A DNA stretch of 64,000 nucleotides from an uncultured Bacteroidota bacterium (GTDB lineage Bacteria > Bacteroidota > Bacteroidia > Bacteroidales > F082). Location: contig CAJVXP010000009.1 of the NCBI GenBank assembly GCA_913009685.1, forward strand, positions 1 through 64,000. Direction: 5' to 3'. A program made the translations under genes and the position numbers. The notes beneath the pieces were generated by a model. That model saw only the letters and a program-made list of their open reading frames with translations, ran no database searches and had not been told where the DNA came from. Shown piece after piece: positions 1-64,000 of the stretch (position 1 is the first letter of the stretch; each line of letters starts with the position of its first letter).

Positions 1-28
1 CTTGCCCTACACGACGATCTTCCGATCT
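1..28. other. Illumina adapter remnant (artefact)
   Basis: The first 28 bases match the 3' part of the Illumina TruSeq universal adapter (ending CTACACGACG..CTTCCGATCT) at 26 of 28 positions by eye. The natural reading frame of the gene that follows on the minus strand ends exactly where the adapter begins. This is sequencing-library DNA left at a contig end, not genome sequence. Confidence 0.93.
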
Positions 29-1822
29 ACCACCCATTACGTCCGGGACCGAATTATAAATCATGACAGCATGCCGGGTACGTTGCAACAGCCGGAAGAA
101 ATGATAAGAAGCTACAGCTGTTTTGGTGTGCTGTAGGGGAAGATTGTAAGCGTTTCTTAAATCGTAAGGGATGAACGATTCCTGAAAACCGGTTTTGGGT
201 AAAATCCCTTCATTTGCTCCGAGAATTATCACCCGCTCAAAATCCAGGTTTCTGGTTTCCAGCATACCCATCACCTGAATTCCGGTCAGCGGTTCACCTT
301 TCAGGCTAACTTCCTTACGTCCCATAAGTTGCAGCAATATCTTTTGAATACTCTGAAAGCCAAGATATTGTTTCTGATCGGAGAAAATTCCTTCTGCCAG
401 TTTTACTATCTGCATCATCAGTGTCAGCTGAAAACGCAACAAAATATTCTTCTTTTCCAATATCGCCGGCAATGCCTGGAGCTTCTGCAACAAATTTTTC
501 AGCTTCTCCGTAAACTGTCCGGGTCTTTCCCATCCGAAAAACAGCAACCGGAATAGACTTTTAAGTTGTTCATCCTTAGCGGACTCCATTATTTCGTCAG
601 GAGAAGCGTAAAAACGGTTTAACGGGAAGAAATCCGTATGCCGGCGCCCTTCCAGCATTTCCATCAGTGGGTTTTGCAGCAGACCATTCAGAGCCGGCAA
701 AGAAATCCGCATAGAGGCATCCTCACTACGCAAAGTCAGCAGTTGTGTCCAGCGATAAATCAAATCGTAAAACGGACTCTGCATTAGCGGGTAACCGAGT
801 GTTACATTATAATGAAACGCCGTTTCGCCATCTGCACCTGCCGGAACAGAACTCAACAGCGGAACAAGCAGTCGCTCGTCAGCGAGTATCACGGCGATAT
901 TCCGGGCATCTGTTTTCTGCACCACCAGCCACTCATACAGAAGCTGTCCGGCATATTTTACTTGTCCCATTTGCCGGGGAACCGCTGCAATTTCAATTGT
1001 TTTCTCCTGCGTCAGCAAAGCATTTCCAACCCATTCGGGTTTGTCAATTTTCAAAAACCTCGTGATTTTCCGCAGAAAAGTTCCCGCTTCATGATTTCCA
1101 TTGCTGCCACCATCAAAGTAATAGCTGTCTGCATCAATAAAAAAATGTAAATTAAAATGCTCTTTTAAAGAGGCAACCACGCTTTTCTCTGCTTCGGTAA
1201 GTGCATTAAAACCAACAAAAACATAATCAGTCCATGGTTTCTTTTCAAAATTTCCGTTACTTAGTCTTTCAGCAGCAAAACGGTATGCCATAGCTTTGTA
1301 TGCGGTTTTTTTCTCATACAAACGCATTTGAAGTCGTTCGTAATAGCCGAATAGCGAGTGGAAAAAAGCAAGATAAGCCATTTGCATTTCCGTTAAAGGC
1401 CGGTCATTCAGATTCCATTTTTCCAGCGCTTTCACTTCGGAAAGCTCGGAAAAAAGTCTGTGAGCATCAGCGAGAGAGTAATCGATATCGCTAAAATCGT
1501 TTAGCATGAGTGGCGCCCACGACAAAAAATCGTCCAGATTACGGGCCTTATCACCTGTCATCTCACGGTGAATCTTAAAAAGCTCAAAATAGGCAATCAA
1601 AGGATCTATCACCGTTAAACCGGACAGCTGCGCCATAAGCTCATCAATCGTAAGCATGTCGGGCAGCCAGTAATCACGACCGGCATTTTTGGCAAGATAT
1701 TGCTTAAGAAAGACCTGTGAACGCCGGTTGGGTAACACTACCAACGTGTGGACAGCATCTCCGTTTTCGCGGTGAACAAGAAAACCGGCTATTTCGTCTA
1801 AAAAGGACACAGGGTATGGCAT
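29..1822 (-). CDS. AddB-like PD-(D/E)XK helicase/nuclease family protein, 3'-truncated by contig end
   Basis: This long open frame is missing from the ORF track because it has no stop inside the window. Translating from ATG at 1822 gives MPYPVSFLDEIAGFLVH, then the LVVLPNRRSQVFLKQYL motif, later AVILADERLLVPLLSSVP, and near the break GMLETRNLDFERVIILGANEG. These are hallmarks of the Bacteroidota AddB-like family, which has an inactivated UvrD-type helicase fold and a C-terminal PD-(D/E)XK nuclease and acts in double-strand-break processing. About 598 codons are present; the family usually exceeds 900, so the nuclease end is lost. The frame was spot-checked as open at 1-360, 841-900 and 1600-1822. 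It lies 55 bp downstream of the acyl-CoA synthetase on the same strand, so the two may be co-transcribed. The plus-strand ORFs here are shadows. Confidence 0.85.
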
Positions 1823-1877
1823 AAGCGTAAGCACCTGAACTTGTGCTGTTTCTATAATTTTTTCAATACAGGGAAAC

Positions 1878-3527
1878 CTACTGATACAAAAAGCGTTTAA
1901 TACTCAGTTTAGGTGTTTTTTCAAAGGGGTCGGGATGTAACACAATGCGGGAAACAGCCATGAAAGAAGGGAACTCTTTGTTCATCTCTTTCCTGTAATT
2001 TTCCAGCTTATCTTCGAGTTCTTTGTTGGAAAGCATCATGCTTTTAACCACATCATCATCGGGATAAACCAGTGCTATTAATTTTCCATCTCTTTGAATA
2101 ACAATAGATTCAGCTACGCAGGAGCGGTTATTCAGCTTCGATTCGATCTCTTCGGGATAAATATTTTGTCCCGATGAGCCGAGAATCAGACTTTTGCTAC
2201 GCCCTTTAATAAAGATAAAACCATCCTTATCCATGAGCCCGAGGTCACCGGAATGTAGCCAGCCATCGTTATCCAGCACCATTTTAGTTGCTTCTTCATC
2301 TCTGTAGTAACCAGCCATCACATTTTCACCGCGCATAAGAATTTCGCCCACCTCATTTTCAGGGTCATTCGAGTCTATTTTCACTTCTAACGTGTCAACT
2401 GCTATGCCGCAGGATCCGATCTTCGCATCTTTTGCAGGAGCATAAGATATCAACGGACCACATTCCGTCATGCCGTAGCCCACGGTAATGGGGAAGCCAA
2501 TCTGTCTAAAGAAAGTTTCAATTTCGTGGCTCAGGGCAGCGCCGCCGACAACTACTTCCACAAAATTGCCACCAAAGCCTTCGCTTACGCCTGCCAGTAC
2601 TTTTTTATAAATGAGTTTGTTCAGCAACGGGGTTTTTAGCATCCAGCTAATGGGAGACTTGTTCACCACAGGTAGAATTTTCTTCTTATAAATTTTTTCA
2701 ATAACCAGTGGCACGGAAAGGATCAGCCGTGGTTTAATCTCCTGAAAAGCGCGGGTAATAATCTGCGGACTGGGTGTTTTGGTAAGAAAGGTGATATGAC
2801 ATCCGAGCGAAAACGGAAATAAAAATTCAAAAGCCAGGCCGTAGGCATGTGCCAGAGGCAGGAATGAGACAATCTTATCGCCCGATTCCAGCGGCATGTG
2901 GGTGCGGGCAAAGCGCACGTTGGCAGCCAGGCTATTGTGCAGGAGCATAACACCTTTGGAAAAGCCCGTGGTTCCGGAAGTATAGCTAATCTCTCCGAGT
3001 TGCTCATTTCCCGTAGTGGGAAGTGCAAAATTTTCGGCATTCAGTCCCTGAGGGAACTTCTCTTTAACCCATCCGTTAAGCGAATGGATGACCTCCTCAA
3101 GATGGTCGATGCGCGAAAACAGCGGCATGAGTTCTTCCACGCCCATAACAAATTTCAATTCCAGCATTTGGTCGATGTCCAGCGTACTCCAAATAGAAGA
3201 AGCTGCGATGAATACTTTTGATTCGGAATGATTCACAATGAAATGGATATCCTTCGGAAGGAAATCCGGTAAAATGGGGACAATTACCGCACCGTAGGTG
3301 AGAACTGCAAGGTAAGCAACAGCCCAGTTGGCAGAATTTTTCCCGATAAGGGCAATCTTATCACCTCTTTTAATGCCGGTTTTTTCAAAGATAATGTGAA
3401 TTTTATGAATGGTTTCTCCCACTTCTCTAAAAGTAATGGTCTTGCCGTTGTAATCGGATACGGCTGGCTTTTCCCAGTTTTCTTTAATGGCTGTTTCAAA
3501 ATATTCAACCAAATTCTCTTTTATCAT
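1878..3527 (-). CDS. Long-chain acyl-CoA synthetase (AMP-forming)
   Basis: A 549-aa AMP-dependent synthetase/ligase. It activates fatty acids to acyl-adenylate and then acyl-CoA at the inner face of the membrane. The P-loop-like motif SYTSGTTGFSKGVML starts near residue 181, the adenylate-binding motif GYGMTECGP lies near 355, and the C-terminal small domain ends in TPKLSIKRFL, which carries the expected catalytic lysine. It has no signal peptide. The length is typical of the compact FadD15/FACS group in Bacteroidota. Substrate chain length cannot be read from the sequence; other members of the superfamily activate aryl or dicarboxylic acids. Confidence 0.88.
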   Translation of the reverse strand: MIKENLVEYFETAIKENWEKPAVSDYNGKTITFREVGETIHKIHIIFEKTGIKRGDKIALIGKNSANWAVAYLAVLTYGAVIVPILPDFLPKDIHFIVNHSESKVFIAASSIWSTLDIDQMLELKFVMGVEELMPLFSRIDHLEEVIHSLNGWVKEKFPQGLNAENFALPTTGNEQLGEISYTSGTTGFSKGVMLLHNSLAANVRFARTHMPLESGDKIVSFLPLAHAYGLAFEFLFPFSLGCHITFLTKTPSPQIITRAFQEIKPRLILSVPLVIEKIYKKKILPVVNKSPISWMLKTPLLNKLIYKKVLAGVSEGFGGNFVEVVVGGAALSHEIETFFRQIGFPITVGYGMTECGPLISYAPAKDAKIGSCGIAVDTLEVKIDSNDPENEVGEILMRGENVMAGYYRDEEATKMVLDNDGWLHSGDLGLMDKDGFIFIKGRSKSLILGSSGQNIYPEEIESKLNNRSCVAESIVIQRDGKLIALVYPDDDVVKSMMLSNKELEDKLENYRKEMNKEFPSFMAVSRIVLHPDPFEKTPKLSIKRFLYQ

Positions 3528-3646
3528 AAAGCAATGATTTACGTTTCGGGCTTAAAGATAACAAAAGTAAAGAAAATGCCGGCAAAATAATATAATATAA
3601 TACTCCCCGGAAATCAGACCACTGCTTAAGTTGAAAAAAGATTAAT

Positions 3647-3671
3647 GGGGACTTCTAATAATTCCTTTCTT
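3647..3671. repeat. Dispersed 25-bp repeat, copy 1
   Basis: The 20-mer GGGGACTTCTAATAATTCCT occurs here and again at 21131-21150. The match continues for about five more bases with one mismatch. Both copies are intergenic. It may be the end of a decayed mobile element. The rest of the 3528-3717 spacer shows nothing I recognise. Confidence 0.6.
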
Positions 3672-3717
3672 TTCAAGAAACAAATGTGGATATTCCGGGC
3701 ATATTGTGCCCCTTTTT

Positions 3718-4062
3718 CTATTCAAAATTGTTAAAAATTCTTTGTCTGTCTTCATTCTTTTTATCGTTTTTGTGATACAGCTCGATGAAGACAATTTTTT
3801 CTTCTTTTTGAAAGTGTGCATAAATTAATCGCAAACCTGAATTTACGCCCCGACCTTTTAATGCCCTGCAAGCAATCTTTTTCACTTTAATTACACAGGT
3901 TTCCAAATCCAAATTGTCTATGCGAAAACTGAAAGGCGGTCTTTCATCAGGAGAGAACTCCAAAATTTTTTTCACTACATCCAAATCATCGTTCAGCGTT
4001 CTGTATTTTTTCAGAAGTTTTTTCAAATCTCGTTTAAATTCTGTTAGTTCATCGAAGGTCAT
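3718..4062 (-). CDS. RelE/ParE-superfamily toxin of a Panacea-type TA pair
   Basis: A 114-aa basic protein starting MTFDELTEFKRDLKKLLKKYRTL, with the core GVNSGLRLIYAHFQKEEKIVFIELYHK typical of RelE/ParE/YoeB-like toxins (a compact fold that usually cleaves ribosome-bound mRNA or, for ParE, poisons gyrase). Its ATG overlaps the stop of the upstream gene by 4 bp (ATGA), so the two are translationally coupled with the antitoxin first. Which target it attacks cannot be decided from sequence. The assignment rests on the residue pattern, the size and the partner gene. Confidence 0.75.
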   Translation of the reverse strand: MTFDELTEFKRDLKKLLKKYRTLNDDLDVVKKILEFSPDERPPFSFRIDNLDLETCVIKVKKIACRALKGRGVNSGLRLIYAHFQKEEKIVFIELYHKNDKKNEDRQRIFNNFE

Positions 4063-4862
4063 CGTTCTTCAATTTCATCTCCGTAGTTTCTTACCGAGAA
4101 AGGAGCCTCTCTGTAAAAAGCTAATTCATAATTTATTTCCTCTCCTTCTTTTGAGGCTAACCAAGGCATATCCTTATGAGAGTAATTGCTTATGGCAGCA
4201 GCAGACCAATCGCTCATTTGTTCAATAACCTTATCAATTATCTCTTTTTCACTTGCTTTCAATTCTGTCAAATCTGCTTTTACCAAAGGCAGGTAACGCG
4301 TTTGTGGATAACTATAGTACTCGGTTTTAACGCGTTGCAATTTGCCTTCGTCAATCATTTGACTAATAATTGTGTTTAAGTTTTGTGGAACAGGACCGTA
4401 TGGTAATTTCCGGTATTTAGCACCGGTTAAATGCTCTTCATACAATTCATAGTAATTAAAATCAGAAAAATACAGCAACTTATAAAGGACTGTTTCACCT
4501 ACATTCGGTTTGCCTGCACATTTTTCCAAAATATAGAGCAACACATTTTTAAACTTATTGATATTCGGGACTGGAACAGAAATACGTTCTTCAATTTTTT
4601 GTGACTTTGCTTCAGTTTTATCTATAATATGCTGACCGGCCAAAAAATCTTCAGACATAAAATCATCTAAAGAAAAGCCCAACACCATTGACAGCCGTTG
4701 CAATTCCATAATATTAACACTTCTGTTACCTAACTCTATTTGAGCTAATGACGGACGGGATATTTTGACACTTCTCGCTAAATCTTCCTGAGATAATCCT
4801 TTCATTTTGCGTAGTTTGGTTATCCTCTGACCTATTTGTTTTTGTGACAATTTTGTATTCAT
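4059..4862 (-). CDS. HTH-XRE / Panacea (DUF4065) antitoxin
   Basis: A 267-aa two-domain protein. Residues about 8-65 form an XRE-type helix-turn-helix (QRITKLRKMKGLSQEDLARSV..SRPSLAQIELGNRS). Residues about 105-240 match the Panacea/SocA/DUF4065 domain (GETVLYKLLYFSDFNYYELY, KLPYGPVPQNLNTII, LKASEKEIIDKVIEQM). Panacea domains are known to neutralise many unrelated toxins; here one is fused to a DNA-binding domain and sits upstream of a RelE-like toxin with a 4-bp overlap. The HTH suggests autorepression, and a palindromic candidate operator lies directly upstream. Confidence 0.82.
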   Translation of the reverse strand: MNTKLSQKQIGQRITKLRKMKGLSQEDLARSVKISRPSLAQIELGNRSVNIMELQRLSMVLGFSLDDFMSEDFLAGQHIIDKTEAKSQKIEERISVPVPNINKFKNVLLYILEKCAGKPNVGETVLYKLLYFSDFNYYELYEEHLTGAKYRKLPYGPVPQNLNTIISQMIDEGKLQRVKTEYYSYPQTRYLPLVKADLTELKASEKEIIDKVIEQMSDWSAAAISNYSHKDMPWLASKEGEEINYELAFYREAPFSVRNYGDEIEER

Positions 4863-4891
4863 ATCGTTTTAACTTTTACTATTCACGGGTA

Positions 4892-4899
4892 CAAAGATA
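4892..4899 (-). promoter_or_regulatory. -7 box of the toxin-antitoxin promoter
   Basis: On the minus strand this reads TATCTTTG, an exact TAnnTTTG Bacteroidota -7 element, about 30 bp before the antitoxin ATG. Confidence 0.6.
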
Positions 4900-4904
4900 A
4901 TAAA

Positions 4905-4921
4905 TGTTTTAATATAAAACA
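4905..4921. promoter_or_regulatory. Palindromic candidate operator of the TA pair
   Basis: A perfect 17-bp palindrome, TGTTTTAATATAAAACA, lies 5 bp upstream of the -7 box, where a bound repressor would cover the promoter. A further half-site, TAAAACA, occurs at 4933-4939. The HTH domain of the antitoxin is the obvious candidate ligand (inference). Confidence 0.5.
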
Positions 4922-5093
4922 ATGAAATGATTTAAAACAGAACAAATATTTTTTAAAAGAAGTCCTGCCTTTTGTATCCATTCACATTGGCAAGTCACTC
5001 GAAAAGCCAACTGCACAAACCAAATCTTACCAAAGAATATGGTTGCCCCGACGCTCTGGAGAAGAAAACACGGGCATATAACAGTTGAGTTTC

Positions 5094-5135
5094 AATAAGT
5101 CAGGAAGTCCCGTGCAGTTGTCGGGATGACTTATT
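5094..5135. terminator. Hairpin downstream of the amidohydrolase gene
   Basis: Outer arms AATAAGTCA / TGACTTATT (9 bp) plus inner arms TCCCG / CGGGA form a bulged hairpin about 60 bp past the stop of the minus-strand amidohydrolase. There is no clear U-run, so a terminator role is uncertain. The rest of the 4922-5196 spacer contains no gene I can support. Confidence 0.35.
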
Positions 5136-5196
5136 TGGGCGGCGTGTTGCAATCAACCTTCCAGCACTGAGAACAAGGTGATTTTCTATGTGATTT

Positions 5197-6855
5197 TTAC
5201 TTATTTCCATAGGCTCTCTCTCCCTGCACAAAAGTAAACAGCACACGGGTGCGGAGGATATCCGCTTCCGGACAATGCATAATATCGCGGTCAAGTATTA
5301 CAAAATCAGCCAGTTTCCCCGGCTCAATACTGCCTTTTATTTTTTCATCAAAGCTTCCCTTTGCCGGCCAGATGGTTATGGAACGGAGCGCATTTTTCCG
5401 TGAAATGGCATTTTCCATTTGAAAACCGCCCGGCGGCCGGCCGTTCAAATCTTTCCGGCTCACAGCAGCATAAAATGTTTTTACGGGACTTATATCCTCA
5501 ATGGGAAAATCGGTTCCGTTCACTTCCCAGCCGTTTTGTTCCAGCAATTGTTTGTAAGCATAGGCCGTCTTCAACCGTTCATACCCAAGCCTCTCCCCTG
5601 CCCAGTACATATCCGATGTGCAATGCGTGGACTGGATGGAAGGAATAATGCTGTAATCACCGAAATAATGAAAATCGTCCGGCGAGAGCACCTGCGCATG
5701 TTCAATACGCCAGCGCCGATCATTTTTTCCTTTCAAAAAGCGGGCATAAATTTTCAACATAATACGGTTTCCCGAATCACCAATGGCGTGTGTGTTTACC
5801 TGAAAACCAGCGGCATAAGCCTTGCGGCAAATGGAGTCATAATAAGGCAGCGGATGAAGCCGCAGGCCGTAATGACCGGGCATATCGCTGTAAGGCTTTA
5901 GCAGCAAAGCACCGCGCGAACCCAACGCTCCGTCGATGTACAATTTCACCGCACTTACCGTGAGCCGGCCGGTGTGCAAAGGACCTTTGGGGAAAAAATA
6001 ATCAAAATCCTCTTCTGTAGGATCCATCATGGCATAAATCCTTATTTTCAGTAGCCCTTCCCACTGCAGGCTGTCCATGAGCAGAATATCATCTTTCGGT
6101 AATCCCGCATCTGTAACCGATGTAAGCCCCACGGCAAAACAATTTTTCTGAGCCAGCTTGAGTGCTTTAATTTTGGCACTTCTGCTCATTTCGGGGATCA
6201 AAGCCCGCATCCGGTCGGCAGCATTATCAATGAGTACGCCGGTAGGCTTGCCATTTTTCAACACTACCTCTCCCCCATCGATTTTTGTAGAAGCCGTGAT
6301 ACCGGCCAGCTTCAGCGCTTCAGAGCTGGCCAGCAAGGCATGTCCGTCGATGCGCGAAAGCACCACAGGATGGCCGGGGAAAAGCTTGTCTAATTTTTCG
6401 TTGGTGGGATATTTTTGTACAGTCCAGTCGTTCTGATCCCAGCCGCGCCCGAGAATCCACTCTTCGGGATACTTTTGTTGATGGGCTTTTAACACTTTCA
6501 ACACAGCACCAAAAGAATCTGTACCCACCAGATTAGCCCAGCGCATCAACGTTTGCCCGTAAGCCAGGAAGTGACTGTGACCATCATTAAAACCGGGATA
6601 AACAGCTTTGCCACGCGCATCGATTGTCTTTTTTGCCTCGTAGTGGTCAAGAATTTCGCGGTCTGTGCCAACGGCAAGAAACTTTCCGCCTTTCACGGCA
6701 AAAGCACTCGCCGTATCAAACTGTGGATTCACCGTGTAAACCACAGCATGATAAACAATTAAATCAACTTTCTGTTTCGACTGACAAGCGCTCATAAGCG
6801 TTATCGTTAATATCGTGACCAATGTCAAAAATAAGTAGGATTTTTTCATACACAA
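5197..6855 (-). CDS. YtcJ-like amidohydrolase lipoprotein (Amidohydro_3)
   Basis: A 552-aa metal-dependent hydrolase of the amidohydrolase superfamily, YtcJ/N-substituted formamide deformylase branch. The N-terminus is a lipoprotein signal with lipobox LMSAC, so it should be tethered in the envelope. Metal-site motifs are visible in order: GFNDGHSHF, SRIDGHALLAS, NTHAIGDSGN, WRIEHAQVLSPDD and NGTDFPIED. The small beta-sandwich is formed by the N- and C-termini (DARGKAVYPG; PGKLADFVILDRDI). The substrate cannot be predicted because the family is promiscuous. The ORF starts MCMKK; the second Met (6849) is equally possible. Confidence 0.85.
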   Translation of the reverse strand: MCMKKSYLFLTLVTILTITLMSACQSKQKVDLIVYHAVVYTVNPQFDTASAFAVKGGKFLAVGTDREILDHYEAKKTIDARGKAVYPGFNDGHSHFLAYGQTLMRWANLVGTDSFGAVLKVLKAHQQKYPEEWILGRGWDQNDWTVQKYPTNEKLDKLFPGHPVVLSRIDGHALLASSEALKLAGITASTKIDGGEVVLKNGKPTGVLIDNAADRMRALIPEMSRSAKIKALKLAQKNCFAVGLTSVTDAGLPKDDILLMDSLQWEGLLKIRIYAMMDPTEEDFDYFFPKGPLHTGRLTVSAVKLYIDGALGSRGALLLKPYSDMPGHYGLRLHPLPYYDSICRKAYAAGFQVNTHAIGDSGNRIMLKIYARFLKGKNDRRWRIEHAQVLSPDDFHYFGDYSIIPSIQSTHCTSDMYWAGERLGYERLKTAYAYKQLLEQNGWEVNGTDFPIEDISPVKTFYAAVSRKDLNGRPPGGFQMENAISRKNALRSITIWPAKGSFDEKIKGSIEPGKLADFVILDRDIMHCPEADILRTRVLFTFVQGERAYGNK

Positions 6856-6874
6856 AGTGATTGAAGTTTAAAGT

Positions 6875-6918
6875 GCCTGCCTTCGCCTCGTTTTAAACGA
6901 GGCTACGCGCAGGCAGGC
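6875..6918. repeat. Imperfect palindrome with TTTTAAA core
   Basis: Outer arms GCCTGCCT / AGGCAGGC and inner arms GCCTCGTTT / AAACGAGGC form a bulged hairpin just upstream of the amidohydrolase start. The left flank (AAGTGCCTGCCTTCGCC) nearly repeats in inverted orientation at 27294-27310. Confidence 0.6.
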
Positions 6919-6940
6919 CTAAAGTTAGAGATTTCGGAGT

Positions 6941-6993
6941 GATAAAAGTATGTAAATATGAGTTTGTATTGACGATTTACATACATTTTTATC
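6941..6993. promoter_or_regulatory. Inverted repeat in a divergent promoter region
   Basis: Left arm GATAAAAGTATGTAAAT (6941-6957) and right arm ATTTACATACATTTTTATC (6975-6993) are inverted copies apart from a 2-nt insertion, separated by 17 bp. They lie between the amidohydrolase (minus) and the first AAA ATPase (plus). This could be a regulator-binding site or a hairpin; no regulator gene is adjacent. Confidence 0.45.
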
Positions 6994-7113
6994 GTGAACA
7001 TAAATGACGTTATCCTGTAAAACTGATCTGTACTTTTTTGTCTTATACCAAAAATGACACGTCTTCAGATTATGCGGTGTATTTGTTAAGGGGACTTATA
7101 ATTAAAAATTGTG

Positions 7114-7121
7114 TATTTTTG
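7114..7121 (+). promoter_or_regulatory. -7 box (TATTTTTG) of the first AAA ATPase gene
   Basis: Exact TAnnTTTG match 50 bp before the ATG at 7171. No well-spaced -33 TTG was found. Confidence 0.45.
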
Positions 7122-7170
7122 TAAATGTAAATTAACAAAATAGTTTAATAATTGATAAAACACTTTAACA

Positions 7171-8367
7171 ATGCTTACGGATTTGCTTTTACAATCAAAA
7201 CAAGTCATTGAACAGGTTGACTTAACATTCAGTCGATATTTAATGGACAACATCAACTGGAATAATCGTTTAATTGCAATAAAGGGAGCAAGAGGAAGTG
7301 GCAAAACCACCTTAATTCTTCAATATATTGCCAAAAACCTGAGCGTGGACCACACCATTCTCTACATCAGTATGGAAGATTTATTTTTTTACAAAAACAC
7401 ACTCCTGTCTCTCGCCGATGATTTTGTCATCAACGGAGGAAAATATTTGTTTCTTGATGAAGTTCATAAATATCCCGACTGGTCACGGGAATTAAAACTC
7501 ATTTATGATAAACACAAAAGTCTGAAAATAGTTTTCACCTCCTCCTCTATCTTGGAAATTCACAAAGCAGCATACGATTTAAGCCGCCGTGCTGTTGAAT
7601 ATTATTTAAAGGAGCTCTCTCTGAGAGAATACATTGCTTTAAAATACAACATGGAGTTATCCACTTACAACCTTCAGGAAATATTAGAAGACCACGCCCT
7701 GATTTCGAAGAAAATTTCTAAAATAATTAAGCCGGTTTTTGAATTTAATCAATACATTTACAATGGTGCTTATCCCTATTTCAACGAAGGAGAAAAGGAA
7801 TATGTACAAAAACTCCAAAATACACTTGCACTTGTTTTGGAAACCGATCTGCCCGCAGTTTTTAAACTTGATTTCAATTTAATTTACAAAACCAAGAAAT
7901 TATTATATTCTCTGGCCACGTCGTCCCCTTTTAAACCCAATATTACCAAGCTAAGCGAAAGAACAGGCGTTTCACGACCGACACTGCTTCAACTGCTGGG
8001 CTATCTTGAGAAAGCGGAAATAATTTACCAGCTCAGGCGAAATCGTACCGGAATAAGCAGCCTGTCGAAACCGGAAAAAATATATTTACACAATACAAAT
8101 TTGTTGTATTTGCTTGCCAGTGACAATTTTAATACCGGAAATATCAGAGAAACATTCTTTCTAAACCAACTATCCACTGCGCATCATGTTAATTATTCAA
8201 ACGAAATGGATTTTATTGTTGATGGAAAGTTTTCGTTTGAGATAGGCGGTAAAAACAAGCGGCAAAAACAGATACATAATTTAAAGAATGCCTATATTAT
8301 TAAAGACAATATCGAAACCGGTATGGCCAATATTATTCCCCTGTGGCTCTTTGGTTTTTTGTATTGA
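7171..8367 (+). CDS. DUF4143 AAA family ATPase (first of two)
   Basis: A 398-aa P-loop ATPase. Walker A GARGSGKTTL lies at residues 39-48 and Walker B KYLFLDEVHKY at about 91-101. The C-terminal half matches the DUF4143 architecture: a winged-helix region (TKLSERTGVSRPTLLQLLGYLEKAEII) and a degenerate restriction-endonuclease-like end (NEMDFIVDG..FEIGG). The biological role of this large family is unresolved in bacteria. It is paired with a second member 265 bp downstream; the two are clearly different in sequence and not a recent duplication. Confidence 0.85.
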   Translation: MLTDLLLQSKQVIEQVDLTFSRYLMDNINWNNRLIAIKGARGSGKTTLILQYIAKNLSVDHTILYISMEDLFFYKNTLLSLADDFVINGGKYLFLDEVHKYPDWSRELKLIYDKHKSLKIVFTSSSILEIHKAAYDLSRRAVEYYLKELSLREYIALKYNMELSTYNLQEILEDHALISKKISKIIKPVFEFNQYIYNGAYPYFNEGEKEYVQKLQNTLALVLETDLPAVFKLDFNLIYKTKKLLYSLATSSPFKPNITKLSERTGVSRPTLLQLLGYLEKAEIIYQLRRNRTGISSLSKPEKIYLHNTNLLYLLASDNFNTGNIRETFFLNQLSTAHHVNYSNEMDFIVDGKFSFEIGGKNKRQKQIHNLKNAYIIKDNIETGMANIIPLWLFGFLY

Positions 8368-8413
8368 CAGGGGTTGAAATCTACGAAAGGCATGGCATCT
8401 TACCATTACCTAT

Positions 8414-8464
8414 GCTCATTCGGGTTTGTAACCCGAATGAAAAGAGCCAAAGGATTTTCAATCC
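8414..8464. repeat. Palindrome doublet (TTTGTAA hairpin plus GGATTTTCAATCC hairpin)
   Basis: The first hairpin, 8416-8440, has 11-bp arms around TGT, containing CATTCGGGTT / AACCCGAATG. The second, 8452-8464, has arms GGATT / AATCC around TTC. A near-copy of the first hairpin lies at 41163-41188 with a compensated base-pair change. It sits in the 265-bp gap between the two AAA ATPase genes; the rest of that gap is unremarkable apart from the promoter box. Confidence 0.7.
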
Positions 8465-8582
8465 GTTGTTCAGCAGGATAATACCGATGTAAATTTAAAA
8501 ATGCTTGTTAGCGTATTTTGAAAAACAGATGGTGTAATAGTTTTTTTTTGCATAAAACCACACAAAGTCATTTGGATTTATG

Positions 8583-8590
8583 TATCTTTG
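8583..8590 (+). promoter_or_regulatory. -7 box (TATCTTTG) of the second AAA ATPase gene
   Basis: Exact TAnnTTTG match 42 bp before the ATG at 8633, which suggests the second ATPase gene has its own promoter. Confidence 0.5.
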
Positions 8591-8632
8591 CTCAAAAAGA
8601 CGTTCGATTTAATGTAAATATAAAAATTACCC

Positions 8633-9952
8633 ATGGAACGATTTGCAATGCAGAACCTTAAAAAATGGAAAAACAAAGATAACCGCAAGCCTCTGGTCAT
8701 AAGGGGCGCACGGCAAGTGGGCAAAACCTGGTTGATGAAAGAATTTGGGGAAAATGAATATGAACAAACCGCTTATGTGAATTTTGAGAGTTCTAAACGG
8801 TTAAAATCACTTTTTGTTGATGATTTCGACATCCAAAGGATTATTACTGCTTTGCAAATTGAAACCGGGATACAGATAAATGCAAAAAACACGCTTATTC
8901 TTTTTGATGAAGTTCAGGAAGCGGAAGGAGCCATTACTTCACTAAAGTATTTTTATGAAAATGCTCCGCAATATCATATTATAGCAGCCGGTTCGCTGCT
9001 TGGTGTGGCCCTGCACCAAAAAACATCCTTTCCGGTGGGAAAGGTTGAGTTCCTTCAACTCTACCCGCTATCGTTTTTTGAATTTCTATTGGCAATGGGG
9101 CAGAAACCGTTGCTTGATTTGTTAAACAATAAAGATTGGCCGCTTATAAAGAGTTTCAGGGAAAAGTACATTCAATATTTGCGACAATACTATTACATTG
9201 GCGGCATGCCCGAAGTTGTACGCTCATTTAAAAACAATAACAATTTTCAGGAAGTAAGGGATATTCAAAAGCAGATACTTTCGGCTTACGAACAGGATTT
9301 CTCAAAACATGCCCCACACGGAATTGTCCCCAGGATCAGGATGCTGTGGAACTCCATACCGGCACAATTGGCAAAAGAGAATAAAAAGTTTATCTATAAA
9401 GTTGTTAAAACGGGAGCAAGGGCAAAAGATTATGAACTGGCCTTATCATGGCTTACCGATTGTGGTTTGGCATACAAAGTTACACGTTCGTCAAAACCGG
9501 GCATTCCGCTCAAGGCTTACGAGGATAACCATGCCTTTAAACTGTTTGTTGTTGATGTCGGGCTTTTGGCAGCCATGGGTGATATTGATGTGAAGACCTT
9601 ACTTGAAGGCAATTTAATTTTTGAAGAATTTAAGGGGGCTTTAACAGAACAATACGTACTTCAACAAATCAAGACCATTTCTGATATGGCAATACATTAT
9701 TGGTCTGCCGAGCGGTCAGCTTCTGAAATAGACTTTTTGGTACAATATGCAGGGGCTGTAATCCCTGTTGAGGTAAAAGCCGGGGAAAACCTGCAAGCTA
9801 AAAGTCTGAAAGCATTTTGTCAAAAGTACTCCCCTTCCCTGGCCATCAGAACTTCAATGTCTGACTACAGAAAAGAATCCTGGCTGATAAACATTCCGCT
9901 GTATGCTATAGGCAAGTTAACTTCAATAATAAAAAAACAAAACGGAAAATGA
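8633..9952 (+). CDS. DUF4143 AAA family ATPase (second of two)
   Basis: A 439-aa P-loop ATPase. Walker A GARQVGKTW lies at residues 25-33; Walker B TLILFDEVQEAEGA lies near 90; sensor-like HIIAAGSLLGV follows. The C-terminal DUF4143 region ends in a restriction-endonuclease-like motif (SASEIDFLVQY..VIPVEVKAGEN), better conserved than in the upstream paralogue. Members are common in Bacteroidota and archaea, often in multiple copies, with no settled function. No toxin or restriction partner is adjacent. The 9953-10138 gap that follows shows nothing identifiable. Confidence 0.87.
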   Translation: MERFAMQNLKKWKNKDNRKPLVIRGARQVGKTWLMKEFGENEYEQTAYVNFESSKRLKSLFVDDFDIQRIITALQIETGIQINAKNTLILFDEVQEAEGAITSLKYFYENAPQYHIIAAGSLLGVALHQKTSFPVGKVEFLQLYPLSFFEFLLAMGQKPLLDLLNNKDWPLIKSFREKYIQYLRQYYYIGGMPEVVRSFKNNNNFQEVRDIQKQILSAYEQDFSKHAPHGIVPRIRMLWNSIPAQLAKENKKFIYKVVKTGARAKDYELALSWLTDCGLAYKVTRSSKPGIPLKAYEDNHAFKLFVVDVGLLAAMGDIDVKTLLEGNLIFEEFKGALTEQYVLQQIKTISDMAIHYWSAERSASEIDFLVQYAGAVIPVEVKAGENLQAKSLKAFCQKYSPSLAIRTSMSDYRKESWLINIPLYAIGKLTSIIKKQNGK

Positions 9953-10138
9953 CAAAAGCAAATCATTGCAGGGCACCGTATCAACAGGATAAAGGCTCTT
10001 TTTTTGGTTTATATCCGGAAATTGAACAGTCTTCCAATACTTTTTCTAAATTAGTAACCTGAGTTCGATATAAGACTTACCTACGGAAAGTCTACAAAAT
10101 GTGAGATTTGGAGCAAAAAAACATGTAGGAATAGCGGG

Positions 10139-11191
10139 TTATTTGCCGGCTTGTGTATAGTTGCCCCAAGCCTCTAACTTTTCCAACACCCCGGCAATAC
10201 TGTGAACCTCTCCCACCAGTTTAGCATCCCGGTACAATCGAAAACTTCCACTTTCATATTCCACAAAAATCCCATTCTCAGGAATATTTTCCGTCTGTAC
10301 AACAGCAAAGCCTTTGCGTTCCAGCGCATTGGCTATCCAGACACCTTCATGGCTTCCGTTTTTTACAAAAACAATTCTTCGGCTCTGCAACGATTTACTC
10401 TCTACCCTGAAACGACCTTTTCCCACATCGAAATGCAACCCTGACCGTTGAAAATATTCTCCCACTTTCCCCTGCAAAACCATGTCTTCCGGAATTCCCG
10501 CCAGCAACGGCTTCCGGCGATGCATCAGCCACAGTGTGTCAGCATAACGCAAGCCCGTTTCCATGTCGTGGGTCGTCATCAGGATGGCTTTCCCCTGCCG
10601 ATGTGCCAGTTCTGACAAGATTTCCATGATTTCAATGCGTCCGGGAGAATCGATAAACGCTACCGGCTCATCCAGGAACAAAAAGGGAGTGTCCTGCACC
10701 AAGGCTCTGGCAATAAGTACTTTCTGCCTTTCACCATCACTCAGATTATAAAATAATTTCTCTTTTAAACTGCCGACATCGAGTTTATCCATGGTCTGGT
10801 TAATCAGTGATAAGTCCCCCGTTTTCATCCTGCCGAAGAAGGAAGCATACGGAAAACGCCCCATACGTACCACATCAAAAGCGGTGAGGTACAAATCTGA
10901 AAATCGGTCGGTGAGCACCACCGAGACCAGCCGTGACAACTTCTTTAAATCCAATTTATTCAGCGGATTATCGCCAAAGTAAATTTCACCGGATAACGGA
11001 TTCAGAAAGCCGGCAAGTGTTTTCAGCAGGGTGGACTTCCCGGCGCCGTTGGGGCCGAGCACACAAACCAGCTGACCCGTTTTCAGCGTGGCATTTATCC
11101 CCTGCTGTAGAACCACATCCGCTTTTTTTGCAGAACCATATCCGGTGGTCAGGTTTTCTATTTTTAAAGTCATCTCCATGCTTATCCCCAT
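10139..11191 (-). CDS. ABC transporter ATP-binding protein (FecE/BtuD-like)
   Basis: A 350-aa ATPase powering a type II importer. Walker A GPNGAGKSTLLKTL, signature LSDGERQK, Walker B FLFLDEPVAFID and the switch histidine TTHD are all present. About 90 residues past the usual ABC domain form an extra C-terminal domain of unknown role. The listed start overlaps the permease stop by 10 bp; the Met at codon 5 (11179) would leave no overlap. It is the last gene of an lgt-binding protein-permease-ATPase operon, so the likely cargo is a siderophore, haem or corrinoid. Confidence 0.87.
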   Translation of the reverse strand: MGISMEMTLKIENLTTGYGSAKKADVVLQQGINATLKTGQLVCVLGPNGAGKSTLLKTLAGFLNPLSGEIYFGDNPLNKLDLKKLSRLVSVVLTDRFSDLYLTAFDVVRMGRFPYASFFGRMKTGDLSLINQTMDKLDVGSLKEKLFYNLSDGERQKVLIARALVQDTPFLFLDEPVAFIDSPGRIEIMEILSELAHRQGKAILMTTHDMETGLRYADTLWLMHRRKPLLAGIPEDMVLQGKVGEYFQRSGLHFDVGKGRFRVESKSLQSRRIVFVKNGSHEGVWIANALERKGFAVVQTENIPENGIFVEYESGSFRLYRDAKLVGEVHSIAGVLEKLEAWGNYTQAGK

Positions 11192-12237
11192 TTTACATGA
11201 CGGCTTTTCATAATCACCCAGATAATTACCGGTGCTCCCACCAGTGAAGTTACCGCATTGATAGGCAACGAGATATCATAACCCGGAAGCTTGGCCAACA
11301 AATTACAAAACAGTGCCAGCGAAGCGCCAGTGAGAATGGTTGCCGGCAGCAAAACGCCCTGCTGTGAGGTTTTAAAAAACCCACGTGCCAGATGCGGCAC
11401 TGCCAGCCCGAGAAACGCAATGGGGCCGGTAAAAGCCGTTCCCACAGCCACCAGAATGCCGGTAACAAAAATCAAAACCCGCTGGATGCGCATCGGGCGA
11501 AAGCCGATGCTACGGGCATAGTCATCGCCCAAAAGCAGGGCGTTCAGCGGTTTCACATAAAAAAACAGGATGACCACGCCGGACAAAGCCGTAAAAAGCA
11601 GCAGAAACGACTGCTGAATTGTCGCTTTCGAGAAACTACCCAACCCCCACAGCACATAAGCATGCAGGTCCTCCGAACCACTGAAAAACTGCAAAACACT
11701 CACCACAGCCGAGACAGCATAGCCCAACATGATACCGATAATCAATACCGTAATAACGTTGGCCACCCGTGCCGATACAAACAGTATAATCCCCAGCACT
11801 AACAGAGCGCCTGCCAACGCAGCCAGCACCACTGCAAGGTTTCCCACAATCGCCAACGATGACAAATCAACACCTGCCACACTTCCCGAGAGCAATATCA
11901 CCGCCACACCGAGACTGGCGCCGGAGCTTATCCCCAGCACCGACGGACCGGCCAGCGGATTGCGGAAAAGCGTCTGTAATACCAGTCCGGACATGCTCAG
12001 CAAAATTCCTGTAGCCAGTGCTGTAATGGCCTGTGGCATGCGGTACTGGTTTACAATAACCAAGGCGGTAGCATCTGTGTGGGGGGCATGAAACAGTGCC
12101 CTTATCACCTCAGTCCACGGCAACATTACCGAGCCGAAACCCAGATTAGCCACAAAAAGCAGCAGACTCAACAGCCCCAGCATCAAAAACCACAAATTAT
12201 TCCGGAAGGTCGAATGCATCATTATTCTTTTCGGCAA
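11182..12237 (-). CDS. FecCD-family ABC permease
   Basis: A 351-aa, very hydrophobic integral membrane protein. The diagnostic family segments are present: QYRMPQAITALATGILLSMSG, FRNPLAGPSVLGISSGASLG and FTGPIAFLGLAVPHLAR, the last being the coupling-helix region. About ten transmembrane helices are expected. It forms the homodimeric channel for iron-chelate, haem or vitamin B12 uptake with the flanking ATPase and binding protein. The start could also be Met6 or Met7. Confidence 0.9.
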   Translation of the reverse strand: MPKRIMMHSTFRNNLWFLMLGLLSLLLFVANLGFGSVMLPWTEVIRALFHAPHTDATALVIVNQYRMPQAITALATGILLSMSGLVLQTLFRNPLAGPSVLGISSGASLGVAVILLSGSVAGVDLSSLAIVGNLAVVLAALAGALLVLGIILFVSARVANVITVLIIGIMLGYAVSAVVSVLQFFSGSEDLHAYVLWGLGSFSKATIQQSFLLLFTALSGVVILFFYVKPLNALLLGDDYARSIGFRPMRIQRVLIFVTGILVAVGTAFTGPIAFLGLAVPHLARGFFKTSQQGVLLPATILTGASLALFCNLLAKLPGYDISLPINAVTSLVGAPVIIWVIMKSRHVKWG

Positions 12238-12312
12238 TAAAAATAAAGTTTTTTCCGACAGGAAAACCTTTTCAAAACCGGACTGTGAAAAACAGCCCTC
12301 TTTCGGCCATCC

Positions 12313-13422
12313 TTATTTCAGCACACGGTAAAAGACCGGCTGATAATCAGGTAATAACTTCGGGTGAAAGGCCTTTATAAAATCGGCCAGCACCCATTGT
12401 GGCTCCATTGCACTACGTTCAAAATAGGCTGTTTTCTTCGGGTCGCAATAAATAATATGATGTTTTCGGAAAGCGTTAAACCGGGGATAAAGTTCATTTT
12501 CATCGGCAATTTGCGTGTACGATGGCTTACTTCCAAACGTTCCCACAATTCGCCAGTAGTCAGCACCTTGTGCTTTCTCAAAGACCGTTTCAAAATTTAA
12601 TGGAAAGCTGGCTATATGCGTGTCGTTACGCCAGAGATAGTTGGCTCCGGCATCAGTAAAAATACGGGCAATGTAACTCTTGCCTCCGGCCACAAACCAC
12701 TGGCCGCTGAAAAACTTATCCGAAAATACGGTGGGACGTTTGGAGAGCGTATCCGTCATTTTTTTCAAAGCAAAGTATTGTTTTTCAATGTCTTGAAAAA
12801 TACTGTCCGCTTCCTTTTCTTTTCCAAAAAAGAGGGCGCTAAATTTTATCCACTCTGCCCTTCCCAGCGGACTGCTTTCCGTATAGTCAAGGTACGGAAT
12901 TGCCGTCAGTGACGACAAAGTCCGGGGCAGTTTGAGGTTTCCCTGAAAAGGCGAAAAGAAAATAGCTTGGGGTCTTTGTTGAAGAATGCGTTCAATAAAA
13001 TAATGGCCTCCGGCTGCCAGCTCGGTCATTTTGCCGGCTGCCAGCGCCTTTTTCACCTGCGGATTGGAGATAAACCGCGCTTCCGAAATGCCAGTTACCT
13101 TGTTGAGAACTCCCAACATCCGCAAAGCATTCAACTGTGTGGACGAAAAAACCGCCACACTGTCCAGTGGTACTTTTATTTCCCCTTTGCCGGGATGGCT
13201 TTTCACCAGTACAAAACGCGCCAGCACTTTTCCTTTCTGCCATGGGTTGTAAACCACCACTTCCTGCTTCCCATCATGGTTGAAGACAGCAAAATCTTTG
13301 GCATATTTTATTTCAATTGTTTTTTTACTTCCCTCAAGAGGAGCTTTTGTTTTTCCACTTCCGCCACATCCGGCAACGAGCAACCAAATGATGGCCGGCA
13401 TCCAAAGAATAATCTTTCTCAT
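12313..13422 (-). CDS. Iron-chelate/cobalamin-type substrate-binding lipoprotein
   Basis: A 369-aa periplasmic-binding protein of the FecB/BtuF type. The lipoprotein signal has lipobox LVAGC. Two lobes are suggested by the FSSTQLNALRMLG..KVTGISE half and the FSDKFFSGQWFVAGGKSYIARIFTDAGANYLW half, the second motif being typical of this class in Bacteroidota. It captures the substrate for the FecCD permease encoded next. Its start overlaps the upstream lgt stop by 4 bp (ATGA), so translation is coupled to the enzyme that would lipidate it. Confidence 0.85.
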   Translation of the reverse strand: MRKIILWMPAIIWLLVAGCGGSGKTKAPLEGSKKTIEIKYAKDFAVFNHDGKQEVVVYNPWQKGKVLARFVLVKSHPGKGEIKVPLDSVAVFSSTQLNALRMLGVLNKVTGISEARFISNPQVKKALAAGKMTELAAGGHYFIERILQQRPQAIFFSPFQGNLKLPRTLSSLTAIPYLDYTESSPLGRAEWIKFSALFFGKEKEADSIFQDIEKQYFALKKMTDTLSKRPTVFSDKFFSGQWFVAGGKSYIARIFTDAGANYLWRNDTHIASFPLNFETVFEKAQGADYWRIVGTFGSKPSYTQIADENELYPRFNAFRKHHIIYCDPKKTAYFERSAMEPQWVLADFIKAFHPKLLPDYQPVFYRVLK

Positions 13423-14579
13423 ATCGCCTTCTCTGTTTTTGCTCTTTTTTCCAAAACATACCAGCCCACAAGGCCTATAAACACGAGGATTGGAGAAATA
13501 ATTTCTGCCTGCGTAATGTAGTGTCCGAAAATATTGTACGTGTTGTCGACCCGGATATGCTCAATAAAAAATCTTTCTGTCCCGCTGAAAATCAGATAAA
13601 TGGAAAATAAAACGCCAGGTGTTTTTATTTTTTTGCGAATAGACCAAAGGATTACAAAAATGACAACCATCATAATGGTTTCGTAAACCGAGGTCGGAAA
13701 AACACCTTGTGGCAGTTGCATACAATGCGGACCGGTGCAACCCGGAATAGGAACTCCCGCATTGATAATGTTGTGCGGGTAGGTATAACTCCACAGCCAG
13801 TCAGGCAGAAAACCCAACCAGTGCGGTTTTGTCAGGTGGTTTACAATTCCCCAGTCGCCATCGCCGGCCACATGACAGCCGATGCGGCCTATGCCGTAAG
13901 CAATAGCCAGTCCGGGTGCAAAACTGTCGGCCATGGGTTTCCACGGGATACCATGTTTTTCACCGTACCAGACTATGGCAATAGCTCCAATGATAAGACC
14001 GCCGTAAAAAGTGAGTCCGCTGAAGGAGAAAAGTTGCCCGAGAGGATCGGCGAGAAAAGCCTGCCAATTTTCTAACTGGTCAAAAATCTTAGCACCGATA
14101 ATCCCGAAAACCGCAGCCACTAAAACAATCATCCATGTTTGCTCATAGGCATGAACAAGCACCTCTTTTTCGACCGGCTTCTCCAGCCTTCTTTTGTTCT
14201 TGTCATACCAGATATAAGCCGTGTAAAGCACACCGGCCAATAAGCCTACCCACACAGAACCTTCGCCGGAAAATAAAAATTGCTGCGGATCATTGGCAAA
14301 ATGCTGGTAATCGGTGATGGCGGCAGCCGCTTTAAAAGCCAGAAAAAAACTAACCGCAAAACTAATGAGCAGCTCACCGGCAGAAACCGGTTTCCCCTCC
14401 GTAATTTTCCTGGTTGTTACCTTTAACAGTCCTTCGTTCTCTTTGCGGATAAATTCGAGATAGAGCAGATATGCCCCTACAAGAAAGGCCAGCGCCACAA
14501 AAAAGCCGTAACTCATAATGGGCAAATTGATGTGGGTTCCGAAGAGCGAATTAATCAGGTCGCTGATTTTAGGATACAT
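13419..14579 (-). CDS. lgt: Prolipoprotein diacylglyceryl transferase family protein
   Basis: A 386-aa polytopic membrane enzyme that would attach diacylglycerol from phosphatidylglycerol to the lipobox cysteine of prelipoproteins. It has the Lgt signature in the variant form AYGIGRIGCHVAGDGDWG and the downstream FPTSVYETIMM and SGTERFFIEHIRVDNTYN blocks that match the conserved Tyr and Glu-Arg regions of Lgt. It is longer than E. coli Lgt because of an insertion of about 100 residues around 60-180. It heads an operon with a lipoprotein importer. A dedicated or secondary Lgt is possible; the housekeeping copy could lie elsewhere. Confidence 0.82.
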   Translation of the reverse strand: MYPKISDLINSLFGTHINLPIMSYGFFVALAFLVGAYLLYLEFIRKENEGLLKVTTRKITEGKPVSAGELLISFAVSFFLAFKAAAAITDYQHFANDPQQFLFSGEGSVWVGLLAGVLYTAYIWYDKNKRRLEKPVEKEVLVHAYEQTWMIVLVAAVFGIIGAKIFDQLENWQAFLADPLGQLFSFSGLTFYGGLIIGAIAIVWYGEKHGIPWKPMADSFAPGLAIAYGIGRIGCHVAGDGDWGIVNHLTKPHWLGFLPDWLWSYTYPHNIINAGVPIPGCTGPHCMQLPQGVFPTSVYETIMMVVIFVILWSIRKKIKTPGVLFSIYLIFSGTERFFIEHIRVDNTYNIFGHYITQAEIISPILVFIGLVGWYVLEKRAKTEKAI

Positions 14580-14912
14580 ATCGTCGTGCTTTTTTCAAAA
14601 ATAATTTCGTGTTCATATCGCAAATTTACATTTATTCTTCGACCGCGGAAACGGGGAATGAAAAACTTAGGAATTGTTACGAAATAACCATTCGGAAGCG
14701 CAGAAACAATTACGCAACGAGCCGGATATCATCGAAAAGCCGGGATTTCCCTGACACACTACGCTGTTATCCTTTTCGCGAACAGGATGTTTACATAATC
14801 ATGGGAAAAAGTAATTGAAGAATACAGCATGCGGCATGAAAATTCAAAAGATGGCAACATTACCGCTGAAGCCCGATCCTCGAGAAAAATAAAAGTTCAG
14901 TATAAATCTTTT
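14580..14912. other. Intergenic spacer between divergent genes
   Basis: No supportable gene. The listed 69-aa plus-strand ORF (14609-14818) has no recognisable domain and lies in AT-rich spacer. A 17-mer, ATTGTTACGAAATAACC (14673-14689), is identical to one end of the ~160-bp element at 56118; only the end is present here, so this is at best a fragment. Confidence 0.4.
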
Positions 14913-14946
14913 TTGAAATCCGGTTAGTGTTTTATTCCTACTTTTG
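14913..14946 (+). promoter_or_regulatory. Promoter that decides the downstream start codon
   Basis: TTG at 14913-14915 and TACTTTTG at 14939-14946 form a -33/-7 pair with 23-bp spacing. The ATG used by the ORF track (14948) is only 1 bp past the -7 box and would lie upstream of the transcript start, so translation should begin at 14975. Confidence 0.6.
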
Positions 14947-14974
14947 AATGCATATAACATTTTTCCGTAAAGCA

Positions 14975-16096
14975 ATGATTAAACGTAATTTAACTTTTTT
15001 AGGGCTGCTGCTTTTTGCCTTTTCCGCAACCCTGAATGCCCAGGTGAAAACATCTTATTCCCGAATGGACGGGAAAATGGGCAGAAATATTGATGTCATC
15101 GGCAATTTCAACCGGGTAGGCACCAAAGTGGAAGGCAATTACTCTTACAATCTCAATGTGGATGACAGCCTGCTGCATTTGGCCCGTATCGTTCGGCTTT
15201 ACGGCGGTATCGACAAACGTAATAAAGTGATTTTAAATCAGTTGCAAAAAACAGACAGTACTATTACAGGACTGTTTGCCGATCATCGGTTTATTGGAAG
15301 CTGGCATGACCCCGATTCCACTGAAATTCCCTTCCTGCTTAAGGAGGATTATCCTGACGGGAGTATCCGGATGGATATTTTTTACCTGCATTCGGACAAA
15401 GAACTTGTAACCGGAGCCAAAGGCACCCCATCGGCAGAAATTGAATTAACACTTCTCTATCCGAAAAAAAGCATCCACATCCCTTCGACCGTAGCCGATT
15501 CCGTGAAAAAATTTATTCAGGAGCAATTCTTCGGGCAATTCAAATCCAAACAAATGCCGGAAGCTATGATGAGCCGGACAGAAAAGGATTTCTACAACCA
15601 GTTTGTCGAATTGAACAACCACTGGAGAACCAACCACAAGATGGGATTTAATCTTGAAAAAAGAGAACAGGTTTCCGTTATTTTTAACAGTTACCATCTT
15701 CTTTGCCTGCAATATAAAAAGCTGGGCTACGCAGGCCGCGGAAATCCGCTGGAACACCTTTCTTACGATTTGGTCGATTTGAGAAACGGGGAGAAGCTCA
15801 CTTTTGACAGAATTTTTAAACCGGGGTCAAAAGCTATCCTGACTGCCCTCATCAACAAAAAAATCAGGGAAGACAACGACCTGACCGACAGTACTTCACT
15901 TAAAAGAATCGATTTCTTTACTGACAGTATTTCCATAAGCAAAAACCTGTCCTTTTCCGGTAACGGCATCAACGTGATTTACAACATATATGACGTTGCG
16001 CCTCCTGCCAGGGGAATCATAAAAGTTTTTTTGCCGTTTAGCCAAATAGGTTCCTGCATAAAATCCACTTCCGTACTCTACCCTCTTAGCCGATAG
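14975..16096 (+). CDS. Secreted DUF3298 (RsiV-like)-type protein of unknown function
   Basis: A 373-aa protein from the corrected start. Residues 1-22 form a signal peptide (MIKRNLTFLGLLLFAFSATLNAQ). The C-terminal third contains LSYDLVDLRNGEKLTFDRIF and INVIYNIYDVAPPARGIIKVFLPFSQI, which fit the DUF3298/RsiV C-terminal pattern. The middle (PEAMMSRTEKDFYNQFVELNNHWR) has no domain I recognise. It is probably periplasmic or surface-exposed. The upstream Met at 14948 gives a worse signal peptide and overlaps the promoter. Confidence 0.65.
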   Translation: MIKRNLTFLGLLLFAFSATLNAQVKTSYSRMDGKMGRNIDVIGNFNRVGTKVEGNYSYNLNVDDSLLHLARIVRLYGGIDKRNKVILNQLQKTDSTITGLFADHRFIGSWHDPDSTEIPFLLKEDYPDGSIRMDIFYLHSDKELVTGAKGTPSAEIELTLLYPKKSIHIPSTVADSVKKFIQEQFFGQFKSKQMPEAMMSRTEKDFYNQFVELNNHWRTNHKMGFNLEKREQVSVIFNSYHLLCLQYKKLGYAGRGNPLEHLSYDLVDLRNGEKLTFDRIFKPGSKAILTALINKKIREDNDLTDSTSLKRIDFFTDSISISKNLSFSGNGINVIYNIYDVAPPARGIIKVFLPFSQIGSCIKSTSVLYPLSR

Positions 16097-16150
16097 GATA
16101 TTAACTTCAGAAACAGAATACTCAACTGTCTGTATTTTGAAGAATAAAGT

Positions 16151-16690
16151 TTACCGGATACGTGCTGTCCTTTTTTGTTTCACCTCGTACAACGCCGGAT
16201 CAATGGAAAGCAGCAACTCGAAAAGTTTCACCGTTGCCAGCGCATCGCCGGCGGCCCGGTGACGGGCATGATTGTCGATGCAGAGACTTTTACACAGTTT
16301 TCCGAGGCTGTAGGAAGGATGGCCGGGGATCAGTTTCCGGCTCACCTTTACCGTGTCCAAAGTCTCCCGTTGAAAATCGAAGCCGAGCCGCAGAAATTCC
16401 TGCCGGATAAAACCGTAGTCGAACCGCACGTTGTGACCGACAATGATGACGCCTTCGGTGAACTCCACAATTTTCCGGGCCACTTCGAAAAACCGCGGGG
16501 AGTTCTCCACCATGCGGTTGTTGATACCTGTCATTTGGGTGATGCTGTACGGAATCTTCCTTTCCGGATTAATGAGCGTGCTGTACTCGTCCGTTATTTT
16601 CGTCCCGTCATGCAGAAAGATGGCGATTTCGGTGATTTTCTCCCGTGCCGGACTCAGCCCGGTGGTTTCGATGTCGAGGATGGCATACAT
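16151..16690 (-). CDS. DEDDh 3'-5' exonuclease (DnaQ-like)
   Basis: A 179-aa stand-alone exonuclease. Exo I is MYAILDIETTGLSP, Exo II is VGHNVRFDYGFIRQEF and Exo III is HRAAGDALATVKLF, giving the DEDDh residues. Without the extra domains of the UvrC-fused Bacteroidota version, it resembles a polymerase III epsilon-like proofreading subunit or RNase T-type enzyme. It lies 3 bp downstream of the DUF5131 gene on the same strand and near dinB and an S24 repressor, a neighbourhood with a DNA-damage flavour. Confidence 0.85.
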   Translation of the reverse strand: MYAILDIETTGLSPAREKITEIAIFLHDGTKITDEYSTLINPERKIPYSITQMTGINNRMVENSPRFFEVARKIVEFTEGVIIVGHNVRFDYGFIRQEFLRLGFDFQRETLDTVKVSRKLIPGHPSYSLGKLCKSLCIDNHARHRAAGDALATVKLFELLLSIDPALYEVKQKRTARIR

Positions 16691-16693
16691 AAT

Positions 16694-17458
16694 TTACATT
16701 ATTACCGGCATCTCTCTATAAACTTTCCCATCCAGTTGACAACCTCCTTTGGCATGATACAAATTTTTTGACTCAATAGTCGGGTCATTATTGTCAACAT
16801 TAGAATTTTTCCGGCCCCATTGCTTAAAGAAAAAAGGAGTTCCGTTTTCACTGCAAATCTTTAAAATATTATCGACCCATGATTTTTCCATTTTTCTTGC
16901 TCCGGCACCAGATTCACCTCCGACTATGACCCAATCTATGTAAGAAATATATTTATCAAGAGATATTACAGGCCCGATGAGAGGTTCACAGGAAAGGAAT
17001 TTTGTTTTTGCAGGAGTTTTTAAAAGGTCTGCTATCCTCGGAGTAACTTTTTCATTTTCAACGGTTACTCCCATCCATATATTTTCAGCCCATGTTAATT
17101 CGCCGGCAATTTGAAGCAATCGTTCGGAACGCTTTGTCAGTATCTGGTAATTGTGCTGCGGCGTTTCATTCATAACCTTAAAAACAGCTTTAATAAACTC
17201 GTCCGGTACTTCCGGGTGAAACAGGTCACTCATAGAATTGACAAAAACCATTCGGGATTTTTTCCATGTGTAAGGCCTCTTCAATTCTTCGGGATGCAAA
17301 GTAAGCCTAAACCCGTTTTGGTATTTAGGCAAACCCATGGACTTCAATCTCAATGATAGAGGTTCAGCATAACAGAACAAGCAGCCATCTGATATCTTGG
17401 TACATCCCGTTGTGGGGTTCCATGTCATTTCCGTCCATTCAATATTTGATTTTGCCAT
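16694..17458 (-). CDS. DUF5131 / phage Gp37-Gp68 family protein
   Basis: A 254-aa protein with the family's opening signature: IEWTEMTWNPTTGC, then a C-x6-C-x2-C cluster (GCTKISDGCLFCYAE) followed by MVFVNSMSDLFHPEVP, QILTKRSERL and WVIVGGESGAGARKM. The family is considered radical-SAM-like and is often found in phages and mobile regions beside tcmP (three-Cys-motif partner). No tcmP is visible here; instead the gene is followed at 3 bp by a DEDDh exonuclease. The biochemical reaction is not established. Confidence 0.85.
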   Translation of the reverse strand: MAKSNIEWTEMTWNPTTGCTKISDGCLFCYAEPLSLRLKSMGLPKYQNGFRLTLHPEELKRPYTWKKSRMVFVNSMSDLFHPEVPDEFIKAVFKVMNETPQHNYQILTKRSERLLQIAGELTWAENIWMGVTVENEKVTPRIADLLKTPAKTKFLSCEPLIGPVISLDKYISYIDWVIVGGESGAGARKMEKSWVDNILKICSENGTPFFFKQWGRKNSNVDNNDPTIESKNLYHAKGGCQLDGKVYREMPVIM

Positions 17459-17728
17459 AACAAATAATCTCTTTATTTTTTAACAAATTTAAATGTAACA
17501 ACTTTCTCTGGAGGCCGTTTATAATTATCGTAGCCCCGTATTCTGCTTCACTCCATACGTGACCTACCATATAAAACCCCTAAGGGATTTTTTAATCACC
17601 CTTCTCCGGTTTGAAACGGGACAAGTTGTGTGTTTAACTTGTTAATCATGGATTTTTCATATTGCTATTTTAGAATTCTAAATTTAGTACAAAATTACGT
17701 ATGAAAAAAACCAAGTGCTTTGCACTTT
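17459..17728. other. 270-bp spacer
   Basis: No gene seen. A short C-rich stem (CCCCTAAGGG at 17577-17586) followed by T residues could be a weak terminator for the minus-strand repressor gene; the stem is too short to be sure. Confidence 0.3.
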
Positions 17729-18532
17729 CTACAGATTCAACTTCATCTGAATAGCCTGCACCTGCTGTTTCAGCTGTTTCACCTCTTCGGCCAACTGGTC
17801 TTTTTCTTTGTTGGGTTCGGGGACTTCGGAGCTGATATAATTGACAAATTTCCAGATTTCCCTTATTTCGGTAACGGGTAATTCGTAAGGCAGGTACAAC
17901 GGATTAAGAGAATAAAGTTTAAGTTTCCCTGACTCTTTTATATTGTTTTCCAACACTTTAAAAACAATCCCGTCCTCTTTGGTCAGCACAATGTAAGCGT
18001 GGTGGTTACGAATATAATTCCAATCCTGCACAAACTCGCCGGTTACATAAGAGCCATCGGGAATGGGGAGCATGGAGTCGCCGCTCACCTGAAACGTGCG
18101 GTATTTTTTCTGCTTAGACAAAAAAGGTAGTTTAAAAGTCGGCAGCACTTTGATGTAATCAGGATCGGCAAAACCGGTGGCATAGCCGGCCTTGGCTTTT
18201 TCGTTCACCAGTTCGATATTTTCTTCATTGTCCTGATCAACCGTGGTGGCCAGCACACGCAGGTTACTCCCCTTCACATAGATGTCGTAGCCGCGCTCTA
18301 ATTGTGACAACTGGCTTTCCGAAAGTGAAGACAAATCCACCTTTACCAGTGTGTCGATGGCTACACCGTAGTATTCCGAAAACCGCATAAGTGCGTTCAG
18401 ATTGGGTTGTGCCACACCGTTTTCGTAACCGCTAAGGGAGGAACGTTTCATCTCTAAGGCAGAAGCCACCTCGTCCTGTGTGCAGCCTTTGCGTTTTCTC
18501 AGTAATTTAATGTTGTCTTTAAAAAATGACAT
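17729..18532 (-). CDS. XRE-S24 (LexA/CI-like) self-cleaving repressor
   Basis: A 267-aa repressor. Residues 1-62 form an XRE helix-turn-helix. An Ala-Gly pair (A115-G116 in EKAKAGYATG) is a candidate autocleavage site. The S24 peptidase fold carries the catalytic Ser (SGDSM, S153) and Lys (FKVLENN, K192). A C-terminal coiled coil (LAEEVKQLKQQVQAIQMKL) could aid oligomerisation. It is divergent from dinB, a known Bacteroidota arrangement standing in for LexA control of the translesion polymerase. A strong Shine-Dalgarno (AGGAGG) precedes its ATG, unusual in this phylum. Confidence 0.85.
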   Translation of the reverse strand: MSFFKDNIKLLRKRKGCTQDEVASALEMKRSSLSGYENGVAQPNLNALMRFSEYYGVAIDTLVKVDLSSLSESQLSQLERGYDIYVKGSNLRVLATTVDQDNEENIELVNEKAKAGYATGFADPDYIKVLPTFKLPFLSKQKKYRTFQVSGDSMLPIPDGSYVTGEFVQDWNYIRNHHAYIVLTKEDGIVFKVLENNIKESGKLKLYSLNPLYLPYELPVTEIREIWKFVNYISSEVPEPNKEKDQLAEEVKQLKQQVQAIQMKLNL

Positions 18533-18604
18533 GATTTCCTCCTCCTGTTTTTCTGTTATTAATACTGTTTTTATTTTTAAAATGATTATATTGCCGTCGT
18601 AAAA

Positions 18605-18623
18605 TTGATTAAATTTTAATCAA
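18605..18623. promoter_or_regulatory. Palindromic operator candidate between S24 repressor and dinB
   Basis: The perfect 19-bp palindrome TTGATTAAATTTTAATCAA is centred in the 143-bp divergent gap. It is the best candidate for the binding site of the adjacent XRE-S24 repressor, covering both promoters (inference). Confidence 0.55.
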
Positions 18624-18675
18624 AAATACACAATATATTTTAAATGTCAAGTATTTAGGCGAAATATTTAAAAAA

Positions 18676-19821
18676 ATGGGAGAGCGGACGATTGTTCATT
18701 TGGATTTGGACAGCTTTTTTGTATCGGTGGAACGGTTGCAAAATGATACTTTGAAGGGGAAACCGGTGATTATCGGCGGCTTTTCCGACCGGAGCGTGGT
18801 AGCCAGTTGCAGCTACGAAGCCCGCCGGTTTGGCATCCATTCGGCTATGCCCGTGCACATGGCCAAACAGTTGTGTGGCGATGCCATTTTTATCAGTGGC
18901 GACATGGAACGTTACAGCAAATATTCCAGGCTGGTAACGGAAATCATTGCCGAAAGCGCCCCCGTTTATGAAAAAGCCTCCATCGACGAGCACTATCTTG
19001 ACATCACCGGCATAGATCGTTTTTTCGGAAGTCTGAAATGGACGCACGAGTTGCGTCAGCGTATCATCAAAGAGTCGGGGCTGCCCATCTCTTTTGGTCT
19101 GTCGGTGAACAAAACCGTTTCGAAGATAGCTACAAACGAGTCTAAACCCAACGGCGAGTTGCACATCCCGCCTGGACGGGTAAAGCCTTTTCTGTTTCCA
19201 CTTTCCATCCTGAAAATCCCCATGATCGGACCTAAAAGTTACCAGCTGCTGCGTTCTATGGGCATTTCTACCATCCGTACTCTGAGTCTGATTCCGCCGG
19301 AAATACTGATGCAGGTCATGGGCAAAAACGGGTTGGTTATCTGGAAGAAAGCCAACGGCATCGATCCAGCTCCGGTGATGCCTTATACCGAGCAGAAATC
19401 CATCGGTACCGAACGTACTTTTGACCGGGATACCAACGACATGGACAAACTGCGTCACGTACTTATCGGGATGGTGGAAAAAATTGCTTTTGAGTTACGC
19501 AGAAAAGGAAAGCTCACAGGCTGTGTTACGGTAAAAATCCGCTATGCCAATTTCGACACCCACACGCTGCAAAAGCAGCTCCCCTACACAACCTTTGACC
19601 ATATTTTAATAACAACCGCACTGGGACTTTTCGGGCGCCTCTATCAGCGCAGGATGCTCATCCGCCTGATTGGCGTGCGTTTCAGCCATTTGATGGGAGG
19701 CAGCCAGCAGTTAGATATCTTTGAGGATAAACCGGAACTGACCAATCTTTACCAGGCTATGGACCACATCCGGAAGCGTTACGGGAAACAGGCAGTGGGG
19801 AGGGCGGCGGGTAATGTTTGA
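18676..19821 (+). CDS. dinB: DNA polymerase IV (Y-family)
   Basis: A 381-aa translesion polymerase. The first catalytic motif is VHLDLDSFFVSVE, the steric and nucleotide-binding residues lie in SCSYEARRFGIHSAMP, and the second acidic cluster is KASIDEHYLD. The helix-hairpin-helix region (MIGPKSYQLLRSMGISTIRTL) and little-finger domain (IGTERTFDRDTND) follow. A C-terminal beta-clamp peptide may be QLDIFEDKP. It would bypass damaged bases at the cost of fidelity, and is controlled by the divergent S24 repressor. Confidence 0.93.
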   Translation: MGERTIVHLDLDSFFVSVERLQNDTLKGKPVIIGGFSDRSVVASCSYEARRFGIHSAMPVHMAKQLCGDAIFISGDMERYSKYSRLVTEIIAESAPVYEKASIDEHYLDITGIDRFFGSLKWTHELRQRIIKESGLPISFGLSVNKTVSKIATNESKPNGELHIPPGRVKPFLFPLSILKIPMIGPKSYQLLRSMGISTIRTLSLIPPEILMQVMGKNGLVIWKKANGIDPAPVMPYTEQKSIGTERTFDRDTNDMDKLRHVLIGMVEKIAFELRRKGKLTGCVTVKIRYANFDTHTLQKQLPYTTFDHILITTALGLFGRLYQRRMLIRLIGVRFSHLMGGSQQLDIFEDKPELTNLYQAMDHIRKRYGKQAVGRAAGNV

Positions 19822-19967
19822 AGTTTAGGGTTGCGGATGCCGTCATGAGTATAAGTAAAATTATGGAATGTAGACACTGGGATAAATACGCCCACGTTAC
19901 AAACACGGACAAGTGGCAAAGAAGCTGATTCTTTAAAGATCATAAGAATGAACAGGCCGGTAGCACC

Positions 19968-20840
19968 TTATATGGACACGCCCAGCCAGGTTTTGGCCAG
20001 AAATCCGATACCGAAGGAGATCGCTGCCACGCCCAGCGAAATCAACGCCATGGTTAAGAACCGCTTTTTGAAGTTGACCTCTTTGGCCACTGAAATGTAA
20101 TAGTTGTAAGTGGCAATGATGAGCAGCGTCATGATGAGCATGACCACCATGGCTATTTTGGTGTCGGAAAACAGAAAATAGGGAAAGACCAGCAGCAGCA
20201 CTGTTATCAGATAGGCTACGCCAGTGTAAATAGCAGCCGTAACCGGGTTGACATCCTCTTTTGCCTCCTCTTCCTGTGAGGCGAGATAGCCGGACGACGC
20301 CATAGACAGGGCGGCGGCAATGCCCATAATGAGGCCGGTAACGCCGATGACGAGGTTATCGCTGAAGGCAAAACTCAGTCCCACCAGCGTTCCGGTCAGT
20401 TCAACCAGTGCATCGTTCAGCCCCAGCACAATAGCGCCCACGTAAGAAAGCCTTTTGTCGTTTAAAATACCGAGCAGTTCCTTTTCGTGTGCCTCTTCGT
20501 CCTGTGCTATCTTACTCACCTCCGGGTGTTTTTTGGCTGCTTTTTCATAAAATTCCTGTGCATGTACCTCGCCGCTTTCCATGAGTTTCAGCGCAAAACT
20601 CAACCCAAAAAGACGGGCCAGCAGCACATAGAAAAAGACTTTCAGTCGTTGGGGCTTTAACTCCTTCCCGGTAATATTTTTCCAGGTATGATAATGCCGC
20701 AACTCATCATCGGAGATACCTTTTAAAATGGATTTGTTTTTTTCGTCTTCACAAAATTTACTCAAACGGGCATAGACCTGATATTCCGTAATTTCAGCTT
20801 TTTGCTGGGACAGGAAAAGGGCATCTGTTGCTTCATTCAT
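19968..20840 (-). CDS. Ferritin-domain VIT1/CCC1 metal transporter (MbfA-like)
   Basis: A 290-aa fusion. Residues about 1-135 form a ferritin/rubrerythrin-like four-helix domain with metal-ligand motifs (E17, DDELRHYHTWK and DEEAHEKELL). Residues about 140-290 form a VIT1/CCC1 membrane domain (GAIVLGLNDALVELTGTLVGLSFA, GLIMGIAAALSMASSGYLAS) with about five helices. Such Er-VIT1/MbfA proteins export or sequester ferrous iron and/or manganese, with the cytosolic domain acting as metal sensor or oxidase. With FeoAB elsewhere in the window, iron import and detoxification are both represented. Confidence 0.85.
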   Translation of the reverse strand: MNEATDALFLSQQKAEITEYQVYARLSKFCEDEKNKSILKGISDDELRHYHTWKNITGKELKPQRLKVFFYVLLARLFGLSFALKLMESGEVHAQEFYEKAAKKHPEVSKIAQDEEAHEKELLGILNDKRLSYVGAIVLGLNDALVELTGTLVGLSFAFSDNLVIGVTGLIMGIAAALSMASSGYLASQEEEAKEDVNPVTAAIYTGVAYLITVLLLVFPYFLFSDTKIAMVVMLIMTLLIIATYNYYISVAKEVNFKKRFLTMALISLGVAAISFGIGFLAKTWLGVSI

Positions 20841-21130
20841 GAAATTGATTTTTGCTTATATTTTTTTTTGTTATGGCGCAAAAATAGACAAATGCGGGAA
20901 ATTCGGAAGAGCTGCGTGAGAGGAAGTCACCTCTCTACAAAACTACCCTTTTGTGCGGGGAGGTTGCTTCAGCTGCCTTATTCAATTTTATTGTCAGGGT
21001 CTGCTGAAAAACACTCTATTACATAATAATCAATAAGATATATTAAACTCGGCAACTTCAAATGCAAAGTTTTTGACTGAAAGGCGTTAATTTCCCTGCA
21101 TTTTTTGTTTAGTTAGCCCGTAGCACATTA

Positions 21131-21155
21131 GGGGACTTCTAATAATTCCTATCTT
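21131..21155. repeat. Dispersed 25-bp repeat, copy 2
   Basis: Same 20-mer as at 3647 (GGGGACTTCTAATAATTCCT) followed by a near-identical 5 bp, same orientation, 17.5 kb away. Confidence 0.6.
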
Positions 21156-21291
21156 CGAGCTTTTGGCTTTTCGTTCCTTCTTTCCTCTTTTTTTACAACC
21201 ATACAGTTGCAAGGTCACTTGAACAGGGCAAACGCATCATATAAATGACAACCTGTTTTATTGACCCTATAAATGAATTTATAGGCAAGGA

Positions 21292-21368
21292 TTGAGTCGT
21301 CCCTAACGGGACTTTATTGAAGTCCCGTTAGGGACGACTCAAACAATAGTAGTGGATTTTAATCCACT
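21292..21368. repeat. Palindrome doublet with 23-bp stem
   Basis: Arms 21292-21314 and 21320-21342 are perfect inverted copies (core GTCCCTAACGGGACT-type arms) around a 5-nt loop. Eight bases later comes a second palindrome, AGTGGATT-TT-AATCCACT (21351-21368). The two-hairpin layout matches the doublet at 8414-8464. REP-like or RAYT-type elements are the nearest known analogy. Confidence 0.7.
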
Positions 21369-21510
21369 GCGAAAAAAGTACTTTTGTGGTTTACAATAAC
21401 TTATCGATATAAATTGTTATAAAACGTATTCTCTGTAAAATTTGTGTAAAAGATGATACGTTTGCCCAGGTCACTTGAAAGATACTGTGTTCACATACGG
21501 CATTTTTCCC

Positions 21511-21518
21511 TAATTTTG
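21511..21518 (+). promoter_or_regulatory. -7 box (TAATTTTG) of argS
   Basis: Exact TAnnTTTG element 22 bp before the ATG at 21540. It places the transcript start downstream of the ORF-track start (21453), supporting the shorter protein. Confidence 0.6.
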
Positions 21519-21539
21519 CCCCTCAAAATATTGTATAGC

Positions 21540-23327
21540 ATGATTGAATCCAAACTGGCAGAAGCGCTGACAAAAGCTGTAAAAATACTGTACCAACAAG
21601 TGGTGCAACCGGAAATTTTCCAGATACAGAAAACCCGTCCGGAGTTTGAGGGCGACCTGACCGTTGTGGTTTTCCCGCTGTTGCGTCTGTCGCACAAAGC
21701 GCCTGAACCCACTGCTAACGAGCTGGGACGATGGCTGACGGAGCAGTTGGATGAAGTGAAAGCTTACAATGTCATCAAAGGATTTCTGAACCTGGAAATT
21801 AACGATGCTTACTGGCTCTCCTTTTTCAAGACGGCCACAGAAGAAAAAAATTTCGGCTTTAAGCCGCAGCAGGATGAGCCGCCGGTGGTGATTGAGTACT
21901 CGTCGCCCAACACCAACAAGCCGCTACATCTGGGGCATGTTCGCAACAACCTGCTGGGATGGTCGGTGGCTGAAATATTGAAAGCCAGCGGAAAAAAAGT
22001 TTTTAAAGTTAACCTGGTAAATGACCGGGGCATTCATATTTGCAAGTCTATGCTTGCCTGGCAGAAATGGGGCAATGGAAAAACACCGGAGAACACCGGC
22101 CTGAAAGGTGATAAGTTGGTGGGAAACTTTTATGTACTTTTTGATAAGGAGTACAAAAAGGAGATCGCCCGGCTGATGGAACAAGGTATGGACGAAAAAG
22201 AGGCTGCTCAAAAAGCGCCGCTCATCCTCGAAGCCAAAGAGATGCTCGTAAAGTGGGAAGTCGGTGACGCAGAAGTACGCCAGCTGTGGAAAGAGATGAA
22301 CAGCTGGGTTTATGCAGGTTTCGATATGACTTACAAGCATATGGGCATTGATTTTGATAAAATCTATTACGAATCGGAGACTTATCTGCACGGCAAGGTG
22401 CTGGTAGACGAAGGATTGGAAAAAGGTGTCTTTTACAAAAAAGAAGATGGCTCCGTATGGTGCGACCTGACCGATGAAGGGCTGGACAAAAAACTGCTGC
22501 TCCGCGCCGACGGCACTTCCGTGTACATGACGCAGGACCTGGGAACGGCACAGTTGCGCTATAACGATTTCCACCCACAAAAGCTTATCTATGTGGTAGG
22601 CAACGAACAAAACTATCATTTCGAAGTGCTGCAACGCATTTTTAAAAAGCTGGGTAGAAGTTGGAGCGAAGGTATTTATCATCTTTCGTACGGCATGGTG
22701 GAGTTGCCGAACGGCAAGATGAAATCGCGCGAAGGTACTGTGGTGGATGCCGACGACCTGATGGAAGAGATGGCAGACACAGCACGAAGGACTTCCGAAA
22801 AGCTGGGAAAATTCGATGATTTTACCCCGGAAGAATCCTTTAAACTATTTGAAATGATTGGCCTTGGCGCTTTGAAGTATTTCATTTTAAAAGTAGATCC
22901 AAAGAAAACCATGCTTTTCAATCCGGAAGAGTCCATTGACTTCAACGGCAACACCGGCTCGTTTATCCAATACACACACGCCCGCATTCGTTCGGTCATC
23001 CGAAAAGCTGCTGCTGCCGGCATTAATGCAGAAAAAGAGGATATGTCCGGACTATCACTTGAGAAAAAAGAAAAATCGCTTATAAAACTGCTGTACGATT
23101 TTCCGCAAGTTATCAATGCTGCCGCAGAGGCATACAGTCCGGCACAAATTGCCAACTATTGCTATGAGCTCGCCAAAGAGTACAACCAGCTTTACCACGA
23201 TTTGTCCATTTTGAAAGAAGCAAATATCTCAAAGCGTGCCCTGCGGCTGATGTTGTCTGATTTCACCTCGCAGGTGCTGCACTCGGCCATGGGAATGCTG
23301 GGGATTCAGCTTCCGGAAAGGATGTAA
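21540..23327 (+). CDS. argS: Arginyl-tRNA synthetase
   Basis: 595 aa from the corrected start MIESKLAEALTKAVK, the usual class I ArgRS N-terminus and length. The N-terminal additional domain (Add-1) precedes the HIGH motif in PLHLGHVRNN; the KMSKS-like loop is GKMKSREGTVV; the C-terminal anticodon-binding domain ends LHSAMGMLGIQLPERM. It charges tRNA-Arg in the cytosol. The ORF-track start adds 29 residues lying upstream of the -7 box and is rejected. Confidence 0.95.
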   Translation: MIESKLAEALTKAVKILYQQVVQPEIFQIQKTRPEFEGDLTVVVFPLLRLSHKAPEPTANELGRWLTEQLDEVKAYNVIKGFLNLEINDAYWLSFFKTATEEKNFGFKPQQDEPPVVIEYSSPNTNKPLHLGHVRNNLLGWSVAEILKASGKKVFKVNLVNDRGIHICKSMLAWQKWGNGKTPENTGLKGDKLVGNFYVLFDKEYKKEIARLMEQGMDEKEAAQKAPLILEAKEMLVKWEVGDAEVRQLWKEMNSWVYAGFDMTYKHMGIDFDKIYYESETYLHGKVLVDEGLEKGVFYKKEDGSVWCDLTDEGLDKKLLLRADGTSVYMTQDLGTAQLRYNDFHPQKLIYVVGNEQNYHFEVLQRIFKKLGRSWSEGIYHLSYGMVELPNGKMKSREGTVVDADDLMEEMADTARRTSEKLGKFDDFTPEESFKLFEMIGLGALKYFILKVDPKKTMLFNPEESIDFNGNTGSFIQYTHARIRSVIRKAAAAGINAEKEDMSGLSLEKKEKSLIKLLYDFPQVINAAAEAYSPAQIANYCYELAKEYNQLYHDLSILKEANISKRALRLMLSDFTSQVLHSAMGMLGIQLPERM

Positions 23328-23339
23328 ATAAAGTCTGAA

Positions 23340-23443
23340 GTGTGCTAAAGTGTCTAAAGTACTTGAAGTTAGGGGTTCCCGGAAGGAAATTATATTTCAG
23401 GCTCCATAAAATGCGTGTTTGTTACCCGTTTCCTTTAGCACAC
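23340..23443. repeat. Widely spaced inverted repeat after argS
   Basis: GTGTGCTAAAG (23340-23350) and its exact reverse complement (23433-23443) bracket about 80 bp between the convergent argS and S8 protease genes. It may be a small decayed element or part of a bidirectional terminator. Confidence 0.35.
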
Positions 23444-23466
23444 ATTTCATTCAGCCACAGCCCTCG

Positions 23467-25131
23467 CTACTTCCTGTCCTTCACAACTTTACCGTAATAG
23501 TTTTCCCCAGCACCGGAAAGGCGAAGCAGATATATTCCGGGCTTAAGCCGGGATAAAAAAGTATTGTGCAGGGAAAGCCGGGAACCGGTGACCGAAAATT
23601 CTCTCTCAAACAACTTCTTTCCATCCAAAGAAAACAGTGTCAGCCGGAACTTCCCGGAAATATTTTGGGGAACTTTCACAAAAAAACCATCATGGAAGGG
23701 ATTGGGATAAGTGGTTAAAGTGTTCTCCCCTGTTTTCCGGTTCGGGACACCGAGATAGGCATCGGCTTTGGCGAAATCGGGAATACCCCAGCCCATAAGC
23801 GAATTGGGGTTGTCTGATAAGGAAGCCGTCTTCTTCAGTGCTTCAATAATCTGCATATTTGTAGCCAGGGGATGCGCTTCCCACAAACAGGCGCTCATGC
23901 CCGCCATGACTGGCGAGGAAAAAGAAGTTCCGCTGGCGCGCATAACAGAATCCGTTGAATTGGCCACTGCATCGCCTTGTCCCATAGCCATTACTGTGGG
24001 TTTAATACGCCCGTCGCAGGTCGGGCCAATGGAGCTGAATGAGGCTCTAATGCCGGTGGCGGTAACCGCCCCGACAGTCAAAACACTGTCGCCATCGGCA
24101 GGAGCGCCAATCCATGGAAATGTTTTGCTACCACCGCTGTTTCCGGCGCTGTTTACCACGAGTATTCCTTTGCTTGCCGCAATCTCTGCTCCTCGTGTAG
24201 AGATACAGGTTTTACCATCCATATCGGAATACGGATGAGAATAAGTGGTATCATCAAAATCGATATATCCAAGCGAGCTGTTTATGACATCGGCTCCCAC
24301 GCTGTCGGCAAACTCTGCTGCAGAAACCCAGTTGTACTCTTCAATCACGTTTTCCGAACGTGCATCTTCCGAACGCAACAGCCAGTAAGAAGCTTTCGGC
24401 GCCGTCCCAATCATGGTTCCGGGTATATCTGCTGCCATACACGAAAGCACCATACGGCCATGGTAATGTTGAGGATAAACATCACCGCCGGGATTGACAA
24501 AATCACGGGTTCCCAAAATACGGTGGTCATTCCGCAAGCTGTCAAACAAAGGCTGTGTCTGCACATAACTGTATCCGGCATCCAGAACGGCAATCACCAT
24601 ACCCTGTCCCCGGAAACCTTTCCTATGCAAGTAAATGCCGTTAATTTGTTTAATTTGCGTCAAAGCAGCGCCATACTGCGCATCCGGAATATCATCGGCT
24701 TTAAAAACCGGAGCAACCCCTTTCGGCAACACCGCTTCTTTTCGGAATTTATCCTGTTTCTGCTTTGCAGCACCAAGTTTAAGCGTCTTCCTGACAAAAG
24801 AAAAGCCTTTAATACTATCCAACAGCACCGTATCAGTAGTATAAACCGTTACGCCGTTCAGCCAACGGCTGGTATTTAAAATTTTTACACCTGCATTAGC
24901 CACAGCTCTAACATATTGAGGGTTCACCGGAAGGTCATTTTCTTTTATGGGGATATGAAATTTTGCCCGTCTTGCCAGTGCCCTGGCGGTAAGAAATTCT
25001 TCGGGATGATTCAGCGAGTAAGGTGAATTGTTTTTATCCGTAAACTGAATATAATATTTGTCGGGAGCAATCTGAGAAAAGACCTGAAAGCTTAGGAGAG
25101 CCAGCAAAAAGAATAGAAAATATTTTTTCAT
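23467..25131 (-). CDS. Secreted subtilisin-like (S8) protease with T9SS C-terminal domain
   Basis: A 554-aa extracellular serine protease. Signal peptide: MKKYFLFFLLALLSFQVFSQ. The catalytic triad is Asp184 (VIAVLDAGYSY), His224 (QHYHGRMVLS) and Ser403 (SGTSFSSPVMAG), with the oxyanion Asn in VVNSAGNSGG. The last ~80 residues (TYPNPFHDGFFVKV...LKPGIYLLRL) are a type A sorting domain of the type IX secretion system, so the protein should cross the outer membrane and be anchored or released. It is monocistronic and convergent with argS. Confidence 0.92.
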   Translation of the reverse strand: MKKYFLFFLLALLSFQVFSQIAPDKYYIQFTDKNNSPYSLNHPEEFLTARALARRAKFHIPIKENDLPVNPQYVRAVANAGVKILNTSRWLNGVTVYTTDTVLLDSIKGFSFVRKTLKLGAAKQKQDKFRKEAVLPKGVAPVFKADDIPDAQYGAALTQIKQINGIYLHRKGFRGQGMVIAVLDAGYSYVQTQPLFDSLRNDHRILGTRDFVNPGGDVYPQHYHGRMVLSCMAADIPGTMIGTAPKASYWLLRSEDARSENVIEEYNWVSAAEFADSVGADVINSSLGYIDFDDTTYSHPYSDMDGKTCISTRGAEIAASKGILVVNSAGNSGGSKTFPWIGAPADGDSVLTVGAVTATGIRASFSSIGPTCDGRIKPTVMAMGQGDAVANSTDSVMRASGTSFSSPVMAGMSACLWEAHPLATNMQIIEALKKTASLSDNPNSLMGWGIPDFAKADAYLGVPNRKTGENTLTTYPNPFHDGFFVKVPQNISGKFRLTLFSLDGKKLFEREFSVTGSRLSLHNTFLSRLKPGIYLLRLSGAGENYYGKVVKDRK

Positions 25132-25242
25132 ATATACTATGTTATTGTCAATAAACGCATTAAACTTTTATATCTCCCTGACGATTCCTAATAAATTACC
25201 ATTCCTCAGCTCATCCAGATTTAAGGCTCTAATTTACAATAC

Positions 25243-25263
25243 TTTCGGATTACAAATCCGAAA
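25243..25263. repeat. Palindrome with TTTGTAA core
   Basis: TTTCGGATT / AATCCGAAA arms around ACA; the minus strand reads TTTGTAA in the centre. It has the same core as the palindromes at 8414 and 41163 with one extra covarying pair. It lies in the gap between two minus-strand peptidase genes. Confidence 0.65.
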
Positions 25264-25305
25264 AAGCGAAAACGGAAACGATAAATTCGAAAGAGAGGAG
25301 CTTCT

Positions 25306-27195
25306 CTAATTTTCCCAAACGTTATTACTCATATCCACATCCGGCACATCGGGCGCTCCGAGAATAACTTTTATAATGGTTTTGGCTTTATTGGCCTGGA
25401 TACTGATTGTATCCTGCCCTTTGTTCCACACAGCCGTAGATTCCAAAAAAGTATCTTTTGAGCCATCGGCATATACGCAAACCACTTTGACCGGCATAGG
25501 AAGACCGCCTGTATTTTCAATAACAATTTTATTGTCAGCGGTAACCTCTTTCACCGCCTGATCAGCGTAACCGGGGCCAAAAAACCAGGGTTTGAAAAAC
25601 CACATCAAATTTTGTCCTGTGGTATTCATAAAGCAATTGAAAAAGTCAAATGGGATGGGATGTTTCCCGTGCCAACGGTTTATGTAGGTATGCAAAGCCT
25701 TTTTAAATTCAGTATCGCCGAGGGCATTACGCAAAAACTTATAAGCCAGTGACGGACGCGTATAAGCATGAATTCTGTAAGAGGAATAATCACAAATCAG
25801 GTTGGAAGGAAGCATAAGTGTTACCTCCATTTGCCGTCCGCTGGTACGGCTAAAGCGCTGTGCTGTCCTCTGAAAATAGTGATACTCCGGGGCCATATTT
25901 TCACTAAAAGCACCGGTAAAATAGGAAGCCCAGCCTTCATCCATCCAGGCATATTTACGTTCGTTTGTCCCCATGAAAAACGGGAAATAGGAATGGGAAA
26001 TTTCGTGGAATACCAGGCCGGCAGTGGAGGTAGTATCTTTCGGGTCGCCATCGTTGGCCATCATCGGGGTTTCCATGCCTCCGTTGCGCGTACCATTGCT
26101 GAAAGAGGTCATATGCTCAAAGGGATATGCGTACCCCGGCCATTCGTATGACATAAATTCAATGCTTTTGCGCGCATAGTAAGCCGTCCGCTGAAAGGTG
26201 TTCGACGAATCGGGATAAATAGCTTCCACGCGAACGCGCCGGCCGGTAGCGGAATCAACCAAAACCGACGAAGCATCCCAGTTGTACCGCAACGTGGCGG
26301 CAAACGAGAAATCCGTTACATATTTAGCCGTAAAATGCCAGGTGTTGACGCCTTTGTTTTTCAACACCTTGTTCTTGTCCCAGTCTTTTTGACTGACAAC
26401 AGCAATGATTTTGTCCGATCTTTTTACCTTTTTCAGCCGTTTCAAAACCGGTTTGGCATACACCTCATCTGCATTGTTTAAATGTCCGGTAGCCCAAACG
26501 GCATAATCCGGAGGTGTGGTGATATGAATATCATAATTGTTGAAATCGTTATAAAATTCGGTGATACCGTTAAATTTAGTCTTGTCCCATCCACTGATAT
26601 CATCATAAACGCTGATTTGCGGATACCAGTAGGCGATAAAAAAACGACCTTTTCCGTAGTTTCCCATGCGGTTCCGGGTAGTCTCCGGAATATGAAATTT
26701 CCATCCGGCTGTCAGGATTAGCGAGTCTCCCGGAGTCAGCGCATGGGGCAGCCTGATATAACGGTTTGTGCCTAAAAAATAGCCATATTGTTTTGCCGGC
26801 ATTTTAACCGGCTCACCGTTAACCTTTATGTAGTCTATTTGGACGCCATTGGTAAGGTCGGCAGAGCCAATATTCCAGGCACGGGCAGCGCCTTTCTTGT
26901 AAAAATCCTGATAAAGCCTGATAACCAGCATGTGCAACGTGTCGGGACTATTGTTAAAATAGGTAACTTTTTCTGTTCCTTTCAGGCTGCTTTCCGCCGC
27001 GAGCAGTTCTGCATTAATTTGATAATGTGCATGGTTTTCCCAATAATTTGGTCCCGGATTACCATCTTTCGACCGTGTTCCGGCTGCATAAGCCTTTTGT
27101 ATTTCAATGGGAATGAGCTGGTTAGATTGTGCCATCAACGCAGAAAATTGAAGCCCCAGAAAAAGAGCTGTCAATAAAAAGGAAATTCTTTTCAT
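25306..27195 (-). CDS. M1-family zinc metallopeptidase (secreted)
   Basis: A 629-aa aminopeptidase-like gluzincin. A signal peptide (residues ~1-22) precedes the N-terminal beta-saddle domain. The zinc site is HEISH (397-401) with the third ligand Glu420 (WMDEGW), 18 residues after the second histidine as expected. The exopeptidase motif appears as GGMETP (372-377), a variant of GAMEN. It would trim peptides in the periplasm or outside the cell. Its neighbour is another exported peptidase, consistent with proteolytic feeding. Confidence 0.9.
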   Translation of the reverse strand: MKRISFLLTALFLGLQFSALMAQSNQLIPIEIQKAYAAGTRSKDGNPGPNYWENHAHYQINAELLAAESSLKGTEKVTYFNNSPDTLHMLVIRLYQDFYKKGAARAWNIGSADLTNGVQIDYIKVNGEPVKMPAKQYGYFLGTNRYIRLPHALTPGDSLILTAGWKFHIPETTRNRMGNYGKGRFFIAYWYPQISVYDDISGWDKTKFNGITEFYNDFNNYDIHITTPPDYAVWATGHLNNADEVYAKPVLKRLKKVKRSDKIIAVVSQKDWDKNKVLKNKGVNTWHFTAKYVTDFSFAATLRYNWDASSVLVDSATGRRVRVEAIYPDSSNTFQRTAYYARKSIEFMSYEWPGYAYPFEHMTSFSNGTRNGGMETPMMANDGDPKDTTSTAGLVFHEISHSYFPFFMGTNERKYAWMDEGWASYFTGAFSENMAPEYHYFQRTAQRFSRTSGRQMEVTLMLPSNLICDYSSYRIHAYTRPSLAYKFLRNALGDTEFKKALHTYINRWHGKHPIPFDFFNCFMNTTGQNLMWFFKPWFFGPGYADQAVKEVTADNKIVIENTGGLPMPVKVVCVYADGSKDTFLESTAVWNKGQDTISIQANKAKTIIKVILGAPDVPDVDMSNNVWEN

Positions 27196-27264
27196 CTGAT
27201 TTTGGATGTTATGTTTAAAGGGTAAAATTAAAAAAATCTATTGATAAACATTTTTCCAGTGAGA

Positions 27265-27310
27265 CACGCATTACAAACGCGCGCCGGTGATTCGGCGAAG
27301 GCAGGTACTT
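27265..27310. repeat. Degenerate TTACAAA palindrome plus inverted copy of the 6875 flank
   Basis: CACGCATT-ACA-AACGCGCG (27266-27284) is the TTTGTAA-core palindrome with mismatches in the arms. Immediately after it, GGCGAAGGCAGGTACTT (27294-27310) is a near-exact inverted copy of the left flank of the palindrome at 6875, tying the two repeat types together. Confidence 0.45.
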
Positions 27311-27326
27311 CAGGCTTAAGCAATAA

Positions 27327-27962
27327 TTATTCTTCCGGACAGGAATCTTTGTTGGTAAAATAAGCCAGTTTTTCCAGCTTGCTAATCATGTCATAGTTTT
27401 CCACATGAATTTCTTTTGGCACTTTAAGGTGTACAGAAGTAAAATTCAATATCCCCCTTACTCCCGAGTCGATAATGATTTTTGAAATATCACCGGCAAA
27501 AGAGGAAGGCACTGCCAGAACAGACAGTTCAATATTTTCCCTTCGCATAATCTCTTTCATTCGCGAAATATTATAGCATTTCACATCAGGAAATTGCATC
27601 CCCGGCTCTTTGTCTATGCGGAAGGTTGCCGCCACTTGCAGCATGGTATCCTGATAATTGAAATAGTCGGCTACAGCCCGGCCCAAATCACCAACACCCA
27701 CAAAAGCAACTTTCTGTACATAAACACAGTCGATGGCACGTCCGATACTTTTGATAAGTTCAGAAACATCATAACCTTTGTGAATATCACCGGAAAAGCC
27801 GATGAGCATCAGGTCGCGACGTACATGCACCGGATTAATTTTCAGCAAATGCGCCAGTTGGTGCGAATGGATATGTGTTTTATCTTCCGTCTTTAAATTA
27901 AGAAGGGTTCGCCGGTAATTGCTCAGCCGTTCTACAGTGTTGCCAGGTAAATTCTTTATCAT
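27327..27962 (-). CDS. rex: Redox-sensing transcriptional repressor Rex
   Basis: 211 aa from the Met at 27962. An N-terminal winged helix (VERLSNYRRTLLNL, KINPVHVRRDLMLIGFSG) binds DNA and a Rossmann domain (VAFVGVGDLGRAVADYF) senses the NADH/NAD+ ratio; NADH binding releases DNA in characterised homologues. The ORF-track start (28022) adds 20 residues atypical of the family. Two Rex-like operators occur in the hox/hyp promoter region about 6 kb away, making the hydrogenase a likely target. Confidence 0.92.
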   Translation of the reverse strand: MIKNLPGNTVERLSNYRRTLLNLKTEDKTHIHSHQLAHLLKINPVHVRRDLMLIGFSGDIHKGYDVSELIKSIGRAIDCVYVQKVAFVGVGDLGRAVADYFNYQDTMLQVAATFRIDKEPGMQFPDVKCYNISRMKEIMRRENIELSVLAVPSSFAGDISKIIIDSGVRGILNFTSVHLKVPKEIHVENYDMISKLEKLAYFTNKDSCPEE

Positions 27963-28333
27963 CGAAGTATGTATTCGTTTCTTAGTTTTTTGAGGGGCGC
28001 AATTTATAAATAATTCCAACATTAAAGCTAAGAATTCTGTCCCGGTTTTATATTGATTTGAAGATTGGGGGAAAACGGGGTCAGACCAAAATAAGATGCC
28101 GGCTTAAAAAGCAAAGGTCATATTTTCATTAAACCGGTAAACCATAATGAAAGAATTCTGAAACTGAAGCATATTTTCCGGTTAACACATTTGTCAAACA
28201 AGAATTTCATTTTCCCGGTTAAGCAATGGTTTTCAGTAAGGTTGTTTTAAATAACTTCTATCAAAAAAATCCGAAATGGAAACATCTTCTATCAAAGTTT
28301 TTTGTATATTGCACCATAAAATAAAGCTAAATC
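27963..28333. other. Divergent intergenic spacer upstream of rex
   Basis: About 370 bp, AT-rich, with no gene and no clear Rex box. Nothing else recognised. Confidence 0.4.
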
Positions 28334-28735
28334 ATGAAAAAATACATTTCATTATCAGTAAAATGTCCCTTTTGCGGAAAATCGCTCATGGATGGGGATG
28401 AGCTCCTTCATGGAGAGCCTACCATTAAACTGAATATTCAAACACGGGAAAGCAGAGGAATTATTCATCTGTGTTCCATTTACGAGTGTTTTGATTATAA
28501 AACAGAGGTGGCTCTTACCGAAAAGGAGGTTGTGGAATTTGTCTGTCCTCACTGCAATAAGGAGCTGAACACCAAAGATGTATGTCGCATTTGCCATGCT
28601 CCTATGGTTTCATTGCTTCTTAAAACAGGCGGAAGAGTAAGCCTGTGCTCACGAACAGGATGTGCCAATCACTATGTAGCTTTTGAGGATTTATCCACAG
28701 AGCTGCAAAAATTTTATGAAAAGTATGAGATTTAG
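28334..28735 (+). CDS. Small multi-zinc-ribbon protein of unknown function
   Basis: A 133-aa cytosolic protein with paired cysteines suited to two or three zinc ribbons: CPFC (residues 11-14), CSIYEC, CPHC, CRIC and CSRTGC. I do not recognise the family. The C-terminus (LSTELQKFYEKYEI) is helical. It is convergent with hypE, separated only by the ~160-bp palindromic element. A role near the hydrogenase (metal handling or regulation) is possible but only by proximity. Confidence 0.7.
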   Translation: MKKYISLSVKCPFCGKSLMDGDELLHGEPTIKLNIQTRESRGIIHLCSIYECFDYKTEVALTEKEVVEFVCPHCNKELNTKDVCRICHAPMVSLLLKTGGRVSLCSRTGCANHYVAFEDLSTELQKFYEKYEI

Positions 28736-28894
28736 GGTTTGTGAGGTAATAACCTAACTGTTTCGGCTCGTTCTTTTGCGCTTTTACTTTGTTGCAAAAG
28801 TTTTAAATAAACTGTGGCTATTCGCAACTTTTGCGCCTTGAAAAACCACAAAATTACTTCGTCGATTCCAGTCACGTTATTTCCTCACAAGCCC
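28735..28894. repeat. ~160-bp nested palindromic element, copy B
   Basis: Terminal inverted repeats of 26 bp (28735-28760 and 28869-28894) match at 22 of 26 positions; an inner stem GCAAAAGTT / AACTTTTGC sits inside. It fills exactly the gap between the stop codons of the zinc-ribbon gene and hypE. A related copy lies at 56118-56276 with the same length, inverted ends and internal blocks (CTYGTTCTTTTGC; CACAAAATWAC). It could be a MITE-like element and/or a bidirectional terminator. Confidence 0.7.
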
Positions 28895-29911
28895 TTAGCA
28901 AATTCGGGGTAATTGCTGCCCCGAAAGCATCTCAATCATTCTTTTGCCACCTACCGATGTGTTGAGCCAGGCTTTTCCGGGATGCTCGCTGGTTATCTCG
29001 CCAATAACAGCAGCTTGTTTACCCAGTGGATTAGCCTGCATGGCTTCGACGATTCGGTCTGCATCATTTGCTGCCACTACCATCACCAGTTTTCCTTCGT
29101 TTGCTACATAAAGCGGGTCGAAGCCCAGCAGTTCACACATTCCCCTCACCGAATCTTTCGGCACAAGTTTATCCTCATTTATCTGAATGCCGAAATCCTT
29201 TTTTCGCACCAGCTCGGACAATACCGTTCCGAGTCCTCCGCGGGTAGCATCGCGCATGAAGCGAATATTTTCCGAAACTTCCAACGCCTCTGCAATAAGT
29301 CCGTTCAAACAAGCACAATCCGACAAAACAGACGTTGAAATATTCATGTCATTTCGTGCCGCCATAATGGCCATGCCGTGCTCGGCAATTCCGCCGTTGA
29401 TAATGATTTTATCGCCTGCTTTTATGTTCTTTCCAGAGCTGATGGCCAACAAGTTATCGTCTATCTCCCCTACTCCGCTGGTATTGATGAAAATTTTATC
29501 GCATTTTCCTTTTTCCACTACCTTCGTGTCGCCGGTAGCGATGAAAACACCGGCCTTTTTGGCTTCTTCCGACATGCTTCTCACAATCTTTTCCAGCTCA
29601 TCAAGCGGAAATCCTTCTTCAAGGATAAATCCCACGCTCAGGTATTTGGGAACGGCCCCGGAAACGGCCAAATCGTTAACTGTTCCTGCAATAGCAAGCT
29701 TGCCAATGTTTCCGCCGGGAAAGAAAACCGGATCTACCACAAACGAATCAGTGGTAAATGCCAGATTTTGCCCATGTAACTTCAGAAGCGCCGAATCGCC
29801 CTGTTCGTGCAGGATAGGATTGTCGAAATAGCGAACAAACAAACTTTCAATTAATTCGTGGGTCATGCTGCCTCCGCTACCGTGTCCCATTAATATTTTA
29901 TCGTCTTTCAT
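28895..29911 (-). CDS. hypE: Hydrogenase maturation protein HypE
   Basis: A 338-aa PurM/AIR-synthase-fold enzyme. It dehydrates the carbamoyl group that HypF places on its C-terminal cysteine to a thiocyanate, the source of the Fe-bound cyanides. The start GHGSGGSMTHELIESLF and the ending LPRIC (the PRxC-type C-terminal cysteine) are diagnostic and separate it from SelD or ThiL. ATP-site motifs TDSFVVDPVFFPGGNIG and ATGDTKVVEKGKCD are present. Last gene of the leftward hypF-C-D-E operon. Confidence 0.96.
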   Translation of the reverse strand: MKDDKILMGHGSGGSMTHELIESLFVRYFDNPILHEQGDSALLKLHGQNLAFTTDSFVVDPVFFPGGNIGKLAIAGTVNDLAVSGAVPKYLSVGFILEEGFPLDELEKIVRSMSEEAKKAGVFIATGDTKVVEKGKCDKIFINTSGVGEIDDNLLAISSGKNIKAGDKIIINGGIAEHGMAIMAARNDMNISTSVLSDCACLNGLIAEALEVSENIRFMRDATRGGLGTVLSELVRKKDFGIQINEDKLVPKDSVRGMCELLGFDPLYVANEGKLVMVVAANDADRIVEAMQANPLGKQAAVIGEITSEHPGKAWLNTSVGGKRMIEMLSGQQLPRIC

Positions 29912-30066
29912 GATTATTTCTTATTATTTTTTTATGATTACTCTAAATTTCCAGGCCTCAGGTCAATTTGTATGAGAGAATATGAATATTCGCCGTGTGT
30001 TTTGTAGTTTATACTACATTTAACAAAGAACCAATTTCCGATTTCCAACCAATGACGCCGGAGCAC

Positions 30067-31149
30067 CTAACGATTATATAAATAGTACGCCTGGCAGGCT
30101 CCTTCGCTGGACACCATGCAGCTTCCCACCGGATCGCGGGGCGTACAGACTTTGCCAAACAGCCGGCAATCTTTCGGCTTTTTTAATCCCTTCAGCACTT
30201 CCCCGCAAATACATCCTTTTGGCTCACGCAAAGGCACCATTCCGTCTGCGCTGATGTTTACTTCCGCATCGTGAGCGGAATATTTGGATCTTAATTTCAA
30301 GCCACTCTCTTTTAGAACTCCCAAACCACGCCACCAGTCATCGGCAGGTTCAAAAACTTCATTCATCATCTGCTGTGCTTTTACATTTCCCTCCGGTTTT
30401 ACTGCTCGTTTATACTGAATCTCCACACGGGTATTTCCGGTTTCAATTTGTTTTATCAACATCAAAATCGACTGCATAAGATCGACCGGCTCAAAGCCAC
30501 TGATAACTACTCCAAGTCCGTATTTTGCAGGAATTCCCTCGTAGATTTTCATTCCGGTTATGGTACTCACATGGCCGGGACCGATGTAACCGTTAATCTT
30601 AACTCCTTCATCAATCAGTGCAGACATGGCAGGCGGCATAACTTTGTGAGCGCTGAATACAAAGAAGTTTGTTAGCTTTTCTCTGTATGCCTGCAAGATC
30701 GCTACTGCTGATCCCGGCGCTGTGGTTTCAAAGCCTATACCAAGAAAAACAATTTTCTTCTGCGGATGCTCACGGGCTATCTGCAAGGCATCCATAACAG
30801 AGTAAACCACCCGGATTTGCGCTCCGCCGGCATGCTCCTTTTCCAGAGAACTTTCCGAACCGGGAACGCGAATCAGATCGCCATAAGTAGCAATGATCAC
30901 ATCCTTTTGTTGACTGTATGCTATCGCTTTGTCGATATAAGAACGACTTGTTACACACACCGGACATCCCGGACCCGATATCAGCTCAACTGTGCCGGGC
31001 AGCAATGCCGGGATACCAAATTTTTGTATTGACATGGTATGACCTCCGCACACCTCCATGAGTTTAACCGGTTGTGTGGAAGCTTTCCTAATCTCCTGTG
31101 CAAGCGCCTGCACCACCTTCCTGTCTCTGAATTCATCAATATATTTCAT
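30067..31149 (-). CDS. hypD: Hydrogenase maturation protein HypD
   Basis: A 360-aa iron-sulfur scaffold on which the Fe(CN)2CO unit is assembled with HypC. Cysteine motifs LMEVCGGHTMSI and ISGPGCPVCVT, the GFETTAP motif, and a C-terminal cluster (GCICGEVLKGLKKP..CRLFGKVCTP) binding a [4Fe-4S] cluster are all present. Its start overlaps the hypC stop by 4 bp. Complete and normal in length. Confidence 0.97.
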   Translation of the reverse strand: MKYIDEFRDRKVVQALAQEIRKASTQPVKLMEVCGGHTMSIQKFGIPALLPGTVELISGPGCPVCVTSRSYIDKAIAYSQQKDVIIATYGDLIRVPGSESSLEKEHAGGAQIRVVYSVMDALQIAREHPQKKIVFLGIGFETTAPGSAVAILQAYREKLTNFFVFSAHKVMPPAMSALIDEGVKINGYIGPGHVSTITGMKIYEGIPAKYGLGVVISGFEPVDLMQSILMLIKQIETGNTRVEIQYKRAVKPEGNVKAQQMMNEVFEPADDWWRGLGVLKESGLKLRSKYSAHDAEVNISADGMVPLREPKGCICGEVLKGLKKPKDCRLFGKVCTPRDPVGSCMVSSEGACQAYYLYNR

Positions 31150-31415
31150 ATCAGCCTTTGGTTTTTTTCATTTTCTTCACGATCCATTTCCTCATTGAGC
31201 TTTTTAAAATCTGCGAAAGCCTCTAAACTTGCCTCCGCCTCATCTTTATCCAGTTTCTGAATAGCAAAACCGGTGTGAATCAACACATAATCACCGGGTT
31301 CCAGTTCCTCCACTGACAACATCATTAAATTGGCCTCATACGTTGAGCCTCCCACAGAACAGACCGCTGTCTCTCCATTAATTTTTTCAATTTTTGCCGG
31401 AATACTTAAGCACAT
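31146..31415 (-). CDS. hypC: Hydrogenase maturation chaperone HypC
   Basis: An 89-aa chaperone starting MCLSIPAKIEKI; Cys2 is the essential residue that carries the Fe(CN)2CO moiety and binds the large subunit precursor. The small beta-barrel (GDYVLIHTGFAIQKLD) is typical, with a charged C-terminal tail. It is sandwiched between hypF and hypD. Confidence 0.97.
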   Translation of the reverse strand: MCLSIPAKIEKINGETAVCSVGGSTYEANLMMLSVEELEPGDYVLIHTGFAIQKLDKDEAEASLEAFADFKKLNEEMDREENEKNQRLI

Positions 31416-31448
31416 ATTTTTTTGTTTTTATGATTTTCTACTTGATTT

Positions 31449-33728
31449 TCAATATTTTATGGATTTTCCCGTTTCCCGCCTCCGGGCTGCAATAGCGAGT
31501 TGTCCCAGCGCGATACCGCCATCGTTTGAAGGAACCTGCTCTTGGCTGTAAACTTCAAAGCCCTTTTTACGCAGCAAAATTTCTGTATTCTTTAACAGGA
31601 TTTTATTTTGAAAACTACCTCCTGAAAGTATTACTTTTTTCAAACCCGTTGTCACCGACAGTTTTTCCACGATCTTTTCGACAACCGTCACAACCGTATT
31701 ATGAAACTTTGCAGAAATTACAGACGAAGATTTTCCGTTTTCCAGATCATCTATCAAACCCGAAAACATTGGTTTAAAAGAGATTTGATCTTCCTGAATA
31801 GTAAACGGATAGCTGTCCCGAACATTTTCAGCGGCTACTGATTCGAGTCTCATGGGCGCTTCGGCATGATAAGAAGCTTCGGTGCAAACACCGGTAAGTG
31901 CTGATACGGCATCAAAAAGTCGCCCTGCACTGCTGGTTTCGGGACAATTTATTCTGTTTTTCAGCATAATCAAAACCATGTCGAAAGCTTCCTGCTCCAC
32001 ATAAGGGAAGAGCTCCCCTTGCATTTTCCGCAAAAAATCCTCACCAAAATAGTGATAAAGAGAGGAAACGGCCATTCGCCAGGGTTGCCGGATGGTCAAA
32101 TCCCCACCTGGTTGTAAAATATTTTCAAAATGAAACGGCCTTTCAAAATCTATCAGGTCGCAAATTAAAAATTCACCACCCCATATTTTCCCATCGGTAC
32201 CGAGTCCGGTTCCATCAAAGCTAACCCCTATTACTTTTTCATCAAGGTTATGCTCTGCCATACAGGAGGCTATGTGCGCATGATGATGCTGGATGAGTTC
32301 TATAGGCATCCCTGTTTCCATAGCGAATTTTGTAGAAAAATAATCCGGATGTAAATCGGCCGCTGCCAGAGAGGGCTTAAAGCGAAACAAATGCCGGAAT
32401 CGTTGAAAGGATTCGGTATAAAAATCAAGAGTTTCCGGATTTTTCAGATCACCAATATACTGACTCAGTAAAACTTTATTCCCTTTTCCGACGGCAAAAC
32501 AGTTCACCAATTCCGCACCTGCGGCAAAAAGCCCTTCCGTATTATGGCTGAGGGTTATTGACGCCGGCACATAAGCACGCGAACGTCTGATAACCCGCTC
32601 CTTTCCGTTCACCACCATACAAACCGAGTCGTCCAACCGGTTATAAATTTCGCGGTTGTAAGTGAGGACGTCATCTGCAATGCCGGCAAACTTCTCCACT
32701 GCCTTTTCATTATCAATAATAACCGGTTCGCCCGACAAATTTCCGCTGGTCATCACCAAAGCAGGGGTGCGTAATTTTTCAAAAAGCTGATAATGGAAAG
32801 GCATGTAAGGCAGCATGGCCCCCACGGTATTAAGCCCGTTGCTGACGGAGAAGGGCATCGGCTTCTTCTCCCGCAGCAGCACTATGGGACGGCGCCAGCT
32901 TTGCAGCAATTTTTCTTCTTCAGTATTTACATGTAGATAATTTCTCACCGTTTCCACATTGGCAAACATAACGGCCAGAGGTTTCCCCTCTCTGTTTTTT
33001 TTCAAACGTAACAGGCGAATGGTATCTTCATTGAAAGCATTACAGCTCAAATGGAAACCACCCAACCCTTTCATAGCCAATATTTTTCCCCCGTCCAGCA
33101 AGCGGACAACCTTTTTCAAAATGGTTTCAAAATCATCAAGGATTTCTCCATTGGACAAATGCAGCGAATATCTTGGACCACAGTGGTTGCAAGCTACCGG
33201 TTGGGCATGAAAACGCCTGTCAGGCACATCGGTGTATTCCGAATGGCAGGTATCGCACATTTTAAACGGTGCCATGGTAGTATTGTGCCGATCGTAGGGC
33301 AATACCTTTATTATACTAAACCGGGGGCCACAGTGCGTGCAATTTGTAAAAGGATAATCTATCCGGTGCGGTTGGCTTTTCATATCTTCCAGGCAGTCAT
33401 CACAAACCGCAATGTCAGGACTCACCTCTGTTATTTCATTGGAATAAGAATGACTTGGAAGAATGGAAAAGTTCTCGAAACCTGTTATTGGTTCCACCTT
33501 AATATTTATTGCGGCAATTTTAGAAGCCACAGGAGCCTCCGCTTTCATCGCCTTTATAAATTGTTGAAGATGGTTTCGGTTTCCCTCGGCCTGTACCAAA
33601 ACACCCTCGTTGTTGTTCTCCACATTTCCACGGATGGAGTGCCTTTTGGCCAGTTTATAAATAAAAGGGCGAAAGCCTACACCCTGCACCAGCCCTTTAA
33701 TCTCTATCTTATAAGCCTCAACAATCAT
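31449..33728 (-). CDS. hypF: Carbamoyltransferase HypF
   Basis: 759 aa from ATG at 33728; the ORF-track start (33734) is a GTG inside the likely ribosome-binding purine stretch. Domains in order: acylphosphatase-like (GLVQGVGFRPFIYKLA), two zinc fingers (CDDCLEDM..CTHCGPRFSI and CDTCHSEY..CNHCGPRYSL), a YrdC-like domain (KGLGGFHLSC..REGKPLAVMF), and a Kae1-like carbamoyltransferase (HHHAHIASCMAEH, GVSFDGTGLGTDG). It transfers carbamoyl phosphate to HypE for cyanide ligand synthesis. First gene of the leftward operon. Confidence 0.96.
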   Translation of the reverse strand: MIVEAYKIEIKGLVQGVGFRPFIYKLAKRHSIRGNVENNNEGVLVQAEGNRNHLQQFIKAMKAEAPVASKIAAINIKVEPITGFENFSILPSHSYSNEITEVSPDIAVCDDCLEDMKSQPHRIDYPFTNCTHCGPRFSIIKVLPYDRHNTTMAPFKMCDTCHSEYTDVPDRRFHAQPVACNHCGPRYSLHLSNGEILDDFETILKKVVRLLDGGKILAMKGLGGFHLSCNAFNEDTIRLLRLKKNREGKPLAVMFANVETVRNYLHVNTEEEKLLQSWRRPIVLLREKKPMPFSVSNGLNTVGAMLPYMPFHYQLFEKLRTPALVMTSGNLSGEPVIIDNEKAVEKFAGIADDVLTYNREIYNRLDDSVCMVVNGKERVIRRSRAYVPASITLSHNTEGLFAAGAELVNCFAVGKGNKVLLSQYIGDLKNPETLDFYTESFQRFRHLFRFKPSLAAADLHPDYFSTKFAMETGMPIELIQHHHAHIASCMAEHNLDEKVIGVSFDGTGLGTDGKIWGGEFLICDLIDFERPFHFENILQPGGDLTIRQPWRMAVSSLYHYFGEDFLRKMQGELFPYVEQEAFDMVLIMLKNRINCPETSSAGRLFDAVSALTGVCTEASYHAEAPMRLESVAAENVRDSYPFTIQEDQISFKPMFSGLIDDLENGKSSSVISAKFHNTVVTVVEKIVEKLSVTTGLKKVILSGGSFQNKILLKNTEILLRKKGFEVYSQEQVPSNDGGIALGQLAIAARRRETGKSIKY

Positions 33729-33766
33729 TCCCACTTTCTAATTTATAACCATTTTAAATTCCGTAC

Positions 33767-33784
33767 CTGTGATTTATTTCACGA
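33767..33784. promoter_or_regulatory. Rex-like operator 1
   Basis: CTGTGATTTATTTCACGA matches the Rex consensus TTGTGAA-N4-TTCACAA at 11 of 14 informative positions. It lies about 10 bp upstream of the hoxF -7 box, in the -33 region. Confidence 0.6.
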
Positions 33785-33793
33785 ATAAATTTA

Positions 33794-33801
33794 TACTTTT
33801 G
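33794..33801 (+). promoter_or_regulatory. -7 box (TACTTTTG) of the hox operon
   Basis: Exact TAnnTTTG match 46 bp before the hoxF ATG, sitting between two Rex-like operators. Confidence 0.6.
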
Positions 33802-33819
33802 CTGTGAATTTTTTAACAG
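33802..33819. promoter_or_regulatory. Rex-like operator 2
   Basis: CTGTGAATTTTTTAACAG matches TTGTGAA-N4-TTCACAA at 11 of 14 informative positions and is itself a near palindrome. It abuts the hoxF -7 box and covers the predicted start of transcription in both directions. Confidence 0.65.
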
Positions 33820-33821
33820 GG

Positions 33822-33829
33822 CAAAAATA
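33822..33829 (-). promoter_or_regulatory. -7 box (TATTTTTG) candidate for the hyp operon
   Basis: On the minus strand this is an exact TAnnTTTG. The resulting transcript would start inside Rex-like operator 2 and carry a leader of roughly 85-90 nt before hypF. Confidence 0.45.
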
Positions 33830-33846
33830 ATACAAATTAATAATCT

Positions 33847-35733
33847 ATGGCAGAAAAATCGAAAATAAATCAGTTGCTGGCTCAATTTGGTTACGACAAA
33901 ACCAGATTGATGGATATCTTATTATCAATCAATGAAATGCAAGGGTTTGTAGGGCAAGAAGACATGCAAAACATATCAGACTCCTTAGGTATTTCAATGG
34001 CTCAGGTGCAGGAAACCCTTTCTTTCTATCATTTTCTCTCCCAAAAGCCACGCGGAAAGTATAATATTTATCTTGACAGCAGTATAATAGCCTTTATGAA
34101 CGGCAGAGAAGCCGTAAAAGAGGCTTTTGAAAAATATTGCGGAATATCGTTTGGAGAAGTGTCTGATGATGGTCTTTTCGGACTGTTTAACACATCCTGT
34201 ATCGGGATGAACGATCAGGAACCGGCCGCCATTATAAACGATAAAGTTTTCACAAACCTTACTCCCTATCGTGTTATGAATCTTGTGGAGGGAATGCGTG
34301 CCGGGAAGCACATAGACGATTTGGTATATGAAGACTATGGTAATGGTAACAATTCCGACCCTGATGTAAGGGCGATGGTCAACAATCATATCAGAAAGAA
34401 ATCTATCATTCTGAAAAATGATTATGAGCCCTATAGCCTTTTAAAATCAAAGTTAAAAGACTACAGTCCGGAAGAGGTCATTAGTGAAATTGAAGCCTCT
34501 AATCTGCGAGGACGCGGTGGAGCAGGCTTCCCCACGGGTCTGAAATGGCGTTTTGGTCGTCGCACGGAAGGGAAACACCGGGTGATCATTTGTAATGCCG
34601 ATGAAGGCGAACCCGGCACTTTCAAAGACCGCGTAATGCTAACTGAGTATCAGGAACTGGTGTTTGAAGGCATGGTTGTAGCAGCTTATGCAACAGGTGC
34701 TGACATCGGTCTGCTCTATTTACGCTATGAGTACAAGTATCTGCTCCGGTTTTTAAATCGCAAACTCGCCAAAATGCGTGAAGATCATTTCCTCGGAAAA
34801 AATATTGCCGGCGTGAAAGATTTCAATTTCGACATACGTATTCAATTAGGTGCAGGAGCCTACGTCTGTGGCGAAGAGTCAGCGCTGATTGAATCGTTGG
34901 AAGGCAAGCGGGGCGAACCACGCGACAAACCACCGTTCCCCGTCGAAAAGGGTTATCTTGGCTATCCGACAATTGTAAACAATGTGGAAACCCTTGCTAC
35001 CGCAGTAAAAATACTGCATCACGGAGCCGAATGGTATTCAAACTTCGGAACCAAAGATTCGCTTGGAACCAAATTGCTCAGTATTTCGGGCGACTGTCGT
35101 TATCCGGGCATTTACGAAGTGGAATGGGGAACAAGTATCCGCGAAATCCTGGCCATGAGCGGCGCTGACGATGTGCAAGCCATCCAGGTGGGTGGCCCTT
35201 CGGGTATGCTTATCGGCTTGAAAGACATTAACAATCTGGATAACAGCGAGCTGATGAAATGGTATAAACCTTCGGGTATGATGATTGCGGAGAAATTTTT
35301 CGACCGGAGGCTTAGCTATTCAGACCTCCCTACCGGAGGTTCTATCATTATTTTTAACAACAGCCGTAATTTGCTTAGAGAAGTCGTTATGAACTTCATG
35401 GACTTTTTCATTGAAGAATCCTGCGGTTCCTGCTCCACCTGCCGCAATATGCCGTTGCTGATGAAAAATAAATTGCAAAAGATTCTGGATGGACATGGTA
35501 TCAGAAAAGACATCTACGACCTTCTCAACTGGGGGAAAGTGCTGAAAGCCAGTCGCTGCGGATTAGGACAAGCAGCAGGCAATCCGATTCTTTCTTCTGT
35601 TTTTCATTTCAGGCATTTATACGAGCAACGTATTCAAAGTCTTACCAGTTTCGACAGTGGATTTGATCTGGGAAAGGCAACGGCCACATCAAGTGAATTT
35701 GTAAATAAAAAACCGGCATTTCATCATTTTTAA
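33847..35733 (+). CDS. hoxF: NAD-reducing hydrogenase diaphorase subunit HoxF (NuoE-NuoF fusion)
   Basis: A 628-aa flavoprotein that exchanges electrons with NAD(H). Residues ~1-150 are a NuoE-like thioredoxin-fold domain; the rest is NuoF-like with the glycine-rich NADH/FMN site (LRGRGGAGFPTGLKW, NADEGEPGTFKDR, CGEESALIESLEGKRG) and a C-terminal [4Fe-4S] motif (ESCGSCSTC...SRCGLGQ). The NuoE-like part keeps only one of four cluster cysteines (TSCIGMNDQEP), as I recall for Ralstonia-type HoxF, so its [2Fe-2S] is probably absent. First gene of the rightward operon. Confidence 0.95.
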   Translation: MAEKSKINQLLAQFGYDKTRLMDILLSINEMQGFVGQEDMQNISDSLGISMAQVQETLSFYHFLSQKPRGKYNIYLDSSIIAFMNGREAVKEAFEKYCGISFGEVSDDGLFGLFNTSCIGMNDQEPAAIINDKVFTNLTPYRVMNLVEGMRAGKHIDDLVYEDYGNGNNSDPDVRAMVNNHIRKKSIILKNDYEPYSLLKSKLKDYSPEEVISEIEASNLRGRGGAGFPTGLKWRFGRRTEGKHRVIICNADEGEPGTFKDRVMLTEYQELVFEGMVVAAYATGADIGLLYLRYEYKYLLRFLNRKLAKMREDHFLGKNIAGVKDFNFDIRIQLGAGAYVCGEESALIESLEGKRGEPRDKPPFPVEKGYLGYPTIVNNVETLATAVKILHHGAEWYSNFGTKDSLGTKLLSISGDCRYPGIYEVEWGTSIREILAMSGADDVQAIQVGGPSGMLIGLKDINNLDNSELMKWYKPSGMMIAEKFFDRRLSYSDLPTGGSIIIFNNSRNLLREVVMNFMDFFIEESCGSCSTCRNMPLLMKNKLQKILDGHGIRKDIYDLLNWGKVLKASRCGLGQAAGNPILSSVFHFRHLYEQRIQSLTSFDSGFDLGKATATSSEFVNKKPAFHHF

Positions 35734-35746
35734 AGTATTTCAGATA

Positions 35747-36457
35747 ATGGAAAAAACAAATAATAAAATAAGGATTACCATTGATGGAAAGAGAACCTAT
35801 GTCACAAAAGGCTCTACCATTGTGGAAGCAGCGAAAGAAAACGGAATTTACATTCCTACACTTTGCCACTTTGAGGGGGCTGACCCCAAAGCTTGTTGTC
35901 GCATGTGTACCGTAAAAATCAACAACCGTATGATGACCTCCTGTACCACACCTGTAACAGAAGGTATGGAAATAGAGAATGATACGGAAGAGCTGAACGA
36001 AGTTCGGAAAAGCATCATCGAACTGCTGTTTGTCAGCGGCAATCATTTCTGCCCTGCTTGTGAAAAAAGCGGAAATTGTGAACTCCAGGCACTTGCCTAC
36101 CGTTACAAGATGCTGGTTCCGCGTTTCCCATACAGCTTTCCCCGCAAGGAAGTGGATGCCTCCAGCCCGAAAATTATAAAAGAACAAAACCGGTGTATTG
36201 CTTGCAAACGCTGCATAAAGACCATCCGCGATGAGCACGGGAAACACTATTTTGCCTACAAAAACCGCGGGCAGCATTTGGAAGTAATCCTCGATCCGGT
36301 TCTCGGGGACACCATGCCCGATGATCTTGCGAAAAAAGCCATGGAAAATTGTCCGGTAGGTTCTATCCTTTACAAAGAAAAAGGATTTGACCAGCCCATT
36401 GGAACCCGGAAATATGACAAGCAACCTATTGGAAGTGAAATTGAAAATAATGTTTAA
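35747..36457 (+). CDS. hoxU: NAD-reducing hydrogenase diaphorase subunit HoxU
   Basis: A 236-aa electron-transfer subunit homologous to the N-terminus of NuoG. The N-terminal ferredoxin-like [2Fe-2S] site is PTLCHFEGADPKACCRMC plus a later Cys; a His/Cys-ligated [4Fe-4S] motif is NHFCPACEKSGNC; a further site is RCIACKRC with NCPVG. It links HoxF to the hydrogenase module. It lies 13 bp after hoxF and 10 bp before hoxY. Confidence 0.95.
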   Translation: MEKTNNKIRITIDGKRTYVTKGSTIVEAAKENGIYIPTLCHFEGADPKACCRMCTVKINNRMMTSCTTPVTEGMEIENDTEELNEVRKSIIELLFVSGNHFCPACEKSGNCELQALAYRYKMLVPRFPYSFPRKEVDASSPKIIKEQNRCIACKRCIKTIRDEHGKHYFAYKNRGQHLEVILDPVLGDTMPDDLAKKAMENCPVGSILYKEKGFDQPIGTRKYDKQPIGSEIENNV

Positions 36458-36467
36458 AGCGTAAATT

Positions 36468-37016
36468 ATGAATAAAAAAATATTAGCCACTACTTCACTT
36501 GCCGGATGTTTCGGCTGCCACATGTCCATACTGGACATTGATGAGCGAATTCTGGATCTCATAGAGCTGGTGGAATTCAACAAATCACCTATTGATGACA
36601 TTAAAAAATTTACCAAACCGGTAGATATCGGGATTATAGAAGGAGGCTGTTGCAATAGCGAAAACGTGGAAATTCTGAAATATTTCAGAGAAAATTGCAA
36701 GATTCTGGTTTCTCTCGGAGAATGTGCCATTATGGGAGGTTTGCCGGCTATGCGCAACGGAATTCCCATTGAGGAATGCCTGAAAGAGGCGTATATCGAT
36801 GGCCCTACCGTACAGGAAAACAAGGAGCATATCCTCCCCAACGATGAAGAGCTTCCTCTTTTGCTCGACCAGGTATATCCATGTCACGAAATTGTAAAAA
36901 TCGATTATTTCCTTCCGGGATGTCCTCCCCGTGCCGACCTTATTTGGAATGCACTTTATGCGCTCATTACCGACAATCCCATGGAAATACCTTACGAAGT
37001 AGTCAAATTTGATTAA
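36468..37016 (+). CDS. hoxY: [NiFe]-hydrogenase small subunit HoxY
   Basis: A 182-aa small subunit carrying the proximal iron-sulfur cluster. Ligand motifs: LAGCFGCHMS, EGGCCNSEN, SLGECAIMGG and LPGCPPRAD. It has no Tat signal and no distal cluster domain, as expected for cytosolic group 3d enzymes. It lies directly before hoxH. Confidence 0.96.
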   Translation: MNKKILATTSLAGCFGCHMSILDIDERILDLIELVEFNKSPIDDIKKFTKPVDIGIIEGGCCNSENVEILKYFRENCKILVSLGECAIMGGLPAMRNGIPIEECLKEAYIDGPTVQENKEHILPNDEELPLLLDQVYPCHEIVKIDYFLPGCPPRADLIWNALYALITDNPMEIPYEVVKFD

Positions 37017-37027
37017 AAAATAGCAAT

Positions 37028-38482
37028 ATGTCAAAGAAAATAACCATAGAACCTGTTACAAGAGTTGAAGGCCACGGAAAAGTTACAATCCAAATGGATG
37101 ATAATCATCAGGTTATAGATTCCAGGCTACACATTGTTGAATTTCGCGGCTTCGAACGTTTTGTTCAGGGAAGGCCTTACTGGGAAGCGCCCGTTTTGGT
37201 ACAACGGCTTTGCGGCATTTGTCCGGTAAGCCATCATATAGCTGCTGCTAAAGCACTGGATGTTATTGTGGGAGCCGGTGATGGCGATGGGCTGACGGCC
37301 GTAGGTGAAAAAATGCGTCGTCTTATGCACTACGGCCAGTTTTTCCAATCGCATGTTTTACATTTTTTTCATCTGAGTTCTCCTGATTTCCTGTTTGGTA
37401 TTGATGGCGACCCTGCCATGCGAAATATTGTCGGTGTTGCTCAGGTACACAAAGAGCTGGCAGTACAAGGTGTTATGATGCGAAAATTCGGCCAGGAGGT
37501 CATTCGTCTTACCGCCGGAAAGAAAATCCACGGAACGGGAGCCATTCCCGGTGGCATCAACAAAAATCTCAGCATTGCGGAGCGCGATGAGCTCTTAAAA
37601 GGTCCTGACCCGCTAAATGCTGACAAAATGATAGAATGGTCGCTGTCGGCTCTGGAGTTCTTCAAAAATTATCACAAGCAAAATCACGCCAAAGTCGATG
37701 ATTTTGCCAGCTTTCCTTCCAACCATTTGAGTATGGTAAGAAAAGATGGTGCTTTGGACATTTATCACGGTGTACTCCGTGCAGTGGACAGCGAAGGAAA
37801 CCGGATTCTCGACGATGTTGACTACCACGAATATTATAACTACATCGAAGAAGAAGTAAAAAGCTGGAGCTACATGAAGTTCCCCTATCTGAAACATTTG
37901 GGAAAAGAGAAAGGCTGGTATCGTGTAGGACCGCTGGCACGCCTGAACACTTGCGATTTTATCCCCTCTCCCCTTGCTCAAAAAGAATTTGAAGAGTATA
38001 AAGCTTATACCCACGGCAAACCCAACAACATGAGTCTGCATTATCACTGGGCACGGCTGATAGAAGTGCTGCATGCCGCCGAGGTCATCCGGGATTTACT
38101 CCATGATCCGGATTTACAAAATGAAGACCTCGTTGTTAAGGGAAAGAAACAAAAAGAAGGTGTGGGCGTCATTGAAGCACCCCGTGGGACACTTTTCCAT
38201 CATTACAAAATCGATGATAATGATTTGATTACCATGGCTAACCTGATTGTTTCGACCACCAACAACAACGAACCCATGAACCGGGCCGTTGAAAGTACGG
38301 CACGGGCGTTTATGAACGGACAGGAAACGATTACCGAACCCATGATGAATGCTGTTGAAGTAGCCATCAGAGCCTATGACCCCTGCCTGAGTTGCGCCAC
38401 ACATGCACTGGGGCAAATGCCTCTCGAAATGACCATTTTAGGAGCAAGCGGGCGGATTTTAGATCACAAAATGAAAGACTGA
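37028..38482 (+). CDS. hoxH: [NiFe]-hydrogenase large subunit HoxH
   Basis: A 484-aa catalytic subunit. The two CxxC pairs holding Ni and Fe are RLCGICPVSH near the N-terminus and DPCLSCATH near the C-terminus. The ~25-residue tail after that His (ALGQMPLEMTILGASG...) is the extension removed by the maturation protease after nickel insertion. Overall features place it in group 3d (bidirectional NAD-linked). It is followed 5 bp later by the matching protease. Confidence 0.97.
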   Translation: MSKKITIEPVTRVEGHGKVTIQMDDNHQVIDSRLHIVEFRGFERFVQGRPYWEAPVLVQRLCGICPVSHHIAAAKALDVIVGAGDGDGLTAVGEKMRRLMHYGQFFQSHVLHFFHLSSPDFLFGIDGDPAMRNIVGVAQVHKELAVQGVMMRKFGQEVIRLTAGKKIHGTGAIPGGINKNLSIAERDELLKGPDPLNADKMIEWSLSALEFFKNYHKQNHAKVDDFASFPSNHLSMVRKDGALDIYHGVLRAVDSEGNRILDDVDYHEYYNYIEEEVKSWSYMKFPYLKHLGKEKGWYRVGPLARLNTCDFIPSPLAQKEFEEYKAYTHGKPNNMSLHYHWARLIEVLHAAEVIRDLLHDPDLQNEDLVVKGKKQKEGVGVIEAPRGTLFHHYKIDDNDLITMANLIVSTTNNNEPMNRAVESTARAFMNGQETITEPMMNAVEVAIRAYDPCLSCATHALGQMPLEMTILGASGRILDHKMKD

Positions 38483-38487
38483 AAACA

Positions 38488-38952
38488 ATGAAAAAGATTC
38501 TTGTTTATGGTTACGGAAATCCCGGACGGCAAGATGATGGCCTGGGTGTGAGCTGTGTAAAAATGTTGAAAGAATGGGCTGAGAAGAATTTTCCGGGTAC
38601 TATTGATGTGGATATGAACTATCAGCTTAATATTGAAGATGCAGAGAAAATTTCACATTACGATAAGGTGATTTTTGCCGATGCTTCCTGCGAAAATATC
38701 CATCAATTTGCATACACTACGATTAAGCCTTCCGACGCACAGCTCGAATTCAGCATGCATGCCGTCGCTCCGGCTTATGTGCTTTATTTGTGTCGTTCGC
38801 TTTTCGGGAAACAACCGGTGAGCCATCTGTTGCACATTCGCGGTTATGAATGGGGTATGCAGGAAGGGCTGACCGAAAGGGCAAAAGAGAATCTTGAAGT
38901 GAGCTTCCATGCCATGACCGGGCTTTTAACAGACTACTTATCAGATAATTAA
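38488..38952 (+). CDS. hoxW: Hydrogenase maturation endopeptidase HoxW
   Basis: 154 aa from the ATG at 38488, 5 bp after the hoxH stop. The opening MKKILVYGYGNPGRQDDGLG is the HyaD/HybD/HoxW protease signature with its nickel-sensing acidic residues. The ORF-track start at 38392 lies inside hoxH and is rejected. It should clip the HoxH C-terminal extension as the last maturation step. Confidence 0.93.
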   Translation: MKKILVYGYGNPGRQDDGLGVSCVKMLKEWAEKNFPGTIDVDMNYQLNIEDAEKISHYDKVIFADASCENIHQFAYTTIKPSDAQLEFSMHAVAPAYVLYLCRSLFGKQPVSHLLHIRGYEWGMQEGLTERAKENLEVSFHAMTGLLTDYLSDN

Positions 38953-38963
38953 AAATTTATATT

Positions 38964-39962
38964 ATGGATTTATCCACAACCTATATGGGATTAAAGCTGA
39001 AAAATCCGATAATAATCAGCAGTTCAAGAATAAGCGGCGAAGTGGAGACTATTCGGCAATGTATTAGCTACGGCGCCTCAGCTGTTGTTCTTAAGTCGAT
39101 TTTTGAGGAACAAATGAGCCTGCGGGCTGAGGCAAGGTTAAAACAGAGCAAAGAAAATGAAGCCTACTACTGGTTTTCCGAAGCCAGGGAATATATTTTA
39201 AATCTTTCTAAAGAAGCTGTACTGGACCACTATCTGCAATTTGTTAAAACAACCAAGGCTATTGATGCTTCCGTACCGATTATCTCCAGTATCCATTGTA
39301 AAAGTGCCGACAACTGGCCAAAATATGCCAAAGAAATTGAAAATGCAGGTGCTGATGCACTGGAGCTGAACATTTCCATTTTTCCGTTCAACAACAGCAT
39401 GTCCAGCATTGAAATTGAAGACCTTTATGTGAAAATTCTGGGAAAGGTAAAACAGGAAGTCAGTATACCGGTTTCCATAAAGCTGGGACCATTCTTTACC
39501 AATCTCTGCACGCTCATCAGGCGTTTGGTTGATGCAGGTGTCGATGGATTGGTACTGTTTAACCGCTACTTCAGACCCGATATTGACATTGAATCCTTAA
39601 AAGTCGTCAGCCGCGAGCATTTTTCCTCTCCTGAAGAGATGAGTCTGCCCTTGCGATGGATAGCCCTGCTGAGTGGTAACGAGGTGTCCTGCGATCTGGT
39701 CGCCTCCACCGGCATTCATTACGATACGGCTCTAATAAAACAAATTCTTGTAGGGGCACGGGCTGTAGAAGTTTGCTCTACCCTTTTTCAAAACGGGATT
39801 CCCCATATTGCAAAAATGCTGGGAGGCTTGGAGAACTGGATGAAGAAACATCACTTTGAAAGTCTGGATGACTTCCGCGGAAAATCGCTGGATTATCAAA
39901 CCACTGATGCCAGCTTCGAACGTATTCAGTATATGAAAAGAGATTTTGAAGAAATATTTTGA
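38964..39962 (+). CDS. Dihydroorotate dehydrogenase-like flavoprotein in the hox operon
   Basis: A 332-aa TIM-barrel flavoprotein of the DHOD-like family: MDLSTTYMGLKLKNPIIISSS, PIISSIHCKSADNW, ALELNISIFPFN and FMN-phosphate motif region ALIKQILVGARAVEVCSTLF. Paralogues annotated as DHOD-like occur in Bacteroidota away from pyrimidine genes, often near redox enzymes. Here it sits between hoxW and hypA with 11- and 14-bp spacings, so it is in the hydrogenase transcript. No PyrK-type partner is present. An electron-transfer role is possible but unproven. Confidence 0.85.
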   Translation: MDLSTTYMGLKLKNPIIISSSRISGEVETIRQCISYGASAVVLKSIFEEQMSLRAEARLKQSKENEAYYWFSEAREYILNLSKEAVLDHYLQFVKTTKAIDASVPIISSIHCKSADNWPKYAKEIENAGADALELNISIFPFNNSMSSIEIEDLYVKILGKVKQEVSIPVSIKLGPFFTNLCTLIRRLVDAGVDGLVLFNRYFRPDIDIESLKVVSREHFSSPEEMSLPLRWIALLSGNEVSCDLVASTGIHYDTALIKQILVGARAVEVCSTLFQNGIPHIAKMLGGLENWMKKHHFESLDDFRGKSLDYQTTDASFERIQYMKRDFEEIF

Positions 39963-39976
39963 TAAAACGCCGAACA

Positions 39977-40324
39977 ATGCACGAGTTATCCATAGTTATG
40001 AGTATCGTTGACACGGTGGAAAAAGAGCGCGGAAAGCAACAGGCTGATGCCGTGGAATCCATTGAACTGGATATAGGCATGATCTCCGGCGTGGAAATGG
40101 ATGCTTTTTATTTCGCCTGGGATGCCGGGGTGAGCAAAACAATTCTGGAAAACACAAAGCTAAAAATCAACCGGCCACCGGCAAAAGCAAAATGCACAGC
40201 GTGCGGACATTCTTTTGCCGCCACCAGCAGCTTCGATGCCTGTCCGGAATGTGGAAATCCTTTTTGCGACATCATTTCAGGCAAAGAGTTAAGAATAAAA
40301 AGAATGATAGTAATCAAAAATTAA
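39977..40324 (+). CDS. hypA: Hydrogenase nickel insertion protein HypA
   Basis: 115 aa from MHELSIVMSIVD, the nickel-binding N-terminus (Met1-His2-Glu3). The zinc site has two CxxC pairs: CTACGHSF and CPECGNP. The ORF-track start six codons upstream (39959) would bury the essential N-terminal amine and is rejected. It works with HypB to deliver Ni to HoxH. Confidence 0.95.
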   Translation: MHELSIVMSIVDTVEKERGKQQADAVESIELDIGMISGVEMDAFYFAWDAGVSKTILENTKLKINRPPAKAKCTACGHSFAATSSFDACPECGNPFCDIISGKELRIKRMIVIKN

Positions 40325-40336
40325 AAAGACAGCATT

Positions 40337-41137
40337 ATGTGTATGACATGCGGTTGTGGTAATTCCACAGAGAACAACGTACTGATAGCCAGGCCGGGAA
40401 AAGTAAATCCGGAGGAGCTGTCGTTGATGCCCGAACAAAAACATGACCACGAGCATCCTCATCACCATCATCACGACCATCCGCATACAAAAACCGTGGT
40501 TGAGATGGAACAGGACATCCTGCAAAGCAACAATCTGACTGCCGAGCGAAACAGAGGCTTTTTCGAAGCAAAAAATATTCTTGCACTGAATCTTGTTAGT
40601 TCTCCCGGTTCCGGAAAAACCAGTTTTCTCGAAAAAACCCTTCACGACCTGAAAGATGAAATACCATTTTCAGTAATTGAAGGTGACCAACAGACTTTTA
40701 ACGATGCGCGACGAATTGAATCACAAGGCATTCCGGTAGTTCAAATTAACACAGGACAAGGTTGCCATCTCGACAGCGACATGGTTCACAGGGCGCTGAA
40801 AAAGCTGAACCCTCCGGAAAAGGCTGTCGTTATGATTGAAAATGTTGGTAACCTCGTGTGCCCTGCACTTTTTGACCTCGGCGAGAATAGCCGCATTGTT
40901 CTTATCAGTGTTACGGAAGGCGATGATAAACCCATAAAATACCCTGATATGTTTCAATCTGCGGATATATGTATCATCAACAAAATCGATTTATTACCCT
41001 ACGTAAACTTTGACATGGAAAAAGCCAAAGATTATGCAAAACGGGTCAACCATCATTTAAAATTCTTTGAAATATCCGCCACAACCGGCGAGGGCATGGA
41101 TGCCTGGTATGACTGGCTGAGAAAAGAGAGAACGTAA
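40337..41137 (+). CDS. hypB: Hydrogenase nickel incorporation GTPase HypB
   Basis: A 266-aa SIMIBI GTPase. The N-terminal nickel site is MCMTCGCGN; a histidine-rich nickel-storage stretch (HEHPHHHHHDHPH) spans about residues 38-52; the P-loop is SSPGSGKTSF; G-domain motifs EGDQQT, ENVGNLVCPALFDLG and NKIDLL follow. It delivers nickel to the large subunit with HypA. Last gene of the hox/hyp rightward operon. Confidence 0.97.
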   Translation: MCMTCGCGNSTENNVLIARPGKVNPEELSLMPEQKHDHEHPHHHHHDHPHTKTVVEMEQDILQSNNLTAERNRGFFEAKNILALNLVSSPGSGKTSFLEKTLHDLKDEIPFSVIEGDQQTFNDARRIESQGIPVVQINTGQGCHLDSDMVHRALKKLNPPEKAVVMIENVGNLVCPALFDLGENSRIVLISVTEGDDKPIKYPDMFQSADICIINKIDLLPYVNFDMEKAKDYAKRVNHHLKFFEISATTGEGMDAWYDWLRKERT

Positions 41138-41162
41138 GAACGAGGGGGCGAAAGAACGCCTC

Positions 41163-41188
41163 GCTCATTCGGATTTGTAATCCGAATG
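41163..41188. repeat. TTTGTAA-core palindrome, near-copy of 8414
   Basis: After GCT, arms CATTCGGATT / AATCCGAATG surround TGT (41166-41188). Compared with 8417-8439 only one base pair differs (G-C there, A-T here), on both arms at once. It lies 25 bp after hypB. Confidence 0.7.
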
Positions 41189-41245
41189 TTTACGAATGTC
41201 CTGCAAGAGCACATTTTATTACTTTTACAAACCAAAAAAACGGCT

Positions 41246-43414
41246 ATGACACAGCGTTTTCTCTTGTTTGTAATCTCATTGATTTTTTCTGTTTCCCTCA
41301 CTGCACAGCAATGGGATGCCGATGCAGGTCTGGTGCATCCTTATGCAGCAAAAATTACCGTCAGTTCCGGTCAAAATTCACAAAATATCAACGACAACAA
41401 TCCGCATACTTTCTGGCAATCAGGAAATCCGCTACCGCACGGTTACATTGCACGAAAAGATTTGAACTACTTTCTGAATCCGCAGCATTTTTCTCTGCAA
41501 CCCGGACTTCCTGCACAAAATCCTGCATTCGATGGCAATACCAATACCCATCAGGAGATCCAAAACGGCAGGCTGTCCCTCCGTCTGCAGCCTGCCGCCT
41601 CCCTCCTGCTTTTGAGCTTAAAAGCAGAAACAAAGGATTCTTTGTTTCTCAGCCTGCAAACCCAAAGCCACCGGATCATCCGGTTTTCTTATCCGCCTTC
41701 AGACAATTTCCAGGCAAAAAATTTCATCATTAAAACAAAAGAAAAAATTATCAGTATCCGCCTGGAAAGTAACATATCATTCCAACTGTACGAACTGGCA
41801 GCCCTGCACAAACCGCCAACGGAATACGTGCTTTTTGATTATGGGCGAACGAGAGATATCGGCTGGATAAGCAGCCGCCAGCTCAACAGCCAATCCGTTA
41901 CGCGGATAGAAGTGCTTGCCGGCAACGACAAACACCGGTGGAAACCTGTAACCTCCTTAAATCCCAAAGCCATTCCTTTTTTATATGAACCCTTATCGCA
42001 CACGATACGGGCAAGATACCTGAAAGTTGTGTTTTCCCTACCGTTGCGTAATTATCAAAAAGCCGCTCTATGGGAGTTTGCGGTGTACGATAAAAACGGC
42101 CCCTGGGGTGCAAGACCTGCAGCGGAGCCTTCTCAAAATACTTTTGCCGAAGCATTTGGACTAAACACTTTCTGGGGCTGGGGCTACAGCGTTTATTCTG
42201 ACCTTCTGAAGCCAGGTACCGGACAGGAAAAATTCAAGGCTGTAAGCAAAAATTTAAGAAGTTACGAGCCCCTGAATTGGGATATGATTCGACCGCAACA
42301 GATTCCTGATTTTACGAAAATGGCAGCCGGCGGCGGAACACCGGCTAAAAAATGGCTTAACTGGGACCGGGAATACAAAACCTGGATACGGTCGGGATTT
42401 AGCATCGACATAAGCCTGGCTTTTACACAGGACAACTTCCCTGATTCGCTATGGAAAAATACTTATCACGAGGCTTATGCTTTCGGAAAAGCCTACGCTA
42501 CCCACTTTTGTGTTAAGAACAACATAGTGGATAAAATTGAAATTGGCAATGAGCCCTGGGGTTACAGTACGTTAACTTATCGTCAAATTCTCGCCGGGAT
42601 GAATGCGGGCATCAAATCCGTTTCAAAAGTCCCGGTAATTTCCTGTGCTGTTCAGGCTTTTGAGCCGGAAAACGACAACAACAATTACATTTCACGCTTT
42701 ATCACCGCTTCTGACAGAAATATTGATGGTCTGAACACCCACATTTATTCCTACGTTTTTCAGGAAAACGGAAAAAGAACGGCCGTAAATCCCGAAGACC
42801 CGCGTTCAGAAGTATGGTCTATAATCAATCTGATACGTTTCAGAAACAAAAACATGCCGGGAAAACCGATCTATGTTACAGAATTCGGTTTCGACAGCAA
42901 AGGCGGAGGCGAAAACTGCACGCACAGCGAGTGTGTTTCAGAGCAGAAGCAGGCGATTTACGGCGTACGGATGGCCATGATACTCTGGCGGCTGGGCACC
43001 CGGCAGTTTTACTGGTACTTTTTTGCCAATGTGGCCTACAGCTCTTTTTTACACAACCGCTCCGGACTTTGCGGTTCGTACAACACAGGGTTTCGTGAAA
43101 AACTCTCTTTTAAGGTGTTTGCTCTTCTGCAACAAAAAATCGGGAACTATCATTTTGCTAAAATCATAAGAGAGGACAACGATGTATATGCCTATTTATT
43201 AGAAGATTACACAACCGGAAGCAACATTATCATCGCCTGGAGGCCCACAGCATCTCACCATTTAGAGCAGCTGCCGGAAGAATTAGGTGTTCCTGAAAAA
43301 GTTTCAAAAATCAATTCCATTTTCAATAACAAAAATGTTTCATTCAGGGAAACAAACCGGGTTTTGAGGATAAATCTTTCCGGCGTACCCGTGTTGATTT
43401 ATTTGGAAAAGTAA
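41246..43414 (+). CDS. Secreted clan GH-A-type glycoside hydrolase, family unassigned
   Basis: 722 aa from the Met at 41246, which gives a signal peptide (MTQRFLLFVISLIFSVSLTAQ). The first ~260 residues look like discoidin-type beta-sandwich modules (NPHTFWQSGN; YVLFDYGRTRDIGWISS; ARYLKVVFSLP). The rest resembles a TIM barrel with candidate acid/base Glu in IEIGNEPWGY and nucleophile Glu in IYVTEFGFDS, the spacing seen in GH39/GH5-like enzymes. The substrate is unknown. The ORF-track start at 41186 overlaps the palindrome and is unlikely. Confidence 0.7.
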   Translation: MTQRFLLFVISLIFSVSLTAQQWDADAGLVHPYAAKITVSSGQNSQNINDNNPHTFWQSGNPLPHGYIARKDLNYFLNPQHFSLQPGLPAQNPAFDGNTNTHQEIQNGRLSLRLQPAASLLLLSLKAETKDSLFLSLQTQSHRIIRFSYPPSDNFQAKNFIIKTKEKIISIRLESNISFQLYELAALHKPPTEYVLFDYGRTRDIGWISSRQLNSQSVTRIEVLAGNDKHRWKPVTSLNPKAIPFLYEPLSHTIRARYLKVVFSLPLRNYQKAALWEFAVYDKNGPWGARPAAEPSQNTFAEAFGLNTFWGWGYSVYSDLLKPGTGQEKFKAVSKNLRSYEPLNWDMIRPQQIPDFTKMAAGGGTPAKKWLNWDREYKTWIRSGFSIDISLAFTQDNFPDSLWKNTYHEAYAFGKAYATHFCVKNNIVDKIEIGNEPWGYSTLTYRQILAGMNAGIKSVSKVPVISCAVQAFEPENDNNNYISRFITASDRNIDGLNTHIYSYVFQENGKRTAVNPEDPRSEVWSIINLIRFRNKNMPGKPIYVTEFGFDSKGGGENCTHSECVSEQKQAIYGVRMAMILWRLGTRQFYWYFFANVAYSSFLHNRSGLCGSYNTGFREKLSFKVFALLQQKIGNYHFAKIIREDNDVYAYLLEDYTTGSNIIIAWRPTASHHLEQLPEELGVPEKVSKINSIFNNKNVSFRETNRVLRINLSGVPVLIYLEK

Positions 43415-43526
43415 ATGAAAATAGTAAATAAACGGCACAAGCAGACGCTCAAGTCATTTGGTTGATACATGCGATTTACCTATAACTTTTTGAGATTTTT
43501 TCTGTTATCAAATCCCCACATTTCAT

Positions 43527-43534
43527 TATTTTTG
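43527..43534 (+). promoter_or_regulatory. -7 box (TATTTTTG) of the S9 peptidase gene
   Basis: Exact TAnnTTTG match 25 bp before the ATG at 43560. Confidence 0.5.
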
Positions 43535-43559
43535 TTGTTTCATTTAAACAGTCAAAATC

Positions 43560-45656
43560 ATGAAAAAATATGGCATCTTATTACTCATCGTCCTGTTTGG
43601 TTTTTCTGCCTGTAAACAGACAAACCGGATAAAACAGCAAAAAGCAAACCTCATTGAAAAACCCAACCTCAAGCTTTCCAGCGATATTATGACGCCGGAA
43701 GTTTTATGGTCTTTTGGCCGCCTGAGCGACATTCAGCTTTCGCCCGATGGCAAAACCCTTGTTTACGGGGTAACTTATTACAGCAAAAAGCAAAATAAAG
43801 GCAACCGCGAACTTTATAGTATAGGTGTGGACGGTAGAAACCTAAAACAGCTTACCCACACGGCCGGCAGCGAATACAATGCCCTTTGGCGGCCTGATGG
43901 CAAGAAAATCGGTTTTCTTTCCGCTCGTAATGGCTCCATGCAGCTATGGGAAATAAATCCCGATGGCTCCGACCCGATACAGATATCCCATTTCAAAGGC
44001 GGCATTACAGGTTTTAAATATGCTCCCGATGGAAAAAAAATTCTCTTTACCGCAGAGGTAAAAATTGACAAAACACCCCGCGACATTTATCCCGATCTGC
44101 CCAAAACCACAGGCAGAATTTACACCGACCTGATGTATCGCCACTGGGATACATGGGTTGACAGTTACAGTCATATCTTTGTTGCCAGTTACGATGGCTC
44201 TTCCCTGAAAAAGATCGTTGACATCATGAAAGGGGAACCTTACGAAAGTCCCATGAAACCCTTTGGTGGCATGGAACAAATAAACTGGACTCCCGATTCC
44301 AAAACTATTGCTTACACATGTCGCAAAAAGAAAGGACTTGCCTACACCCTTTCCACCAACTCAGATATCTACTTTTATCATCTGGCTGACAAAACCACTC
44401 AAAATATGACCAACGGCATGATGGGTTACGATGTGGCTCCGGTGTTTTCCCCCGATGGAAAATTTATGGCCTGGGAAAGTATGAAACACGACGGCTATGA
44501 GTCGGACAAAAACCGCCTTTTCATTATGAATCTGAAGACCGGTGAAAAAGCCGACTACACCAGAGATTTTGACCAAAACGCTCACGGTCTGGAATGGAGC
44601 AAAAATGGAAAATATGTTTACTTTATCAGTGACTGGCATGCTTCGGACGATATTTACCGGTTGGATGTTAAAAAAGGCAGGATCACCAAAGTTACCGAAG
44701 GCATCCACGATTACACCAATGTGATTCCGGCAGGTAAAACACTTTATGCCACACGCATGAGCATGTCGATGCCTGTTGAGGTTTATGCTGTAAATGCTAA
44801 AAACGGAGATGCCCGGCAGGTTACGTCCACCAACAAAGACCTCCTTGACCAACTTACCATGGGCAAGATTGAAAAACGCTGGGTAAAAACGACGGATGGC
44901 AAACAAGAGCTTACCTGGGTAATTTATCCGCCTCATTTTAATCCTGACAAAAAGTATTCCGCACTCCTTTACTGCCAGGGCGGCCCGCAGAGCACGGTCA
45001 GCCAGTTTTGGTCATACCGCTGGAATTTCCAGATGATGGCAGCCAACAATTACATTATTGTTGCTCCTAACCGCCGGGGGCTTCCCGGATTCGGCACCAA
45101 ATGGAATGAAGAAATCAGCGGTAACTACGGTGGTCAGGTTATGAAAGACTATTTCAGCGCCATCGATTCGCTGAAAAAAGAGCCTTACATCGACGAAAAC
45201 CGGCTTGGCGCTGTAGGCGCTTCTTTCGGCGGTTATTCCATTTACTGGATTGCCGGCCACAACCTGAACCACAGGTTTAAAGCGCTTATCGCTCACGATG
45301 GCATGTTCGATCTGAAGTCGATGTATCTCGAAACTGACGAAATGTGGTTCGTAAACTGGGATTTGGGTGGCCCCTTCTGGGACAAAAGCAACAAAGTGGC
45401 TCAGCATACTTACGCTACAGCTTCGCCAAGTAATTTTGTACAAAACTGGAATGCTCCCATTTTGGTGATTCACTCACAATTGGATTACCGTATTCCGGTA
45501 ACCCAGGGCATGCAGGCTTTTGATGCAGCCGTTCTGCTTCACGTTCCGGCCGAGTTTCTCTACTTCCCGGATGAAAGTCATTGGATACTAAAGCCGCAAA
45601 ACGGCATTTTATGGCAACGTACTTTCTTCAACTGGTTAGACAAATGGCTGAAATAA
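43560..45656 (+). CDS. S9 family (prolyl oligopeptidase-like) peptidase lipoprotein
   Basis: A 698-aa serine peptidase. Lipoprotein signal with lipobox FGFSAC. An N-terminal beta-propeller of TolB/PD40-like blades (LSPDGKTLVYG, WRPDGKKIGFLS, YAPDGKKILFTA, FSPDGKFMAWES) gates the active site. The C-terminal alpha/beta-hydrolase has nucleophile GASFGGYS, Asp in SQLDYRIPV and His in DESHWI. It likely cleaves short peptides in the periplasm, in line with the other exported peptidases in the window. Confidence 0.92.
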   Translation: MKKYGILLLIVLFGFSACKQTNRIKQQKANLIEKPNLKLSSDIMTPEVLWSFGRLSDIQLSPDGKTLVYGVTYYSKKQNKGNRELYSIGVDGRNLKQLTHTAGSEYNALWRPDGKKIGFLSARNGSMQLWEINPDGSDPIQISHFKGGITGFKYAPDGKKILFTAEVKIDKTPRDIYPDLPKTTGRIYTDLMYRHWDTWVDSYSHIFVASYDGSSLKKIVDIMKGEPYESPMKPFGGMEQINWTPDSKTIAYTCRKKKGLAYTLSTNSDIYFYHLADKTTQNMTNGMMGYDVAPVFSPDGKFMAWESMKHDGYESDKNRLFIMNLKTGEKADYTRDFDQNAHGLEWSKNGKYVYFISDWHASDDIYRLDVKKGRITKVTEGIHDYTNVIPAGKTLYATRMSMSMPVEVYAVNAKNGDARQVTSTNKDLLDQLTMGKIEKRWVKTTDGKQELTWVIYPPHFNPDKKYSALLYCQGGPQSTVSQFWSYRWNFQMMAANNYIIVAPNRRGLPGFGTKWNEEISGNYGGQVMKDYFSAIDSLKKEPYIDENRLGAVGASFGGYSIYWIAGHNLNHRFKALIAHDGMFDLKSMYLETDEMWFVNWDLGGPFWDKSNKVAQHTYATASPSNFVQNWNAPILVIHSQLDYRIPVTQGMQAFDAAVLLHVPAEFLYFPDESHWILKPQNGILWQRTFFNWLDKWLK

Positions 45657-45685
45657 AGTGAATTGATTTGACTGAATAATAATTA

Positions 45686-45726
45686 ACCCCTGAACATCAT
45701 TGGCAAATCTGATGATGTTCAGGGGT
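45686..45726 (+). terminator. 15-bp perfect hairpin between S9 peptidase and DUF3078 genes
   Basis: Arms ACCCCTGAACATCAT / ATGATGTTCAGGGGT around an 11-nt loop, 30 bp after the peptidase stop and 14 bp before the next ATG. There is no T-run. The right arm contains the only purine-rich stretch (AGGGG) near the downstream start, so it may act on translation of the second gene as well as on transcript ends. Confidence 0.55.
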
Positions 45727-45740
45727 AATAAATTTAGATA

Positions 45741-46718
45741 ATGGAGATGAAGTTTCGTGTATTTGTTTTGGCGTTTTTATTTTTATCCATGGGACTAATG
45801 GCTGACGTCCCCGCAGATTCCATTCCCCGTGAAAAAGCCGATACCACCAACCCCTGGTCATATAAAGGGAAGTACGCATTTATGATTAATCAGATTGGCT
45901 TTAAAAACTGGGCAGCTGGCGGAGAAAGCTCCCTTTCGGGACGTGCCTCGGTGGACTATCATTTGAAATACAAAAAGAACAAATTCTCGTTTGACCACAC
46001 GGCTCACCTCGCTTACGGTATGGTTGGCTATTTTCATAAAAGAGTTCAAAAGACCGATGACAAAATTGACCTTTCGGTCACCGTTTCCAGCCAGGTTTCC
46101 AAAAAATGGTATTTCAGTAGTATTCTCTCTTTTAAAACACAATTTTCAAAAGGTTACAAAAATCCGGATTTCAGCCATGTGATTTCAGATTTTATGGCCC
46201 CGGGATATGTTACTATATCCACTGGTTTCCGGTTTAATCCCAAAAAGAACTTTGAGCTGTTTATGAGTCCCCTTGCGGGAAAAATAACCTTTGTCCTCGA
46301 CCAAAGCCTCGCTGACAAGGGAGCTTACGGCGTAAAAAAAGCTGTTTATGACTCGCTGGGAAACAGACTGGTGCCCGGCAAAGACCTCTCGGGGCAACTC
46401 GGAATCAATATCCTTAGCAGTTTTCAAACCAAAATTATGGAAAATATCCTTTTCAAAACCCGTGTAAGCCTTTATAATAACTATCTCGAAGAAGAGCCTT
46501 CCAAACGCTGGCAAATAGACATGGACTGGCATAACGAACTGACTTTTAAAGTGAATAAATATTTTTCAACGGTTTTGCTCTTACAATTAAAATATGACCC
46601 CAATGCCATGTTTCCCATTTACGAAAATGTTGATGGTACGAGCACGATAGTTTCTGAAAAAAGCAAGCTGCAATGGAAAGAATCGCTGGGTTTAAGTTTC
46701 TTATACCGCATTGAATAA
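45741..46718 (+). CDS. DUF3078 outer-membrane-type protein
   Basis: A 325-aa exported protein. Signal peptide (KFRVFVLAFLFLSMGLMA) followed by the DUF3078 signature GFKNWAAGGESSLSGRASVDYHLKYKK. Alternating hydrophobic/polar strands and the terminal aromatic-rich strand (WKESLGLSFLYRIE) suggest an outer-membrane beta-barrel. The family is Bacteroidota-specific and of unknown function. The ORF has Met1 and Met3; either is possible. Confidence 0.85.
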   Translation: MEMKFRVFVLAFLFLSMGLMADVPADSIPREKADTTNPWSYKGKYAFMINQIGFKNWAAGGESSLSGRASVDYHLKYKKNKFSFDHTAHLAYGMVGYFHKRVQKTDDKIDLSVTVSSQVSKKWYFSSILSFKTQFSKGYKNPDFSHVISDFMAPGYVTISTGFRFNPKKNFELFMSPLAGKITFVLDQSLADKGAYGVKKAVYDSLGNRLVPGKDLSGQLGINILSSFQTKIMENILFKTRVSLYNNYLEEEPSKRWQIDMDWHNELTFKVNKYFSTVLLLQLKYDPNAMFPIYENVDGTSTIVSEKSKLQWKESLGLSFLYRIE

Positions 46719-46755
46719 CCGGCATAACTTAACCTGTCTATCTCAATTATTTATT

Positions 46756-46763
46756 TACTTTTG
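46756..46763 (+). promoter_or_regulatory. -7 box (TACTTTTG) of ugd
   Basis: Exact TAnnTTTG match 29 bp before the ugd ATG at 46793. Confidence 0.55.
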
Positions 46764-46792
46764 AAGATTATATTAACTGAAAAAAAGAAAAT

Positions 46793-48121
46793 ATGAAGAT
46801 AATAATGGTTGGTACCGGTTACGTCGGATTAGTAACCGGTTCTTGTTTTGCCGAAGTAGGCATTGACGTTACCTGCATTGACATAGATCAACAAAAAATT
46901 GAAAACCTGAAAAAGGGAATCTTACCCATTTACGAACCGGGACTGGAAGAGCTGGTTAAAAGAAACACAGAGAAAGAACGGCTTAAATTCAGCACGGAAC
47001 TTTCGAAAAATCTGGATGATGCTGATGTTATTTTCGGCGCTGTGGGAACACCGCCGGATGAAGATGGAAGCGCCGATCTAAAATATGTTTTGGGAGTAGC
47101 CAGGGAAGTGGGACAACACATGACCAAATACCTTTTGATGGTTACCAAAAGTACGGTTCCTGTGGGAACAGCCGAAAAAGTCAGAGCTGCCATTCAGGGA
47201 GAACTGGACAAAAGAGGAGTAAACATCCCCTTTGATGTGGCTTCCAATCCGGAGTTCCTGAAAGAGGGCGCAGCAGTGGAGGATTTCCTGAAACCCGACC
47301 GGATTGTGGTAGGGTTGGATTCGGACAAAGCAAAAAAAATTATGGAACGGCTTTACAAACCTTTCACCATGAACGGACATCCTGTTATTTTCATGGACAT
47401 TATTTCTGCCGAAATGACAAAATATGCCGCTAACTCCATGCTGGCTACAAAGATTAGCTTTATGAACGACATTGCCAACCTGTGTGAGATTGTCGGTGCC
47501 GATGTAAATTTTGTACGGAAAGGTATTGGCTCCGACCGGCGTATTGGTCCTTATTTTATTTATCCCGGCACGGGTTACGGCGGTTCCTGCTTCCCTAAAG
47601 ATGTGAAAGCGCTGATTATGACTGCTGAGAAAAACGGTTATAATATGGAAGTGCTTAAAGCTGTGGAAAATGTCAACGAACGGCAGAAATCTGTTCTTTT
47701 CGGAAAAGCGATGCATTATTTCGATGGTGACCTGAAAGGGAAAACTTTCGCTTTGTGGGGATTGGCATTTAAGCCGCAAACCGATGATATGCGTGAAGCT
47801 CCTTCACTTGTCATCATTAAAAAGCTGCTGGATGCCGGCGCCAAAGTGAAGGCTTATGATCCTGTTGCCCTGGAAGAAGCCCGGCGAATCCTGGGAGACT
47901 CTGTCCAGCTGATTGATGACCAGTATGAAGTACTCATCGATGCCGAAGGTCTTTTTGTAATTACCGAATGGCCTGAATTCAAATACCCCAATTTAAAGAT
48001 AATAGACAGGCTGTTAAAAGGGAAAGTCATTTTTGACGGACGTAACATTTACAGCCCTGATGATCTGGCGGAAGCCGGCTTTGACTACTTCGGCATCGGA
48101 CGAAACAATACAAATAAATAA
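46793..48121 (+). CDS. ugd: UDP-glucose 6-dehydrogenase
   Basis: A 442-aa NAD-dependent enzyme oxidising UDP-glucose to UDP-glucuronate in two steps. N-terminal Rossmann motif MVGTGYVGLVTGSCFAEVG; catalytic cysteine in GTGYGGSCFPKDVKAL; C-terminal Rossmann region FALWGLAFKPQTDDMREAPS. Its product feeds the UXS enzyme encoded next, so the pair makes UDP-xylose for surface polysaccharides. Confidence 0.95.
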   Translation: MKIIMVGTGYVGLVTGSCFAEVGIDVTCIDIDQQKIENLKKGILPIYEPGLEELVKRNTEKERLKFSTELSKNLDDADVIFGAVGTPPDEDGSADLKYVLGVAREVGQHMTKYLLMVTKSTVPVGTAEKVRAAIQGELDKRGVNIPFDVASNPEFLKEGAAVEDFLKPDRIVVGLDSDKAKKIMERLYKPFTMNGHPVIFMDIISAEMTKYAANSMLATKISFMNDIANLCEIVGADVNFVRKGIGSDRRIGPYFIYPGTGYGGSCFPKDVKALIMTAEKNGYNMEVLKAVENVNERQKSVLFGKAMHYFDGDLKGKTFALWGLAFKPQTDDMREAPSLVIIKKLLDAGAKVKAYDPVALEEARRILGDSVQLIDDQYEVLIDAEGLFVITEWPEFKYPNLKIIDRLLKGKVIFDGRNIYSPDDLAEAGFDYFGIGRNNTNK

Positions 48122-48135
48122 ATTTTGAACTTCTG

Positions 48136-48167
48136 ACTCCCGGACAACTTATGTTTGGGAGTTTTTT
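48136..48167 (+). terminator. Rho-independent terminator of ugd
   Basis: An 11-bp stem (ACTCCCGGACA / TGTTTGGGAGT with two G-T wobbles), 5-nt loop and a run of six T. It starts 14 bp after the ugd stop. The right arm overlaps a TATGTTTG sequence (48150-48157) that also fits a -7 box for the next gene. Confidence 0.75.
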
Positions 48168-48181
48168 AAATACTTTTGGTT

Positions 48182-49132
48182 ATGAAACGAATTCTTGTTA
48201 CGGGAGGAGCTGGTTTTATCGGGTCTCACCTTTGCAAACGCCTTCTACACGAAGGAAACGAAGTTATCTCTCTCGATAATTATTTTACAGGACAAAAAAG
48301 AAACATTGTCTCCCTCATGGATGATCCCTATTTTGAGGTGGTTCGCCACGATGTTACCAGCCCTTATTTTGTGGAGGTTGATCAGATTTTCAATCTGGCT
48401 TGTCCTGCTTCTCCCATTCATTATCAATATAATCCCATAAAAACGGTAAAGACCTCGGTTATGGGAGCCATAAACATGTTGGGACTGGCAAAAAGAGTTC
48501 GTGCCAAAGTTCTTCAGGCTTCTACCAGTGAAGTTTACGGCGACCCGCAGGTTCACCCGCAAACGGAAGATTACTGGGGTCATGTGAATCCTGTCGGACT
48601 GCGATCATGCTACGATGAGGGCAAAAGGGTTTCCGAAACTTTGTTCATGAACTACCATCATCAGAACAATGTAAAAATTAAGATTATCCGTATTTTTAAT
48701 ACCTATGGACCCAACATGCATCCCCACGACGGACGGGTCGTCTCCAACTTTATCATGCAGGCACTTCGTGGCAAGGATATCACAATTTATGGAGATGGCC
48801 GGCAGACCCGTAGCTTCCAGTATGTGGACGATTTGGTAGAAGGTATGATAAAAATGATGGCTACCGGTGATGAATTTATCGGTCCGGTAAACATTGGCAA
48901 TCCGATAGAATTTACCATCCTGGAACTGGCCGAAAAGATTATCGGCATGATTGGAAGCAAATCAAAGCTTATTTATCATCCGCTTCCCTCCGATGATCCC
49001 ATGCAACGCAATCCGGATATCAGTCTTGCTAAAGAAAAACTTAACTGGGAACCAAAAATTCCCCTGGAAAAAGGGCTGAAGAAAACCATTCAATATTTCG
49101 AGAACCTTATTCGGGAAGATAAGAACATTTGA
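48182..49132 (+). CDS. UDP-glucuronate decarboxylase (UDP-xylose synthase)
   Basis: A 316-aa extended short-chain dehydrogenase. Motifs: [12 protein letters not shown] (NAD binding), [13 protein letters not shown] and the catalytic set in [12 protein letters not shown] and [11 protein letters not shown] (Tyr-x3-Lys), plus [18 protein letters not shown], typical of UXS. It converts UDP-glucuronate from Ugd to UDP-xylose. The ORF-track start (TTG, 48176) is replaced by ATG at 48182. Confidence 0.92.
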
Positions 49133-49134
49133 CC

Positions 49135-50001
49135 ATGAAGGAAATTCTTGTTACGGGCAGCAACGGGCAGCTGGGATCTGAAATCAGGCAGTTGGAAAAG
49201 CAGTATCCCGGTTTTGCTTTTACCTATACCGATGTGGACGAACTGGACCTCACCGATGAAAAAGCGATTAATGATTTTCTGGAAAATTCGACTTTCGACT
49301 ATTGTATTAACTGTGCAGCATACACTGCTGTGGACAAAGCGGAGGACGACCGTGAGCTGGCCATGTTCATCAATGCAACGGCAGTGGAGTTTCTTGCCAA
49401 AGCATGTGCCGGCCACAACGTTTATCTGGTTCATATTTCCACCGATTATGTGTTTGACGGCACAAATTACCGGCCATACGCCGAAACCGACCCGCCTTCG
49501 CCCAACTCTTTTTACGGACTGAGCAAACGCAAAGGAGAAGAGGCGATGGAGCAGTTTGCCTGTAACGGATTGATTATCCGGACAGCTTGGCTTTATTCTT
49601 CTTTTGGCAACAATTTTGTAAAAACCATGCTCCGGCTCGGAAAAGAACGGGAATCGCTGGGCGTGGTAGCCGATCAAATCGGTACACCCACTTATGCCGG
49701 TGACCTGGCACGCGCCATTTTAAATATTCTTTCCGGCGAAAAGTTTCAAGACGACGTAGATATCTATCATTACAGCAACGAAGGCGTTATCAGCTGGTAC
49801 GATTTTGCGCAGGCTATTATGCGTGAGTCGGGAACCCCGTGCCGGATAAATGCCATTGAATCAAAAGATTTCCCGGCTAAAGCCAACCGACCGTTTTACA
49901 GTGTGTTGAACAAAACCAAAATCAAAAGAGATTTCGGACTGGAAGTTCCATACTGGCTCGACAGCCTGAAAATTGTATTGAAACAACTAAACAAGAAGTA
50001 A
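49135..50001 (+). CDS. rfbD: dTDP-4-dehydrorhamnose reductase
   Basis: A 288-aa SDR enzyme completing dTDP-L-rhamnose synthesis. Motifs: VTGSNGQLGSEIRQL, YCINCAAYTAVDKAE, HISTDYVFDGTN and the catalytic YGLSKRKGE. It starts 2 bp after the UXS stop at ATG 49135 (the track start is TTG). rfbA, B and C are not in the window, so they must lie elsewhere if the pathway is complete. Confidence 0.92.
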   Translation: MKEILVTGSNGQLGSEIRQLEKQYPGFAFTYTDVDELDLTDEKAINDFLENSTFDYCINCAAYTAVDKAEDDRELAMFINATAVEFLAKACAGHNVYLVHISTDYVFDGTNYRPYAETDPPSPNSFYGLSKRKGEEAMEQFACNGLIIRTAWLYSSFGNNFVKTMLRLGKERESLGVVADQIGTPTYAGDLARAILNILSGEKFQDDVDIYHYSNEGVISWYDFAQAIMRESGTPCRINAIESKDFPAKANRPFYSVLNKTKIKRDFGLEVPYWLDSLKIVLKQLNKK

Positions 50002-50185
50002 TATAAAGAAATCCATGTTATACAAAATTAAACACAACAGATTCTCACGGTATTCTTCCCCGCAAGGCTAACCAGTGGATGCCTAAGAATTAAACGAATG
50101 TCTGGTTTGGAATTATTTGCATAAAGAAAAAAATGCATATCAAGTTTAACAAATTGATAAACAGAATAATAAAAGCTATAAATCT

Positions 50186-51925
50186 ATGAAAACTATGATA
50201 GATCAAAATGTTCTGGACAAAGCCAACGTGTGGCTTAACGGCGATTACGATGAAGAAACCAAACAAGCCGTTCGCGATATGATGGAAAACAACCCTCAGG
50301 AACTTACCGAAGCTTTTTATCGTGATTTGGAATTCGGAACGGGAGGTTTGCGCGGCATTATGGGAGCCGGCTCCAACCGTATGAACAAATACACTGTTGG
50401 CATGGCAACACAGGGATTCAGCAATTACCTGAAAATGAATTTTCCTGAAAAAGAACAAATCAGCGTTGTCATTGCCTGTGATTCCAGAAACAACAGCCGC
50501 TATTTTTCCGAAGTGGCAGCCAACATTTTTTCCGCTAACGGTATTAAAGTCTATCTGTTTGATGACCTGCGGCCTACGCCGGAACTCTCTTTTGCCATTC
50601 GCCATTTGAAATGCCAGGGCGGCATAATGATTACCGCTTCGCATAACCCTAAGGAATACAACGGCTACAAAGCCTACTGGGAAGATGGAGGCCAGCTGAT
50701 TAGTCCGCACGACAAAAATGTAATTACAGAAGTCAGTAAGATTGGCAATATTGATGACGTTGAATTCTCCGGAAATCCTGCTTTAATTGAAAGTATTGGC
50801 AAAGAGGTGGATAATGTATATCTAAAAAAGGTAAAAGCGCTTTCCCTTTCGCCGGAAGTCATTAAACGCCGGAAAGATTTTAGCATCGTGTACACGCCAT
50901 TGCATGGTACCGGTATTAAGCTGGTTCCGGATTCGCTAACGAATTTCGGCTTCCAAAACGTCCATATCGTTGAAGAGCAGGCTGTTCCCGATGGTAATTT
51001 CCCAACCGTAAAATCACCTAATCCCGAAGAGCCGGCTGCTTTGAAACTGGCCATTGAGAAAGCCAAAGCCATTGGTGCCGACCTGGTTATGGCCACTGAT
51101 CCCGATGGTGACCGGGTGGGTATTGCCGTTAGAAGCGGAAATGATTTTGTTTTGCTGAACGGCAACCAGGCTGCTTCGCTGCTTATCAACTACTTGTTGA
51201 CAAAATGGTCGGAAAACGGCAAGCTTACTGGCAATGAATTCATTGTTAAAACCATCGTAACTTCCGAACTACTTTTTGATTTGGCTGAAAAATACGATGT
51301 GCAGCATTTCGATGTACTCACCGGGTTCAAATACATTGCCGATATTATCAAACGTTTTGAAGGAGAAAAAACCTTTATCGGCGGTGGTGAAGAGAGCTAC
51401 GGATATCTTGTCGGTGATTTTGTCCGCGACAAAGATGCTGTGATTTCCTGCTCGATGATTGCCGAAACGGCCGCATGGGCTGCCGACCAGGGCATTGGCA
51501 TGTATGAAATGCTGAAAGAATTGTATGTGGAATTCGGTTTCTACAAAGAAAAACTTGTTTCCATTGTCAGGAAAGGCAAAGCCGGAGCCGAAGAAATTAA
51601 TAAAATTATGGATGATTTTCGTACCCATCCTCCCAAAACGCTGGGCGGCTCCAAAGTGGTACGTATCAAAGACTACCAAACCGGCATTGACCATGACTTG
51701 GTTACGAACAGCAAAAAGACTATTGATTTACCGAAGTCAAATGTCTTACAATTTTTCACTGAAAACGGTTCAAAGGTGAGCGTTCGCCCTTCCGGGACGG
51801 AGCCGAAAATTAAATTTTATTTCGGCATCAAAGGACAGTTGAGAAAAAAGGAAGATTTCGATAAAATAAATGCCGTATTAGAAGCACAAATTGAAGATAT
51901 CATCTGTGAGCTGAAGCTGAAATAA
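50186..51925 (+). CDS. Phospho-sugar mutase (phosphoglucomutase/phosphomannomutase)
   Basis: A 579-aa alpha-D-phosphohexomutase of the long PGM/PMM2-like type. Phosphoserine loop ITASHNPKEYNGYK, metal loop ATDPDGDRVGIA, sugar loop GGGEESYGYLVGD and the phosphate-binding SVRPSGTEPKIKFY are all intact. It interconverts hexose-1- and hexose-6-phosphates, supplying the nucleotide-sugar genes upstream. The start could be Met1 or Met4. The 50002-50185 spacer shows nothing further. Confidence 0.92.
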   Translation: MKTMIDQNVLDKANVWLNGDYDEETKQAVRDMMENNPQELTEAFYRDLEFGTGGLRGIMGAGSNRMNKYTVGMATQGFSNYLKMNFPEKEQISVVIACDSRNNSRYFSEVAANIFSANGIKVYLFDDLRPTPELSFAIRHLKCQGGIMITASHNPKEYNGYKAYWEDGGQLISPHDKNVITEVSKIGNIDDVEFSGNPALIESIGKEVDNVYLKKVKALSLSPEVIKRRKDFSIVYTPLHGTGIKLVPDSLTNFGFQNVHIVEEQAVPDGNFPTVKSPNPEEPAALKLAIEKAKAIGADLVMATDPDGDRVGIAVRSGNDFVLLNGNQAASLLINYLLTKWSENGKLTGNEFIVKTIVTSELLFDLAEKYDVQHFDVLTGFKYIADIIKRFEGEKTFIGGGEESYGYLVGDFVRDKDAVISCSMIAETAAWAADQGIGMYEMLKELYVEFGFYKEKLVSIVRKGKAGAEEINKIMDDFRTHPPKTLGGSKVVRIKDYQTGIDHDLVTNSKKTIDLPKSNVLQFFTENGSKVSVRPSGTEPKIKFYFGIKGQLRKKEDFDKINAVLEAQIEDIICELKLK

Positions 51926-51960
51926 GACAGGTTTTTTTCAATAAAATTATTGTTTTTGAT

Positions 51961-52195
51961 TAACCTCCTGATTGCCCGGCCGCCAAAGTAGTACGCCGGG
52001 CAGGCAAATCCGGAGGAGTTAGGCTTATACGTTCCCTCCGGGCAGGGATGGCAGTGGCATCCTGTGCTGCGCGGAGGCGATGTGAAGTAAGCGGGAAAGA
52101 GCGACCGGTGGAAGCTCCTTTGCCGCTTTACGGAATACGCCCCCGCACGGTACAGATAGAACGAACAGCCCGGCCGCCCGCCAAAAACAAATATC
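51961..52195. ncRNA. GC-rich structured intergenic element (candidate RNA or repeat)
   Basis: This spacer is strikingly GC-rich against its AT-rich surroundings. It begins with an imperfect hairpin (arms AACCTCCT..GCCCGGC and GCCGGGC..GGAGGAGTT), then TCCCT-CCGGGC-AGGGA. An 11-bp direct repeat, GCCCGGCCGCC, marks both ends (51974-51984 and 52168-52178). It contains no ORF of note beyond a shadow. Similar GC-rich intergenic sequences recur in Bacteroidota genomes as far as I recall; I cannot name a family. It could equally be a mobile repeat. Confidence 0.4.
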
Positions 52196-52213
52196 AGCTA
52201 TAAAAAAAGAAAC

Positions 52214-52221
52214 TATTTTTG
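52214..52221 (+). promoter_or_regulatory. -7 box (TATTTTTG) of the DUF5063 gene
   Basis: Exact TAnnTTTG match 14 bp before the ATG at 52236. Confidence 0.55.
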
Positions 52222-52235
52222 CAAAAAAATTAAGT

Positions 52236-52793
52236 ATGAGTAACGAATCCTTTGACATCACTTTAAAAAAGCCCGTTTTGGAAATACTGACCGTGGCCAA
52301 CGAATATTGTTATTATTTTGAGCATTTGGGGGGAAAATCACACACTGAAATTCTCGAATTTATATACCGTGTCGGGCCGTTGCTTTATTTAAAAGGAAGC
52401 TTAATTCCTGATCTGGAAGTGGAAAACCCCGAGGCCAACGAACGATTTGTTACGCCCGAAGAATGGGAGACGTTGTTTTATTCTCTTCGGAAAATTTTTG
52501 GAAAATACGATGAGTTCTGGATTATCGACCCGCAGTATATTAATGAAAACGAGCCGTTAAAAGCGAGTCTTTCCGAAAACTTAACAGACATTTATCAGGA
52601 CATGAAAGATTTTGTATTGCTCTATCAACGAAATTCTTATGCGGCACGACAGAATGCTGTGAAAGGGATTCGGAAACTCTTTGCAAACCATTGGGGATAT
52701 CGCATTACAAACATCCTGCCGAAAGTACACCATTTGCTACACGAGGAGGATACCGATTCACTTCCTTACATGCAATCGTCAGACATGTTTTAA
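52236..52793 (+). CDS. DUF5063 domain protein
   Basis: A 185-aa cytosolic, mostly helical acidic protein. Segments such as VLTVANEYCYYFE-like (ILTVANEYCYYFEHLG), GPLLYLKGSLIPDLE, DFVLLYQRNS and ANHWGYRITNILPKVHHLL fit DUF5063, a Bacteroidota family of unknown function. It has no catalytic motif I can identify. It precedes the iron transporter by ~100 bp on the same strand. Confidence 0.8.
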   Translation: MSNESFDITLKKPVLEILTVANEYCYYFEHLGGKSHTEILEFIYRVGPLLYLKGSLIPDLEVENPEANERFVTPEEWETLFYSLRKIFGKYDEFWIIDPQYINENEPLKASLSENLTDIYQDMKDFVLLYQRNSYAARQNAVKGIRKLFANHWGYRITNILPKVHHLLHEEDTDSLPYMQSSDMF

Positions 52794-52890
52794 AGGAGTC
52801 TGTGGGAAAAATAATACCGTGAGTCAGGTATTTTTTAATTGATGGAAAGAAGCGTATTTTGCAAATAAATAAAAAAATGGAAAAGAGAAT

Positions 52891-55422
52891 ATGACCCTTG
52901 CAGAACTGAAGACCGGAGAGAAAGGAATCATCACAAAAGTACGGGGTCGCGGCGCATTCCGCAAGCGTATCATCGAGATGGGCTTTGTGGTGGGCAAGCA
53001 GGTTATTGTGATAAAAAATGCCCCGTTAAAAGACCCGGTTGAGTATAACATCATGGGTTACGAGGTTTCGTTGCGACGCAGTGAAGCATCACTGATTGAG
53101 GTTACCAAAAACCTGGACTTTATAAGCAAAGACAACAAATACCGGGGAACACTGGAGCTTGAAGAAACGCTGAACATCACTCCTCTGGGGCAGGTTCACA
53201 GCAAAGTTATCAATGTAGCTCTTGTGGGTAACCCTAATTGCGGCAAGACCACCATTTTCAATTTCGCTTCACATTCCAAAGAAAAGGTAGGAAACTACGG
53301 TGGCGTAACCATCGATGCCAAACAAGCGGTTTTTGTCCATCGCGGCTACACTTTTAAGCTGGTTGACCTGCCCGGCACCTATTCCATAACAAGTTACACG
53401 CCGGAAGAGCTTTATGTCCGCGACCACATCATAAACGAACTTCCCGACATTGTTCTCAACGTTGTGGACACTTCCAATCTGGAGCGCAACCTTTACCTCA
53501 CAACCCAGCTCATCGACATGGATATGAAGGTAGTGATTGCCCTCAATATGTGGGATGAATTTCTGGCAAAAGGCGACCATTTCGATTACGAAGCGCTGTC
53601 AAAAATGATTGGTATACCAATGGTACATACCGTTGGCTCGAAAGGAAATGGTATTGGGAAACTTTTCAATAAACTTATTGATGTTTTCGAAGACAACGAG
53701 CCTACCGTAAGGCACATCCATATTAATTATGGCCATCTTATCGAAAACGCCATAAAAGATCTTCAGCAGTTTATCAACAAACCCGGGAATGAAGCTGTAA
53801 CAACCAAAATTTCTCCACGTTACCTATCGCTCAAGCTTTTGGAGCGGGACGCAAAGGAAATAAGCAGAGTAAAAAAATATTGTGCCAATGCCGATGAAAT
53901 TCTTGCCTTTGCTGAAAAATCGGCAGAAAGCATTGAGAAACAGAGAAATGAGGCCATGGAGACCATTATTACCGATGCAAAATATGGTTTCATCGAAGGC
54001 GCCCTGCGGGAGACATTAAAGCCGTCCGAAGAGAAGGACAAAATCACCATGAGTCGCATTATCGATACGGTGGTTACCGGGAAGCTGCTAAGCTATCCTA
54101 TTTTTCTGTTTGCCATGTGGCTGACTTTTCAGGCTACCTTTTACCTTGGCGACTATCCCATGCAATGGATTCAAGCTGGTGTGAACTGGCTGGGAATGCT
54201 CTTCACGCGAATTCTGCCTGCCAATGCTTTTCGCGACATGATTGTGAACGGTATTATCGGCGGCGTGGGCGGGGTTATTATTTTCCTTCCCAACATTCTC
54301 ATCCTGTTCTTTTTTATCACACTTATGGAAGCTTCGGGCTACATGGCACGAATAGCTTTCATTGTGGACAAGCTAATGCACAAAATCGGCCTCCATGGTA
54401 AGTCGTTTGTCCCCATGCTCATGGGCTTTGGCTGTAATGTACCAGCTATTATGGCCACACGAACCATCGAAAACAAAAACGACCGGTTGGTTACAATGCT
54501 GATTATCCCGTTTATGTCGTGCAGCGCCCGTTACCCTGTTTACATACTGATTATCAGCGCATTTTTCGCGTCGTATCAGGGAACTATTTTGTTTGGGATT
54601 TACCTTTTCGGCATTTTTCTGGCCGGCGTTATAGCGTGGGTTTTCAAAAAGACTATTTTTAAAGCCACCACCATTCCTTTTGTCATGGAGCTTCCTCCCT
54701 ACCGCATGCCAAGGATCAGCTCTGTTTTAAAACAAACCTGGTTTAAAGGGGAAATGTATCTGAAAAAGATGGGAACCATTATTTTGCTGGCATCCATTAT
54801 TATTTGGGCGATGGGCTATTTCCCGCTGGGTAAAAAGTATGAGGTAGCATTTAATAAAAAGATTGAACAGGTTAATAAACATGCGTTCATCAAACTGAAG
54901 CAAGACAATTTAACACCTGTGCAAATCAAAACGTTAGAAGCTTCAAGAGATAGAGAAATAAACATTCTGAAAGGTGAACTTTCTATGAAAAAACAGGAAA
55001 ACTCTTTTATTGGTCGTATTGGCCACTTTATTGAACCGGCCATCCGTCCGTTGGGCTTCGACTGGAAGATGGGAGTCAGTCTGATTGCCGGCGGAGCAGC
55101 CAAAGAAGTAGTTGTTTCGACCATGGGTGTGCTCTATCCTTCCTCTCAAGGGAGAAATAGTAAGGAAGGACTTTCCCGGCGGTTGCGCGAGCAGGTTTAC
55201 ACCAGCGGGCCACACAAAGGTCAAAAAGTTTTCACGCCCCTTTCTGCCCTGACTTTTCTGCTGTTTTTCCTGATTTATTTCCCCTGTATTGCCGTAGTAG
55301 CCGCCATTAAAAACGAAACCGGCCAGTGGAAGTGGTCGCTATTTCTTGCTGCCTATACTACTACCCTGGCCTGGATTATGGCCTTTATTGTTTTTCAGGG
55401 AGGAAGTCTGCTGGGGTTTTAG
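52891..55422 (+). CDS. feoB: Ferrous iron transporter FeoA-FeoB fusion
   Basis: An 843-aa inner-membrane Fe(II) importer. Residues ~1-75 are a FeoA SH3-like domain (TLAELKTGEKGIITKV, RIIEMGFVVGKQV). The G domain follows (VGNPNCGKTTIFN, DLPGTYSITSY, ALNMWDEF), then a helical domain and a FeoB membrane core with two Gate repeats (FVPMLMGFGCNVPAIMATRTI; GGAAKEVVVSTMG). The FeoA-FeoB fusion is common in Bacteroidota. It would support the iron demand of the hydrogenase. No FeoC or Fur box was identified. Confidence 0.95.
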   Translation: MTLAELKTGEKGIITKVRGRGAFRKRIIEMGFVVGKQVIVIKNAPLKDPVEYNIMGYEVSLRRSEASLIEVTKNLDFISKDNKYRGTLELEETLNITPLGQVHSKVINVALVGNPNCGKTTIFNFASHSKEKVGNYGGVTIDAKQAVFVHRGYTFKLVDLPGTYSITSYTPEELYVRDHIINELPDIVLNVVDTSNLERNLYLTTQLIDMDMKVVIALNMWDEFLAKGDHFDYEALSKMIGIPMVHTVGSKGNGIGKLFNKLIDVFEDNEPTVRHIHINYGHLIENAIKDLQQFINKPGNEAVTTKISPRYLSLKLLERDAKEISRVKKYCANADEILAFAEKSAESIEKQRNEAMETIITDAKYGFIEGALRETLKPSEEKDKITMSRIIDTVVTGKLLSYPIFLFAMWLTFQATFYLGDYPMQWIQAGVNWLGMLFTRILPANAFRDMIVNGIIGGVGGVIIFLPNILILFFFITLMEASGYMARIAFIVDKLMHKIGLHGKSFVPMLMGFGCNVPAIMATRTIENKNDRLVTMLIIPFMSCSARYPVYILIISAFFASYQGTILFGIYLFGIFLAGVIAWVFKKTIFKATTIPFVMELPPYRMPRISSVLKQTWFKGEMYLKKMGTIILLASIIIWAMGYFPLGKKYEVAFNKKIEQVNKHAFIKLKQDNLTPVQIKTLEASRDREINILKGELSMKKQENSFIGRIGHFIEPAIRPLGFDWKMGVSLIAGGAAKEVVVSTMGVLYPSSQGRNSKEGLSRRLREQVYTSGPHKGQKVFTPLSALTFLLFFLIYFPCIAVVAAIKNETGQWKWSLFLAAYTTTLAWIMAFIVFQGGSLLGF

Positions 55423-55483
55423 GATGTGAGATGTAAGATTTGGAGCGAATAGAGATTCCTGAATAACAAACACAATTTATTCT

Positions 55484-55491
55484 TATCTTTG
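55484..55491 (+). promoter_or_regulatory. -7 box (TATCTTTG) of cheD
   Basis: Exact TAnnTTTG match 34 bp before the ATG at 55526. Confidence 0.55.
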
Positions 55492-55525
55492 GCCATATCT
55501 ATCAATAGCCGGCCAATCTAACAGA

Positions 55526-56071
55526 ATGATGTATAAACATGTCTTTGCTGAAACAGAAACCGAAGCAATAAAATATGTTTCGTCAGGCCAAATTGTTACC
55601 GGTTCAAAGGACGAGATAATAACTTCCAGCCCTTTGGGCTCCTGTGTTGCTGTTGTGGCTTATGATACCAAAAACAAAATTGGAGGCATGGCACACGTTA
55701 TGCTGCCGGGCAAATCATATAGAGAAAACAGGTGCGATAAAAACAAATATGTTAGCGATGGTATCAATAATTTATTAAGCAATTTATATGAGTCAGGAGC
55801 TCAAAATTCAAATATAGAGATTTGTCTGATAGGCGGTGCAAATGTGTTGAGAAAAGAAGATGATTTCATAGCAGAAACGCTTGTTATCAGTGTTATGAAA
55901 ATTATTGGCGAAAAGAAATTGAAAATATGCACAAGCTCATTGGGAGGTTTTGAAAGGCGCAGTGCCAGGTTATATATAGAAACCGGAACTGTTTGCTTCT
56001 CCATCGGGGAAGATGCGGAAAAAGTGTTATGGGAGTTTAACGGAAATTTTACGTCAGGTAAAAAGAAATAA
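55526..56071 (+). CDS. cheD: CheD-like chemoreceptor glutamine deamidase, orphan
   Basis: A 181-aa enzyme of the CheD family. The catalytic Cys40 (SSPLGSCVAV) and His57 (GGMAHVMLP) are in place. Characterised CheD proteins deamidate receptor glutamines and bind CheC. No methyl-accepting protein, CheA, CheW, CheB, CheR or CheC gene is in the window; instead the next genes are a large hybrid histidine kinase and an Hpt protein. It may act on a non-classical receptor, possibly that kinase (inference from gene order). Confidence 0.9.
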   Translation: MMYKHVFAETETEAIKYVSSGQIVTGSKDEIITSSPLGSCVAVVAYDTKNKIGGMAHVMLPGKSYRENRCDKNKYVSDGINNLLSNLYESGAQNSNIEICLIGGANVLRKEDDFIAETLVISVMKIIGEKKLKICTSSLGGFERRSARLYIETGTVCFSIGEDAEKVLWEFNGNFTSGKKK

Positions 56072-56117
56072 ATATAAATTGAATATCAATATTGATTAAC
56101 TAATGAAGTTGAACTAA

Positions 56118-56276
56118 GGTATTGTTACGAAATAACCTGACCGTTCCGACTTGTTCTTTTGCACGCTAACTACGTTAATAAGCCTCGCCATAGCTGCGGC
56201 TATGTCTACGTTTTTTGCCTTGTTACCGCACAAAATAACATCGTCTGCTTTGGTCAACCTATTTCGTAATAATGCC
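56118..56276. repeat. ~160-bp nested palindromic element, copy A
   Basis: Terminal inverted repeats of 25 bp (56118-56142 and 56252-56276) agree at 20 of 25 positions. Inside is the hairpin CATAGC-TGCG-GCTATG. It aligns end to end with 28735-28894: same length, same inverted ends, shared blocks. It lies in the gap between cheD and the kinase gene. Confidence 0.7.
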
Positions 56277-56312
56277 TAAAAGAAAATTACTTTTAAATAC
56301 AGGGAGTGTCTT

Positions 56313-59300
56313 ATGATGGACGATGCAACTAAAACGAGAGAACAGCTTTTAAACGAAATTAAAGCGCTAAAACAAAAACTTATAAAATCAGAAAAACTTA
56401 AGGCAAAGCTGAATGACATCAACCAACAACTTACAGCCAGCGAGCAACAGCTACAAGCGGCAAACCAGCAGCTTAAAGCAACTGAACAACAACTGAAAGC
56501 TGCTAACCAGCAACTTGGGGCAAATAATCAACAGCTTGTTGCAAGCGAACAACAACTACAAGCAGCAAACCAACAGCTAATGGAAAGCAAAGCCATAGTT
56601 AGTAAAAACATGGCCCTGTTGCACGCCATTCTGGAGAGCCCGTATGGTATGATTATTTTTGCTTTGGATAAAGAATACCAATATACGGCATTTACCTCTC
56701 AGCACAAACAAACTATGAAGAAAATCTGGGGGGTTGAAATTAAAATTGGCATGAGCATGTTGAAGGCTATCCCGGATATTGATGATCGTGAAAAGGCTAA
56801 AAAGAATTTTGACAAAGCGCTTCACGGAGAACATTTGGTGTTAGTGGAAGAGTATGGCGATAAACACATGCAACGTTTATTTTGGGAAAACCGCTATGCC
56901 CCTGTTTATAACGAACAAAATGAAATTATTGGTCTTTCCGTATTTGTAATTGATATTACGGAGCGCAAGATAGCTAAGGAAGAACTAAGTGCAAAGATCC
57001 AACAACTTATTGCAAACGAACAACAACTAAGGGCGGCAAATCAGCAGCTTAAAGCAACTGAACAACAACTGAAAGCTGCTAACCAACAGCTTGAAGCAAT
57101 CGAACAACAACTAAGAGCTGCTAACCAGCAACTTGAAGCAAATAATCAACAGCTCGCTGCAAGCGAACAAGATATCAAAAAGAAAGAGCACAATCTTCGT
57201 GAAAGAGTTAAAGAACTGAATTCTCTTTATGGAATCACAGAATCCATCAGAATTAGGAAAACTATTGAAGAAGTCCTGCAGGATACTGCCGATATTATTC
57301 CACCAAGCTGGCAATATCCGGAATTTACCCGGGCAAAAATTCTATTTGACGGAAAAGAATACGTATCGCAGCCTTTCAAAGAAACTGTTTGGAAACAAGC
57401 TGCCGAACTTGTTGTGAAAGACCGCGTGAGAGGTTCTATCGAAGTATATTATTTAGAGGAATGCCCCGAACTTGATGAAGGTCCATTCCTGAAAGAGGAA
57501 CGAAGCCTGATAAATAGTATATCAAAAATCATAAGTAAAGCAATCGAACGCAAGCAGGTGGAAGACGCACTTGGTGAAAGTGAGAAAAAATACCGAACCA
57601 TTCTTGAGAGCATTGAAGAAAGCTATTTTGAAGTTGACATCGCGGGGAACTTCACGTTTTTCAACGATTCGTTGTGTAGGCTTCTCGGATATTCCAAAGA
57701 TGAATTGATGGGTATGAATAACCGACAATATATGGACAAGGAGAACGCTAAAAAAGTATATCAAACCTTCAATATGGTCTTCCAAACCGGGAAACCAATC
57801 GAAGCATTCGATTGGGAATTTATCAAAAAAAACGGAGAGAGGAGATTCACAGAGGCCTCTTCATCTCTTATGAGGGATACCGCAGGCAAGCCGATAGGGT
57901 TTCACGGCGTCGTCAAAGACATCACCAAGCGAAAAAAAGCAGTGGAGGCTTTAAAAGAGAGTGAAGCAAAATTAAGTACAATCATTGAACATTCTCCGAA
58001 CGGGATATATGTTATTGATGATAATGAGAAAGTTATTCTAATTAACGAAGCAATAGTTAAGATTGTCGGATATCCGAAAAATGAGATTCTGCATCAACCC
58101 TTTAAGAAATTTATTGATAAAGAAAATCTGCAACTGGTAACTGAACGTTATAAAAAAAGACTATCCGGTGAAAAGGTTCCATCGCATTACGAATTTAATA
58201 TTATCCGAAAGAACGGTGAAAAACGTATTGTTGAGATTAGCTCATCTTCTGTTAAAGAGAAAACCGGAAAAAGTATAATCGTTGCACATATGGAGGACGT
58301 TACTGAAAAAAGAAAGTATGAAAAAGCACAGCAGTTTTTATACAATATCTCAAAAATTTCATTAACAGAAATTTCGCTTAAAAATTACCTTGGGCAGATT
58401 CATCAGGAATTGAAACAACTGATGAAAGCCGATAATTTTTATATTGCCTTATATGATCCGGCTAGTGGTAAATACAGCTTTCCCTATCATGTGGATGAGT
58501 ATGATGATTTTGAAGAGTTTGAAAATGTTCAGCTCGATGGAACCCTTACCGATTATGTGCGCAGAACAAGGAAGGGGCAAATAATTACCGAAGAAACGGA
58601 ACGCGAAATAAAGAAAAAAGAAAAGATAAAAACAGTTGGTGAACCTGCACCGGTTTGGTTGGGCGCTCCGCTTATGAATGCATCGGGTGAAGTAATGGGC
58701 GTGATTGCCGTACAGGATTACAAAAACCCAATGGCATACACGAATCGTGACCTGGAATTACTCGAAATTGTGGCAAACAACACCGGTGTTTTCATTGAGC
58801 GGGTAAAAAATATAGAGAAGCTTAAAAAAGCCAAAGAAAAGGCCGAAGAAAGCGACCGGCTGAAATCGGCTTTCCTTGCCAATATGAGTCATGAAATAAG
58901 AACACCCATGAACGGAATTTTGGGTTTTACAGAGCTTCTGGATGACCCTGATTTCTCAGGTGAAGAAAAAAATAAATTTATAAACAATATTAGAAAGAGC
59001 GGAGAACGCTTGTTGAACACAGTAAACGATATCATTGACATTTCCAAAATTGAAACCGGACAGGTAAAAACAGCCCTTCAAGAGGTTAATGTGAATGAAC
59101 AAATTGAAAATTTCTGTCAGTTTTTTAAACTTGAAGCAGAGGCAAAAGGGATGAAGCTCACTTATAACAACGCCCTTCCGGCGAAACCGGCTATCATCAA
59201 AACAGATAAGAACAAGTTTGGCTCCATCATGACCAATTTAATTAAAAATGCCATAAAATTTACCGATGAAGGCAGTATACAAGTCGGATACGAAACTGTT

Positions 59301-59990
59301 AGGGAAGATCATACCGATTTCCTGAGGTTTTTTGTGAAAGATACCGGCATTGGCATCCCGGCATCACGACAGGAAGCAATATTTAACCGTTTTGTGCAAG
59401 CCGATATTGGAAACACCAGGGCTTTACAGGGCTCAGGGCTGGGTTTGGCAATTTCAAAATCCTATGTCGAAATGCTGGGTGGTAAAATTTGGGTAGAATC
59501 GGTTGAAGGTAACGGGTCTAAATTTTATTTTACGCTTCCTTATCATAATACGGAAACAATAACTACCCCCGGTAAAAAGGAACTAAGCGAAAAAAAACAG
59601 GAAATCAAAAGCGACCACAAAAAGATACTGATTGCTGAAGATGAAAAATTTGCTATTGACTATTTATCCATCGTACTTAAGAAGGAGTCGAATGAAATTT
59701 TATATGCTAAAAACGGGGTCGAAGCCGTTGAGCTTTGCCACATCCATCCCGATATTGACGTTATTCTGATGGACATAAAAATGCCCGTAATGGATGGTTA
59801 TGAAGCCTCCCGAAAGATCCGCGAATTTAATAAAGATGTAATCATCATCGCACAAACAGCCAATGCTTTTTCCGGCGACAAAAAAGAGGCACTTGAAGCG
59901 GGCTGTAATGATTATATTTCGAAACCAATAAAGAAGGAGGCGCTTTTAGTAATGATCGATTATCATCTGAAGAAGAAAAAACGTTCTTAA
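56313..59990 (+). CDS. Hybrid sensor histidine kinase (coils-PAS-PAS-PAS-GAF-HisKA-HATPase-REC)
   Basis: A 1225-aa sensor with no transmembrane segment. Order: glutamine-rich heptad coiled coil (~30-95, repeats of NQQLKATEQQLKAA); PAS (~98-215); a second, similar coil (~228-295); a GAF-like stretch; PAS (~425-545); PAS (~550-670); GAF (~680-830); HisKA with phospho-acceptor H860 (NMSHEIRTPMNG); HATPase (NLIKNAIKFTDEG, DTGIGIP, GSGLGLAIS); REC with phospho-acceptor D1154 (ILMDIKMPVMDG). The REC domain should pass phosphate to the Hpt protein downstream. It lies 241 bp after cheD. Input signal unknown. Confidence 0.93.
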   Translation: MMDDATKTREQLLNEIKALKQKLIKSEKLKAKLNDINQQLTASEQQLQAANQQLKATEQQLKAANQQLGANNQQLVASEQQLQAANQQLMESKAIVSKNMALLHAILESPYGMIIFALDKEYQYTAFTSQHKQTMKKIWGVEIKIGMSMLKAIPDIDDREKAKKNFDKALHGEHLVLVEEYGDKHMQRLFWENRYAPVYNEQNEIIGLSVFVIDITERKIAKEELSAKIQQLIANEQQLRAANQQLKATEQQLKAANQQLEAIEQQLRAANQQLEANNQQLAASEQDIKKKEHNLRERVKELNSLYGITESIRIRKTIEEVLQDTADIIPPSWQYPEFTRAKILFDGKEYVSQPFKETVWKQAAELVVKDRVRGSIEVYYLEECPELDEGPFLKEERSLINSISKIISKAIERKQVEDALGESEKKYRTILESIEESYFEVDIAGNFTFFNDSLCRLLGYSKDELMGMNNRQYMDKENAKKVYQTFNMVFQTGKPIEAFDWEFIKKNGERRFTEASSSLMRDTAGKPIGFHGVVKDITKRKKAVEALKESEAKLSTIIEHSPNGIYVIDDNEKVILINEAIVKIVGYPKNEILHQPFKKFIDKENLQLVTERYKKRLSGEKVPSHYEFNIIRKNGEKRIVEISSSSVKEKTGKSIIVAHMEDVTEKRKYEKAQQFLYNISKISLTEISLKNYLGQIHQELKQLMKADNFYIALYDPASGKYSFPYHVDEYDDFEEFENVQLDGTLTDYVRRTRKGQIITEETEREIKKKEKIKTVGEPAPVWLGAPLMNASGEVMGVIAVQDYKNPMAYTNRDLELLEIVANNTGVFIERVKNIEKLKKAKEKAEESDRLKSAFLANMSHEIRTPMNGILGFTELLDDPDFSGEEKNKFINNIRKSGERLLNTVNDIIDISKIETGQVKTALQEVNVNEQIENFCQFFKLEAEAKGMKLTYNNALPAKPAIIKTDKNKFGSIMTNLIKNAIKFTDEGSIQVGYETVREDHTDFLRFFVKDTGIGIPASRQEAIFNRFVQADIGNTRALQGSGLGLAISKSYVEMLGGKIWVESVEGNGSKFYFTLPYHNTETITTPGKKELSEKKQEIKSDHKKILIAEDEKFAIDYLSIVLKKESNEILYAKNGVEAVELCHIHPDIDVILMDIKMPVMDGYEASRKIREFNKDVIIIAQTANAFSGDKKEALEAGCNDYISKPIKKEALLVMIDYHLKKKKRS
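56466..56509 (+). repeat. 44-bp internal duplication in the kinase gene, copy 1
   Basis: A 44-bp stretch encoding part of the first coiled coil is identical to 57042-57085. Short (21-bp) heptad-coding tandem repeats surround both copies. Confidence 0.85.
57042..57085 (+). repeat. 44-bp internal duplication in the kinase gene, copy 2
   Basis: Identical to 56466-56509 and in frame with it, encoding the equivalent part of the second coiled coil. Confidence 0.85.
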
Positions 59991-60128
59991 CAAGTAATCA
60001 ACGGGACACCGAAATTGTCCTGAACGGATTTATTGGGAAATAATTGCACTCTTTTCCCCTAAGGTATGGCTTTTATGAATGATTCACAGAGAATTTACCT
60101 TGCGACTCGGAAAAGAAAATAATTTTTC

Positions 60129-60136
60129 TATTTTTG
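60129..60136 (+). promoter_or_regulatory. -7 box (TATTTTTG) of the Hpt gene
   Basis: Exact TAnnTTTG match 22 bp before the ATG at 60159, suggesting the phosphotransfer gene can be transcribed independently of the kinase. Confidence 0.5.
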
Positions 60137-60158
60137 AAAAGAATTTAAACAGGGGATC

Positions 60159-60506
60159 ATGGAGATAATTGACAAGAAACAGTTTTTAGAAAACTTTCAG
60201 TATTTTGACGATAATATTGTATTGGAAATTATCAATATTTTTATTGATGAGTATCCGGAACGTATGGAAACCCTGAGAAAAAACATTGACGAAAAAGATT
60301 TTGACCAGCTCAAATTCAATGCCCATAGTCTGAAAGGCGTGGTGGCCAATTTTGTCGCCCCCGAAGTGCAGGAGCTGGCACGGCAGATTGAAATAAAAGG
60401 AGGAAGCAAGGATATGACCGGGATGGAGACGCTCTATGAACAGCTTCATGAAAAAGCGGATATTGTAATTGAAGAGCTGAAGGAACTCAGGAAAAACTTT
60501 GAGTAA
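60159..60506 (+). CDS. Hpt (histidine phosphotransfer) domain protein
   Basis: A 115-aa stand-alone four-helix Hpt protein. The phosphorylated residue should be His56 in FNAHSLKGVVANF. It is the expected next carrier after the REC domain of the hybrid kinase encoded 168 bp upstream. The final response regulator is not in the window. Confidence 0.92.
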   Translation: MEIIDKKQFLENFQYFDDNIVLEIINIFIDEYPERMETLRKNIDEKDFDQLKFNAHSLKGVVANFVAPEVQELARQIEIKGGSKDMTGMETLYEQLHEKADIVIEELKELRKNFE

Positions 60507-60582
60507 GCACTGACTTTTTTCTGTGTCAACAAGTGTATAGATGCTTTTTCTAACCATGCACCGTTCCCTGCGATTTCTCTTT

Positions 60583-61014
60583 TTATTCGTTTGTTTCAAA
60601 CAGGGTTTTAAACTCTTCGGGAACCGGTAATTTCTTCTGCGTCTCATAATCGAAAAAGACAATGTGGGTTTTGGCCCGGGCCACCTCTTTTCCGGTTTCT
60701 CCGTTGGTGAGCAGATAGAAAAAATCACATCCGGCAGTGGTAAACTCTTTTACCCCAACCGCCATATCAACCACCTCACCATAAAAAGCCTGTGATTTAA
60801 AAACCACAGCCGCATCGTACTGGATGAGAGCCGTGCCGCACACATCAAATTCTGTGTAACCATAATGTGCTAAAAAACGCACACGGCTTTCATGGATAAA
60901 TCCCATAATTGACACATTACCCAAATGTCTGCCATAGTTAAGGTCTGTAATCCTCACGGGAATCTTTGTATGAAAAGGAAATTTTTCAGGGAGGGTAAGC
61001 TTTATTCTTGCCAT
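60583..61014 (-). CDS. Acyl-CoA thioesterase (hot-dog fold)
   Basis: A 143-aa YbgC/FadM-type hot-dog protein. The conserved opening is VRITDLNYGRHLGN, where the usual catalytic Asp is present (D in ITDLNYGRHLGN), followed by FIHESRVRFLAHYGYTE and a central strand pair (AVVFKSQAFYGEVVDMAVGV). It hydrolyses short acyl- or aromatic-CoA thioesters. It is downstream of the PLP enzyme on the same strand but separated by a strong hairpin, so it is probably transcribed separately. Confidence 0.85.
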   Translation of the reverse strand: MARIKLTLPEKFPFHTKIPVRITDLNYGRHLGNVSIMGFIHESRVRFLAHYGYTEFDVCGTALIQYDAAVVFKSQAFYGEVVDMAVGVKEFTTAGCDFFYLLTNGETGKEVARAKTHIVFFDYETQKKLPVPEEFKTLFETNE

Positions 61015-61059
61015 GATGCTTTTAAAATTTTTTTTTCCAAAAATACAAAAAACCGGATG

Positions 61060-61109
61060 TTAGACGGTATTAAAAAAGCTGTGGAAACTACTTTTTTAAT
61101 ACCGTCTAA
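61060..61109 (-). terminator. 19-bp perfect hairpin terminator after the PLP-enzyme gene
   Basis: Arms 61060-61078 and 61091-61109 are perfect inverted copies (TAGACGGTATTAAAAAAG-type) around a 12-nt loop. It begins 9 bp past the stop of the minus-strand PLP enzyme and is followed on that strand by a T-rich stretch. Confidence 0.75.
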
Positions 61110-61117
61110 GCCTCAAA

Positions 61118-62323
61118 TCAAATGTATTTTAATTCACGCAATGTCTCTTCCACCATGTTATAGCTCCGTTCAATGTCATGGTCAAGGCCGACGGAAAAAC
61201 GAACCAGTCCGGCCGAAAGTCCCATCTCTTTTTGCAGCTCTTCGGGGACCTCCGAGGAAGTGCTTTTCCCTGAGTTAGAGAACAAGGTTTTGAAATAGCC
61301 GAGGCTGACAGCATGATAACCCACACCTTTGTCCTGCATTAACTCCATAAACGGAGCGGCCCGTTCAGCTGTCTCTAGGTCGATGGCAATAATACCCCCG
61401 TAGCCGAAATCTTTATTCATCAGCTTGTCCATTAATTTATGCTGCGGGTGATCGGGCAGCCCGGGGTAGATATGTTTCAACCCTATTTTGTGAAATTTTT
61501 TCGCCATGAACATGGCATTTTCACTGTGTTTTTGCATGCGAATGTGCAATGTGGCCAGGTTTTTCAATATATTGGATGAACGCAACGGATCCAGTACGGG
61601 ACCCAGCAGCATAGCAGTTCCATCGTTCACATTGCTAATGGCATTGATAAATTCTTCCGAAGCACAAATGGCACCGGCAACAGCATCATTTTTCCCGTTA
61701 ATAAACTTTGTCATGCTGTAAACCACAATATCAGCGCCCAGCTGTGCAGGAGAAAAAATCATCGGTGTAAAAGTGTTGTCCACCACCAGTTTAATACCAT
61801 GTTTTCGGGTGATTTTAGCAAGTTCAGGAATATCGGAAATCTGCAACATCGGATTGGTCATCGATTCAGTGTAAAGCACTTTGGTGTTGGGGCGGATAGC
61901 TTTTTTAACACTTTCCAAGTCAGTTATGTTCACAAAAGAAACATCAATTTTAAATTTTTTCAGATAATTGGCAAGAAAGGCATACGTTCCCCCGTAGGTC
62001 GTTACACTGGTAATGATATGGTCGCCTGTGTTGCAAAGCTGCAACAGTGTTGTTGTAATGGCAGCCATTCCCGAACCTGTTACCCATGCCGATTCGGTGT
62101 CTTCCATAGCGGCGAGCGCTTCAGCGAGGTATTTATTTGTAGGGTTCCAGTGTCGCGAATAGAGGAAGCATCCCTCGCTTTCGCCATGAAAGGTCCTTAT
62201 CATTTCCTCTTCTGTCATAAAAGTAAAAGTGGCAGAATCTGTTATCGAAGGATTTACGCCTCCGAATTCGCCGAATTGTTCCAGCTTCTGAATAGCTGTT
62301 GCCGGATCTAAATGTTTTTTCAT
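61118..62323 (-). CDS. Trans-sulfuration PLP enzyme (methionine gamma-lyase / cystathionine synthase or lyase type)
   Basis: A 401-aa Cys/Met-metabolism PLP enzyme. The cofactor lysine is in VVYSMTKFINGKND; upstream are SGMAAITTTLLQL, the phosphate-binding TYGGTYAFL region and VVDNTFTPM (Asp to the PLP nitrogen); the C-terminal LVRFSVGLDHDIE closes the fold. The family contains gamma-lyases and gamma-synthases that cannot be separated confidently by eye. A truncated Lrp/AsnC gene lies divergently upstream, a position that in relatives holds its regulator (recalled, not verified). Confidence 0.85.
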   Translation of the reverse strand: MKKHLDPATAIQKLEQFGEFGGVNPSITDSATFTFMTEEEMIRTFHGESEGCFLYSRHWNPTNKYLAEALAAMEDTESAWVTGSGMAAITTTLLQLCNTGDHIITSVTTYGGTYAFLANYLKKFKIDVSFVNITDLESVKKAIRPNTKVLYTESMTNPMLQISDIPELAKITRKHGIKLVVDNTFTPMIFSPAQLGADIVVYSMTKFINGKNDAVAGAICASEEFINAISNVNDGTAMLLGPVLDPLRSSNILKNLATLHIRMQKHSENAMFMAKKFHKIGLKHIYPGLPDHPQHKLMDKLMNKDFGYGGIIAIDLETAERAAPFMELMQDKGVGYHAVSLGYFKTLFSNSGKSTSSEVPEELQKEMGLSAGLVRFSVGLDHDIERSYNMVEETLRELKYI

Positions 62324-62382
62324 ATATTTAAATTTTTCAGGTTATTTTTTCTGCAAATTTAAGCATTGACAATAGATATTGC

Positions 62383-62667
62383 AAGGGGCCGGGCTACCAC
62401 ACCACTGCTTTTGTCGGAATACGGGTCAACCTTATCAACACACGGACGCATGAGGAAGTTTTTGAAAAAATATCTCTCATTCCCGAGGTTGTGGAGTGTC
62501 ATCACACCACCGGAAAATACTCTCTGTTTTTAAAAATCTACGCCCACAGCAACGAGCATTTGAAAAAGATTCTCGTTGAGAACATTCAGTCAATTCTTGA
62601 GGTAACGGCAACAGAGACATTCATTTCGCTGAAGGAAGGTTTTAGAAGGCAGCTTCCTGTCAATTGA
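62383..62667 (+). pseudogene. Lrp/AsnC-family regulator remnant (effector domain only)
   Basis: Not in the ORF track because it lacks a start codon. Translation in the frame ending at TGA 62665-62667 gives TTAFVGIRVNLINTRTHEEV, then VVECHHTTGKYSLFLKIYA, and TATETFISLKEGFRRQLP, the RAM/AsnC effector domain including its C-terminus. The N-terminal helix-turn-helix (about 60 codons) is absent: the frame closes at a TAA (62329-62331), and the PLP gene begins at 62323. So this is a decapitated gene about 95 codons long. The downstream 62668-62800 gap shows nothing else. Confidence 0.8.
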
Positions 62668-62806
62668 CAAGAATCTTTTTCCCGTTTCTAAAATAAGAAT
62701 GAGACAATAAAGGAGAGCGACAAGCGTTTCCATCTTTTATCCTGTGCCCGTGAAGTCATATTTTCCGTTAAAATTTTTTGTATTTTGGCACACTAAAATA
62801 AGATTT

Positions 62807-63838
62807 ATGAAATTTACAGCAGAGCAAATTGCAGTAGCTTTAAATGGCGTTGTAGAAGGGAATTCGGAGGTAGAAGTTTCCTCCCTTGCAAAAATTGAGG
62901 AGGGGAAACCGGGCAGTCTGAGTTTTTTGGCAAATCCCATTTATACAAAATATATTTACACGACAAAGGCAGATATTATCATTGTAAATGAGGATTTTAA
63001 GCCGGAGAAACCGGTAAAAGCCACCCTTATCAGAGTGAAAAATGCTTATTCGGCTTTTACAGCATTGCTGGAAATGTATCAGCAGGCAAAAAACAATAAG
63101 TCAGGGATATCGGAGAGAGCCGTCATTGCCGCTACTGCCAAAGTCGGGAAGAATGTTTATATCGGTGATTTTGTTGTGATTGGTGAAAGTACTACTCTTG
63201 GAGATAACACAAAAGTTTATGCCAACACCTGCATTGGTGATCATTGTAAAATTGGCAGCAGTACCACCCTTTACTACGGGGTAAAAATCTATGATGAATC
63301 TGTGATTGGTGACGAGTGTACATTGCATGCCGGGGTTACCATTGGAGCTGATGGTTTTGGTTTCGCCCCTCAAAGTGATGGTGATTTCAAAAAAATCCCT
63401 CAGATTGGCAATGTAATCATTGAAGACCGGGTAGAAATCGGCACCAACACCACCATCGACCGTGCAACGTTAGGCTCAACCATTATCCGGAAAGGGGTAA
63501 AGTTAGATAACCTCATTCAGATAGCACATAATGTGGAAATCGGTGAAAACACGGTTATCGCCGCCCAGAGCGGAATTGCAGGTTCGACAAAAATCGGAAA
63601 AAACTGCATGTTTGGAGGTCAGGTTGGAATTATCGGACATCTTACCATAGCTGAAGGAGTAAAGATCACAGCACAATCCGGAATTGGAAAAAGTATAAAG
63701 AAACCCAATAGCGTTTGGGAAGGCTCCCCGGCTTTTCATCTATCTGATTTTCTGCGTTCTTATGTAAATTTTAAGAATTTGGATCGTATTGTTGAGCGTA
63801 TCAGCAGGCTGGAGCAGTACCTAAAAGAGAAGCATTAA
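62807..63838 (+). CDS. lpxD: UDP-3-O-acylglucosamine N-acyltransferase
   Basis: A 343-aa lipid A enzyme from ATG at 62807 ([14 protein letters not shown]); the ORF-track start at 62744 is a GTG adding residues foreign to the family. The N-terminal uridine-binding domain ([21 protein letters not shown]) is followed by a left-handed beta-helix of hexapeptide repeats ([16 protein letters not shown]...[11 protein letters not shown]) with the catalytic His in [14 protein letters not shown] and a short C-terminal helix. It adds the second hydroxyacyl chain in lipid A synthesis. Confidence 0.95.
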
Positions 63839-63927
63839 AAATAATGATTTCCCCTTTTTGTGCGCTTTGACTCTTTTGACATATCCATCTTTGTGAGAAA
63901 AAAGGTCGTAGTAAATAAAAAAAATAC

Positions 63928-63935
63928 TAATTTTG
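63928..63935 (+). promoter_or_regulatory. -7 box (TAATTTTG) before the next gene
   Basis: Exact TAnnTTTG match 36 bp before the ATG at 63972. Confidence 0.55.
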
Positions 63936-63971
63936 CACCCAATTATTTAACAATAACATAACAGAGTTTTA

Positions 63972-64000
63972 ATGACTGAAAGGCAAACAACCCTGGAAAT
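63972..64000 (+). CDS. lpxC: Start of a probable LpxC (LpxC-FabZ) gene, cut by window end
   Basis: Only nine codons are visible, MTERQTTLE, which resembles the N-terminus of Bacteroidota LpxC/FabZ fusion proteins. That gene commonly follows lpxD in the phylum. The call rests on these residues, gene order and the promoter box; it cannot be confirmed inside the window. Confidence 0.55.

Follow-up and report, generated by a model that had tools for sequence, protein, structure and literature searches.

A gene for a dihydroorotate dehydrogenase (DHOD)-like flavoprotein is built into the hox hydrogenase operon of an uncultured Bacteroidota bacterium, and it is inherited with Hox across many species. 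It was found in the window, by which we mean the whole stretch of 64,000 nucleotides that was analysed. The reading that we prefer, and to which we give a probability of about one half, is that the protein serves oxidoreductases linked to ferredoxin or NAD(P)H as a dedicated FMN partner, in the present case Hox (HoxEFUYH). Its family, NF005741, which default annotation places among the pyrimidine enzymes, appears here to accompany enzymes that are central to anaerobic redox metabolism. If the protein is indeed an electron partner, the models of electron flow through Hox and PFOR miss a component, and the clean separation of the paralogs by partner makes the partner question directly testable.

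The gene (38964-39962, forward strand) is an intact reading frame of 332 amino acids that opens with ATG and closes with TGA, at the coordinates first given for it, and its assignment to the hox-linked clade of NF005741, a family of FMN-fold flavoproteins, is based on the family match, the tree and an AlphaFold model. It stands in a tight run of forward-strand genes in the order hoxEF-hoxU-hoxY-hoxH-hoxW-(DHOD-like)-hypA-hypB. The run opens with a HoxE-HoxF fusion, the NAD/FMN diaphorase subunit (33847-35733), in which 2Fe-2S thioredoxin-like, Nuo51 FMN and NADH_4Fe-4S domains are recognized, and it continues with HoxU (35747-36457; 2Fe-2S and 4Fe-4S domains), the hydrogenase small subunit HoxY (36468-37016; PF01058) and the NiFe large subunit HoxH (37028-38482; PF00374), which carries the RLCGIC and DPCLSC motifs. 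By Pfam domains and motifs, hoxF, hoxU, hoxY and hoxH and the NiFe large-subunit motifs required of a Hox operon are thus all present. The next protein (38488-38952) matched none of the Pfam and NCBIfam models, and it is called a HoxW-like maturation protease on its position, its GxGNxxxxDDGxG motif (GYGNPGRQDDGLG) and its weak resemblance (E 0.041) to one hydrogenase maturation peptidase in the PDB. Its stop at 38952 is followed after 11 bp by the ATG of the DHOD-like gene at 38964, whose own stop at 39962 lies 14 bp from the ATG of hypA at 39977 (HypA, 39977-40324, PF01155; then HypB, 40337-41137, PF02492). The earlier note had described the gene as tightly packed between hoxW and hypA and devoid of pyrimidine neighbours or of a PyrK partner, and both points are borne out, as the gene list of the window has neither a pyrimidine gene nor a PyrK homologue adjacent to it. 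The gene is under strong purifying selection: in a codon comparison with the nearest orthologue, dN was 0.075 against a dS of about 1.7, the latter being near saturation.

Upstream of the hox run lies a divergent maturation cluster on the reverse strand, recognized by sequence, which comprises HypF (31449-33734), HypC (31146-31415, with the start MCLSIPAKI), HypD (30067-31149) and HypE (28895-29911). A small cysteine-rich zinc-ribbon-like protein (28334-28735) is found between a Rex-like regulator and hypE. As for the fusion at 33847-35733, HoxE and HoxF form one protein of 628 amino acids, and relatives may share it, judging by single tblastn matches. We take the enzyme to be a group 3d bidirectional [NiFe] hydrogenase on the basis of its gene set and general knowledge, and the operon indeed holds the full hoxEF-U-Y-H-W set of this group. 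It differs by the DHOD-like gene, which to our knowledge is part of no textbook group 3d hox set.

The linkage between the gene and the hydrogenase was followed by searching HoxH in 60 relatives and 393 genomes of the order and by scanning the flanking regions with the proteins of the window. The resulting set of Hox loci includes the window and 7 loci from other classes, while 13 loci were too short to decide. The DHOD-like gene lies directly downstream of hoxW in 38 of the 88 decidable loci (window included), a count that depends on sampling and relatedness. The co-occurrence survey that the earlier note had proposed therefore finds linkage in related hydrogenase loci. The hox-linked copies fall in one clade (SH-aLRT 99) of 50 entries, 45 of which are linked to hox and 5 not or not visibly so, and this clade is marked by the hox-specific residues Tyr68, Trp70 and Gly175. 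The distances between DHOD-like proteins follow those between the corresponding HoxH (Mantel r 0.88 over 34 loci, 0 of 2000 permutations). Gene linkage and co-inheritance with hoxH, as expected of a Hox subunit or partner, are thus both observed, and the linkage is genuine; a chance placement is ruled out by the repeated gene order and the single clade. What linkage and co-inheritance establish is a functional association, not electron transfer.

The remaining 50 decidable loci lack the gene, among them those of the close relatives G006 and G007 and all 7 from outside the order. This rules out a universal component of Hox, and it agrees with the remark of the earlier note that such a role would not be standard for group 3d systems. 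With the majority of the decidable loci lacking it, the gene is accessory rather than an essential part, and the hydrogenase presumably works without the protein. On the HoxH tree, 12 changes are needed to account for its presence, a sign of repeated loss or transfer, and no common replacement gene was seen in its slot among the lacking loci that were inspected. In the Spirochaetota loci L196 and L198 it sits at the far side of the hyp-hox cluster, and its adjacency to hypA is found only in the window and its nearest relatives. A copy of the hox clade stands away from hox in 3 genomes, 2 of which (G014 and G024) have no HoxH.

With respect to family identity, the protein scores 381.5 bits over residues 1-325 against NF005741 (curated cut-off 303), and it is thus a member of this family, known as NF005741 / PRK07565 "dihydroorotate dehydrogenase-like protein". 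It reaches 51 bits with the Pfam model PF01180 (DHO_dh), and it falls under the cut-offs of every PyrD equivalog (96.3/269, 95.2/270, 54.2/301 and 21.5/366 bits) and of PreA (NF006183; 96.6 bits, cut-off 335). The one paper found on PRK07565 takes it for a class-2 PyrD, which conflicts with these curated-model scores. The NF005741 model itself carries no function, while the hox-linked clade has its own residues, named above, and its own operon. In the AlphaFold model (pLDDT 87.6), the nearest solved folds are the DHOD-like domain of dihydropyrimidine dehydrogenase (DPD; 1gte, E 6.9e-18) and the class-1 DHODs. An alignment with 53 relatives shows Lys44, Ser45, Glu48, Glu49, Asn136, Lys173, Asn200, Arg201, Arg231 and Gly250 to be invariant or nearly so; among them Lys44, Asn136, Lys173 and Asn200 match, by the alignment and general knowledge, the residues that contact FMN or orotate in DHODs, so that the FMN-site lysines and asparagines of a DHOD are kept. 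The NxSCPN base loop of DHOD and DPD is lost from all of the NF005741 members sampled; most of them have ELNIxI[FM]P in its place (ELNISIFPF in the window protein), with Ile or Val at the base position, and the catalytic Cys or Ser that class 1 or 2 PyrD carries in an NxSCPN or NxSSPN loop is therefore lacking. The earlier note had recommended inspecting the active-site base and the FMN ligands, and the outcome is a lost base in a preserved FMN site. Because the base loop is lost and the PyrD and PreA scores are far too low, the protein is not a dihydroorotate dehydrogenase in mechanism. The family alignment has no conserved CxxC-type or Fe-S cysteine cluster, and the C-terminal 4Fe-4S domain of PreA is missing, as the 332 residues stop at the barrel.

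The family extends well beyond the hydrogenase. Most relatives in the same taxonomic family carry 4-6 NF005741 members, and among the 127 listed members from 36 genomes, 65 adjoin hox, nifJ/PFOR or nfnAB by coordinate intersection, where about 1 case in total would be expected by chance (estimated from the sizes of the flanks and a genome length of about 3.3 Mb). Twenty lie behind hox and 19 behind nfnAB, all on the same strand as their partner, 26 are divergent from nifJ/PFOR, mostly with a gap of 220-480 bp, and 62 have none of these three neighbours. In the tree, the nifJ, nfn and MBS copies each form one supported clade, and the hox copies lie within one. The MBS copies head an MBS/Mbx-like operon that encodes a NuoI-GltD fusion together with Mrp-type, NuoB-, NuoD- and NuoH-like subunits. 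The NuoD-like one has no paired nickel cysteines, and its closest match is 6u8y, which we take to be the Pyrococcus MBS complex. A ferredoxin-NADP reductase adjoins the gene in two distant genomes, and a 2-oxoacid:ferredoxin oxidoreductase (Kor) lies within a few kb of it in two genomes. Rnf stands beside a member in two near relatives only and was dropped as a general rule, and a link of one copy (L081) to NuoE/F-like and hydrogenase-like genes was not accepted, as they are 4.5 kb apart. In a phylum-wide sample of 118 genomes, 31 of 39 members are directly downstream of nifJ on the same strand, and nifJ is present in 38/38 genomes with a member versus 23/79 without (Fisher p 7.5e-15, uncorrected for kinship). 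Two alphaproteobacterial plasmids show the order GltD/PreT-like - nifJ - DHOD-like, and on a plasmid of Acaryochloris a member lies two genes away from hypD. Since its paralogs adjoin PFOR, NfnAB and others, the role of the protein must be broader than the hydrogenase. The earlier proposal of an accessory flavin protein of the hydrogenase thus stands for the accessory part but not for a role limited to the hydrogenase.

Taken as a whole, the NF005741 proteins appear to accompany ferredoxin- and NAD(P)H-linked enzymes as flavin partners; the ancestral tie was most probably to PFOR, and in the host lineage one copy would be reserved for Hox. The preferred reading is built on the fold family, the kept FMN-site residues, the lost base, the lack of an Fe-S motif, the operon position, the co-inheritance with Hox and the redox-linked sister paralogs. 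The protein would be a TIM barrel of the cytosol that carries FMN and no longer performs the dihydroorotate reaction. PyrD in PyrDK and the PreA half of DPD serve as models for the mechanism: the protein may dock either on the partner's Fe-S/flavin module (HoxEF/HoxU in the Hox case) or on the ferredoxin that the partner uses, and its FMN would exchange electrons between the partner chain and a small molecule. FMN occupancy, docking, the exchange and its direction, the acceptor and a role of ferredoxin for Hox are what we infer. DPD and PreA offer the nearest solved fold and sequence match, and in them an FMN barrel takes electrons from a separate Fe-S/flavin module; the window protein differs in having about 20% identity, no conservation at the Cys671 position and no fused Fe-S module. 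Class 1B PyrD likewise shares the fold and the FMN-site lysines and asparagines and relies on a partner, PyrK, for its electron route, but the window protein has neither the base loop nor PyrK, and scores 96.3 bits against 269. The sister proteins suggest an unstudied class of electron-handling helper proteins. More tentatively, and with rather less confidence, NF005741 could be a general plug-in FMN module of ferredoxin-centred metabolism, in which an ancestral PFOR partner was duplicated to give NfnAB, the MBS-like complex, Rnf and Hox their own copies, the one in the host lineage being an extra flavin port through which the NAD-linked Hox exchanges electrons with ferredoxin or a further acceptor.

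The main rival to electron exchange in the manner of PreA or PyrD is a flavoenzyme of metabolite or cofactor repair or of enzyme protection, which we consider unlikely but worth weighing. Such an enzyme would stand outside the electron chain. Its targets would be aberrant products or inactive states to which reductive enzymes give rise, a wrongly reduced nicotinamide or a damaged flavin for instance, and this would explain why copies accompany PFOR, Nfn, Hox and similar enzymes. The partners are indeed very different and have low-potential electrons and Fe-S clusters in common, the protein is patchy and dispensable, and the active site is near-invariant across the paralogs. However, one shared metabolite would need no dedicated paralog per partner, and the nfn, nifJ, MBS and hox copies are separate supported clades that keep their neighbours.

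A maturation or assembly factor of the hydrogenase, suggested by the place of the gene between hoxW and hypA, appears improbable, since this order is limited to the window and its nearest relatives, the gene is absent from most Hox loci, and members of the family also stand beside PFOR, NfnAB and other enzymes in which no Ni-Fe site has to be matured. The chances are similarly slim that the gene is a passenger caught in the operon with no functional tie to Hox. Its patchy presence and the few copies that survive without Hox would fit, but the single clade, the strong purifying selection, the correlation with HoxH, the constant slot of the gene in many families of the order and its occurrence in Spirochaetota hox clusters argue against it, as does the host genome: the hox-linked copy is its one NF005741 member above cut-off (assembly 88% complete), and the nifJ-side copy is gone. 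In the relative G006 (L171), a DHOD-like gene sits between nifJ and a glutamate dehydrogenase gene, where the host has 546 bp left between the nifJ start and that gene (L211, G000:C1, 1999-2545). NfnA and RnfC were not found above cut-offs in the same 88% complete assembly. Finally, a true dihydroorotate or dihydropyrimidine dehydrogenase placed in the operon by happenstance, as the fold and distant homology to PyrD and PreA might suggest, is very improbable given the lost base loop, the low scores, the absence of PyrK or pyrimidine neighbours and a separate canonical class-2 (quinone-type) PyrD elsewhere in the genome, which also rules out that the protein is the only DHOD of the organism, an outcome that the earlier note had held against its own proposal.

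In the literature, a full-text search found no paper that links a "dihydroorotate dehydrogenase-like" protein to hydrogenase or NfnAB, or that gives the NF005741 family a function. Cyanobacteria offer possible counterparts. In Synechocystis, the gene annotated as DHOD (fumarate), sll0744, is grouped with the nifJ transcription unit, and it shows a transient induction together with hox in the dark under microoxic conditions (PMC11368403). The nifJ gene of Anabaena is alr1911 (PMC4005646); the locus tag alr1912 stands next to it, and this "DHOD" rises with hoxH in a cse mutant, which was interpreted as pyrimidine synthesis (PMC7065334). Both are thus DHOD-like genes of a nifJ unit induced with hox or hoxH, but they accompany PFOR and not hox, and they are likened to the window gene by annotation and context.

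Several further arrangements were seen around the paralogs. The MBS/Mbx-like operon occurs at loci L164, L170 and L224, and its NuoI-GltD fusion is PRK13984-like. In a Bacteroidales (L199:7679-9475) and a Flavobacteriales locus (L200:9986-11804), a ferredoxin-NADP(+) reductase-like gene begins no more than about 10 bp downstream of the DHOD-like gene. An ORF of about 1130 amino acids with a PPDK_N-type ATP-grasp domain lies upstream of nfnAB and the DHOD-like gene at L167, L169, L172, L177 and L179.
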